A DNA stretch of 64,000 bases from Loxodes magnus (lineage: Eukaryota; Ciliophora; Karyorelictea; Loxodida; Loxodidae), in contig CAMPDV010000125.1 in NCBI GenBank assembly GCA_946699065.1, positions 496,001-560,000 on the forward strand. The letters run 5' to 3'. This document shows, piece after piece, positions 1 through 64,000 of this stretch. Both the position numbers and the translations under genes were made by a program. Under the pieces are notes generated by a model. It worked only from the letters and a program-made list of their open reading frames with translations. It did not search any database and was not told the DNA's origin. Within the stretch, counting starts at the first letter, position 1. Each line of letters opens with the position of its first letter.

Positions 1-2020
1 ATTATATTATATTATATTATATTTTTAAGTGCTAATTTATCTTTATTTAATTAATCTTTTTATCTATCTTATGCTATCAAAATGATTAAAACTGGAAAAT
101 GACAAAATTGTTCCAGCTAGAGAAATCAAAAGAATTGCTTGCTTATAAAAGCAGCAGAGTTGGTTAAATTTCGCATAAATTAGATTAACTTTTATTAATT
201 ATTTAGGGCTATAAATATTACTTGATACAAATTAAACTGGAGTTATTATATTTTAATTAGATAATTTTATTTTGAAATTTTATTTTTAACTTTTATATAG
301 TATTTGCTTCAAAGAGTTCAACAATCAATATTTTCATAAAAGTAGTGAACTATTTTTTTCGTAGGTGAAAATATCAAATAACTAAAACAATTTATTAATA
401 AACAAGTTCTCATATGCAATAATTTAAATTTTTTATTTTAGATATATAATATTTCTTAGTAATTTTAAGAATTATTGTAAGAATGTAAATTGCAATTCTC
501 TTTATTTAGAAGTTAAAAAGAAAATAAGAAAACTCTTTGATATGAATTCCTCGAATTTTAATTTCTTGCTAATTTTAAGAATAAATAAGTTTAAATATTT
601 TTATGTTTTTAGTTTCTACTAATTAATTAATATGATACAACGGTAGATGACTATTTTAAACATTAGAGAATAAATTCCTTTTGTCAGTAATTCTTAAATA
701 ATTTTTTTCGTTTCTTTCTTTATTCTTCTCTTTTATTTCTTTCTTTTTCTTATTTTACTTCTTAATTAAGTATTTGAACCAAAAGATCCAATTTTCTTTA
801 AATAATTCAGCCAAAATTTTTATTTTATAATTTTAAATCTTTAAAGTATTTGCTTAATATAATTACTAAATATTTAAATACCCTTAATATCAAAAGATAA
901 GTTAAAACAGGAGAGCTTTATAAAGTTATATTTGTAGGATTCTTAATCAATACCTTTTGAAAACAATTATAGTGAATGAAGAAATATTAATATGAAACTT
1001 TTAATCAATCTATTTTCTAGCAAACAATACCTTAAGAAAATATCAAAGTAAATTTGCAGAGTTTCGTTATAATAAGACTTTAAAATTAAAATTAATTCTC
1101 TTTTAAGCAATATTCTTAGTAGAATTTTGTTATAGGTACTATTAATAGTTTAAAATAAATGCTTTTTATAAATTTGATAAGTTCTCATTTGTTATTAAAG
1201 GGATAAATTTTTCTTGTAAAAAGATTTTAACTTTATTGACTAATAATAACTTTTTTTAAAAGAAAAAATTTAAAAAAAACTTATATGCATTCAAAATAAT
1301 CAAATTATTGTCTGTAAATTCTAATTTTTTCTAATTAATTTAAGCAAATCCTTTTATATATTGCTCTTACATGTTCATATATTAATATAAATAAAATTTG
1401 GAAATAACTATTCGATAAAATTTAAATATATACCTTAAATAATTAATAATTCTCATATTTTTATTAATTTGCAGTCTTTTATGAATATGTTGGCATTCCA
1501 GTTTCAGCAAATTATTATTAACATAACTTAAGACTAAGCGAGATTTAATAAAGGAAAATATTGAAATTACAAGATATTTGCTTAAATCTTTGCTTGAATA
1601 TTTTCTTTCTAATATAGACTCTCAAAGAACTACAATAAAAAGAAAAAACCTTCAAGCACTCTTAAAACTATTTTATTATATATTAAATATATGAAAGTTA
1701 CCTCAAATTAAATAGTTTAATACTTTATCAAGTTGTATTAACTATATGTTTTTTAGCCTTTAAAAATAAATCATTTGCAAATCCTGGGTCTATCATTTTA
1801 ACTTTCTCTCTAATCTTTTATTTAATGGGTTTTATGATGCTCACAGAATTTCTACTTTTTGCTTTAATACAATCAAAATAGAATATAGAGCATTTTACTT
1901 CAAAATTATAAATCAATTTAAAATTTTTTTCTTTTTATAGCTTCATTATTATTAAAAATACAATTTTGTAATGCATAAAAGCCTATTGTTTGCAAAATAA
2001 CATTATAAAGTAATAAGATA
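1..2020. other. AT-rich intergenic DNA with (ATTAT)n tract at the left edge
   Basis: Bases 1-24 are a short ATTAT microsatellite. The rest is very AT-rich DNA with homopolymer runs. I see no conserved motif or plausible protein on either strand. Because TAA and TAG are sense codons here, open frames alone mean little. Confidence 0.6.
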
Positions 2021-2746
2021 TCAATCATAATAGTGGAGAGCATTATTATTATTATTATTTTAACTAAATGTAAAATTAAAGTTTGATATCCTGGGTTTTC
2101 AACCAGATTTCTTCTAACAAGTTTTTTTCCGTGGTTGTTCTCCACGACCTTTTTTTAAAGTAGATGGCTACCATGAAGGATTCTCTTAGTTTCTTGTTCA
2201 TAGTTTCTATTTATATATGCCTTACTCAGTTATCCAAAGTTTGTTTAAGTTTCTTCAGGTCCTTTATTCTTCATTGTACTTGAGTTGTCTTCATTTCTTA
2301 CAATGTCTTAGTAAATGATACCAAGATTAGCAGTACCAACAATTTTTATATCGTTTTTCTAATTTCTATTCTTAAAAAACTTTTTTCTCCAGCATCTCAA
2401 TTCTTTTGTTTATGTTTGTATCATTTTTTCTTAATTTTACTTTTCTTAATGTTGTATTTTGTGCTAATCTTCTTCTATGATCATTCTTTGTGATTAATTG
2501 AAGTTATTTTACGACATTTCATAAAGTTAACTTTCTGTTATTACTGAGTTTTTAATCAGTTAACTTTTGAGAATTTGCAGTTCGTTATTTTAGTCTTCTA
2601 TGTAATTCATTAGCTCCCAGATTTTTTCTGCTTGATTAAAAAATATCTCTTCATATTTTGCAATTTTTCTTTCATTTTTTCGATTTCGCTTTTGAGTAAA
2701 TGTTATTTTTGGTTTCAGGGTTTTATTGTTCATTCGGACCAACCAT
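2021..2746 (-). CDS. Gag-like protein with CCHC zinc knuckle, copy 1 (probably a decayed element)
   Basis: Read with TAR=Gln and TGA=Trp, this frame runs 241 codons from an ATG to a TGA. Around residue 140 it contains CWYCQSWYHLLRHC, an exact C-x2-C-x4-H-x4-C zinc knuckle, the nucleic-acid-binding motif of retroelement Gag proteins. A lysine/glutamine-rich, probably coiled-coil stretch lies before it. A basic tail follows, including TEQGIYKQKLW, which resembles NEQGYIYKRKF in the 5.2 kb copy and GNGKIWKKK in the 6.9 kb copy. Past the tail the frame becomes AT-rich and asparagine-rich, so the true 3' end is uncertain. No reverse transcriptase or integrase is visible nearby. A cellular zinc-knuckle protein is possible, but three related, scattered, partly broken copies suggest a mobile-element remnant. 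Confidence 0.5.
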
Positions 2747-3540
2747 TACTTTTCCCTCTGAAGACGAGCTAGATTCTCTATCCTGTCTTTGCTTTTTTAG
2801 CTCCTTGTTCGTCACTTTTTTTCTTGTTTTTCTTTGTTATTACTTTGAAAGACGAATGTTCTTCTCCATTTTCTTATATATCTTTCTTTAGTGGAGAGTA
2901 TTATAATCAGTATAATGATAATGTTTAAATATCTTAATGGGTATGCTATGCTTAAAATAATTTATACTTCTATATTCATTATTTATAATGTACTATTTAT
3001 ATAGTTAAGATTAAGCTAAATATTATTAATAAATATGTAGATTTTAATTTAAAGAAGGAATTTATATCTTAATAAAAAGTTATAAACATTCAGATGGAAA
3101 AATACATAAGTAATTTGATACTAGACAAATTTTTAATTTATAACATCCTTTTATAAAAGATTTACATGATATTTTTTAACTTTTAGTCAAAGAATAAAAA
3201 GATATTATTCAAGATTTATTTTAGTTAATTTAAAAATATAATACTTAAATAAAAGAAAATCCGCTTCTTTAAAATATTTTCTATTTTATTCAATAAAATA
3301 GAAAACTTAAATCTTTAATGTTTAAAAATAAGATATTACAAATCAGAGATGCATACCTAGCAATTTATCTTTAAATTTTATTATTCTTCAAAACAAGTTT
3401 TTGTTATATATTCATATAGTTATATATATCATCTAGCTAAGCTTAAAGCTTTAAAATGTTAATTTAGAATATTTCATTTATATATCTATATTTTATATAT
3501 TATTATTTGTGTATTAATCATATAAGAAAAATATTTATAA
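2747..3540. other. AT-rich intergenic DNA
   Basis: Nothing recognisable. The plus-strand open frame starting near 2700 is the antisense of the 5' part of the Gag-like copy at 2021-2746. Confidence 0.5.
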
Positions 3541-3544
3541 TTAA

Positions 3545-3845
3545 AAAGACGAAGGGAGTTGAGGTTGACTCTCTGATAAGCCTTCTAGTTTATGGACAAG
3601 TTCAAGTGCCCTATTCTATTGCTGAGAAAGTCTCTGATTAAAGTCAATTTCAGTAAATGAATAAATCTTTCTAGTCGTTCACTCTGCTAGCGACTTTGAC
3701 GTCTGTCGCCCATAGTTATGGAACTCCCTTACCGAAAATTATTGAATTAAGTATCAAAATATTAGCGTTATGTGCGTCAAAAGAGTGCCAAGGGTCTTTT
3801 AGCTGGAAAGGAGTTTCCAGTTCTTGAAAGAGAAACTTTTTAGGT
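3545..3845. ncRNA. GC-enriched island with inverted repeats; candidate structured RNA
   Basis: This block of about 300 bp is clearly richer in G and C than the DNA on either side. I could not read a convincing protein from it. It contains complementary pairs: AAGGGAGTT at 3552-3560 with AACTCCCTT at 3722-3730 (9 bp, enclosing about 160 nt), and a perfect local hairpin CTGGAAA/TTTCCAG at 3803-3820. The block resembles none of the spliceosomal, SRP, RNase P or U3 RNAs closely enough for a name, and its strand is unknown. A GC-rich remnant of a mobile element is the main alternative. Confidence 0.3.
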
Positions 3846-5213
3846 TCATAATTAATAAGAAAAACATAGAGTAAATATATGAATATTTAAAAGTTAGTAA
3901 AAATTAAGCTATCATTAATATGTGGTGTCAGGAATTAATTTTAAATTATAGGTAAGATTAATTGCATTTTAGTCTAAAATTTATTAATAATTATTAGCTA
4001 ATTTTATAAATAATTTATCTTTATTTTTACTACTTGTTTATTTATGTGACAACTCTAATCTTTTCAGCTGTTTTTATAATTTTTACATTCTAGTTTTTAA
4101 GGAATAAACAAAATTTTTCTTTTTCTTCTTTTTCCCAATTTCTTTTTATTAGCCTTTATTTTTTATTTAATTTTTTTGGCTAAATAAGAGTGTTAAAGAA
4201 ATGTTCATTTGCTTGATTTTAAATAAAGAATATTAGTTATTAAATTGTTTTTAGTTTGATTAATTATTTAAATTAAAACTGATTTAGGCTAATAAACGTA
4301 AAATAAATAATAATTATGTTTAATTCTGTTATAAAATATATTCTAAAAAATATAATAATAGCTTTCCTAGCATGTACTTTGGTTTCTTAAATGAAATATA
4401 ACTTCAAATATGATTATCTTTTTGTATGAAATTAATTTTTTTATTAGTATGAATCTACTTTTGCTTTTAATAATTTTAATTATGCTTTTTATTATAGCTT
4501 TTTAACACTTTTTAAAACTTTCTTAAAATGCTTATTTTTAGTTTTTTTCTTTGATTTTTATTTGATCAATCGGTATATTTGCTAAGTTTACTCAATATTC
4601 AAAGAATGAACCTTAAAGTTATATATTTAAGATAATAATTATAATCATTCTAGGTAATAGCAATTTTGTACTTTAGATATTGTTTACATTCAAATTTCGA
4701 AGAATTTAAATAGAACAAAAGTAACCATATAAATGATCTAATAATTGCTTCAGATAAATTTTCCTATTAAGTTTCAAAATAATAAAAAGGGCTAATTGAT
4801 TATGATATATTTAACTAAACTTTTTTAATAAGCAATTTCATAAAAAATAAATAATATAAAGTTAATTGTTAAAGATTAGATTATTGGATTTGGAAATTCT
4901 TTTTTAAGAGTTATAATTCAGCAAATTATAATTGAAAAATGTTTAAATAAATATATTTAGTAATTTTTCCCTAAAAGATTATTAAAAGCAGCTTTTTAGA
5001 GAAAATACCCTAAATCAAGTTTATTAAAAATATAAAATTGTATAGTTTTACATTTATAGATTTAACTGTATCAAATTTATAATTTAATATTTAATGATTA
5101 CTATAGAGTCCTTTAAATATTTTCTATACTAAAACTATCATTAGTTCTCATAGTAATCATATTAAATATCTTTCAGAAATTAAACAATTAAAAGAATGAT
5201 GAGAATAAAAAAA
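3846..5213. other. AT-rich intergenic DNA
   Basis: No recognisable gene. The only structure noticed is a 10-bp inverted repeat near the right end, listed separately. Confidence 0.5.
5094..5160. repeat. 10-bp inverted repeat upstream of a Gag-like ORF
   Basis: ATGATTACTA at 5094-5103 is repeated as its reverse complement TAGTAATCAT at 5151-5160, ending 53 bp before the Gag-like ATG. It could form a hairpin or mark an element edge. In DNA this AT-rich it may be chance. Confidence 0.3.
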
Positions 5214-6059
5214 ATGGAAGGATTCAAAAGAGGTTTCTACACCACCTCCAAAAATTTGGAGAGGAGACCTGAATCCAATCTTGGATAGTCTTCTTACCCT
5301 TAACTCTAACCTTTTTCTTAATTCTAACAACCTGAAGAGGAACAGAAACAAGCTCAGAAGACAACACATGAGATAACTCCAACCTCAGAAGAGAAACCCA
5401 GAAAGCTGATGAAGTCTGCTCTGCACCAGGAGGTCTCAAAGTTCAATCCTTCTGGCCAGATGAGCATGGAACAGCTCATCAAAGTGGTACTAAACCTCCA
5501 GGAAGAGGTTAGGAAACTGAGAAAGGACAATGAGAAACTGATGGAAAAACTCAACCTAGCGGAAGGAATAGAATCCAGATTTATGTCCTAAGAAAGAGAA
5601 CTAAGCGCTTTCTGAAACATATCTTAAGGCCAGAGTAGCTAATCCTAAAATTAGCTTCAGAAACAATCTGATCTGAGTATTAGACTGGAAATACAAAAAA
5701 AGAAATTAGATGAACAAAAGGGAGATCCAATGACGATTGAAGAGACCAATAGGAAGACTAAGGTTAAACTCCAAAAAGTAGTGAAGAAATGTTACTACTG
5801 CAATTCGACAGAATACTTATGAAGACGCTGCAAGGAATTCCAAAATTTCAGGACGTAGTACTGGAATAAATAAAGAACCATACAAGCATAGTAGAGGAAG
5901 AAAAAACAAATGTAGTAGAGACAAATAAGAGAAAGATTATACTTAAATGAATAAGGATACATTTACAAGAGAAAATTTAATTAGAAATAAGGCTAGATCC
6001 GGAAATGACAAGAGTAATGGGAGGAGAGAGGAGTAGAGACATCTAAAATTTTATTTTTA
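5214..6059 (+). CDS. Gag-like protein with coiled coil and zinc knuckle, copy 2 (3' end broken)
   Basis: From the ATG at 5214 one frame reads about 282 codons under TAR=Gln/TGA=Trp. The N-terminus is Ser/Pro/Gln-rich (codons such as TAG TCT TCT TAC CCT TAA give QSSYPQ). Residues about 85-125 form a likely coiled coil (LNLQEEVRKLRKDNEKLMEK). The knuckle CYYCNSTEYLWRRC is at 5790-5831 and its last tryptophan is a TGA. The histidine of the CCHC pattern is replaced by tyrosine, so this copy probably no longer binds zinc normally. The block is GC-richer and uses CTC, CTG and GTC codons that neighbouring genes avoid, which suggests a recent arrival. The frame loses sense at about 6060, where an aspartic-protease-like motif appears in another frame. 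Confidence 0.5.
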
Positions 6060-6411
6060 ACACTGGAGCAATCTGGTGTCCAGCATGAAGAGTTGAAAAT
6101 CCTCGAAAGTTGCTAAACTTTATTTATCCTATTATTATTAAAAGAATGATGGAATTAGGATTTTGAAACTTCTGAATAAACCTCCAACTTTAGAGAGGTT
6201 CCTGTTTGTATCCAAGATCCTGAAGGAAAGTAACTGAAAGATTGTTTGGACTTAGTAGGAGCTTGAAGTATATGATTGTGGATTATGTTTTCATTATTCG
6301 TAGTATTTCTTTTTTGGAGAAATTAATCAGCACAATATTCCAGTTATATCCATTAAGAGACTGCTCAGAGAAAGCAGCACAGCGAGATTTTAAATTTTCT
6401 TGAACATCTAA
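6056..6411 (+). pseudogene. Possible retroelement protease remnant, frame-disrupted
   Basis: In the frame shifted from the upstream Gag-like ORF, the sequence reads FNTGAIWCPA. This recalls the D-T/S-G-A active-site motif of retroelement aspartic proteases, with Asp changed to Asn. The flap and later protease motifs are not recognisable, and another frame looks more coding-like near 6190-6250 (REVPVCIQDPEGKQLKD). I infer a decayed gag-pro region. Similarity rests on a very short motif, so confidence is low. Confidence 0.22.
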
Positions 6412-6676
6412 GTAATAATTATTTTTCAAATATTAAGATATCTTAAATATTGTCTACTTATTTTTAAATCAGTTGTATTAGTTAAATTATTTCATAAATT
6501 AGCATGAAATAAGCTAGTAGTTTTATAATTCAACATATTCTTTTGCATCTTATTCTAGCTATTCAATCAATTATCTTTTAAATAATAAAGCAGATTCATA
6601 TTTTGCAATTCTATTTGTAAATTAATTTCCTTATAGACTACCCTTTTATGTTTTATTGATATGAACAAATATTAAA

Positions 6677-7102
6677 TCATTAAAATAACTGTTCACCTTT
6701 CGGCTTAATTGAAGTTTTAAATGTATAAAATCTCCTTTCCTGCATGTTCGTTCCTTGTGCTCTTTTTCCTGGACTTCTCTCTTTTTAATAGTCTGAGTTA
6801 AGAATTTTTTTTTTCCAGATTTTCCCATTTCCCGATGGGAAGAATTCCGTCGCTCGTCATTTCTGTTGCTAATAGTTAATATTACTCCAAATATTCATTC
6901 TTATTCTTTTCTATTGGGGACATTTTCGCCATAGATGTCAAGTGCTGTTGCAAATGTAACATCTTTTCCTTGCTCTAGGAAATATCTTTTCTTGTTTCTC
7001 TATTTCCATTAGAATTCCTTAAGAAGGCTTCTACAGGTTTTCTTCTATTAATTTAAGTCTAGAATCTAATTTTACTCAGTTTTTCTCTTCTTGCTCTTGC
7101 AT
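6677..7102 (-). CDS. Gag-like protein with intact CCHC knuckle, copy 3
   Basis: The frame reads 141 codons from ATG to TGA. After a charged helix region (RLKLIEENLQKPSQG) it carries CYICNSTWHLWRKC at 6920-6961, an intact C-x2-C-x4-H-x4-C knuckle. Its first Trp is TGA and its second TGG. The matching position of the second Trp in the 5.2 kb copy is TGA, so the two copies swap the codons at one homologous residue. A basic tail follows. It lies tail-to-tail with the 5.2 kb copy and is much shorter at its N-terminus, so it is likely truncated. I infer the same mobile-element origin. Confidence 0.5.
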
Positions 7103-7386
7103 TACTCATGAACAAATATACAAAAATTAAGATCTATTTATATATACAGATTATTTTATTCCTTATAAAATTTAAAACTTATGCAGTTTTATTTTTAATT
7201 AAAAAAGGGTTTTTTTAATTAGTTATAATAGAAAAAAGGTATTTAAATTAATATAATGTATTATATTATATTATTAATTAATTAATTTTAACTATAAGGG
7301 TTAGGGTCATCTTTAATTAGAGGAAATGTTTCCTCAAATTAAAGGCAATAAAAGTTTTTATATTCAATATTCAACTGTACATGTCT

Positions 7387-7980
7387 TCATCTGAATCAAT
7401 TTTAAACGTGAGATAATTCTTCTTTCTCTTCAATAAGCTCATAAAATTGTTCTTCCATCTTCTTGTAATTTTTCTCCAGCTACTCTAAATAAATTCAAAA
7501 GTCATCATTATCCTTTTGAAATTATTTATTTTGCTTCTTTAATTACCAAGATCCTGTTTGAGTAGTCCCACACTTGAATTCATATATACCGGCTTTTTTC
7601 TTAATTACCTCCAAAGCAGTTACAATATAGCCTCCTTGATGTTCGAAAATCTTTTCGGTGCTGTTCAAGAACTCTGTTACATTTCAGACATTACCTCTGC
7701 AAATTTCAAGTCTTTTGACAACAATAATAACGTTTTATTAAGGGAATGAAGTAAAGTTTTTATTGTGTTCCAAATTTTTTGTTAGTTTCCATCTAATCTG
7801 CTTGAGGTTAATTTTTTTAATTGGTAATTGAACTTCTACTTTAATTTTCTATTGATTTGCTGCTAGGTTTTTTCTATTATACGAATTTGGAAGTTAAGAT
7901 TTCAATTTAAAGCTAAACTCAACTTATCAAACCTTTATTTTCCTTTTTTTATCTTAAAAAGAAGCCAAATATTCTAGTTT
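7387..7980 (-). CDS. Unknown coding-like segment with C-terminal coiled coil
   Basis: One frame reads about 197 codons with protein-like composition: a basic middle part, then GGYIVTALEVIKKKAGIYEF, then a Glu/Lys-rich probable coiled coil (YLEQLEKNYKKMEEQFYELI). The start is not determined and a neighbouring frame is also open, ending IDSDEDMYS before a TGA at 7371-7373. I do not recognise the family. It lies just upstream, on the same strand, of the 6.7-7.1 kb zinc-knuckle ORF, so it may be the N-terminal half of that element, but the sequence does not prove this. Confidence 0.3.
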
Positions 7981-9300
7981 ACGCCTTTAGGAGCTATATT
8001 TCTGTATTCATTTTCTCAATTAAGGAATAAAATTAAATACATCACGTTTGTGGGGTTTCCCAAGCTTTTTTAGTTATTTAAAAAATTCAATATTTCTAAA
8101 TTTTTAACAGGAGTAGATTTATCTTTTTTGAATTCTTGGTTTTGCTAATTAATTGAGAATTAAGATTGACCTATTAGCTTAGAATTTAAGAATTAGATTC
8201 CTGGGTTTTTTACAATTTTTTTAAATATTATTAACTTTAGCTATATTACTTATTTTGCAATAAAATCTCTATTGGTTCAAATTTTTAAATTATGTTAAAT
8301 TCTAGTTAGCCTTATATTTTAAATCCATTTTATATTAATTATAATTCAGATAGCTCATTTAAACTTTTTCCTTTAAGTTCATATGACAGATTGGGATATT
8401 GTTCGGTAAATAATTTATAAAAAATTTATTATAAATAAGCTTTTTTAATTTTTCTTACATGTTTCCTCTTATCCGACTTATTAAAATAAATAAACTATTT
8501 TTAAAGTATTATATCATGTATAAATGTAAAATGCATATACTTCTATATATTAATTTTTATTATTTTTGTTTTACCTCTTAATTTAGATTCTATTAAATAT
8601 CTCTTAATAACTAACAACACTAAATTATTTATTGTTAAATGGTTTAAATTTTAGATAAAGTTAATTTTATAAAGAAAATAAATTTTGCACTTCATAGAAA
8701 TTAAAATTAAATCAAAAGATTGCCTAGATTTCTCTTTAGCTTGTTTAATAAATGAATACTGCTGAATATTTTGTAAAATACTAAAATTAAAGTTCCCAGA
8801 TTTTAGAATATATTGTAATAAGCAAATGGAATATTTAGTTTTTATTTTCTTTATCAATATGGTACTTTTTCCTTGTTTTTAACTTAACTACTAGGAGATA
8901 TAAAGAGGCTATTATAAAATAAATAAATATTAATCTATAAATAATTTAGGTTTTATAATTAAGATAAAATATCCTTTTGTCTAAAAATAGGCTTATAATT
9001 ATTTAATTTAAAAGCTTAATATAATAGTTAAAATATTTATTTTTTATATTTTTAAATCCTACTTTGCAAGGTATTGCATGACTATATTCCAATATAATTA
9101 AGTAAATTTTAATAAAATTAATAGCTTTTCTTAAACTGCTTTATTTATTAATAAAGCTGACCCTATTTAGCCTGTTATCACTACTTTTTTAGTCATCTTT
9201 CTTAAATTAAAGCAATAGATATTTTTATAAGATGACTAAATGAATATCAGAGTTAGTTTTGCTATATAAAAAAATGGATAAATATATATAAATAATTATA
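7981..9300. other. AT-rich intergenic DNA
   Basis: Nothing recognisable beyond possible upstream continuation of the coding-like segment at 7.4-8.0 kb to about 8.2 kb. Confidence 0.45.
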
Positions 9301-9367
9301 AATAACCATAAATAACCATAAATAACCATAAATAACCATAAATAACCATAAATAACCATAAATAACC
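9301..9367. repeat. Tandem repeat, 10-bp unit AATAACCATA, about 6.7 copies
   Basis: Six perfect copies of AATAACCATA and a partial seventh lie in a row. A single matching stretch (AAATAACCATAAATAA) recurs at 15755-15770. No function is evident. Confidence 0.9.
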
Positions 9368-12300
9368 TAACCATAAAGCAAATTTAAGATAGATATATAT
9401 AAATAATTATGTAATTTACTAAAGTCATTAGCACTAGTAAAGTTTAAAATTAATCTTTTAAAATTAATTGGATTTATTAGAAAACTTAATGCTTTAATAT
9501 TTATTTTTAATTAAAAGAAGATAATTTATTTATTAACTATTAAATTAGAAACTCAATTCTTTAATAGACATTTTCCATGCTGAAGAGAAACACAAAAAAT
9601 TGTTTATACTGAATAGTTGTGCCTTTTAAATTATTTGCTATTATATCTAAAATAAAATAAAAATTCGTATTTAACCTTTATTAATTTCTAAAGATATAAT
9701 AAGTATCATTATGCTTAAATAATCAGCTTTAGAAAAACATAGTAGAATTAAAATAAGAAGAAATATTAAAGAAATAAAATCAAAAGTAGATGAAATTAAG
9801 CAAGCAATTACTTCAAGTAAGTTATTTATCTTTCAAAAACATTTAAATATAAAGAATATCAATAATTATATAAACAAATTTTAAAAATAGATTAAAATGC
9901 TAAAGAAACAAAAGAACCTAAAGATTAAAACAGTTTGAATGAAGCATTAAATCCAAATTTTCTTAATGAAAAAATTATTAAAGGAATCCTTTCGTTTGCT
10001 ATTTTTCTTTATTAAAAGCCAACAATTCTATACGATTTGAAGATTGTTTATAATTTATAATGTTTAATAAATTAAACTCTTTTGAATTAATTAAAATGAG
10101 AAAATAATAATTTAAAATAACTTAATTAAAAATCTTTTAAATTAATAATAAGTTACTTATAAGACTCATGCAACCTATTAAATAAGAAAGACATTTATTT
10201 ATAAAATTACTATTATTAACTTTATTTTAAAATTTAAATCTATTGATATTCATCTAATGTAATGCTAATGACTTTGCTTTAAGAATATCATTAGATCCAT
10301 ATAGCTTAATAATTTGAATCGCTTTCTTTTCAATAAATAAATATTTATAAATTTGGATTATGGTATATTATAAGAGTTTCAAGCAAATTTAAAGAATTAA
10401 ATGATAAATTACAGCAAATAGCTGCTAAAAAAATTAAAAAGAAATAATTAAAAAATTGTTTTTATTTGAAGTGACATCTCTGAGAGTTTACCAAGATAAA
10501 TATTTTATTTTTCCTTTTTTTATTTCGAAGTAAGGATGTTTTACTATAAATATTTACTAAAGATGAATTGATTGTTATTATATGAAAAAAGTATTCATAA
10601 TAATTCTCTAGAAATATATAATATTAGCTTTTAGCCTTTCCATATTTCTATCTAGTATTCATATAAAAGGAATAATTTCTTATTTCTTTTAAATCAAAGC
10701 AAACTACTAAAAATTCAAAATTTGCTATTTTTTCTTTAAAATTAAACTTTTCGAAGTTAATTCTTTATATCTGTTAATTTTCTGAAAGTTTTCTTGAAGT
10801 TCTCTATCATAAGTTCTTTAGAATATAGCAAATTCTATATAGTTAACTAGATTTTATGCTTTATATAAGTTTAGGCAAATATCATAAAAATTAAAATTTT
10901 TTAAATAGATAACTTAAATTGAAGATTTGTTACATATTTATCTTTAGCTAAAAGATTTAATCCTATGACCTTTGAAAATTTAGCATGATAATTTTTCTGA
11001 TAAACTTTAAAAAAATCAATCAAGCTAAAAATAAGTTGCAAAAAAGGCTACCTAAATTATATGAAATCCTTTTAAAGGAAACTTTGCATCATTTATTTTA
11101 GCTTTTAGTCTATGAATTTAGAAAAGAGATTTTAAAGTAAAAAAAAGAAATTCTAAATAAAAAAATATATATCTTGCTGCTTTTAAAGGATACCACATAG
11201 GTATAAAACAAAAAAATTTGATAACCTAACTTTCCACAAATTGTAAAATATAAAAGATAATAAGATACATTAAATTTAATTGACTCAAATAACGAAAATA
11301 TAAATTGCTAAGTCATAAGCTGAGCAAGTAAAATCAGTCTGAGATAACTAGAATAGTAGTATTATAAGAAAAAGGAAATTAATAGACAATTAATTTACTA
11401 TTTATATCTCTATGATTTTTTGTAAATAGTTTAAACTAATAAATATGTCATGATCACTAAAAAATTATTTTAAAATTATCGAATATATCAAACGGTTAAA
11501 CATTGCTAAAATTCCAACTGCTTGATTTATAATTTTACTCAGATGATGCTATTAGCAAAAGGTAAATAAACCATATCAGAAAAGATTAAAATAATAACAA
11601 AATTAAACTACTAATAAAAACGTTTATTTCAAAAAATTTAAAATTTAAAATGGTATATAAAATATGACAAAAATTCTAAAAAGTTAAAATTATTTTTAAT
11701 GTAATTTAGTCCTTAATAAGCTTAGATAGATATCAGAATGTAAATTAAGGAAGAACTTTCAAATCTCCAAAAATTAAAAGTTATATAAATATAATAATAA
11801 AGCAGCCTATTAGTAATTTTCATTTATCTTTTCTTTAAAACCTAAGTTTATTTTTCTCAGCTCAATTAAAAACCTTCAAAAATTTATTAAATCATTTTTT
11901 TATTTTAAAATTGATAAAAAACGAGTTTGATTTCTTGAGCCTCTAAATTTATTTCACATATTAGACCTTATGAATTGTGTTAAAAAACTTTTAAAAAATT
12001 TATTATTTATGAATTATATTTAACATATACTCCGCATTAATTTTATTTTTATAATTTTTGACTCCTTTCTCTATCATATTAGAAATAATTAAAATCAAAT
12101 AGGCTTCTTAAATTATTTTATTTACTCTATTTAGCTCTTTAAATGTTCTTTATCTTTAACATTATATGCAAAACTTTCCTTAGAATGTTTCTATTTTTAA
12201 CTATTCTCATAATTTTGCAGTTTTATTATAATCAGTTTTTATTTAGATAAGATACAATAATTATTTGCTAAATAATTAATCTCACTTTGGTTAGTTTAAG

Positions 12301-15300
12301 AACTTGGTGAATAAGAAAAGTAATAATTAGAATTATTTATCATATTAGTGTTAAAATTACTAAATGCTTTATATCTTATTTAAAATAGATGAAAGAGCGT
12401 TTTATAAGAAATTAAAGTTCTTATGCTTTTTCTCTTAATTATAGAAATTGTTATAATTAATTACTAAGAATAAATAAGCTTTGCTTTAATTTTTCCAAAT
12501 ATTTTATTAGAAGAATTAATAACAAAAATATGAAGGACTAAGTTAGATTTGGTAACTATTCTACAATATTTGAAGTTATTTAAGCCATGTATTATCATTT
12601 ATTTATTTTAAGTGCAAATTTTTTATATAAAGATATAAATTAATATAATTTTTAAGCCTTAAATTAAGAATTTATAGGCTTCCTTTATAAAATTACTTAG
12701 AAGAGGTAGATTTTTTAAATTAATTTATTAATCTGATAAGTCTCAAACTGACAACAGTATTTAGATAAAAATCTGTAGAATAAAATATTGAGATATTATA
12801 TTATCCTTAAAAGTTATATAAGAAACTAAAATTTTGAATTCAGATTCTATGAATAAAAATTTTGCGAGTTTAGAATAATTTTTATTAATAATAAACTTTA
12901 AAAATTCACTCAGTAGATAGAATTATCTTAAGAAGAACAAAGATTACTTTTAATTTTAAAATCATTAAAAAAAATTAGCAAAATAAAGAAAGGAAGAAGC
13001 AAATTTAAAAATAATTGAATTAGTAAGGTATGATTAGCTCTGGATTAAAATTAGAATGAGTAACTATATATTTGTTACTTCGAATAAGCACAAATATACT
13101 TCAAATAACTGATTTATTACTTATATAAAAAAATTCCAGATATAAATAGTGTAAGGAACTTCTTGTTATTAAAGCATTAATTTATAAAGAAAGATTAAAT
13201 CTTTATTTATTTCATTCATATTATTATAACTTTTATAATTTTTGCTTTATTCAAATATTTTTTTAATTTTATTCTAATAAATAAAATTAAAATCATATAC
13301 TAAAGGCTACTCAATTTTAATGAATTTAAAAATTATTAAATTATTTAGATAAAAGAATAATGAAAAGCTATTTGATTGCTAAGCAAAATTTTAATTAATT
13401 AGTAAGTTAATTAAGATTTTATTTATGCGTTTATAATATAGATAGATCTTACCCTTTAGAATTAGGATAAAAGTAATTATTATCTGTGCAATAGGTATTT
13501 AGTTAATTCTAGTGATATTATCGCATGATTTTCATTAATTCTACAAAGTGAGTCAGTTGATCTTTGTATCAATAATATAAAATGTTTAGAAATTGTTTGA
13601 AACATTAGAGTTTGGAAAATGTTTTAAAGAAGAATAGTAAGTCTTGATGGATTTTAATAGAGTACAACAAAAGTTTTAAAAACATAGATTTTAATTTTTA
13701 TTAAAAATGCTTAAAAGTTTTATTAATTAGATGCGATTGTCTTTCGTTTTGAAAATAAATTAGTAGTTTGAGTATATAAAGAAAAATGAAATGCATACAC
13801 AACATTTTTTTAATTAGTATTATTAAGAAAAAAAATGTTCTATTTCATTTTTGCATATAGTATTTATCTCATTTGGTAAGTAACTTCCTTCAAACAGATG
13901 TTTAATCTCAGTTATAAAACATTTAGAATCTCTATGATAAATTTATACAAATTATAAAATATTTCTTTCTTTTTTACTCTTTTTAGATATTATTAAGTTG
14001 CTATATATGATAAATTTTATTATAAAAACTTAAATACTATAAATTCATAATAAAAATTCAAAAAATATTTCATTATCATTTTGAGAAACTATTTGACTAG
14101 AGTATTTAATTTTAAATTGTGGTCAAATAAATTTTAATTAATCTGAATTATTATAAAAGTAGAAGCTCATCAACTTTATATTATTCATTAGGTTATTTTA
14201 ACTTTAGATTACTTATATTTAACACTTAATTATAGTTAGATTTTACTATTTTATTCTTTTGTCTTGATTTGATTTCATTGTATTAAATCATAGAAATTAA
14301 TGGAAAATATTAATTAAAAAAGCAACATGTAAATACTATAAATTTACAGGCTAAAACATCTAGATTTATACTTTAATTATTAAAAGAAAAAACTTTTATT
14401 TTAGCTTTACTTTAATACAATTAAAAGCTTTAATGCAACATATAAGCAAAATGTTTAATTTTTTATAAAGAAAAGACAAAGTGACTGAGTTTTATATGTT
14501 TATATCTAATAAAAAAATATAGATAAAAAATTTATTTTTTTAGCTTTATTATTTAATACCAAAAAATTGCTAGAAATCATTTTAATAACACTAGAGACTC
14601 TAGAAAAAAATAATTGAAGATTGACTAAAATAATTTTAGAAATAATTTAAAAATGGCTCTGGAATGCAAGGTGAAACTTAATATTATATTAATAAAGTTT
14701 GATGCTTCTTCATTTTCTAAGATTCACTTGACATTAAGTTATTAAATAACAATTTATATTATAAATTATTAACTAAGACAAATCCAAATTTATATTTTTA
14801 AGCAAATCTATGAAAAGTATGGTCTTATAGTTTATTTAAGATGTAAGTTATAAAAGATTTATTTTACTAATTTAAATATTTAATAATTATTAATTAATTT
14901 AGCAAAGTACCTAGATTATTATAAAAATAAAATTTAAATCTTTCTATCTTCTCTTTCTGTGCATTCTTTATCTTTCTATTATTAAATTCAAGTTAGTAAA
15001 ATATGTGCTAGTAATAAAGCTAATTTTATTGCTTACTCTAAGATAATTTTTTAAATAATAATTCAAATTTTAGCATAACCATAATATTTGTATTCTGTAT
15101 AAGAAATCTTCTTGTATAAATATTTTGCTCTCTACTCTTTATAGTTTATTAATATGTGCCCTTTGTTCATACTAGTATATATAGAAATTAAAGAAGTTAA
15201 TTATAGTTCATTTTCGATTAAAAATTCTTTATTAAGGATTTACCTCCTTAAGCATATATTAAAACAATCAATTATTTAAAATAAGGTAATAATTTCAAAA

Positions 15301-16348
15301 ATAGATTTAAATTTTACATTATTTTCAGACATAGAAGCTGATATTTAACTTTATAATAATTCATTTAGATTATGCTTTTATAGGCCAATAAAAAAGTCAA
15401 TAGTTTAAGGATAAAATAGATGATTAAGAAGCTTAAAATATTAATTAAATTTGAAGCTATAGAATTTAAATTTAAAAAGTAAAATAGTTTAAAGAGTTGA
15501 AATTATTCCTAAAATTTAAGCATCAAATTATAATTTAAACCTCCAAACACGAGATGATCACAGTTTGCTGACTGAATAAATATCAACTGAAAGAGTCTCT
15601 TTTTATTCTATTTTTTATTATTAAGTTTCATAATTTCGTGTGTAAATTTAATTTTTAATTGAATTTCTACGCTAGATATAACTTTAATTTCAATTAATGT
15701 TTTTTTATTTGCGCATAACAATTCAAAGTTAAAATGCTTTCACAACCTTACTGTAAATAACCATAAATAAAATAAAAGTTGTTATTTTAGAATTAATTAT
15801 ATGATATAAGATTATCAAGTGAAAAAATTAATAAAAACTAATAGTTTAATTTAAGTATAGGAATCTAAGTAAATCTCCTGTAAATAAGATATAGGTATAT
15901 GCTAAAGAAATATTTCTTTTTCTTTTATTTTTTAATTTAAAATAAGAGACAAACTTATTTAAGAGCCTTCAAACTTAAAATAATGAAAGAGAATAATATA
16001 TTTAAAATATGTTTAATCTAGTAAATGTAAATAATTAAACATTCTTAAGAAAAAAAACTTATTTAAGAACTCTTTATTTTAATTTATTATTTAAATAAAA
16101 TAGAAAAATTATAATATCTCTTGAAGGAAATCCAAAATTGAAATTATTATTTTATAAATTTGATTCAATTTTTAAAATAATAATTTAGAATATTTCATAA
16201 TAAGAGAAAGATACTTAATAAAATGAAAAAAGGTAAATAAGTCAAAAGTTTGATAAACAAATAATAAGGAAATGTTTATTATACAATGTATCTTAAATTC
16301 GTAATTGTTAAAAAATTTAAATATAATTATTTTCAATTATTTATAAAA
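9368..16348. other. Long AT-rich gene-poor stretch with weak coding-like patches
   Basis: No gene can be called. Two plus-strand patches look somewhat protein-like under the reassigned code: about 9711-10010 (for example ALEKHSRIKIRRNIKEIKSK, then in another frame NSLNEALNPNFLNEKIIKGI) and about 10350-11430 (SKFKELNDKLQQIAAKKIKK and onward). They could be parts of a decayed gene. TAR as sense makes nearly every frame open here, so this is not strong evidence. Confidence 0.35.
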
Positions 16349-19300
16349 ATGTCAAAGATAGATCTTTGGACTAGCAACTTCTAGAACCTTTACTAAAGAT
16401 TGTATACAATTATACATATCAATAAGCTAAAAAAATCAAAATTAGATCAAACGCACTCAGTTGTCTGCACTCAACTTATTCATTTCGTTTAAAAGGTTTA
16501 TTTATTGATTTCCTTAATCAATATAGAGAACAAAGAACTTTGAGAATTCGAAAAAATAAAAGAAGTGTTCAGAGGATTTGTGGTGGCTCCCTTGTTTGAT
16601 TAATCCTTTCACTAGCTTCTGCTTTTGTTCATAGTGTGCTCAGTTTATATTTCCATAATAATTGGGTGTAGTTTCTATGTAATGAAAAGAGCTAAACCAA
16701 GTAATTGAATAATAAACTTCGTCACATGGAATGCAGAGAATTTTAACTTAGTTTTATCAGTTCCTATAAACAAAACTCTAATAACAATAATAGCTTCTCC
16801 TGAAGAATTTCCTGATGATATAGAATATTTTTCGCAAACATACAGTATTCTATTCGTATGCTCATTCGTAATGATATTTCTTATCATGATATATCAACTA
16901 GCTAATTGCTACCTTACAGTTAATGTTTAGCAAGAGATAAAAATATCGAATGACATTTTATTTCACTAGTCATAGTCACATTTCTTATATTAGCTACAAA
17001 CTTTAACCATAATAACTTTAAACTCATTCAAGTAAAAGTATGCTTTACTTATCTTATACTTGGTTTTTTAGACTAGAGTTTCATATTAAAAAGTGTATTC
17101 GGGAACTTATGCAAATATAATAGTGGAGAAGTGAGATTTCTTCCTTTATTTAGTTAAAATTCTAGTGGCTATTATTATGCTTCTTATAGAAACCAACGAT
17201 ATCAATGTTACCTTTCTTATTTTCTTCATTCCTTTCCTTTACCAAATTACCAACTTTCTATATCTAAAGCGACTCCAGCTCTTTATGTCTTACTAGTTAA
17301 ATAAAGTACACTAACCAACAAACTGGCTACAAGCTATTAACTTCTACAGACAAATTTATGCACAATAAAAGAAATATCATTTAGACCCTAAATACACTAT
17401 ACTCCTTAAGGGTGCTTTGGTAAAGAACTTTGAGAAAAAAGGATCAAAACAAATATTTGATGGAATGAAGATCACTAAAAGTGTTCAAGTTTATAACGAG
17501 CATTTAATTACTCTAAGTACCAAATTAATCTCTCAACTAAACACTAAAGATCAGCAAGCTAAGTCTTTCATTCTATTTACTCTATTTTTCATTCTACAGC
17601 AGTAGAAGTAATTCCAATTATGCTTTGAGTTACTTAAGTAGTTTAGAAATGAAAGCTAAAACATAATATTTAGATTTTATTTATTCCTAGCAGACTAAAT
17701 TTTAATAAACATTGTATAAGAACAAAAAGAGAAAGCTTTGCAAAATATAAGAATAGACCATCAGTTAAGAGTGTAAGATCAATCAGACTTCATAAAGAAC
17801 CACTTTGATAATTAATTGCTAGATGTAGAAATCTTAATAAACATTTACGAGACTTTCAAAAATCTAAAGAACACAATAAAAATTATCCATCTAAAATATT
17901 TTTAATTTTGAGAAGAGCTTTCCCATGAGCTTATATAAGAATAGTAACTTCTCAGCTTAAACAAAGAATTACAAAATTTGAATAATGAAATGGAAAATAA
18001 TTACAAGCAAATCATTTATATGAATCCTTAGTTCTATTAAGCTGACTTATAATATGCTAAAATTTTATCATTAATAAATCCTGAAGATCCTTAAGTAGAA
18101 CATATAATTAATGAAGCTGAAAATAAAAAATTTTCTAATGATATAATAAAAAAGATTAGGAAAAACGACTTTTTAACTAATTTACTAGATGAAGATATAA
18201 TGATAATAGTTGTAAATGCAAATGACAACTATAAAATTATCTATGCTAATCACTAAACCTGCTAAGCTCTAAAGTTTTCTACTTCAGTAATTGAAAATAT
18301 AACATTTGATTAGCTTTGCCCTTTCATTATTTAAAAGAGCTTAAAAACATACATAGATGACTCCTTAGGAAATGAAATAAAGACAGTACTTCTTACTCAA
18401 GATGGTTTTCTTTTTCCGGTTATTTAAATAGCATCTTCTCGTTGGAAAAATTCGAAATTGGAAATTCTTTTTGCCTTTTAGCCATTAAGCAATACAAAGA
18501 ATAGTGGATTTTTATTATTAGACGAGCAAGGATTCATAGTAGCTTATTAGCAGCACTTAGATAGTTTTTTTATGAAATAAGAGAATGTCTCCAACATGCA
18601 AATAAATATGAATGACATATGTCCTTCGTATCAACAATATTTGAACTAAAATAAGAATATAACCATTAATCTAGCATAGTATTAAACTAAAGAGGCTTCC
18701 ATTAAAAGATAGCAAAGCATTTAAAGTAATAAATAAGATATTAAGCACTTAAGTAATTAGTCTTCTCTAAACTTAAAAAATGAAAATTAAGAACAAATAG
18801 ATAAAATCCGTGAGACTGTCTAAATTAATACCAATGAAAGCTTTTACTCATCATTTGGAAATCTGCTACTTTAAATAGTTGTTGTTGGATCTTACTTCAA
18901 ATAAACTTAAGTAGATTAAGAATGCTCACTTAATAATTCACTTTAAAACAGTTTTCTTTCTTCATAGCAAATACTAAATTCCAAAGATCTAAAGAAAAGC
19001 AAATAAAAGTCCATATATCAAGCTTCAGTATATAATTCTCCGGATAGTGAAATAGCTCTAATATAAAGACTAAGATAAAATAAAATGTAAACTACTTTGA
19101 ATAAAATAAGATAAATCTTTAAAATAACTGGTTTAATCTTTCTCTCTATTTTAATGGTTTTTGTTTGATATTCTTAATTTATAATGTAGAATTCATTGCA
19201 AGTTTATGAAAGAAACTATTATGAGCTAGATTAACTTCTTTCAATAAGTAATCTGACAGTTAGTGCCCATTGATTCATTATATCTCTGAAGTCTTACTAT

Positions 19301-21007
19301 ACAAATTTGTTTCCCGAGTAGTACTTATGGTAGTTTTAAGAATAGAAATTTAATGATGATTTATATTTGAACATACAAGCAGAGCTGAAATTAATCTAGT
19401 AAGAACTAAACGAAAATATCTTAAATCTGTATAAATACTCAAAGTGATTTCCCGATTCTTATGAAAAAGAACTTGAAATTCAAATGAAATCTGTTTTAGA
19501 TGAAAATGTTTAAGTTTAGACTTCAACTCTAAATTATATTTAAGCTTGCTAAATCATTAACAGGAACTTTTTTACTTTTTCTACTTTAGATAAATCAAAT
19601 TACGACAAATATAGTAATATGTTCCTATTTTCTTTTAGAACAAATGGATTAAATGCTTTGCTTAAAGAGAGTTACGATTTATTAATGGATACAATACAGA
19701 ATCCTGGAAGAAACTATGACTAAATAAAGAAAATTTCTATAATATTATTAACTTTTGAGACAATATTTGATTTCTTTATATTACTTTATATCTTCTTTAT
19801 CGTAATGAAAGTTATTAAGTCTAGAAAAAGAATTATTATGTTCTTTGTCAAGATTGGTAAAATTTATGCTCAATAATATTGTAAATAGCTTTACGAAGAA
19901 TTTTAGTAAAAGTTACTAAGTTAAGATGAAATTAGCTTGGGAAACGAAAATTATCTCATGGAATTAAGATAATAGGAATCTAATCAATAGAATTTATAGG
20001 AAGAATCTAAATCAAGCACTTCTAATATTACTATGAATGAAAAATTGCAAGATAATTCTGAAATTTCTATACTTGGAGCTAAAGAAGGCAAAACGAGAAA
20101 AGTAGAAAAAATAAAAATAAAGAAATAAAAGTAAAGAAATCTTCAGAACGTTCTTTAGAGTGTTAATGAATGAAAAAATTGAAGTAAATTTTGAATATTA
20201 TCATTCTTGTTTATAATGAGCATTCAGATATTCTATGTTCTAAACTTTAATCTTTATCCTTAATACGTCTAAAATTTCGAAAATCGTTAAAAAGCTAATT
20301 TCTTAGTATCTCAGAAATAAATTTTACTTTAACTTTCTATTGTTTCCTTGACTGAGCTTTTACTCAACTCTTCCTCTCAAGTGATCTGACAAGATACAAT
20401 ATTATTAACCCCTTAGCTGCTTGACGATTTGGATAAAATAGACAATGAGTTTTATTCCTTCTTTTAAGACAAATTAGAAAGTTTCACAAATGAATTTAAA
20501 AAATTATATATATAAACAACAGATTATGATGCCTGCATTACTTTCGAAGATCAAGATCTTTGCTATTAAACAGCTGATGGAATTCTGTAATAAGGTTACC
20601 ATTTAGCAACCATCAGATATACATAAAATCTAAGAGAAATTTACAAAGAATTTTAGTCTACAGATCAAAGTATTGAAGACGGCTTAAGACTTCTTTAATC
20701 TGAGAAATTCACTGAAAGTAAAATCCTCTAATGATTTTTTTTAACAACTTTAAATGAAAAATTTCAGACATTAATTTAAGATAACGTTAAATAAGATTTC
20801 AAAGAAGCTAAAGCATTTTCCAATACTTTCAATTCTGTGCAAACTTGCGTATATGTGATATCATTTATATTAGTTTGAATAATTTTAACTTAATACTTTA
20901 GTTCAATCATAAAGGAGTAGATTAATATAATAAATCTTCTTCCTACTAAGTACATAGTTTATGGAAATCTGAAAAATGAGTTTGTGGAAACTATAAAGAA
21001 CCTATGA
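16349..21007 (+). CDS. Large multi-pass membrane protein with PAS-like region, paralog A
   Basis: One uninterrupted frame of 1552 codons runs from the ATG at 16349 to a TGA, with no intron. The N-terminal 300 residues hold several hydrophobic segments (LLLLFIVCSVYISIIIGC, ILFVCSFVMIFLIMIY). A helical cytosolic part follows (about 320-600), then a PAS-like stretch near 600-730 (IMIIVVNANDNYKIIYANHQ, GFLLLDEQGFIVAY). Two pairs of later membrane spans flank extracytoplasmic-looking loops (VSAHWFIISLKSYYTN; ITFEDQDLCYQTADGI). The C-terminus is LLPTKYIVYGNLKNEF. This layout recalls the PAS-containing TmcB-like membrane proteins that are numerous in ciliates; function is unproven, probably environmental sensing. 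At least ten tryptophans are TGA. It is clearly paralogous along its whole length to the gene at 28.4-33.1 kb, which supports both start and stop. Confidence 0.85.
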
Positions 21008-24000
21008 AAAATGTTTGATTAAACTTATTTTTATAATTTTCATAATTTTACTAATTTTTTCTTTCTATGATATTTTATATAAGTTAAAGTACTAAAAGTA
21101 AAAGGATAATATTATCTTTAACAAGTACTTTATATTTAAGCCTAATTTCTTTCTTTAGCTGTAAAGCTATTTTATAATAATTATTTTATAAATAAGAGTA
21201 GTTTTTATTATAATCTACTAGATCAATTTTTTTAATACTTGAGTCAAGTCTCTAGGTTTATATTCTTAAACTTGCTCTTTTGTAGGATCTAATTTATTTA
21301 CGCTAAAATTAGAAAATAGGAATATAGATAATAATTAAAAATAATAATTTGGAAAATTAATTTATCTTAGCTCAATTTAATTTTAAAGACATTTTACCTT
21401 AAAAGCTGTTGCAAATAAAATAATTCAAGAGAGGAAGCATAAAGACTTTAAGGTTCTTTCTAAAGAAGAAATTCATAAAATAAATATTATTAAAATTGGA
21501 GACATGAAAAGTAAGAGAAAATAAATTAAAAATATATTATTTTACTTCTAGATAGATCTTCATAAAATTTTAATCTCAAATTAGTTAAATAGCAAACCCT
21601 AAATTATGTGTAAATAAAGTTAAAATAATTTAATGATCTTATTCTAAGTAATAAAACTAGAACTTTTGAAAAATTTAATTAATAATATAATATTTAATGT
21701 ATAATCATGTGAAAAGATTCATTTTTACTTATAATTTTTAAACATATTAGCTTAGATTAACTAGATAATCAAATTTATAAAATTTAAAGTGAAAAAGATT
21801 AAATTTAAGATTATTAAAGAAAACTATAAAGTAAACTAATTTTAATTAATTCAAATTTTGGAAAAAATTTGAAATAAGCGGCAAAGATAGCGTATAAAAT
21901 TTAAGAAAATGAAATAGTACATTTGATAACTTATTTGAAGATTTAAGCTTCTATTCAAATTTTAATTTGATAAGATTTAGAAAAATTAATATATATAATT
22001 AAAAAGACTAAACTTTAAAAATAAAAAATTATTAATTTAATTATATAAAGTCTATTATATCTTCAATTATTAAACTATTTAAAAAAAAGGATTCTTTATT
22101 TTTCTAAAAGTAAAATGATATAATTAAGAACAATTAAAATAATGAAAACAGACTTAAGTGATTAGAATTTAAAAGAATTAGGAAGCTTAAATAATTATAA
22201 AATTCTTCTGAAATAATTTATTAGCATTAGTTTAGATATTGTTTATATAAGAATTTTTAAAATTAAGAGGCTTATAAAAGGTTTATGAAAAAATGAATAA
22301 AATTTTTATATGGTAATTTTAAAAAGAGTAAAAATTTATAAAAATGATTAAGCAAATTTTCAATGGAAGATAAATTAAGAAAAAGAGTAAAAATAATAAA
22401 AATTGAGATTGATATATACTCTAAAAATAAATTTCAATCTAATGATAATTTAAAGAGATATTTTCAGTAATCTTTTTACTTTCTCATATTTGTTAATTTT
22501 ATAAATATAATCCTATAATTTTTTAAATTTTAATTATGTAGCTAATAGCATTCTCTACATAAACTTGAGTTAAATTTGTGTAAATTTAACTTAATTAATT
22601 AATATTTAAAAAATTTAACCCATCATCTTGAGTAGCTTTTGTGAAACATAATTTAGTTAATGAATCCCTTTTTAAAAATTTATTTTAATAGCTTCTCTCT
22701 CAAATAATGTGTGAATGCTTAAGCATAGATCACATTGTTTCTAATATCTATGAGACTATATTAGATTTCAGAATTTTTAATTTAATTTTTACTTGCATTT
22801 TATTCTGTTTCACTAACATTCCATCTTATCATTTTGTTTCCTTTACTAGCCATACAGCAAATTTTATTGCTTATTATTTTAAATAAAAATTACTTTTTAA
22901 TCTTAATTTTAAATTTTACAAGAAAAACAAAGATAAGATATAAGTTTAGAACTAATTTAGCTTGTATTCTCTATTGCTTATTTTACCCTTTGTATTAAGC
23001 TAAGATAAATATTATTTATTATGAATTTGTTTAGATTTCTTATTTTCTTTAATATTGGGAGTAGCTAGTTTCACGAATAATTCTTTATTTTAATTTTAGG
23101 GAGTACTGTAGGTTTATTACCTTAATCTTCTGATTTCTACAAATTAATTTACTTCTCTCTTAAGAAGTTATACTCTTATGAGCTAATATCTAATAAAATT
23201 ATCTTTACAAAGTATCAAGCTTAATCATATTTGAATCAGATCTTCTTTATATCTTTATAAATTTAAGAATTAATACATTTCTTTCTTTTTAATTATACAA
23301 TTTTAGCGATGCTAAATTATATACTGAAAGTATTTCCTAAAACTCGTATCTTAATTTTAAAATTTGCTAGAATAATTTCAATTTTCTAGGAACTAATTGT
23401 AATTCAAAATAAGCATTTTAATAGTTTATACCCTTATTGGTATACAACTAAATTAATGCAATTTGATAATTTCAGCGAATTTTTAATTTATCATCTCTAT
23501 TAAGTTTGGAGATATACTTGTGTCTGTATAAATCCTTATTGTAAACGATATCTTATATATTTTATAAAAAAATAAACGCACAAAATAAAAATCTTCAGTT
23601 TTAATGTTTTTCTATGCTTACAAGACTTATAATAAGGAAAATTAACTATTTTCATATTTTTACATTTGCTTAAGCATTTCGAATTCAAAACTTTTTAATT
23701 TATAGTAGTTTTTATTTGCTCGTAATTGCTTATTCATTTATTTAGCTTAGTTATAGAAGTTATCTTATTTTGATTCACTGTAGTTAGAAAAATAATTTTT
23801 AGCTAATGAAAAATCTATTTGATCTTTAGAAAGATCTTTTTTAATTATTTTAGATAAGATTTAAAAAAATTGCTAAAATAAATAAATGGAAAGATAAAAT
23901 TCAATTAAATATAGCTTTTTATTAGTAAATATTAATTATCCTAATTTTTACATCCATATCTTCTATATTAGGTAATAAACTTCACTCATTTAAAATTAAC

Positions 24001-27000
24001 TAGAATTTATTTTGATTTTGCGATTAAGTTGGTATCAAGATTAAATTTTAAGTATCTTATAATTAGTTTATTTCATAAACATAACAAGGATAGTTATTTT
24101 AATTCCATCAAAATAGTTTGCTATAAAAATATAAGATTTAGTCGCTTTCTTTAATTTGATTATATTATATTATATTATATCCTTTTTATTTAAAAATAAA
24201 ATAATTTTACTAATTTAATTTTTTGGTAAAAAGATATAGCAAAAAATAAATTTAAACTGTATTTTTTAATTATGATTCTTTAATTTAAACTTTATCTTTA
24301 ATAATATTTTTTATATAAGCAATCTCTATTTTTTATTGGTAAATTTTATAAATATAGTCATTTATTTTCTTAATATCATTATCCTGTGTCTAGATTTAAT
24401 TTTATTAAATTTCTCTTATTAATTTTTGTCTTAATTTGATACTCTTTTTATTTAATCAACGTTGTACTTTAAATCTAAAATAGAAGCTTTATTTAAATTA
24501 TGTTTTAAGATTATTATTTAAATAGTTTGCTATTATAATCAAAGTGTTCTGCTTATTAATTAAGATCTAATCATTTTTATTTAGTGAGTAATTAATATAT
24601 TTCAAAGCTCCTAATTAATAAAATGCTTAATTTAATAGTGAGTAAGGAATTGATAAGTATACTCAAGCTAATGCCAAATAAGTGATTTTAAGCTTTTATT
24701 TTTAGGATATAAAATATATGAGCTTTGGTGTATTTAAATTTAGATATTTTTCATTTAAGTTATTATAAAATGTCTTTATGTATTTATTTCTTCGTTATTA
24801 AAATAATCAATAAATAGAAGCTAGAAATTCTTTAAAAGGTATTCTTTAGATGTTTTTAGAAATTTTCTAGTTAAATTTCATTATTAGTGCTATGATAATA
24901 ATAGAGCTTTTCTTAATTTTAGATTTTTAGGTTAATTGAGTTTATTTTATTTTTAGCATAGTAAATTATTAAGATTATTGTTGCTTAATTTTAAAAGTTT
25001 TTATTAAAAATAATTCAAGACCTACTTTCATTAAACTTGGTGTAGTCATAAGTTATAGTGAGATAGCAAAGCTTATAAAATTATTTTGATTTTATTTATA
25101 AATTTATCATTATTCTTAAATTATAAATTTAATTATAAATCTATTAAAGAAGCAGATTTTTATTATTTATCCTCTATGACTATGAAGATATTAATTTATA
25201 CAAAATCCTTTCAGTACTACAATATTAGTTATATTCTTATTTATTTTGTTAAATATTTTTACTAAATTTAATGATATTTACTATAAAGCTAAGCTTAATA
25301 GGCTAGATAATTATTAATGAACTAATAAATGATTTGATATATGCTAAGTATAATAAAGCTTATTAGTTAACTATAGCAAAATAAACTTTAGTTAATATTG
25401 TTATACTAATCTACTATCTCTTTCATATATTCTTTTAAATAAAGAAGAGGTTATCTGCTTGAATAAGCATCAGTCTTTTTACTTAAATAAATATTACTCT
25501 AGATAGTTCTTAATGTAATAATTCCTTCATTTATATACCTTTAAATATTGAAATAGTAGACAATAGCTTATGTTTCTATTATTATATCTAAAACTTCTCT
25601 ACACATAATGATTAATCATTTGATTAGCTATTTAAAGAAGTTTACTATAGATTAATTTAGAAACTTTAATAGTTAATTAAAGATATTTACTAAGACTTTA
25701 ATCTTCAATCAAAAATAGATTTTAATAGCTTTAGAACTTTACAAAAATATAGTAATAAAACCTTTTGAACAGATATTTGCTATGGCTAATAGACTAGCAT
25801 TTATCTAGTTCAAAGAGACAGAAACTATTAATTAAATATTAATTATAAAATAAAATACCCTATAAAATTAATTAATATAGACAATATCTTAGCTATTAAT
25901 TCAAAACTGAAGATAATTATTCATAGCTATATTAAAATTTATGCATTTGTATTATCAAAACTCTAATTGAGCAATGCTCCTATTTATGCTGAGTCTTTAA
26001 TTAAATATAATTTTTATAATAGAATAAAATACTCTAACTCTTTCTGAAAGAATAGTTATTTTTAGATTTTATAGACACATTTAAAATAATAAAAGGAGCT
26101 AAAATTAATTTAAAAGACTATAAGAATTAACTCATCAATCTGTCCTTCAATTTATCTGTAAACTAAGAGGTTAGAAATTTAAATAAATAGTTAAAAATTT
26201 ACTAAAAAAAGATAATAGATTTAAAAGGTTAAATACTAATCACTTAATGATTAAGCATAAGATCAGGCTAGTTTTTATTTGATTGATTAAAGAAAAACAA
26301 TTAATCACTTTATTTTCTTGTCGTTTTGCTATTATTTTTCTATGGATTTTAAGAACTAAAGCTAAATTAAAGTTTATTAAATATAAGGATATCTTAAATT
26401 TTTAATTTTCATATTTTAATAGTGAGACCAATAGTTGCTTTGAGTTTATTGGTTAAGAAAAATGTAATTTATAACCTCTGTACACTGAAATGCGTTTATC
26501 TAAATTGATTGATTTAGTGAAAAGAGTAAGTAATAGGGGAAAATATGGAAAATGCAAGTAATGAAGAAATATTAAATATTATATCCATGAAGTCAATTAA
26601 AAAAAGATATGCTGCATTTATTTCATCAGCGTCGTATGAAAAGTTTGTTTATTAACGTAATGCACATAAAATCAATTTAATTATAACGATCTCAAAATAT
26701 ATAGTATATTCCAACCTATGAAGCCTTTTTTATTTTTTAAATATTTACATAGTAAAAAGTGTAAACACAAACTGATAAAGAATTTAGATAAAATAACTTA
26801 ATAAAAGTACGATCATTTCAATTAAAGATGATCTATTATAATTAGTTAGATATGTTTTAAAGGAGTATATTTAAATTAATTAATAATTTAAATAGTTTTT
26901 ATTTATTTGAAACAAATATAAGCTATATAAAATATTAATTATTATTTCTATAAATAATGTAAATGTATGACTTTATTAAGATATAAATAACAAAGCTATA

Positions 27001-28422
27001 TTATTAACTAATATTAATTAGTCCATATGAGAAATTAACAATTTGTTTGCTATAAATTAAATACCCAAGTATTTATTACTTAATATAAGATATTTATTTA
27101 AGCATTTTATCATTATATTTTAAAACATTCTTTAAGAACTGACTGATTACCTAGACTTGATAAGATATAAAAACTAAATTTTAAATATACAAAATTAATT
27201 ACAACAAGTAGATAAATCATTAGAAACATTTCCAATTCTATTTTCTATAATTTAATAAATTAGTTATTAAAAAAGATACCTTATCACATCTAATTTCATG
27301 TTAATTATCCTTTTAATATGGCATTTTGATTAATTACAAATAAGTTTCTTATAAAGGTCATATTAGATTAGCCTGTAAGATTTTAAAGATAATTAAGCAA
27401 ATTTAAGTTAAAGCATTAGATTCTATTAAGATTATTAAAAATAGAATTTAAGCCACTATTAATAAAAATGTTAGTTATGCTATTAATTTCTGGAAATTAT
27501 AAGTTAATAGCTCATTTAAATTTTTATTCTTAATCATTATTATTAAGAAATTTTTTTATTTCTTATTCTTATCTCGTTTCAATAGAGCTTAGCAATCTAT
27601 TCTCAGCAAATTAATTTAAAATAAATTAAGTTTGTTAAAAAATAAAATTTATAGTGAAGACTAAAATAGAAAAACTTATATAATAAAATTTAATCTCTAG
27701 AGTATCTATTTAAACTTGGTTTCTTTCTTAGGGTAAAATTATATAAATAATGAAAGAGGTAAATTATTAAAGAATGAAAAAGTCAGATTAGCCTAACTCA
27801 AAATTAGAAGTTTAAAATAAATTATACATTTTTTTAAGATGAATTAATCTAAGAATATTCATTTAATTCTTAAAGAGTGGCCTATACATAACTTGTATAA
27901 TATTCTCTTTCAAATCATCACTTAATTCTTATTAGTTAACTTAAGCATTTATTTATTTCAAGCTTATATTAATTAAACTCTATTGTTATTTTTAATTTTA
28001 AATAGAAATTTATTAATTAATACTTTTGATAATTGTTGCTTTTTTAAGTTTAAATTGAAACTATTTCTTAAAGAATGTTTTACATTATCTAAAAACATCT
28101 AAATAGATACTTTCTAATTTCTTTTTAGTTATTTATACTCAAATTCTGTCATTAATTTACATTTTGTTAGTGTATTTATTTAATTTAGAAGCCCAATTTA
28201 AATTCAGCTTTTTAATCTTTTAATGGTTTCTATAAGTAATTCCTTTTAATTTATACTGGTATTTATTATATTATTTATAATATTCATAAAAAATAGCTTA
28301 CATTAGATTTTTTTACGGTATTTTTTGGAAATTAGTGAAATGAAAGAGATTGATTATAATAAAGAAAATAGAAAATAGAGGATGATTAAAGAAGTTTATA
28401 AGCTAAAAATATAAAAGTTATA
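21008..28422. other. AT-rich spacer between the two converging PAS-protein genes
   Basis: More than 7 kb with no recognisable gene, tRNA or repeat array. A short TATAT/ATTAT microsatellite lies at 24160-24180. A slightly GC-richer patch near 26450-26660 was examined and gave no convincing product. Confidence 0.5.
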
Positions 28423-31400
28423 TCATAGTTTGTTGAAAGTTTCTATGAACTCATTTTTAAGATTTCCGAATATTATGAACTTAGTAGGAAGAAGCTTTAA
28501 TATATTGTTTTGCTCCTTTATAATTTCTGAGAAGTATTTTATCAAAATTATTCAAGCAGTGATAAAGGCTAATATATATCAAACAGTCTGAGTTATGTTA
28601 AATACGTTTCCATAAACTGCAGCTTCTTTAAGGTCTTGCTTGATGTTATCTTTAATTCGATTTTGAAACATTTTGTTTAGATTAGTAAAATAAAACTATT
28701 ATAGTATTTTGCTTTACACAAATTTTTCCGATTTAAGGATATTTAAACCTGTTTCCTAACTTTTATCTGAAAGTATATATTATTAGTAAATTTCTCTTAT
28801 GTTTTGTAAATATCAAATAGTAGCTAAACGATATCCTTTCTATAGAATACCATCTGCTACTGTGTAACATTCACTTTGATCTTTGAAAGCTGTGCAAACA
28901 TCTTGATCTGTGGTTTACTAATATAAATCCTTGAAATCCTTTGAAAAAATGTTCATATTATCCTAAAAATATTAGTAGCAATCATCATTAGTTTAATCCA
29001 ATTTATCAAGCAGCTAAGAAGTTAATAACTGAGTTTCTTAATTGATAATTTCAGAGGAAGAATTAAGCAAAAGCTCAGTTAGAGAGGTAATAGATATCTG
29101 AAGCAAAGTTTACTTATGAGATAAATAGAATGCTCCTTTTAAACGATTCTCAAAATTTTTAATGTAGTGAGGATAAAGATTAAAGTCTATTATATAAAAA
29201 AATTGGATGCTCATTATGAATAAGAAAATTCAGATTCAAAACTTTCCTCATCTTTTTAACTCGTTCTCACTCTGCAAAGAATTTGAAAGATTTCTTTATT
29301 TTTATTTCTTCATGCTTCTCTTCCCAACTTATGGTGCTTTTCTTTTTTTATTCTAAGTGTTAGAAAAATAAGATATATCTTATTACTTTTCGTTTGTAGT
29401 TATATTAGTTGTAATATATTTTTGTCCTAATTGACCTAATTATTAGTTCTCTTCTTCCTTTTTTATCTCTTCAAGTATATCTTGTTCTAAACTCTAAGCA
29501 TCTTAACTAAGGAGTTTCTATTAAAATTCTTCTTATAATTTCTTGCAATATTCAGATGCATAAATCTTAGCTATTTTGATTAAGAAGAAAATGATTGTTT
29601 TTCTGGACTTAATTACTTTCATTACGATACAGTAAATATAAAGGAATAAGAACACACTAAATAATGTCTGGAAAGTTAATCATATGATAGAATTTTTCTT
29701 TATTACCTTGTAGTTTTCTTCAGGTTTATCCACTAGTTACATTAAAGTATTATAGCTCTATTCTAGTAAAGTATTTAGTCCATTCTATCTAAAAGAATAC
29801 AATAATGCCTTGTTTTCTTATTTGAAATTTTCCTTAGTTACAGTGGAAAATAAAAATAAGTTTCTATTAATAAGTTAGCAAGCTTGAATGTAATTTATAG
29901 TTGATTTCTGAATTTCTATATTTTCATCTAATACTGATTTTATGTAAACATCAAGTTCTTTGTTGTAAACTTCAGGAAATCATTTAGAGAGTTAATATAA
30001 GTCAAGTATATCCTCATTGAGATTTGCTTAGAAATATTTAAGCTGCATTTAAATGTTTTCATATAAATCATCAGAAACTCTTCATTCTTGATATTATCAT
30101 AAATTCTTTTCAGAGAACTCGTTAGAAACATTAAATTATAGAGATAGAATAAGCCAGTGTGTGCTAACTGTTATGTTACTTATTGACAAAAGCAGGTCAA
30201 GCTCAAAATATTTATTCTAGTATATTATCAATTAATTTCCTACAATAAATATAGTATACCATATGAAAATCATTAAGATAGCGAGAAAAATTACTCCTGA
30301 TATTTTAAATATTTTCCTTATTTATTATTGAGTCTCTTAAATTTTGTTTTACCTGATTTTTTAAATTTATATAATTTCAGTATCTGAATATTGGGAAATG
30401 GAAGATTCATATATTGATTTTTATTTACTTTTTTTATGTTCTTATGAACTTATTACATTCTTAGAATATAGAAAAGTATGCTCAGGCGAAGGATTAAAAT
30501 AAAAATCTTCTTCTGTCTAGTGTTATTTAAAGTAAGATCCAACTATTACTACTTAAAGTAAAATGTTTCCAAAGGCAGGATAAAATCCTTCAATAGTATT
30601 TATTTATACGTTCTCGTAATGCTTTTCTGTTTATTCTAAATTTTCACTCTTTTAATGGGTTTAAATTTTTGAAATTCAATTATTTAAATTAGTCTATTAC
30701 TAATGGTTATTGTCAGAACTTAGCTGGCCTTTTAGTTATCTTTCTTTTGTATGTTGCTTTGCTAAACTCATAGAGATAATTTAGTTTGAATTCAAATATT
30801 GCTAGTATTGAGGACATTTTTCTTTCAAATTTATTTAACTGTATGATTATCCTTCTTATTTCTTAAAGAAAATATCTAAATGCTATTAATGAGCTATTAT
30901 AAACTCTTCTTCGTTTATTAAAAATAGTCCGCTGTTTTTTTTGTAAATAAATGGTTGAAAAGCATATATTATCTCAAGTTTTGAGTTTTTCCAACGTGGA
31001 GTTGATATTTAAATAACTGGAATGAGAAATCCATCTTAAGTAAGAAGTAGTGTCTTTATTTCATTTCCTAATGAGCTATCAATGTAAGTCTTTAGATTCT
31101 TTTAAATAACAAAAGGAAAAAGTTAGTCAAATAAAATGGTTTCAATTACTGAACTGGGAAAATTAAGAATTTAGCAGGTCTAATGGTTAGTGCTTATAAT
31201 TTTATAGTTATCATTCGCATTAACGACTAATATCATTATATCTTCGTCAAGTAAATTTGTAAAAAAATCGTTTTTCCTGAGCATTTTAATTCTTTAGTTT
31301 GCAAGTTTTTTACTCTCAGCATTTTCTATTAATTTTACTATCTTAGGATCTTCAGAGTTTATCAACGATAGAATTTAAGCATATATAAAATCAGCTTAAT

Positions 31401-33087
31401 AGAATTGGGAGTTTTTACGCATAATTTGGTGGTGAATATTTGCGATTTCAATCTACATAATCTATAATTCTTTATTTAATGTAAGTAGCTATTACTCTTA
31501 TATTAATTCACAAGATAGATTCTCTCAGAATCTCAAATATTTTATCTAAGTGGCTTTTATAGTCTTCTTTAAGTTCTTGAATATTTCATTTATATCAATT
31601 ATTACCTCTACATCTAACAACTAGTTGTCAAAGTGGTTCTTTATGTAGTCTGATTAATCTTGTACTTTTACTTGATGCTGAATTCTTATTTTTTATAATG
31701 ATTTTTATTTTTATTCCTATACAATGTGCATTAGAATTTAATCAGCTAGATTTAGGTAAAATCTGAAGACTCAATTTTTATTTTTATTTCCAAACTGCTT
31801 GAATAGTTAAAAGCATAATTGAAATTGTTTCTGCTGCTATAGAATGAAAAATAATGTAAATAGAATGAAATATTTTGCTTCTTGATTCTTACTACTGAGT
31901 TATTAAATCTATTAAGTACATAAGGATATCAAACTTTCGTTATAAGCTATAATATTTTTTGTGATTTTCATTCCTTCAAATATTTTTTGGAAATCTGCTG
32001 ATTTAAAGTTCTTAATCAACGATCCTTTTAGGAGAACACTAAATTTAGGATCTAGATGATAACTCTTTTGGAAGGTATAAATCTATCTATAAAAATTAAT
32101 AGTTTGTATGCAGTTTACTTGATTGCTTTCCTTGCTTAGTTTCAAATTCATAAATCATTCAACTCGTTTTAGATAAATAAAGTTTCTTATTTAGTAAAGG
32201 AAAGGAATTAAAAAGAGAAGAAGGAAGAATTTTCTATCCTCTGATTCTAGAAGAAGCATAATAATAGCTACTAACATTTCTACCAAATTGAGGAAAAAAT
32301 CTCACATTTCTACTATTATACTTGCATAAGTCCCTGTATATATATTTTAATACAAAGCTCTAGATTAAAGAACCAAATATAAGATAAGTAAGGCAATTTT
32401 TTGCTTGAAAGATTGCAGAATAACTACGATCAAAATTTGAATCTAATAAATAAAATGAGATTGAGATTAGTGAAACAGGATATCGTTTGATATTTTTATT
32501 TCTTGTTACACGTTTATTGTTAAATAGCAATTAGCTAATTAAAACAATGTGATCATAAAGAGCATTACAAAAGCACTTACAAACAGGATAATGTATTTTT
32601 CTTAGAAATACTCTATTTCATTAGGAAAATGCTCAGGAGAAGCAATCATGGTAGTTAGAGTCATATTTGCTGGAATAGATAAGATTAAGTTAAAGTTTTC
32701 TGAATTTCATGTAACAAATTTTATTATTCAATTGTTTAATCTGTTATATTTCATTATGTAGAAATTACTTACAAATAATAAAGAAATATAAATAGACCAC
32801 ACTATAAATAAAAGCAGGAACTACTCAAATTCTTAGTTAAATAATGGAACGACTACAAATCCTCCAAAAGTTTCTTTAATTTTATCAAACTCATATGCTT
32901 CTTTAGTCTCCAAATTAACCAACGAGATTATTAAATAGATCTTTTAAATAAAATGAATCAGCTGCGTACAAATTACTTATTTTGTTTGGTCATAATTTAC
33001 ATCTCTAAACTTATTTACTTATAAGTTCATATATAAGCGTTAGTAAAATTTGCTGAAGTTATTAGTTCAATGGTTTGCTTGCATCAT
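28423..33087 (-). CDS. Large multi-pass membrane protein with PAS-like region, paralog B
   Basis: A single frame of 1554 codons, ATG to TGA, without introns. It aligns with the 16.3-21.0 kb protein from start to stop: FVTWNSENFNLILSIP against FVTWNAENFNLVLSVP, QLANCYLTINVQQEIKISND against QLANCYLTVNVQQEIKISND, DIMILVVNANDNYKI against DIMIIVVNANDNYKI, and LLPTKFIIFGNLKNEF at the end. The linkers, for example around residues 760-860, are far more diverged than the membrane and PAS parts. The start is the first of two adjacent ATGs; either could be used. Membrane topology and PAS position match paralog A, so the two probably do related sensory jobs. Paralogs A and B converge, which fits an inverted duplication. 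Confidence 0.85.
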
Positions 33088-34915
33088 TTTTATTATAAAT
33101 AATTTAAGAAATGTGAGATTTAATTGAATTCATAATTAACTAAAATTATAAATGAAGCAGCCGCCATAAGCAAAAGGTTGCATTATTTTATTTCCCATTA
33201 AATTTTTAGCTAAATTCCTCATTATTAATAGCAAAAGTTCTAAGCATCTAACTAATTCTTTACAAAGCTTTAAAATTTAAATAATTGGCACTATGATTAT
33301 GCAAAACAATTAATAAGCTTTAATTTATAACTAAAAATATTTTATACCAATTTCTTACTTTTAAATAACTTAGCAACGAAATACTTAGAGTTAGTATTTG
33401 CGTTTTATTCGGCTAAAAGCAATCTCTAAGCAAGAAACCTTTTATATTTTATTTGTTTACACTATTATAGATTATTTCACTTAATTATTACCAAATATTA
33501 CATTTGCTATTTTTCTTTATTATACTTATCCTTTTATCCTTAGTCTTTGCTCGGATATACTTTTAGTAGTCAAGCTTTAAATAGAGTAATTTCCTTATCT
33601 ATAATATTAAAAATCTTTTAGTAAAATACGTAAGTATCTTATATATCCTCGTAGAATTCAGATTACTATCTAAGCATGAAACATCTAAATAATAACAACG
33701 CTAGCTGTTATAAATTGCAAAACTTTAGATAAGCTAAATTTGAAAAACTTAGAATCTAATTTTAGTGTAAATATTTTTAAATATATTTAAAGAGAAGCAA
33801 GGTATTAAAATAGTCATATATTGTAGTTAAAAATTACTTTATTTCCTATTTTATTGAAAATCACTATACAAATAATAAAGCTTCATACTAAAATCACCTT
33901 AAATATGATTTAATGTATCTTTTGTTCTTAATAACTTTTTATTAGAATGTTTGCTTTTTATAAATTATAAGCTTCATAGAAAAAATAATAAATAGGTTTA
34001 ATTATTTTAATAGACTTCAATAGCAAATAAGCTAATATTTTCAGAAACAAAGAATTAATTTATATTCTCTCATGCCTTTTATAGTGTTTATGAAAGGAAA
34101 TTTTTTAAATTTACCAAATAAAATTGAAAAAGAAGTTTTATATTTTAGATTTTACATAATATCTTCATATACTAAAACTATATATGATTATGTGTATTTC
34201 TGCTATGAAAATATCTATTTTAGGATCTCTAAATAAAATATAAATTTAATCAAATTAAAATAAATACTAAACAGTCAAAAGTTGGTTAAAATCTGGCTAA
34301 TAATTAATTAAAACGCCTTAACAATTTTAAACTTTTTATTATTTATCTATAGAAAGAAAGCCCTTTCAGCAAGAAAATTTAACCAATAAATAGAGAGTAT
34401 TTTAATTTTTTTAATATAAATAAAAACTTAAGATAGAAAACAATTAATAGCAGTTTAAATCTTTTATACAAGTTCTATTCATAATATCTTATCTAAAAGA
34501 GAAATATTTAATTCTTGATAAAAATCTAGGTGCCGTGTAGTTATTTTTAATTATATCATTAATAATAATTTTATTAAATTCTTAAGTCAAAAATTTAAAA
34601 TTTACAAAAACAATTAATTGAATTGAAATTGTAAGAGTGCATTAAAAATAATTAAGAAGCTATTTATGTGTTTATATAGCTCAATTGTTATAATATTATT
34701 ATGACATATCATATATTAGATATATACCATTTAAGTATCTATTATTTCATTTCCTTCTATTTTTTCAATGTCTTTTTATATTATACTTTATCCTTTATTT
34801 TTTGACTTTCAAGTTCTTTTATTTATTAGATATTTAAAATTTTAAAAAGAGTAAAAGGAATTGATTAACACTTCATATATTTAATAAGAGTTTATTCAAG
34901 CTAAAAGGTAATTTT
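33088..34915. other. AT-rich intergenic DNA
   Basis: About 1.8 kb. I see no gene or RNA feature. Confidence 0.5.
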
Positions 34916-36253
34916 TCAAGAATTGACGTACTACAAAGCTGCCTGACTTGGATCTTTATAATAAAGTCGATATTTGCTGCAAACTTTTTTAACATCTATA
35001 TTTCTTACTTCCCATTACTCAAGAATTTAAATCGTTTATATTATTCCATTCATGTCTTTTTCTTACAATTCATTTTTAGTTAATGTTTCTACTGTAATTT
35101 GGTAATTACAATTTGGTTATAGCTATAGTTATGGCTATTAAGCTTTTTCTGTTTGAGAAATGTAAGTATTTTAAGTAGAAGATGTTCCTGTTGGCTCGAC
35201 TTATATAGCTGCTTAGGTTGTATTAGGATATAGTGATTGCTGGTTAGATTAATTATAATTAGGAAGCTGAATTTGTTATAACTGGATATTTTATATTTAG
35301 TTGTATATCTTAAAATTTATTGATTTATTTAGATGTTCCTAAATTTTTTGTAGCCCTTATTAATTACTCTTTAAAGCTAATTCAAACTTATATTAAATCT
35401 AGCTTTCTATTTATTTTTATCTAACCCTATCTGCAGCATCATAATTTTATGCATACTATATTAATTATTCCAGGTTCGTGTTAGGAACAACATAAGGCAA
35501 CTAAGCATAATTTTAAACGCTCTAAAAACTGGTTATTTATTTCTTGATAATGTGGCTATGTTCTTTACTTATAGTTTAGAATTCTTTCTCTTTATTTGAG
35601 AATGTTTGGTTTACTTCGTTAATAGTTTGTTCTTTTATCATTTTTAGTTAGTTTTCAAATCTATTAACTTTTGATTATAGATCATTCAAATTTTGATGGT
35701 ATTACTGTTTAAGAGAATTTACTTAAAACATAATCTATTTCATTTCTTGTATTTTAATTGCCTACTACTATTATACTATTTCCATTGCTTATTATTCGTT
35801 CTACAAAATATGTCCAGGATGCTCATTAGCACATCAGATACAAACTTTACTATAGCAAGTAAGGCATATTTAATCAAGCGGTTTAGAATGTTTAAAGCAG
35901 TTCCTTTGAAATTGGCTTGAAATACTATAAGATTAATAGTTTTATCCACTAAATATTGTCTGCTAAATGTTTTGATTGGACATATAATTATTAGGTTAAC
36001 TATTATATTAAGCCTAATATGCTTTAGGTTGCTGTAAAGTTTCTTGAGTTTAATATCCTTAAATCTGTATAAAATTAAGTTGGTTTATTATATCTTAGCA
36101 ACTATAATAGTTAACTTTATTTAATCGGCAAATAAAGCAGTATCCATAGTCTACTTGAGCAAGACAACTCTAGCAAAATTTGTGCTAGCAATCGTATGAT
36201 AAAGGAAGTTTTAAATTCAAATCAAAAGGAGAATTACATTTTTGACACTGCAT
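34916..36253 (-). CDS. RING/B-box/coiled-coil (TRIM-like) protein
   Basis: 445 codons from ATG to TGA, no intron. Residues 3-42 form a C3HC4-type RING: C-x2-C, then YDCQHKFCQSCL and CFIC. Near residues 120-150 is a B-box-like zinc motif (CFKHSKPLDQICLTCYSKVC, then a Trp encoded by TGA, CANEHPGH). A long glutamine-rich coiled coil follows. Thus RING, B-box and coiled coil are in the order of TRIM proteins, which usually act as E3 ubiquitin ligases; the ligase activity is inferred from the RING only. The C-terminal part (about 300-445) is Gln/Asn-rich and ends in a short folded-looking segment (QWEVRNIDVKKVCSKYRLYY). No SPRY or NHL domain is seen. Many of its glutamines are TAA or TAG, so the standard code shatters the gene. 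Confidence 0.8.
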
Positions 36254-36560
36254 TTTTTATAAATACTTTAGATAAAATCCTAGCTCAATTATCTTGATAA
36301 CTTCTTATAAATGTTTATAGTATAAATCATTATTCTTTTTTTATGCCGACTCGGTTATTCTTACTTTAGCTTATTCTTCATATATAAAATTAAAATTATT
36401 TCCTTTTTATACATTATCATAATATTTTTATAATTAAGTTAAAAACATTTATCAGCTAAGCAAATAAATAAAATATTTAGCATCTTAAATATTTTATCAC
36501 TTTATTGGTTTTGCAAATTTTATTGAAAAATCTAATTAAAGTAGAATGAATATACGAATA
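36254..36560. other. Short AT-rich spacer
   Basis: This 307-bp spacer lies between two same-strand genes and should hold the promoter of the TRIM-like gene. No motif stands out. Confidence 0.4.
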
Positions 36561-37511
36561 TCACTTTTTTTTTCCACGAACAGGTCTTTTAACCAAACCT
36601 GATACTTAGGTCTTTTGCTACTTACCTTAGCTTTGATTTTATTATTCCTACTAATTTTACATGTATTGAAAGTCTTATTCCTGAAGAGCTGCCTTCTAAG
36701 CATTCATAAGACGTATTGCTTTTTCTGGTTTTTGCAAATTTTATTTTGGCTGAAAATTCTGTCCTTAGATAATAATGTTCACTTCAGGTACATTTGGACC
36801 TCCTTTGTTAATGTTTATAAGTCTTGGCCCTTATATCTTTTCTTCTTCTTGCAAACTCACGCCTTAAAGTTCTTCAATCATTTGCTCTTCATAACTCTTG
36901 AAATTTATTTTTTTCTTCACTTCTTGCTGAAGCTCAGGATTATCTGCAAAAGGATAATAATCGTTATTTGTAGGTCTTCCTTCCATTCTCCTTTCTTATT
37001 CAAACTAATACAAAGTTTCATGTTCTTCATATCTTCCATCACAATTAATACAACAAAAATCTGACTAAAATGTATAGCATCCACATTTAATGCATTTTTT
37101 TGTATTAGGATCATGTTCTTCATGAGTATGTTTGCAAGTACACTAAGGTCTTCACGTATTAATATTAAATCCTTTTCTTCTAGGAAGTCACCACTGTCCT
37201 AATTCTTCTGGTCTTCGTGGTATGAAGGAAAATGATTTGCAATTACACTTTTAGCATCCTGTTTTGATAGCTTTTTTAGTTATACTTTTAAAATGATCCT
37301 TAAATAAATGCCCACAAAAACATTTTGATTATGATCCAACCCTTGAGCAATCTTAATTATTTTTAAAGCTTCGAAATGAAATATAAATTCCACTTTCAAT
37401 TGCTTCAGAAGAATGCTAGAACTCTCATGTAACCATTAACTTCGCTCCAGGAGCTGGTCCAAATTACTTGACACATTCAAGAATAGTAGCAGCATTGTTT
37501 GCTTAAATCAT
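36561..37511 (-). CDS. FAM221-family protein (FAM221A/B-like)
   Basis: 316 codons, ATG to TGA, no intron. The cysteine/histidine-rich core matches the FAM221 family: CFCGHLFKDH, FIPRRPEELGQWWLPRR, TWRPQCTCKHTHEEH, CIKCGCYTFQSDFCC, then a CDGRYEEHETL segment. One Trp of the WW pair and the Trp of TWRP are TGA. FAM221 genes are widespread in ciliated eukaryotes and are commonly linked to cilia, but the molecular role is unclear. The C-terminal third is Gln/Lys-rich and low complexity. The neighbouring TRIM-like gene is on the same strand. Confidence 0.85.
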
Positions 37512-39788
37512 TTTAATTAGCCTTAATAATAATCAAAATTAAAACTTTATATATTTAAGGTAAGTTCTATAAAATACTACATTCAGTAAGCATATGAACA
37601 AACGCACCCAAAAATAAAATCTTACAAAACCCTCTTATTTCATAAGTTCATTATGTCCTTCAATCTAAATTTTAAATAAGAAGATATTAGCTATATAAAT
37701 TAATACCTTTACTTTTAATTTCTTAAGCTATAAAAGGCTTAACTAAATCCTAAAACTCTATATAAAGAAACTATTATCGCCTCCTTTAATTAAACACTTT
37801 TTAAAGTTCTAATCTTAACCTACAATAATACATAATGACTCATTAATGAGTTTGCACTTGATAATCCAATAAAATAAGTACAATGCTATAACTTTAGAGC
37901 TATATAGTTAAAGTTCATATAGTATTAATTTAAATAAGTAATTGAATATGATTTTAATATAACTATTTACAAAGCATACCTTTAACTTTTAATTATACAG
38001 ATTAAAATAAAAATTTGCTTATATTACACTTTATTATATTCGTTTATAATTTCTATTCTATTATTTCTCAAATACCATCTATAGTCTTTATAATTTTTAG
38101 TTATTTATTAACTAAAGTCTAATCTTTATAGGATGTGAAAGTATCTAAATAATTGTATTTGAATTATGAAGTGAAAATTAGTAAAAAAAAGCAATAGTTA
38201 TTAAAATGAGTCTGTTATGTATATCATATTATTATAACTATATCTTTAACTTAGATATAATAAGCTAAATAAGTCATTTCTCTTTGTTAATTAAAACGAG
38301 TTTTCAAGTTTTTAAAATTATTTCAAGAAGAGTATTTCATAGGTAACAGGATAGCTATTCTTAAACTTAGTTATAATCTAAAAAATGAGAGCTAAACTAA
38401 AGAAAACTCATAGGCATTAAGTTAATAAATGATCTTCCATTTTAAAACAATAAAAATAAAGAGAAAATTTAAATTAAGCGACTAATTATAAAAGCAGAAT
38501 AATTAAAAGATGTAGTGAGGGTTATTTTCTCTGCTAATCTACTCTGTTGTCATAATTCTAATAATATTTCATTGTCTAGTTCTGTTTGTTTGGATATTTC
38601 TAGTGGTGAAAGAAAGAAAAGAATCGGGACCATAGAATGTTATAAAAGAAATAAGAAGTAAGATAAGAAGTAAATGGATCTTTAAATAAAAGTATTTAAA
38701 AGTATGAGCTAAGCCTGAATCGTTATTTAAACGGATTTTTAACTAATTTATTAACTTTAACCATCAAACTTTCTTTTAGAAGTCTTGCAAGTTATACTCT
38801 TAATAATGCTTATATCTTTTTGCTAGTTTGTTTATCAATTATAATACTTGTTATATATTATAAATAAACTAAGAGATATAGTAAATGATAGTGCTTTATC
38901 TATTAGTTGATATATAATTTATAAAAATAAATAAGTGTTATTTAATTAAATTAGATAGCTTAGTAGATTTAGTATTTAGTAAATATTTTACTCATTTATT
39001 TATTTAAATAGTATATCTTTATTTAAATCTAGTTTGTTATTATCTAAAGTCTTACCATTCTTTACCTATGCTTTTTCGAATCTAATATCTTCGATTTAAA
39101 ATGTAGTTTTATAAACTTAGCAATCTTTTATATTTATTTTAACCTGAGAGTCTTTATTATAGAAATAGGATTAAGTAGACTAACTAAAGTTATTGAAAAA
39201 CTGGATATCATCAAAGAAAGTTCAAAATTATTAGAATTTATATATCATAGACGGACTGTAAGTTAAATTTTATAAGACTGATAGAAATCATTTTTCTTAC
39301 AGAGTTACTTGCTAAATTAACTTCTTTCAAAGCATTTTGGCTGCTTTGAGTATAACTGACATAATTTAAAGCAATAGATTTAATGCTTTCTCTCAAACAA
39401 TTACCAGGAAAAGTCTTTAAATGTAAATTTGTTTAAAAATGAGATTGATAATAAATACTTAAAAATGATTAACTACCAATGCTTTTTATTAATTTTAAAT
39501 TGAACTTTTTTATTTATAAAGAAAAGCCCAAAAAACTAAAATGGATATTAATTTTAGAGGGTCTAGAAATAATTAAAATTAGTTATAAATTATCTTTTAA
39601 TTTATATGATATTTGTAAAATCTTTAAGCTTAATTATCTAACTTTTTGTGAAGCGTTTTACTTTAGAAAAGTAAAAAAGCTAAAAATGATAAGTAGCAAA
39701 AGTAAAGTGAGTGAGTTTGGCATAGAGAGAATGTATGAATTTTATGAAAAGAGTAAAAATAAGTTATTTTCTATTAAAAATAGAAAAG
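37512..39788. other. AT-rich intergenic DNA with one coding-like minus-strand patch
   Basis: Mostly featureless. At about 38470-38633 on the minus strand an ATG-led frame gives a more protein-like segment (LEISKQTELDNEILLELWQQ), possibly a gene fragment. A plus-strand frame at 39479-39823 is open even in the standard code (114 aa, lysine-rich) but overlaps the 3' end of the AGC kinase gene and resembles nothing I know; I do not call it. Confidence 0.35.
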
Positions 39789-40940
39789 TCATTATTAATT
39801 TGTTGGGGAATCTTCGTATGTAAATTCATCGAAATAATCTGAATATAATAACTTACTTCTTTGGTAACTTTCAAGAGACTCTTCTACTGGAGTATCTTTG
39901 GGAGTCAATTTTGTAAAAGCATCTTCGAAATTACTGCAATCTTCAGGATTTGAAACTTTAGGTATAAAAGGTGGAGCTACTTTTTTTTTTAATAGCCTTT
40001 CCCAATTGATTCCTTCAAAAAATACATGATTTTTAATTTCTTTCAAAGATGGTCTCTGATCAGGTTCTTTTTATAAAATTTTTTTAATCAAATCTTAAAA
40101 GTTATGTGTAGTCCAACTTGGAAATTTTGGCTCTTAATTTAAAATTCTGTTATACATTTCTTGCCTATTACGATTATAAAAGGGTGGACGTCCTAAGACC
40201 ATTTCGAACATAAAATTCCCAAAACTCCAAACATCAATAGGTTTTCCATAAGCTTTATTTTTTAAAGCTTCAGGTGACATATATTCGGGTGTTCCACAAA
40301 ACGTTTTCGTAGCATTCGGAAGTTCAATACCTTCTTTTGCCAGTCCAAAATCAGTAAGAACAATGTGACCTTCTTCGTCCAAAAGCACATTTTCAGGTTT
40401 TAGATCACGGTATATGATATTAAGAGAGTGTAAATGTTCTATGGCTAGCAAAGTTTCTGCTCCGTAGAACTTAGCTCTTTCTTCATCAAAACCTCTTGAT
40501 ACTTTTAAATGATAAAACAGTTCGCCGCCAACAAAATAATCCAAAACTAAATAAAGCTTATCTGGAGTTTAGAAAGCATATCTAAGAGATACTATAAAAG
40601 GATGATCAATTTTTTCTAATATTCTTCTTTCTGTTTTAGTATGTTCTTATTGCTCCTTTTTAAAAATAGTATCTTTTCTCAATATTTTCATAGCATAAAT
40701 TTATTAATTTTTCCTAAACCTAACTTAGCAAACTTTGCCATAAGATCCTTATCCTACGACTTTAAGTAGTTCAAAATCTTAAAGTCCTATTCCTTTCACA
40801 TCTTCCATAACTGTAGTGTAAAAAGCTCCAAGAGCTTATTTTTTTTTATGAGTCATAACTTATTTCTCTTCTTCGTTTGCAGAAACATGCTTTGATCTTT
40901 CTTTGCTTGCTATTTTAGCTGTAGCATTAGAAGCTCCCAT
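39789..40940 (-). CDS. AGC-family serine/threonine protein kinase
   Basis: 383 codons, ATG to TGA, no intron. Kinase motifs are complete: glycine loop VGQGSYGKV, YAMKILRK lysine, YRDLKPENV catalytic loop, DFGLAKEG, activation segment TKTFCGTPEYMSPE, and DVWSFGN. The AGC-type C-terminal tail includes PPFIPKV and ends near a hydrophobic motif FDEFTY, so phosphorylation on both activation loop and hydrophobic motif is likely. The protein begins MGASNAT, which could be N-myristoylated and place it at membranes (inference). It resembles PKA, PKG, S6K and AKT-type kinases; there is no regulatory domain upstream, so the subfamily is not fixed. All its clear tryptophans are TGG, unlike most genes in the window. 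Confidence 0.9.
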
Positions 40941-43227
40941 ATTATGAAAATTTAATGTATTAACTACAGTGGCAATTAAAGTAGATTTAATCAAATTTAA
41001 ATATAATCTTTAAGACATTCAAAACTAAACTTCATTTAAAAAGCGACACTTCTATTTTCTTTCTCATCTTTAGTTTAAACTACTTTCGTTTCCTTTGCTT
41101 ACATTATTTTTAACTACAATTTATTTAAAAATACTTAGCTTTACATTGCCCCATCCTATATTTTTCAGCTTTTAGATATTGAAAAGTTATCAATAAATTT
41201 AAAATGAAAGAGTTACTTTTTAAACGTTGATCTTCTAGATGTTAAGTATTATTTTTCCCTTATTTGAGAGATAACTAATTTATTAGCTTAAAATTATTTA
41301 ATTTCATACTAAAAAGTACTAAGAGAAATTTCATAGTTACGCTCTATTGATGGCTTAATATACAAAGTATAAATATAATAGCCATCTTAATGGGAAATAA
41401 GGATTTGATATACTTTATAAATTTAAAAGTAGAACTGATGGCTTATTTAATAGCAATAATAAAATAGCTTTAACCATTTAATCTACTACTTCATTTCTAT
41501 CTTACTATCTAAAAATCTACTCCCTCCTTTATATTTAAAAGTGCTTTTCTAAGTGATAGACTGAGTATTTTAATACAACAAGATAGGAGAAAAATGATTA
41601 TAATGGCTATCCCTTAATAAAGTAATCTGAATATTAAAATATAAATAGCAACTTTACTAAAACATTACATTCACACAAGCTTTAAGATTGTAAACATTAA
41701 CTAAAGGCAAATATTAGTCTATATGATATAGACTTATTGGATGTAATAGCAAATAATTGAAATTATTAGTCTTTAATTAGAGTCTAAGCAATTATTAAGA
41801 TATGGGAATGCTTGTCTAGCTTGCAATTATTCTCTTTCTTTATATTTTAAATCTAGTTTATCAAGCTGATTAATCTATATAAATTTAGCACTTTAGAGAG
41901 TTATAAATTAAATTAAATATGAAAGACTCTGGTTTATCAATAAATAAATTAAATTAAAACATAAGAAGGAGAAAGCAAAAGCTAATTAAACTATAGTTAT
42001 TTATAAAGCTTTATAATTAAAAATTAGGAAAATATTGTAGCTTATTATTAATGAAGATGCCTTAATACAGTCTAGATTAAAAGAAAAATAAGTCTAAAGA
42101 CAATTAGCAAACTACTTCATTTATTTATCTCATAATTGTAATAATTTTTAAGCTTAAAAGTCACAAAATAGCATAAATATTATTTATTATTAGAAAGCTA
42201 TAAAAAAGAGTTTTGTGAAGTTATATTTATAGGCATTAAATACTTTCCCCTTAGCTTTTCATGAAGTAAAACAATAAATTTCATACATTAGAGAAATTAA
42301 AATTCTATTGGACAAAGAAATTAAAAATCAATTATTCACAAATTATAAATAACCAAGTCTAAATTGTATTGATAGCATAATAATGAAATAAATTTAATTT
42401 CTTTAATAAGTAAAAATTTTAATTGTAAAACCAAAATAATAAGAGTTAACTTTAATTTGCTATTATCATTCTTCTTTTCTAGATTAAAGAGATAGCTCAA
42501 AGTTAGTAAACAAATAAAATAATCTAATTAAAAAGAATAATAAAAAGAATAAAATATTAAAAGTAACTTAAAGTATTTAACTACTAAATAATTTCATCTT
42601 ATTCAAATTTTTATTAAAGCTTAAAATTTATTCTACTAACAGATAGAAACATCTAAGCTTTTTTAGTATATTTAGGTAGCTTAGAGTTTAAGCAATAAAT
42701 ATTTTTAAGTGAAAAGATATAATCTTGTATATTTATTCTTCATTAAAAGCATTTTAATTTTAAAATAAAGAAAGGAAAATAAAAGAAATATTTAAATTAT
42801 TTTAATATACTGAAGGTTTATGAAGAAAAGCTTTCCAAAATATTTATTATTCTTCTATTTTTAAAATTAAACTTTTATTAATAAAAATGAAATTATATAT
42901 ATTACGTATATAGACTAAAGAAGCAATACTATGAACATAACAGATAAAGACTTTATATTAATCAATTTTAAGATTTAAAAGATTAGATATCATTTAGATA
43001 TTCTTAATATAATTATCTGGCATCTTAATTAAATATTTAACCAAAATATAAAAATTAATAAACGAATATAAAGTTGATAACTAAGATATTTACATATGTA
43101 AATTATATAAATTACCATAAATTTAAATTTATAATACTAAATAGCAATCTTAAATGTAAGTTGATGTTTTAATATTTAAATAAGAAAGATATATCAATTT
43201 AATTCAAATAAATTACAGTTTCTTTAT
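40941..43227. other. AT-rich intergenic DNA
   Basis: About 2.3 kb, no recognisable gene, RNA or repeat array. Confidence 0.5.
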
Positions 43228-46200
43228 TCAAATTCTAATTTTTCTCTTTATATCTTCAAATCTTTCCTTCAGGTTGTACTGCTTCTCCATGTTTAAGCTT
43301 TGCAAAATTTAAATAATCTTATCGACTTCTTCTATATGACTTTTAAAATCAAGAACAAACTAATAATCCCTGTCATAAGCATTAAGTACTAGTGATTTAT
43401 TTCTAGAGTTTGACTACCCTAACCATCAATCAAGGAACTTTGCTAAGCACGGATGATCTATCTGTGATATTTTTTATCCTGAGTGATCTTTATATGGAGT
43501 AGTCAATTCTTAATAGGCATTGAATATTTCACTAGCTTATACCCAATTAATGTTATCAACCATGAAATCATAAAACCATTTCGTATCGCTGAGTCTTATT
43601 TCAATGCAATGTATAACAGCTTTTACACAAAAAGCCAGATTAAATTATTAATACAGATTAAGTATTTTACTTTTTAGTTCTGCAGTTGATACTTTCTTTA
43701 ATATTTCTGGGTAAATTTAAAGTAACTCGTCTTTTATCCAGCTTTGTGATATTTCAAGTATCTAATGTTTTTAGTAATACTAAAGGATTTTAAGTTTGAT
43801 TTCGTATAATTAAAGTTCACTAGCATAATGAGAGTATAAGAATTAAACTTTCATAAGATCTCTTGGAAAGTCTTCTTTGATAATATTCTAGATATCTAGC
43901 TAAATCATCACTTCATCCTTAAACTTTTAGAATTCCTATTTCATCTCTACAAACTTTTTCTACTATTACTAGTCAGATTTTTAAATAGCTTAATCAAGGC
44001 ACTTTAATGCATGCTATATATAGATCAACCTTTATTCGCACAAAATTCCACTGACGTTTGCAAGTTCATCATAAATTTGAAAGGCCTTCATATAGTTACC
44101 TTTTTCCATCTCGTAATTAGCAGCTAGATGCTTATCTTAAATTTAGCCCATATATTCGTTAGTAAAAGGATTATTTAATAGCTTTACAATATCCTCTTGC
44201 TTATCTAGTAGTTGTAACTGCTTGCAGAATAAGTCGTGCAGATTTTTGTCTCTGACTTCATTGAATAGAGCGAAAGTGGTTTGCTTTTAATTTTCAAGCA
44301 AAATAAATTTTTCTTATTCTTAATGAGAGTTTAATTTAGTGTACAAATCTTGAACTACTTTTAGAACCAAATTTTCACATTCTACCTTATATTATTGCTC
44401 AATTTCTTGCCATAGGAGTTCGCTTTGTTAGTATTTCTTTATTGCAATTTTTAAAATTTGAGTGTAAGCGTAAAGACCAAACAAATTTTCAACGACTCTA
44501 CTACATCTAACTTAATTACGCTCATCTAAAGTGCATAAATGGATTTTAATAGCATTTTTAGTATAAAGATCTATTGCTTAATTTAAAAACTGCAATGATT
44601 ACTATTTTAGTTTGTTTTTATCTTCTTCAGGCATAGGTTAAAAACTTTATTATTAGTATTAGTAAGCTCTTTAAGTATATTCTTCAGCAATGTAAATTTC
44701 CATATCACTTTGAGAGAAATAAGAAGGAAAAGTACCTACCAAATTCTGTAATAGCTCTTCCCATTTCTTATATTAAAGCAACTTTTTCTCATTCTGAATA
44801 TAGCAATCTAATATCTCTTAAAATACATTAGCACCACTTTCCGTTACTATTAACTATCAGAATTATAGCTCATATAGACTCTCTCTGCATTTTTAACTTG
44901 TCTGCTATAGAAGTAGTCTAAATGGCTACTTTTAGTTGTACTTTATTATTTTGTTTCTTATTTATCTGTCGAATAACTCAAGAAGAAGAGATGTAGCATC
45001 AATAATTCTTTGAACAAAAGTCTAAATAATGTAGAAAGGATCTTCATGGATATTGACGTTTTTCCTATCAATTGACTAAAATATGCTGAGGCTATTTAAA
45101 AAAGCATCAATATGAATAAACTACTTTTGTATTTCTTGAATCTAGACAATGTTTCATGCTTCTACCTGATTTTAAAATTTACTGTCTATTGAAAAAGTTA
45201 GATTTCTATACCAAATATACCTAAGCTTTCTACTTAGCATTAGCCACGCTCCATCAACAAAATTTGTTCTATTTTAGATGTTTTGATTAGAAAAAATAGC
45301 ACCGTAATTCTGAACTTCTTCAATAGCTTGAACTGTTATTAACTACTTTTCATCGTGAGTAAGGCAATAATTTAGTAGAATTCATTTAGCTCTCTATACT
45401 ACTTCTTAATCATTTCCTATCTGAACATATTCAAGATTCATTTGCTTTATCTCACTTCTTTTGTTACTTTTGTAATAAGTTTGGAGAGCTTTAGAAGTAA
45501 GTACACATGCTTCTTTATTGCAACAAAATTCTAATAGCATCGAGCTTACTTGACTAGAACCAAATTAATTGAATATTTCTGATATAACTCTTTAATCGAA
45601 GTTTGCAAATTCAGTATTAAGAGTTAATAACATATGATATAAGCGATCTATTGGTCTTAATTAAACCAGAAAATGAATTTCGCTTGTAGTTAAGTAGGTA
45701 ATCTACAAAGGCCTTAATAAGCTTTATTAGGTATATTGTGAGCAACTCATCAAATCTAAATTACCTATTGATCCTCCTAAGAATCTATTCTTATACAAGT
45801 TGGGATTATACATCTCAGCTTTGCTTTCGAAAATTCTAGAAAAAATTCCTAAATTTAATCCAGTGAATGCGTAAAAAGGCTTATAGTTTTCTTAAAACTC
45901 TTTTCGACTGATTATACTTAGTTATTCATTTAGTAAAGGAACATTTTATAAGCTAGTGTATCTTCCATAGTCAAATTCGTCAAGTTAAACTGTGCAAATT
46001 TAAACTGCTTCGTTTGTTTTAGCTACAAAAATTCAAACATTTTGAATTACTTCTGAAGCTGTTATCTCAACAGGGTTTATCTAACTTAGCTATGCTTTTA
46101 TTTTATCTCTAAAATTTTTGTCTAGATCACATGAAGCTGTCATATGAGTCAAGGAAATAGGAGGATGCTTAACTAAAAATTCTTCAATTATATTTTCACG

Positions 46201-47379
46201 CAAATACTATCCTACAATAGGTAACTTAGAAACCCATTGCTTTAGTTGATTCGATTTCTCAAGTTTAATAGACAAAAATATTCTTATTCCATTTTTTAGA
46301 ACTAGTAATAAGTGAAAATTTTCTAAGCATTAAGTTTTATCTAGCATATGTATCGAAAATATATCAGCCATCATTTCATAGGTAAAAACCAGTTTACCAT
46401 ATATTCTGTTAATAATATCTTGGCCTTCAATTGATTTCAGCTGTTTCAGCTTATCACCTTTTTCTCCTAGATAGTAAATATCAATTCTATTCTTCATAAT
46501 GCCTTATTAAATTCCATTATTTTCTAGCAGAGCATATAGGATATTTCTTGTTTCATCTATTTAAATCTGCTTAATGACATATTTATTTGGAAAAAGGAAA
46601 TTTGTTTAGGAGTCTATTTTCAATTACTTGCTTAGTTGTAGAATTATACTTTAAAATTTAGCTTCATAAAGGTTTCCATTTTAGCCACCCATAAAGATTC
46701 TTGACTTTTAGCCATTTCAAAATTTAGCTTATGTGGCTTATATACAGTTAGGATTTAAACTACCATATACATTATCTCCTGTAGTGCTAAGATGAATTTT
46801 GCAATCTTAATCGTAGTGAATATAAATTAGTTACAAGCAAGTATTGGTTGCAAGGGCAATAATTCATGCAACTTCTTAGGAATATTTAGATCTATCAGGA
46901 ATTATCAGTTTTAGATTAATAATGTCTCCCTCTGCTTCGAAATCTGCAATGTTTTCTTTTTCCCAATCCCATAAATACAAAAAGTTGTTTATAGTGAAAT
47001 AAACATTTTAGATTTATCCCAAAATACCATTTGTAAATCTTCTCAAAATTCCTGCATTATTTGTCTCTTCAAAAATCTTCATTATTTAAACAGGATATGG
47101 AATTCCATCTTAATAAGGCAAAAATTGATTTGGAGTGATTGAATAATCTTGGTCACTCATAGGGAGTATGCTCATTTACTTTTCATCACGCTCTAATACT
47201 TCAAGAATAAAATCTGACGCATGGCAAAGTGCTTTATATTAAAAGTGCTCTTATAAATGTCATTCTACTGGAATAAAAACTTAAGGAATTGCTTTCATTT
47301 TTTTAGGCTAAGCTTTATCTATAATTTTGTCTTGAGTTTTTTCCGGTCTCAAAGGAGTAATGAAGCTGGCGGTTTACAT
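43228..47379 (-). CDS. Nucleoporin, Nup155/Nup170 type
   Basis: 1383 codons from ATG to TGA in one intronless frame; human Nup155 has 1391 residues. The N-terminal half fits the beta-propeller: GIPYPVQIMKIF, FTINNFLYLWDWEKENIADF, and IFMGGQNGNLYEAKF match the family pattern of a blade that names the 'linear' propeller signature (W.D / GG.DG.LYE). The rest is alpha-helical, as in the family's C-terminal solenoid. This protein is a scaffold of the inner ring of the nuclear pore. Several tryptophans are TGA (EWHLQ, EVAWIIALA, KFWNGQ) and one WW pair near the end is TGA-TGG. It starts head-to-head with the kinase gene at 47820. An alternative internal start at MSILPMSDQDYS would drop about 70 residues. 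Confidence 0.85.
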
Positions 47380-47819
47380 TTCTTTTATTTTTTAAATATA
47401 AAACTTAATTTCTATGAAACATTAAGAAACTAAATTAGCCATTCAAATTTAATCTAACGATTATCCTCACTAATTCAAATTTTAATGCCAACTATTTTAG
47501 CTTCAACTCGTTAAAAAGAATAGTTAGTCCTATCTTATATTAGATATAGGAGTAAATCCTCTGATTATTGAAGTGGATATTAGAATGATAGTATTTAATT
47601 ATCATTTATATCACTAATTTTTATATATAAACGGATGCTCAAGAGTGCATCTGAAAGATATAAGTGAGAAGTCAGGAATGGAAAGTCTGACAATAAAGTA
47701 GAATAGATTAGATGCTAGACATTTTTGTATTTGATGAGTTGGTAAATTTAACTTTATTCTATTAAAGGAAAGTTTTAAGATTTCCCTAAAAATCATACTA
47801 GTTTATTTGATTTATATTA
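47380..47819. promoter_or_regulatory. Divergent intergenic region between nucleoporin and kinase genes
   Basis: The 440 bp separate two start codons facing away from each other, so it should contain both promoters. No specific element can be named. The minus-strand 60-aa open frame inside it has no recognisable content. Confidence 0.4.
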
Positions 47820-49446
47820 ATGGAGAGTGTTTTTGAAGAAAATCCAGATCATAACCAAATTAGTGGAGGCTGGAAGAAATATGATGAAGATCCTTAAACA
47901 CTTCATGAATTATTGAATCAATAAAGTCTTCTTGAGTAGTCTAATTTTGAAGGATATATTATAGAAAAAATAGGAAATGATTATAATAGAGTATATGCTG
48001 TTATTTAGAACGAAGTTTTCTAAATTGTAGACAACCCTAAAAATAAAAAAATTATAAAATGATTGGATGTTAGATTCAGAAGGATTGCACCAATTTCATG
48101 TGAGAAATATGAGTATGGTATCACTATTTTTGGTGACTAAAACGCTTATGATATCTTTTTCGATACATAGATAGAGCTCAGTGCTTGAATGGAATTCTTT
48201 ACTGAATACTGTGTATAGCTTAATCTTGAAATTTACTATCAAAAAATTAAAGAAATTGGTAAGGGAAACTATGCTAAAGTTTATTTAGCGAAGGAAATTT
48301 TAACTGAAGAAATTGTTGCAATTAAATCTGTACTTAAAGACACTTTGCGAGAGAGTCATAGAAATATTTCAGCTATTGTTTAAGAAGTCGATGCAATGCG
48401 AGGACTTAGACATCCCTATCTTTGTTCATTATTTGCTGTTTTTGAAGATAAAAATCATGTTCATTTGATAATAGAATATTGTCCTGGAGGAGAGCTCTTT
48501 AAAAGAATTATCAAGAGAGGAAAGTTTTCTGAATATGCTTCTGCGAGGCTAACTTAAAACTTGCTTGAATCTATGGTTTATTTACATGAAATTGCAAGAG
48601 TAGCTCACAGAGATATCAAACCAGAAAATCTTATGATGCTTTCTTTTGAGAATGATTACGAATTTAAGCTTGCTGATTTTGGATTAGCTACAAAATTCAA
48701 AGAATAGAATGAACTTATTCTAAGATGTGGATCGCCAGGATATGTGGCACCTGAAATTCTGAAAAATAAGAATTATGGAGCTAAAGCTGATATTTTTTCA
48801 ATAGGAATAATCTTATACATAGTACTCTCAGGAAGATCTCCTTTTCATGGAAAGTAACCATAAGAAGTACTAATTTAGAATAGAGACTGCAAAATTCACT
48901 TTTAAGAAAAGTATTGGTATAATGTATCTAGAGAAGCTATGCATTGCGTTTTAATGCTGACTGAACCTGATCCTAAACTTAGGCCTTCTGCGAGGGAAGC
49001 TCTTTCTCATCCTTGGTTTTAAAAGTAAAAAATTCCATCAAGTCCTCTTGTTCCTGCAAATTAAATAAGCACACCAAACACATCAATAAGAACTCTTTCA
49101 CCAGGAACGAGCCCTTCAAGCAAATTAATTTCAAGAGAAATGATGTCCAGGTTAAATAAAAAGCAAACAAGAAATACTGTTCTTACAGTTGGAAATAAGA
49201 GTTTGCTTAACAACTCAGTTTCATCACCTACAAAAGTAGACAAATAGCGAGTAACAATAACTATACAAAAAAATGATCTTGTTAATAGTAAGCTTTTATA
49301 TAGCCATGAAATAAGAACTTAAAGCAGCTGTTGCCATGAATAATTAATCTAGAAAATCAATTGATCCAGATGAGAAAGTTGAAACTTCTCCAACTTAATA
49401 GAATACAGAACCTGCCGAAGAAGATAAATCAGAGAAACAACCATGA
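47820..49446 (+). CDS. CaMK-like protein kinase with N-terminal PH-like region
   Basis: 536 codons in two exons (47820-49287, 49304-49446). Residues about 45-130 resemble a PH domain: [11 protein letters not shown], then a final helix LSAWMEFF whose conserved Trp is TGA (codon 123). The kinase domain follows: [57 protein letters not shown], ending SHPWF. The C-terminal tail is Ser/Thr/Pro-rich and closes with [12 protein letters not shown]. The intron is required: reading through puts the tail out of frame. The fold order suggests recruitment to membrane lipids or to protein partners, then phosphorylation, but the substrate is unknown. No calmodulin-binding segment or EF-hand is obvious, so the name refers to sequence type only. 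Confidence 0.85.
49288..49303 (+). other. 16-nt spliceosomal intron in the CaMK-like gene
   Basis: GTAAGCTTTTATATAG. Removing it joins AAT A with CC ATG and restores frame into a sensible acidic tail ([20 protein letters not shown]). Total length after removal is divisible by three. Confidence 0.8.
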
Positions 49447-50621
49447 ATATTTTCTTTTGTTTAAGTAAACAATTAATAATAGCTTTTAAAGGAAGTCAAT
49501 TAAAATTTTCCCTTATCTTTTTTTAATTTAATTAGCATAATTGAATATTCCCTAACTACTTTAAGAATCTTTAACAAACTTCTGCATTAAATTATTAAGA
49601 AAAATTGCAAATATTAGTAAATTATTAGATATTTTAACTTAGATTATAAAGAAGATAAAACAACATTTTTTTAGAAAAAATTAAGCTATTTCAGTATTCT
49701 CTATTTTAAAATTTATTTATCAATACGTTCAAATCTTCTTTTCTTATAATTTGTCAAATCACTTCTAAAGTAAAATATATTAAATTAAAATTAAAATAAT
49801 AGCTCTTAGTAACTTACAGATTATATTCAAGAGTTTCTCCCAAATTTATAAATCTTCGTATTTTATTTTCATTATATTCGCATTTTCCATATTTAGCCTA
49901 TCTTTTTCATAGTAAGCTTGCTAATATCTTAAATTAGTTTAATTACCGCTTTATAAATTAAAAATATTAAATGTACTTTCTTAAATGATAAACTACTAAA
50001 GGTTAGCTTTAAATTTAATTTGAAGAAGTTGATAAATTAAGTCCTAAATTTTAATTTAAATATATTTATTATATAATAGACTAAATTAAGTTTGAGTTAA
50101 TCAGATGGATTTATTTTAAATTTCCTTCTTTAAAACTTCAAATAAATAATATAAAATGTGGAAACTATATCTCTTTGGTAATTTCAAATACTATATTAGT
50201 AAGTAAAAGCAACTCCAAATATTGCTATGGAGTCAATTTTGTATTATTAGATCAACAAAGATTAAGAATTAAGATTAAATGGCTATTCTATTAAACAAAT
50301 TATCTTACATTTTTTTTTGATTTCCGAATGAATTTATTTATTTTCTTTATAGTTTAAGAATTTAATAAAATAATCGAAAATTAAAGAAAGTATTTATGAC
50401 TATTTTATTATAAGAATTTCAGATAAATTATTTGTTTCTTTTCTAAGTTATCAACCTTTTTATATATTATTAATAAATAAAAAATAGCTAAATCTAACTT
50501 CTATAGATACTTGTACAGGGATTTTAGTAAATTTTTTAAAGGTTTTTAAAATTTATCTATAAAGCATTGTAATTTTTTATTGGCTAGCTTCATATTCTAA
50601 AATATCATAAAAAATAAAAAA
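49447..50621. other. AT-rich intergenic DNA between converging genes
   Basis: No feature recognised. The frame of the TTLL-armadillo gene stays open past its TGA at 50622-50624, but composition turns AT-rich, so I end it there. Confidence 0.45.
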
Positions 50622-53600
50622 TCAATTAAAAATGTGACTCTTCAAGGGATCAAATTTAAATCTAGTTTATGGAGAGGGACTAAAATGGGGCATTTTTTTC
50701 TTCATTTCTTATCTATGTTCCTGAATTTATTTTTGTATTAAATTCGATGAAACTCCATTTCTGAAAACAACTTTATTAGATTTTATGAAATTTTCATCCT
50801 AAGCTAACCGTCTATTCATTTTTGTCATCACTTCATTTCTTCACTTTTCATATTCCTTGGTTAGTCTTATTTCATTTAATTCTTTATTTAATTGATTTGG
50901 CTATTCTATATATTTCTATTTTTCCTCCTCTTTAAGTTTAAGTCAAGTTTCCATAGCTTACTTACACAGAAGCAGATGATTTTATTAATCTTCAGTTGTT
51001 TACTATAATTCAACCTTTTTTTTCTTAGGTTTTTTAAATTTTTTATCAATTAATTATCCTAAATTATTAGAAGGCTAATTATTTTTTTGCTCTTTGTAAG
51101 TTCTTTCATTTTCTTATCCTTTTACTTCAATTTGTATTGGTTCTATTTTGCTCGGTTTTAAAACTTCAAACCCTCTTAAAGCTTTTTCTTTCTACTTAAA
51201 ATTTTTGCATCTATCAAGTATTTCTTATCTTATATCTACCAAAAACTATCAGTTGAATGCTATTTAGACTTCTTCATTAACTTATATGTTAGATAAGTTA
51301 TCAGAATTTCCTAGATTACTATTTTGAAATTACTTTTAAGGAGGACTTTTAATTCTTTTTTATAGCTATGGCTGCATTTAAGCCCTTGTTTCTTCAAGTA
51401 ATTAATCCAGAATTTACAATTCTGATGTTCAATCTAGTAAATTCAAATCATTAAGAATTTCGTTAGATTTCTGCTTAATATCTTCGTATTTGCAGTTTTT
51501 AGAAAGAGATAAGAGTGTAGTTATTCCTCCTTCATAAATTACTCTTCTTCTAAAATTATCACCTCCACGAGCAGCAAGATACATTCTACTATCTATTGAA
51601 GTAATTTACTAGATAGCTGTGAATGCTTCATCTATAATTGACTTATTATATTTATTAAATTTTTCTTCATCAGTAGTGGTCAATACAATCTGCTGTAGTG
51701 GATTTACAACTCCCAATTCAGTCATTTTTTTTCTTAAATGTAATTTTGAAACAGCTGTTTTGATACATTATAGACACATTAATCTTATCTCATTTGAAGT
51801 TTGCTCATCTTTAACTAGATCTAAAAGTAAAGGCATTACTTTCTTGCTTGCTAAAATGTTAATAAATCTGGACTCTACAATCTAATTTACAACATCACAT
51901 ATTTCAGGCACAAAAATTTAAATTTCTTCAGCTTTGCTTTTTAAATATTTTATTAATTTAGGTACTCTTATCTGAATCTCATAGTGAGTTCCTTTAGCTA
52001 AATTCTCTTTTATACTTTCAATATCATTCTAAATGCTTTCCATTTTCTTTTATATTTATTAGTTTTGTTCTTAAGAGTTATTCAATGTATTACTTTGATT
52101 ATTTATTAAGCTGCTGTTATTAGCCTCATGGCTTGATAGTGCTCTCTGAAATAATTTCTAAATTCTTTTTTGATTTTGAATCTTTTCCCTCTAATTGTCT
52201 TATACTTTCTTGATTGTTCTCTCTTGTTAGAACTTGCATGATTAAGCTTAGTTTTGTATAATAGAGTCATGTGAATTATTTATGAGGGACTGATTGATGT
52301 TTTTGCTTACTATTTTTATTTATTTTATTCTTTATCTAAATGAAGAAAAATCTGGAGGCATTAAATCAGTGATGGGATATAAGTTAATGTTGTAAGGTCT
52401 TCTCATTGAAATTTCTTTGGTAGAATAAGAAGAATTTTTTTCACAATATATGAGCTAGTATAAGTTTTCACGCTCTTCAGGAGGATTCTTTGGCGGGTAA
52501 ACGACATCTACTATTAATTTTAACATATCATCTAGCATTTAAGGTAACAGTACAGATATATACTAGTTAGGTATTCCTAAATATGGGTTTGTGTTCACTT
52601 CTATGAGCCAAGTTCTGAAATCTTCGTCTATTAAAAAGTCATATCCAAATAGCTCGAAACAATTCCTTCTATGCATTGGATTTACACTAATTTAAACAGA
52701 TAATATAGTATCAATTATTAAGTCTCTCATTCTAGGAAGAATATGATGCTCTACGCTCACTTTTAGATCTGGATATTCTTTATCAATATATTTTTAAAGG
52801 TCATCATAACTTAACGTGTTTCCATCTTCATGTTTGCCATAGTTATTTCCAAATTTTTGTAAGCAATTGTTTGTAAGGTGGATAAAACGGTCAGTAGCTT
52901 CAGTATTATAATTAATAGAAGCTGTTCGTAGATAACCTTCTTTATACATAAAAACGTCTCATTTATCTGTAACAATAACTCAAACTCTTATATCAAATTT
53001 TCTTGCTTTGAAAAGTAAAGGCTTTTCTAAATATTTTTAAACTACTCAACTTGTATTTTCCTTTTTAGAAACCAGAAATTTCCAAATTTCATTGAAAGTT
53101 TAACAAACCTAAATACCCTTTCCTTGGTTTAATCTTGAAGGTTTTACTAGTCACAAATTTTATTCACAGTGCTTAGCAGGAGTTCTCTCAAGATCCATGG
53201 CTTTATTTTTAATCTCATTGTAACGAGATTTCATAACATTGAACTCGTAATCGTTTTACTTAGCCTAAATAATGAAACTTGTAGGCATACTATCTCAACA
53301 TATATATCCTGCTTATAAAGCAGGTTGGTATTTATAGTAAAACTTTTTGAGACTTTTAATAAGGCCAGTCTTAGTTGTTAATTTATGATTTGCTTCTAAA
53401 TGATTGTGCAAAACTGGCTCTAGCTATTCAAAAGAAGCTGTTTCTATTTTAGCAATTCCCTGAATGAAATTTTACCTTTAATGAAAAACAAGTTGGCTTT
53501 CAGATAAAATTAACATGATAGTTCTGCTTTTCCTCTTCAGTACATTCTTTTCAGTTTCCTCTTTTATCAATTTATTCTTTTACAAGATGCGATCCATTTC

Positions 53601-53649
53601 CAGGATATATAAAATAACGGAAAGTTTTTGCCTTTTGCTTGTTTGCCAT
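50622..53649 (-). CDS. Tubulin tyrosine ligase-like (TTLL) protein fused to an armadillo-like half
   Basis: 1003 codons in two exons (53649-53476 and 53459-50622). The N-terminal half (to about 440) is a TTL ATP-grasp domain: [95 protein letters not shown] enzymes add tyrosine, glutamate or glycine chains to tubulin in microtubules and cilia. After a Gln-rich linker comes an all-helical armadillo-like stretch ([60 protein letters not shown]), then a Lys-rich tail with a possible coiled coil. The frame is unbroken across the join, so this is one gene, unless an unrecognised stop TGA separates them; none is present between. Amino-acid specificity cannot be told from sequence. Confidence 0.8.
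53460..53475 (-). other. 16-nt spliceosomal intron in the TTLL gene
   Basis: GTAAAATTTCATTCAG on the minus strand, between SLK and [10 protein letters not shown]. Removal restores the conserved TTLL frame downstream ([15 protein letters not shown]). Confidence 0.85.
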
Positions 53650-55476
53650 TTTAGAAGATGATAACAAGCGTAAATATTTAATTTCTAAATAGATTTTTTC
53701 AAAGCAAGTAGAGAGAGCAATATAAAACCTATCTTAAAATATATTTTATTACTATTCTAAACTACCACCTTCCAATTAATATTCAGTGCTTTACTTTCAT
53801 AAGCAAAAGTTAATTAATCTCATCAATTAAAATAAAAATCCCATTACATAACACAAATGCTTCAATTTACCTTCTTTTGATAGTTTAGGTACTTAACTTT
53901 TATAGAGTATAATGAACTTTTCTAGCAAGCCAGTAAGAAATACCCTAAAGATAACATTTACATTAAACTTGATTTCCAATTAAATTATATCGTATAAATG
54001 TAAAGCAGGTAGATATAATTAATTACAGGTTAGTGTATAAAGGTAACTAATAGGCTAGCTAAACTGATATTCCTAGTTAAGTAATAAGATAGTAATTATT
54101 AGCTTTTAATTCTCTTACTTGCTATTTTACACTATTAATCTTTGATAGACAAACCTTTACTCTCCTATTCCAAAAGCTATTATTCTATTTTTTCATAAAT
54201 AGTCCAATAGACTTAAGCTTATAGTTTGGCTTATTATTAAATAAATACCTATCTTTAATGCTTTAATAATGCTTGAGAGTATAAAATAACTATAAGAAAA
54301 GAAAGATAGATATATATAGCTTAGTCTATTAAAATATTATAAATATAAGCATCTTATTTACTCTATAAGATTACTACTAGTAGTTTAAACTATTTAGCAA
54401 TTAGTATTTACTTTATAGTATCTTACAATACCATTCTATTTTAGTATAAGTTACCATTTTAAGCAGACACCAAGAGACTCATTTAAAGTTTAAATTTTAG
54501 GTTTCCAAGATATTTTAATATTTGAATTAAGATATAGATGATACTATTATTAAGCAAGGATATGGATATGAAGCAAATATAAATTGAAGATATAAAATAG
54601 ATAATAATATGGAATAGGTATCTAATAAAGGCTATTCTTAATATCACTTAGTTAGCTTCATACAAAATCTAATCTACTTATACTTGCTTGATGTATAGAT
54701 AATTTGCTTTTAGTGTTTAGTAATATACTAGCCTTTTATCATTAAACTATTATATTTATCTGCTTTAAGTGAAATTAAGAAAAACTTATTTTAGGCAAGA
54801 TAATAAGGTAAAGAGTTTATTCATGTAATTTTTTCCTTTAAATGCGAAAGTAATTAAGAAGCTAGTGAACTAATTATGTAAGAGCTGCTTAGAAAATACC
54901 TTAAAAAATAATTTGATTTGCTAAAAAAGAAAAGCTAGATAGTTAGTAAAATTAAAATAATAAGAAATCTATTCAATTTAATTCTAAAAATACACATAAT
55001 TCTATTTATCTTATAAAAGCTTTTTCATTTATCAAACTCATTAAGTTAAATATCCATTGCAAAAAGATTAAATAAAAAGGGAAATATTTAAAATATAAAA
55101 ATTCATAAAAAGATAAATATTTATTGTCTCTATCTAACACCCTTTATCCAGGTATATGACAAATAGTAATAGGATAGAATTAATTTGGGAATTCATATTA
55201 AGATGTTTAAGAATGAAGAGCTAAGAGAGTCTTTAATTTTAATAATTTAAAACTTAAGCTTGCTTTTATAATAAAAGAGTATAGATTGATCATATTTGAA
55301 TATAATTTCAACTTTATTCACTTAACTAACTCATTTATGTTCTTAAATATCTAAAATAATTAAGATTGTTTAAGCAATAATTGTAATGCTTATAGTCCAC
55401 TTTATTTTTTTAAATAGTTACCATAAAAATGTTTTAGTAAGCACTATAAAAAGCAACTAATTTAGAAAAATAAGTA
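53650..55476. other. AT-rich divergent intergenic DNA
   Basis: About 1.8 kb between the TTLL start and the SNARE start. No recognisable gene or repeat. Confidence 0.5.
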
Positions 55477-56018
55477 ATGGTCAGCTACCAACAGTTCTAA
55501 TAAGGTTCCAAACCTAAAAATAAATTAAAATAGCTTACTGAAATGCTTGCTAATGAAATTTATGAATTGAACTCTATTCTTGATTAAGATAAACTCAACT
55601 CGATTGAGTTTGAAAAGAGAAAGAAATAGATATCTGCTTTAGAAGATAGCCTAAATAAAGTAAATTCTAAAATGAATAAAGAAAATGAAACTATTGAAAT
55701 GTCTAATGCTGAATTATGATAGTAGCAAGAACAGGAGTATAAAAAGCAAGATTAAATTCTGGATAATTTTTGTGATACAGTTCAAAATGTTAAGCATATT
55801 GGTTATGAAATCGGCGATGAAGTTTAGCTTCATATCAACTTGATTAAGCAGACAGAACAAAATGTAAGTTTCTATATTAGATAGATTAGACAAATGATTA
55901 ACTACATAGAGCAAAGGAAAAAATAAAAGCATTTTTGAAAAGAACTAGTATTAATTGCATGTATTGCACTGTGATCATTTTGATTATTACCTTCTTTTTA
56001 ATTGTGATATATTGTTGA
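55477..56018 (+). CDS. SNARE protein, Q-type (Qc/Qb-like), single C-terminal membrane anchor
   Basis: 174 codons in two exons (55477-55863, 55881-56018). The N-terminus is a charged helix. The SNARE motif spans about residues 90-145 (ILDNFCDTVQNVKHIGYEIG onward): hydrophobic layers fall with perfect 3-4 spacing through VQNVKHIGYEIGDEVQL, NLIKQTEQNIDQ and AKEKIKAFL. The residue at the expected central zero layer is His (CAT at 55831-55833) rather than Gln or Arg. A hydrophobic anchor (YCTVIILIITFFLIVIYC) ends the protein just before TGA. Such proteins drive membrane fusion by four-helix bundles with partner SNAREs. The stop is ambiguous because TGA can be Trp; the placement right after the anchor is typical. 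Small size and layout resemble Qc-SNAREs such as syntaxin 8. Confidence 0.7.
55864..55880 (+). other. 17-nt spliceosomal intron in the SNARE gene
   Basis: GTAAGTTTCTATATTAG. It lies between whole codons (EQN / IDQTND) and is needed to join the two halves of the SNARE motif with correct layer spacing. Confidence 0.75.
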
Positions 56019-57348
56019 TTCATTTCACTACATCTCGACTTATATTTTAACTTAATTTAAGAAAGATAAGAATTTTGAAAATTTTTATAAGCATTGATTA
56101 TATAACAAAGTGCCATACTAATAGTAAAATATTAATATTTTGTGATTAAATTAATTTAAGGAATATTTAATAACTTCTTACTAGCATCGTTTATATGAAT
56201 AAAATATCTATAGTTATTAAGATACTTCGTTTATTACAAGCTTTTTAGCATTTATTTCTTAAATAACTCTTAATTCCAAATTTTAATTATTTAGATATTA
56301 TTCAATATGTAATAAAGCAAGCACGCCCATTTCGCTGATGAATTAGTTAAATTAACTGATTATGATATTTTATTTACTCAATATTTTAAAAAGCTATAAA
56401 ATCCTAGCATTTTATAAATTTCTATTTTGTAACTTTATTAATTTTAAATTAAAAATCATATAAAAAGGGCTAAATTATAATATTGGTATTATGATTAAAT
56501 GGTTAAGGAGAGACATAAATATTATAACTATTACATAAATGCTAGATAGTTGATATTCTCCTTTTGATTCATTCCAAATAAATATCAATATCATTATCTT
56601 GCATTATCTTCATTGCTTTTGAATGTAATAAGATAAAAATATATAATTTAAGAAAACTTAACTTTCTTTGTTTTATTTAGTAATTATAGGGTATGCTTTA
56701 TAGAGCATAAAGTCTTCCTCTATAAATAAGCAATATCTAATTTGTAATATCAGCATTTAAAAGCAAAAGATAATGCTAAATTGAGAAAGTATTAAACCAT
56801 TAATGCTATTAAGCAAATTCAATTAACTTACACAATTTTAACTTGACTAACTAGCATAAGATCTAACCAAGCATTATTAGAATAATCATATGATCTTACT
56901 TTACAAACTAGGATTTATTAAGTTCTTATTTATTTTCATTTTTACATTCCTTTTAATTAAAGTAACATATTAAAATTTAAAAAATTAATTAAAAAAACTC
57001 ATATATATTAACCGTGAATAGCTTTAATATATTTTGTACAATAAGCATTATTAGGTAAAAAATAAAATGATGAGCATGTATATTCTCATAAAATGATTAT
57101 AATATTGTGAATAAGTAAATTATCCTTAGCATTATTATTGCTTTCAACATATTAAAAATAAAACATGAACTAAGAATATATTATTTATTATATAAAGCTT
57201 AATAATACAAAAGGAAAACTTTATAAGTTATTTATTTTATTAATTAAGACCTAAATATACTGATCATTCCAACAACTAACAAAATATTTTAACATAAAAG
57301 GTTATTTATTTAACTTAAAAGCACAATATTCGTTTTCTTCATTTTAAA
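56019..57348. other. AT-rich intergenic DNA between converging genes
   Basis: No feature recognised. Confidence 0.5.
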
Positions 57349-58233
57349 TCAGCAAAAGCTTGGATAAAGGTAATACAATTAAAAAAATTAGATAATTTGA
57401 TTTATTATAAATGATTCATTCATAGCTATGATAAGTTTTTCTTTCCAGTAAATTAAAATTTAAAATTTTTTGATATGAATTATGAAGCTTGGAAGATTTA
57501 ATAAAAATCTTTCAGACTTTACAAATTGAAGTTGATTAAATTAAAATTTACTGAGAAGACTTCTATTTCTAAGAATCTAATGATTTTCATGTTTATACTT
57601 CTAATATTTTAAACTATTTTCCAAGCTTTTTTAGCAGAATTTTACTATTAAATTTTTTAATTTAAGATTGATTTTATTTGGTTTGCTTAGTCTTTAATAA
57701 AGAATTTAATTAAATTAGCTTAGTTATTCTAATGAAAAGAGAGTACATAACTCCATAAGATCTTTTATTCCTTTTCCTGACTTTGCTGAGACTTCCAAAT
57801 ACGGAATATTTAACTTTAAAGATAATTATAATCCTTCTTCAAAACTTATAATGCTTTACTCATCTACTTTATTACCTACTAAGATTGTTTTCAATTATGC
57901 GTGTTCACATCTTTTAATTTGACTAAAATAATCATTAACACTATTAAAAGAAGAAATATTTTGCTTAGAAAAAACTATCAAAATAACCCTAATATTTCTA
58001 ATTGCCTATTTATCTAAGGTTTTTCATCTACTTCCTCCGTTTATATCTCATAATAAAATTTTTATTTTTTAATTACTAGTATTTAAGTACTAAATACCAA
58101 AGTCTACTCCAATCGTAGGCTTTCACTTTTTTTCAAAATCCCTATTTGTAAAATAGTTAAAAATCTAAGTTTTTCCAGTATCTCCATCACCAATCAGCTT
58201 AAATGTCGTAATTTAATCATACTAAATACTCAT
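57349..58233 (-). CDS. Atypical Rab-like small GTPase with long C-terminal extension
   Basis: 294 codons from ATG to TGA. Residues 1-170 are a Ras-superfamily G domain: LIGDGDTGKT (P-loop), PTIGVDFG (switch I), LLWDINGGSR (switch II region), VGNKVDE, and YLEVSAKSG. The Trp of LWD, nearly invariant in Rabs, is TGA (58048-58050). Where Rabs have DTAGQE this protein has DINGGS, so the catalytic glutamine is missing and hydrolysis should be slow or absent. The C-terminus extends about 120 residues beyond the usual Rab end, is Lys/Asn/Leu-rich and ends PSFC; no paired prenylation cysteines are seen. An unrecognised short intron near codon 170 could change this tail. Rabs direct vesicle traffic; the specific route is unknown. 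Confidence 0.65.
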
Positions 58234-58637
58234 TTTTTAAATGCTCAATTATTTTAAATAACTTCTTTAGGTTTTTTAAGCAAATTGTCTGATTTTTATC
58301 ATAAGCTTATTATTAAATAAATACTTATAGATAAACCTAAAGTTTTAACAATATTATATTTTAATCTTATACTTATTAGCTTATCTATAGCAAAGCTTAA
58401 AAAGATTAAAATACAAATTTATTACAAATAAGCTAGGCTTATAAGGATATTTAAGCCTAATTCCTCTACGATATTGTAATTAAGTTGAATAATTGGTTAA
58501 TAAGTATTTTAGTTTTCTTTCTTTGATGGAAATCTTAAAATTCGTATAGAATAATTAAGGAATGGAGAAGTTTGTAGGTGAGAAATAATTTTAGATTTAA
58601 ATTAATAAAAATAAACTATTAAAGCCACCTTGTCTTA
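58234..58637. other. Short AT-rich spacer upstream of the Rab-like gene
   Basis: About 400 bp between two minus-strand genes. No motif recognised; it should hold the promoter of the Rab-like gene. Confidence 0.4.
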
Positions 58638-60219
58638 TCAATTTTCTTGGTCAGAATCCCAAGGATCTATTCCATCTAGTACTTCTTCATTTTCTTCTTC
58701 CATAGCAAGTCTTATGTATTCTGACTAGGCAAATCTATCCCATTCTGTGAACTCTGGATGTTCGGTTATTTCGTGCTTATATTAAAAGGGATCTCTTTAT
58801 TCAAAGTTTATAAACTTGTTTAAGTTTAAAAGGCAGTTGAAGAATGTACCTGCTTGCTATTTCTGATTTAAGAAGTCTTCTAAAACAAATTAATTCTCTA
58901 CTTTAGGTTTTATCATATCATACCTATATTACAAGTTACATTTAGCAAAGAACATCATTAAATTAAACAACTTCGTGGCTCAAATAATCAAGTCTTTATT
59001 ATTACTCTTCATAAAAGAATTTCATTTCATGTGCTGTTATGATCCCGTTATCATCTAAGTCACATACTTTGAACCAATATTCTAGACTTCTAGTTGTTGT
59101 TTTGTCTTCTTCGCATAGCATAAATCACAGAAAATCTTCATAACACATTTTGTTAGGTAACTTTGATGAGAATTTTCTAGGTATTTAAGCAAATATACGA
59201 TCTATTGCTTTTTTAGATAAAGAATGAGACTCGTATCTACTAAAATCTTCCTTGTCTATCATAAAGTCATGATCGTTATCTAATTCTCAAAAGCGACAAT
59301 AAAGGACATAAAAATGTTCATAAGAGAAATAATCTCTTATTTTGTTAATGTCTTCTTCCTTATCAACAAGGTAAAGAGTTTCCATCAAATTACTTTATTT
59401 AAAATCACGGAATGATATTTACTTATCATCGTTGGAGTCTATACCAAAGAAAATTCTTTCAATAACCGTATCAGCATATCTATCTTGGAACTCAGGAGTA
59501 GCCTTGAGAAATTCAAGACCCTAATGAGATTCAAGTAATATTTTGAGTATAGGTTTTCAATCATTTTTTGTTACTTAATCTTCAGTTCTGATCACATTAT
59601 AAAACCTTTTTTATTTAGAACTTTAGCTTAACTCTTTTATCCAATATTCTTGAAATTATTGCTTATTGATTTTGTCTTTTCCTTTTGATATTTTATTAAA
59701 TAAAATAGAGTTAAGCAATCTTGGAAATTCGCATACTGTTACTGTTATCTCCATAAACTACTATAAATCGAACTCAATATTTGATGATCATACTTCATCT
59801 ATTTTTTTTATATACTGTTGCTGTATTTCTCTTTCTAAAGGCTTACCATTAGGAAAGAAAAATTGAGGAATTTTAGACTTAAGAGAACCAATATCGCTTG
59901 CCACCATTGACCTTCTTGGACTGAACTAAGGAGAACTATTTATATTAGATTATCTTAGCTTTGGCGATTACTCTCCTGGTAATTTTTCCAGCGACTATCT
60001 AGGTGGAGAAGCTGGTACACTTAATCTTCCAGAAGTTTTTAAGCTAGGCCTTGTAAAATTAGGACTAGGAAATTAAATATTATTAAGATCACCCGACTTT
60101 ACTTCTCGAATAAGTTAGTTAACAAGTGTCGTAGTGTTGCTTTGAGAAATCCATTTTAAAAATAATTCGTTGACTTTTTGCTTAGCGATTATATAACGAA
60201 GGTTCTCTTTATAACTCAT
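58638..60219 (-). CDS. Protein phosphatase 2A regulatory subunit, B'' (PPP2R3) type
   Basis: 521 codons in two exons (60219-58940, 58923-58638). Family landmarks: [53 protein letters not shown]-hand-like loops [18 protein letters not shown] and DLDDNGIIT, then [16 protein letters not shown] and a C-terminal FEQRDPF and EWDRFAQSEY. In both FWELD and DFLWFML the conserved Trp is TGA. B'' subunits bind calcium and direct PP2A to substrates; in ciliates and plants relatives act in cell-cycle and cytoskeletal control. The start at 60219 (MSYKENLRY) fits the frame. An ATG further upstream with a 17-nt GTTATA...AAG intron would add about 60 residues and cannot be excluded. Confidence 0.85.
58924..58939 (-). 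other. 16-nt spliceosomal intron in the PP2A B'' gene
   Basis: GTAACTTGTAATATAG on the minus strand, splitting an ATG codon. Removal gives [13 protein letters not shown] and then the expected family C-terminus; without it the frame ends wrongly. Confidence 0.85.
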
Positions 60220-60862
60220 ATTTCTATAAATTTATTTTTTATTTCTAAATCATTTCTCTTTTTTAAAAATGCCTTCGCATATAATTCTTTCTTTAATTTA
60301 CAAGCTCTGCTGCAATTTCTATTACGAAAGTTATTTATCCTTTATGTAAGAGTATCTTCTATAATTCTCATAATGAGAAATAAATAGCACTTTTACTTTT
60401 ATAGAACAAAATCCAAATAGCTTATTAATCTAAAATTTCAGTACAAAAAGATATAGATATTCTAAAACTTATCCCTTTAATAAATTTTATATTGTAAATT
60501 CTATAATTTAATCTAAACTTTTATTATGGCTTTTTCTTTGAGAGTTGTAAGGTTTTCATAATGAAATAGCTTTGAGATTGATTTTAAATAATTTAAGTTA
60601 ATCAAAGTTAAATTTCTAAAGATTTATAACGCAGGTATAAAATGAAATCTGCTGAACTTTTTATAAGTCTTTTATCTTATAAAATTAATTAGAATTTTTA
60701 CAAACTTTACAAGTTTTTTAATTATTTTTACTATTATAGATACTCTTAAAGCATTTTACTTTTATTATACTATTTGACTAATAAAAAGAATATTTTTATA
60801 TAAGAAATTAATGTTTATATAATAAAAGAAGCATAAGCATAAATCAAAACATATATTATTTC
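60220..60862. other. Intergenic DNA with possible 5' extension of the PP2A B'' gene
   Basis: From 60220 to about 60400 the minus strand remains protein-like (RINNFRNRNCSRACKLKKEL), which may be an upstream exon. The remainder is plain AT-rich DNA. Confidence 0.4.
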
Positions 60863-63800
60863 TCATAACTTCACTCTTAAAGTGTTTATTGTTTCAACTC
60901 CGTTTTTGGCGTTTTGATTCACAATAAACTATTAATCTTCTATGTCATCGTAAAATTCAGTGACAAAATTAATTCTCTAATACTTCTTAACATTTTGAAT
61001 TTAATTCTTTATTATTCCGTTAACTTCACAAGCTGTTCTTGGACTGAAAGTATTAGTTTCACTAAATTCTGGAAAAATTTTAGTGGTTTTCCTAGGTTTA
61101 ATTTTTATAACTTTAGCAAAATTAGTAGATCCAAAAGTATTTTGTTCCTCAATATCATGCTATTTTGCTTTTTAATCTTGACTATTAAATAATTGAACTG
61201 TCCTTTTTATGAAGCTAAATTTCTATTCATTTGCTTAATTTTTTTCTTCTTGCCATTCAAAAATCGCATCTTTTTATTATTCTGTGAAACTCATAAATCA
61301 GGAAACAATTCCCATAAGACCAAAAACAGTTCCTAGTAAAGAACTCAATAAATTTAAAAAGGATAATTTTTGAATTTGCTGAGTAACTAAAGAAGAGTCG
61401 CTTAGAATGAAATTAATGTTTGCATATACATTAGTAGAAAACTACACATCTGTACTTTTGTATTGACTTCCTTTTGTTATTACTCCCTCCAAAAGAAGAT
61501 GGTATCCTGTATCTCCATTGTAGTTTATTTTACTTGATAAATCTGTTTCAAATACACTACTTACTGCAGTAACGTATAGTATTGAAGGATTAGTTCCTCT
61601 AAATATTTTTTAATCCTCAGGTGAAATGGTGAAATTAATACTTGACATTTCGTTTGGAATTGAAGAAGTAGCAGAAACATTGTAATTAATTTAAGAGCAA
61701 TAGGAGTCAGTCTCTTCGAGCTTCAAATAAATCTCCGAGCCTGTAACAATTTCGCAGTTGATGCATTAAAACTTAACATAACAGTCTTTTAAATCCTTTT
61801 TACATTCAATTTTACTCCACTATCCCCCAACTTAATTCTTCTTTATGCTTTTAGAATCATAAGTAATTTTTGGATCACAATCGGTGAATTCTTTTAAATC
61901 TTAATCACTTGAAATGCATCTGCCTTGATATGATACAAATTTTACGATTACTTCAACATCAGCATAAAGAGATTAATAGGTTTCTTTCAAAACAACATAA
62001 GGAATTAATGCTTTAGTTTCTAAAATATTATTTATAAAGTAATTTGTTAAACTTGCTCCTACAAACATTACTGACAGTATTATAAAAATGACGGAAAAAA
62101 ACCCTCCTCAAGAATTTTTTATAAACTTAATAGCTTCACCTAATCTATAACTATGATAAACAGTAAACAGATCAAACTTTTCCAAGTATTTAGGTGCTTT
62201 ATTTCATACAAGCAAAAATATTAAAGTTACTAAAAGAATGAAGCCTGTTATTGTATATACATAAATGTTTGCTTTTTTCACTTCATCGGTTTTTTCTTAA
62301 TAATTCTATGGTTACTACGATTTAAAATTTTAACTTAAGTTTTATGACAAAGGTTATGGATTTATGCATCCAATACCGCAATAAGATCCACTTGGACATA
62401 CGTAACAAAAATCTAGCCCTTTTTAATTTCCGTAATATCCTTCAGAGCATGGTATGCATTGGCCTTTAGTATGAGCTCCCTATTTGCTCTATTCCATTCC
62501 ATAATCACATTATTTGCATTCATGATTAGAATCTCCATAAGATCCTGCAGGACAAAGTTAACATTCCTTTTGATCAGAGTTATAGAATGTTCCGTAACTG
62601 CAAGGCCAATTGCTTAAGCTTTATTTATTTCATTTATGTGGTATATTATAAATTCTAAGTTGGTTTTAAGCTCTTGTTTCCAATATTATGCCTTTTAAAA
62701 CGTAGCGTCCTCCAAAAACAATTATTTTATTCTTATAATAAACCATTGCATGTCCCAAAAGCATTCGAGGATGGGCATTATCATCCGTATCATACTCGAA
62801 AGTAAAAGATTCATTTTAATCAAATCGGCCATAAAACATTTTATTAGTAGGATATAGTCCCCACTAAGCTCCTCCTAAAAACGCGACATAATGATCTATA
62901 TCAACGTGTGCTGATCTTGGTCAAACTTCCATAGCATGTATTTGACTTTCTCACTATCTCTTTTTTAAATCGTAAGAATATAATTCATATTATGGAGTCA
63001 AGCCTTCATCTTCGCCATCAAAGATATATATCTTATTATTAGTTAATATACATTAGCTAAACTTTAATTTATTTTATTCTCCTTTATCTAGATTTGATAT
63101 TTAAGTTCATTTCTATATACCATATTCAAACATTCATAATTCATTTGAATAGCCTAAGCTAGTTTATCCCCCAAAAATAAACATTTTATCATCATCATAA
63201 GCTGAGCAAGCTCCTGATCTGGCAGATGGTCCATTTGATAGTTATATTTTTTCTCATAGCTTGGTAAGTGAGTTAAATGAATACATATCATTTAGAAACC
63301 CTACATCATTTTCACCTCCTTATATTATTAAGTAATTTCCATGAACACTTGAAATATGCTACCATCTAGGGGTAGGTTAATCTCCTTAAGGAGTTTATTA
63401 ACTTCATTTCATAAGTTCCAGATCTAGATATCATAATTCGTTTAAAAAATTATTGCCTTCATCTTTACCTCCAAAAACATAGGCATACTAGGAAATTATA
63501 TTCATAGTATGAAATTATCGAGGTCTTGGAGATTCGAAGTTTTCTTGAATAGTTTCCCATTCTTATTCTTATGATTGCATATCTAACACAATAAGGTCAT
63601 TCATTAATCCTTCTGTAGAGTATCCAGAAAATATGTAAAATTTATTGCTCCACAATGCTCCAAATCCAGAGTCTCTAGCCAATGTATCACCATAGTCACC
63701 AATCAAAGTTCAACGAAGATTATGATGATCTGAGAAATCTAACTATCATAATTCAGGAATATCTTCTTATAAAATCTCACTTCAGCCTCCTGCCTTATAA

Positions 63801-64000
63801 AATATCTTTTTTTAGTAGTCTATAACTTAAGCAGAATAATATTGATCCCTAGGATGAACCTTAGGAGACTAAGTTCTTCATTCTTGAGTTGTTAAATTTA
63901 AAATAAACAACCTAAATTCTAAAATGAATCCAGAAGGGAGTAAAATTATTTCGTCTTAGTCTATAAATATCGTTGATGATCATTAGGGAACTGGATTTTC
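60863..64000 (-). CDS. Kelch-repeat, cysteine-rich, multi-span membrane protein (5' end outside window)
   Basis: 1045 codons are visible; the start lies beyond the right edge. The N-terminal half has repeated Kelch blades (FYIFSGYSTEGLMNDLIVLD, FGGKDEGNNFLNELWYLDLE, IFGGQTSLGYSNELWMFEYG). Nearly all blade tryptophans are TGA. Next comes a growth-factor-receptor-like Cys-rich section (CQLCPAGSYGDSNHECKQC, CIPCSEGYYGN, CYVCPSGSYC), then a span (YTITGFILLVTLIFLLV), a second near FFSVIFIILSVMFVGA, a Cys-containing extracellular-looking domain, a last span (LLGTVFGLMGIVSWFM) and a Lys-rich cytosolic tail. The layout suggests a surface receptor or adhesion protein with an extracellular propeller. 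The ligand is unknown. Frame is continuous over the whole 3138 bp with no intron. Confidence 0.8.

Follow-up and report, generated by a model that had tools for sequence, protein, structure and literature searches.

Interchangeable TGA and TGG codons in a paralog family point to the known ambiguous code of Loxodes magnus

Introduction

The code of the karyorelict ciliate Loxodes is already known: NCBI table 27 has been described for karyorelicts, this genus among them. The sections of PMC11441545 that treat the L. magnus macronuclear (MAC) assembly of 706 Mbp assign it to table 27, with UGA as the sole stop, read as Trp at a sufficient distance upstream of the poly-A tail, and report that coding UGA is depleted in the ~20 codons before the stop. 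Codes of such a kind were described in 2016 for Condylostoma and Parduczia (PMC4967479, in its passages on these codes). A tRNA-Trp(CCA) with a 4-bp stem is stated for Loxodes in a passage of PMC13092985 that cites a 2024 eLife paper.

Here, we examine how these codons are used in a 64,000-nucleotide window (C125:496001-560000) of an assembly of 705,730,643 bp in 7,843 contigs. A preliminary description of the window had noticed two paralogous genes with TGA and TGG swapped at the same codon, and had taken these swaps to prove that TGA encodes Trp, with TAR read as Gln. Our main reading, to which we give a probability of about 0.97, is that the window stems from the nuclear genome of a karyorelict ciliate, almost certainly that of L. 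magnus, and is read with table 27, so that TGG and TGA are synonyms inside genes.

The code found here is the same as that given for L. magnus in the sections of PMC11441545 on the code: TAA and TAG stand for Gln and TGA for Trp inside genes, and TGA is the sole stop seen at gene ends. Against table 27 as presented there, the genes of the window show no difference. The code of Condylostoma magnum, in the relevant passages of PMC4967479, gives the three codons the same sense meanings, but UAA and UAG terminate as well there, whereas TGA is the only codon at gene ends here. The nonstop code of Blastocrithidia (PMC12153298, passages on codon meaning) also reads UGA as Trp and has all three stops reassigned; there, UAR is Glu and UAA the stop, whereas here TAR scores far higher as Gln than as Glu and the stop is TGA. 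Our results confirm the code in print and the tRNA described as underlying it, and an ambiguous stop/sense code proves readable correctly from unannotated DNA.

Results

Paralogs A and B exchange TGA and TGG

The two genes, A and B, align over nearly their full length (Table 1) and encode proteins of ~1,550 aa. In frame, A contains 13 TGA, 5 TGG, 104 TAR and 51 CAR codons, and B contains 18, 4, 109 and 49, respectively. The 2-kb stretches holding them have a GC content of about 22-26%, lower than the 33.5% given for L. magnus coding sequences in the corresponding part of PMC11441545. Judged from its predicted features, A is a multi-pass membrane protein. It has eight hydrophobic segments (five copies of the family were examined and have 8 to 10), together with a TPR stretch of the TmcB type and a weak PAS-like match. 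Pfam TPR_TmcB scored 28.2 bits in A, with the cut-off at 27 bits, and the PAS match fell under its cut-off. TPR_TmcB also passed the Pfam cut-off in one of five other paralogs scanned (L048) and stayed under it in L041 and L043; no match to this family was listed for B, L040 or L050.

Table 1. Coordinates of genes and codons in the window. Positions count from the first nucleotide of the window.
Feature	Position	Strand	Detail	Basis
Paralog A	16349..21007	+	1,552 sense codons, TGA stop 21005-21007	translation
Paralog B	28423..33087	-	1,554 sense codons, TGA stop 28425-28423	translation
A codon 127, TGG	16727..16729	+	FVTWN; opposite TGA in B	codon alignment
B codon 127, TGA	32707..32709	-		codon alignment
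A codon 940, TGA	19166..19168	+	opposite TGG in B	codon alignment
B codon 943, TGG	30259..30261	-		codon alignment
A codon 7, TGG / B codon 7, TGA	16367..16369 / 33069-33067	+ / -	additional swap	codon alignment
A codon 975, TGA / B codon 978, TGG	19271..19273 / 30156-30154	+ / -	additional swap	codon alignment
A codon 994, TGG / B codon 997, TGA	19328..19330 / 30099-30097	+ / -	additional swap	codon alignment
Kelch-repeat gene, unrelated to A/B	60858-64000	-		masked alignment to solved kelch structures
Kelch-gene TGA	63404..63406	-	opposite Trp of solved kelch proteins, 6/6 alignments	
Kelch-gene TGA	63254..63256	-	opposite kelch Trp, 3/4 alignments	

When A and B were aligned codon by codon with TAA, TAG and TGA masked (1,547 aligned pairs), TGA stood opposite TGG at five places (A codons 7, 127, 940, 975 and 994). 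Both swaps of the preliminary description, at A codons 127 and 940, are among them, and their coordinates are correct. Across the 15 members of the family described below, the codon-127 column holds TGG in eight rows, TGA in five and Phe in two, and the codon-940 column holds TGA in five rows and TGG in nine, with one row lacking a residue. TGA was found in both genes in seven columns and TGG in both in one. The many further conserved Trp said to be encoded by TGA in the two genes thus amount to seven columns: six of these have TGG in at least one other paralog, and the seventh, codon 120, is not a conserved position. The same tabulation, which had been proposed as a check, also counts against the preliminary description, as 12 of the 24 A/B columns with TGA pair it with neither TGA nor TGG, the partners being Leu, Tyr, Ile, Val, Arg, Asn, TAG and, once, a gap.

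The five TGA/TGG differences exceed chance: in 10,000 shuffles of the B codons their number averaged 0.084 and never rose above 2. This shuffle test is support only, since mutational closeness of the two codons makes it too generous, and the weight is carried by the ATA/ATG control given below. A single transition separates TGG from TGA, which makes two swapped codons alone weak evidence, and "prove" was too strong a word for a reading that is nevertheless right. The preliminary description had named varied residues or gaps opposite TGA as the sign that would refute it. By that measure every second TGA column appears mixed, so the A/B pair by itself suggests that TGA encodes Trp, short of proof.

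Fifteen paralogs assign TGA to Trp and TAR to Gln

A search of the assembly with the start of A as a DNA query found 15 places, A and B included: 12 on C125, two on C18 and one on C1219. Fourteen of the 15 copies, counting A, can be aligned with the whole of A or the greater part of it, and 13 of these stay in a single frame. The exception, L049, has a frame change near codon 1425; L045 resembles A in the first 713 codons only.

TAA, TAG and TGA were then hidden, and the best residue for each was taken from BLOSUM62 scores summed over the other rows of the 15-paralog alignment. These rows lack full independence, as three pairs among them are near-identical in part. TGA scored highest as W (259, runner-up Y with 61), and both TAA (Q 581 vs. 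E 292) and TAG (Q 326 vs. E 142) scored highest as Q. The same procedure recovered the six known codons reported, TGG, CAA, CAG, GAA, AAA and TGT. The majority residue opposite TGA was W in 90 of 154 cases, a spread similar to that of TGG itself (61 of 92).

The family makes a clean test set for codon meaning. Every one of the 13 Trp-majority columns (at least 60% of rows TGA or TGG) contains TGA as well as TGG, which takes 34 or more changes on the family tree, and 59 of the 61 Gln columns (at least 80% of rows TAR or CAR) contain both TAR and CAR, with at least 162 changes; the tree is approximate, as some copies appear to be gene-conversion mosaics. The assignment of TAR to Gln and of TGA to Trp inside genes, put forward in the preliminary description, is supported by the masked inference and by this mixing of TGA with TGG and of TAR with CAR, which resembles that of synonyms.

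TGA also ends the genes

The main omission of the preliminary description is that TGA also ends genes. In all 13 paralogs that could be traced to their end, the gene closes at a TGA in the same column, and none closes at TAA or TAG; L045 and L049 were left out of this count, as similarity in the former reaches only to codon 713 and the latter has the frame change mentioned above. Similarity among the 13 extends up to an ETIKNL-like motif followed by this TGA, with none visible beyond it. As homology stops at the same-column TGA in 13 paralogs, TGA is a stop too. It is the sole one observed at gene ends, in this family and in the eRF1 copy L054, which by eye appears to end at a TGA after DEDFL.

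The final 20 sense codons contain no TGA in any of the 13 paralogs (0 of 260), which has a P of 0.15 at the rate seen in the gene bodies, and CAR is equally absent from that stretch (0 seen, 8.1 expected). With this P value and the parallel absence of CAR, the depletion reported for L. magnus does not reach significance in the family. In 12 of the 13 copies, 43 codons separate the last coding TGA from the stop.

TGA and TAR in unrelated genes

A kelch-repeat gene of the window, unrelated to A and B, was aligned with proteins of solved structure. It has four masked TGA codons in the alignments counted, and two of them fall opposite a kelch Trp, in nine of ten alignments taken together (Table 1). 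The other two, at 63433 and 63136, stand opposite varied residues, with Trp in 0 of 6 and 0 of 2 alignments. The count covers seven of 13 alignment stretches; stretches 2 and 3 of u168446 and stretch 2 of u158118 are without TGA, and the three u142030 stretches omitted are near-copies of those of u158118. Of ten predicted coding stretches in the window that were compared with Pfam, one is the kelch gene; the other nine match no family at an E-value of 0.01 and for that reason offer no further check on the code. In the window, an Rfam search gave no match and an ARAGORN scan found no tRNA.

Elsewhere in the genome, we found two related copies of eRF1 on C196. The part of copy L054 that aligns with human eRF1 contains 20 masked codons, all of them TAR (15 TAA and 5 TAG), which stand opposite nine Gln, three Ser, two Lys, two Val, two Glu, one Leu and one Thr. 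L054 carries the motifs RAQNIKS and FLCENTF, which we take to be the stop-recognition motifs, where human eRF1 in the same alignment has TASNIKS and YLCDNKF. The best match to eRF1_1, L052, turned out to be Pelota rather than eRF1.

Alternative readings of the codons

Since a single mutation turns TGG into TGA, the paired columns might reflect mutational closeness alone, with TGA standing for some other residue or for a mixture of misreadings. The half of the A/B columns in which TGA does not face Trp would fit such a reading. Two kelch-gene TGA codons, of four aligned, that are never opposite Trp and 11 of 20 eRF1 TAR codons opposite residues other than Gln also run counter to our own reading. 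The pair ATA/ATG, which is equally close and not synonymous, provides a control. On the same approximate tree, ATA/ATG changes 0.55 times per column (49 columns), whereas TGA/TGG changes 2.62 times (13 columns), like the true synonyms AAA/AAG (2.44, 94 columns), GAA/GAG (1.83, 60 columns), TTA/TTG (1.78, 55 columns) and CAA/CAG (1.44, nine columns). As TGA and TGG exchange at the rate of synonymous pairs and not at that of ATA/ATG, they act as synonyms. Nor is closeness to TGG enough to fill its columns: TGA makes up 31.6% of the cells opposite TGG, while TTG, CGG, AGG, GGG, TCG, TGT, TGC and TAG each make up at most 3.3%. With masked scoring placing W above every other residue for TGA, and the unrelated kelch gene agreeing at two of its codons, we regard a meaning other than Trp as extremely improbable. 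On the level of sequence comparison, the 15-paralog test and the Ile/Met control settle the question in favor of TGA as Trp.

A fully ambiguous code of the Condylostoma type (table 28), in which TAA and TAG would be stops as well, makes identical sense assignments and likewise occurs in a ciliate, according to the passages of PMC4967479 on that code. The gene ends speak against it, with TGA at every paralog end traced and apparently at that of eRF1 copy L054, and TAA or TAG at none of the 13; this alternative seems to us very improbable. Stop codons could also have piled up in A and B as decaying pseudogenes, and under table 11 the window indeed has only two ORFs of at least 120 aa. Yet nearly all copies align with A over most or all of its length, mostly in one frame, and the nonstandard codons are located at conserved Gln and Trp positions, so that we give decay next to no credence. 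Table 27, with TGA both Trp and stop, is the reading we retain.

tRNA genes and a proposed decoding scheme

Searched with a pattern describing the anticodon loop and T-arm of a Trp-type tRNA, the genome yielded 137 matches, compared with 22 in a reversed control. One sequence accounts for 92 of the 100 matches listed (of 137), with 48 copies on C67 and 44 on C148, mostly at regular spacing; the C148 copies were viewed from the anticodon loop to the T-arm only. ARAGORN, run on nine of 30 fetched loci, called a tRNA-Trp(CCA) in three C67 loci (L061, L070 and L084) and nothing in the six others. The anticodon stem of the C67 tRNA-Trp(CCA) reads ATCGA/TCGAC, so that position 27-43 is an A27-C43 mismatch and four pairs are left, a reading that depends on the ARAGORN call and canonical positions, as the minimum-energy fold of the sequence is not a cloverleaf. 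The Loxodes tRNA-Trp(CCA) of PMC13092985 likewise has a 4-bp stem, and no difference in the stem was seen from the description in its passage on this tRNA; here, the genes form a tandem array.

A search for suppressor tRNAs, also proposed in the preliminary description, gave candidates in excess of the control for Gln and not for a Trp-type UCA anticodon. A tRNA-Gln pattern with one mismatch allowed had 527 matches, compared with 0 in the reversed control, and the anticodons among the 100 matches listed (of 527) are UUA, CUA, UUG and CUG; these tRNA-Gln-like sequences are candidates from pattern matching. The Trp-type UCA anticodon showed no excess (seven matches compared with 16 in the control, and on inspection no match resembled a tRNA) with a pattern that is blind to introns and to other variable-loop lengths. 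An Rfam tRNA search, in which 63 of 42,786 candidates were scored and 15 of 30 fetched loci were scanned, called tRNA-Lys and tRNA-Ala only.

In the scheme we propose, TAA and TAG would be read as Gln by dedicated tRNA-Gln with the anticodons UUA and CUA, and UGA inside genes would be read by near-cognate pairing with tRNA-Trp(CCA). Near the 3' end of the mRNA, eRF1 would terminate translation at TGA, the decision presumably depending on nearness to the poly-A tail. For near-cognate reading and for the role of the poly-A tail we draw on published papers only, while the codon assignments by alignment, the same-column end TGA, the tRNA-Trp(CCA) genes, the tRNA-Gln-like sequences and the eRF1 gene come directly from this genome. 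Such decoding would make TGG and TGA synonyms inside genes, and paralogs would drift between them.

Partial near-identity within the gene family

Some pairs of paralogs are much more alike in one part than in another. Over the first 700 alignment columns, A/L039 and L042/L043 are near-identical, with a codon identity at same-residue sites of 0.97 and 1.00, respectively; beyond these columns they are far apart (0.61 and 0.75). This near-identity of the N-terminal half looks like gene conversion. For the code inference, the effect of conversion is confined to the approximate tree and the reduced independence of the rows.

A broader interpretation, which we offer as a doubtful one, is that these genes form a contig-scale array, 12 of the 15 detected copies being on one contig, and encode membrane proteins in which 8 to 10 segments are hydrophobic. 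Conversion would keep the N-terminal half (membrane segments, TPR and PAS-like stretch) near-identical between some copies, and the C-terminal half, in which two long loops separate membrane segments, would stay diverged. If true, a ciliate that reportedly edits its genome little would possess a receptor family that generates diversity, and the novelty would lie in the gene family rather than in the code. A third pair, L044/L045, is near-identical across its shared 713 codons.

Codon use in the kelch-repeat gene and eRF1

Within the window, the kelch-repeat gene contains 17 in-frame TGA codons and seven TGG codons, and alignments made with TGA masked place two of these TGA codons opposite tryptophans of the kelch repeat. 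The TASNIKS motif of human eRF1 is replaced by RAQNIKS in the eRF1 copies of L. magnus, where the glutamine of the motif is itself encoded by a TAR codon. Tandem arrays of regularly spaced tRNA genes or tRNA-like matches were seen on contigs C67, C78, C103, C112, C130, C148, C154 and C158.

Features located in the window and elsewhere in the assembly
Feature	Location	Strand	Description
L045	C125:457700-463200		family copy; similarity to paralog A ends at codon 713
Paralog A	window 16349-21007	+	family copy, paired with L039
Kelch-repeat gene	window 60858-64000	-	also has an ephrin-receptor-like domain
L053, L054	C196		two closely related eRF1 copies ~35 kb apart
L026-L030	C78		tandem array of tRNA genes or tRNA-like matches, spacing ~1,753 bp
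L061-L084	C67		Trp array, spacing ~188 bp among the matches listed
Trp-type array	C148		spacing ~241 bp among the matches listed
Array of tRNA genes or tRNA-like matches	C103		spacing ~527 bp
Gln-like array	C130		spacing ~588 bp among the matches listed
Gln-like array	C112		spacing ~1,264 bp among the matches listed
Short tandem repeat	window 9288-9367		ATAAATAACC x8, 97% matches

Near-identical paralogs

The first ~500-700 codons are almost the same in three pairs of family copies, A/L039, L042/L043 and L044/L045. Beyond this N-terminal stretch, nucleotide identity drops to ~66-75% in A/L039, and L042/L043 falls to 0.65 before rising again to 0.91-0.98 around alignment columns 900-1200. Judged from these sequences, the near-identity of all three pairs looks like the product of gene conversion of the N-terminal half. 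Two sub-threshold Pfam matches within the family, RIFIN in copy L050 (21.9 bits, cut-off 32) and Phage_pRha in paralog B (16.5 bits, cut-off 29.9), are probably due to chance.
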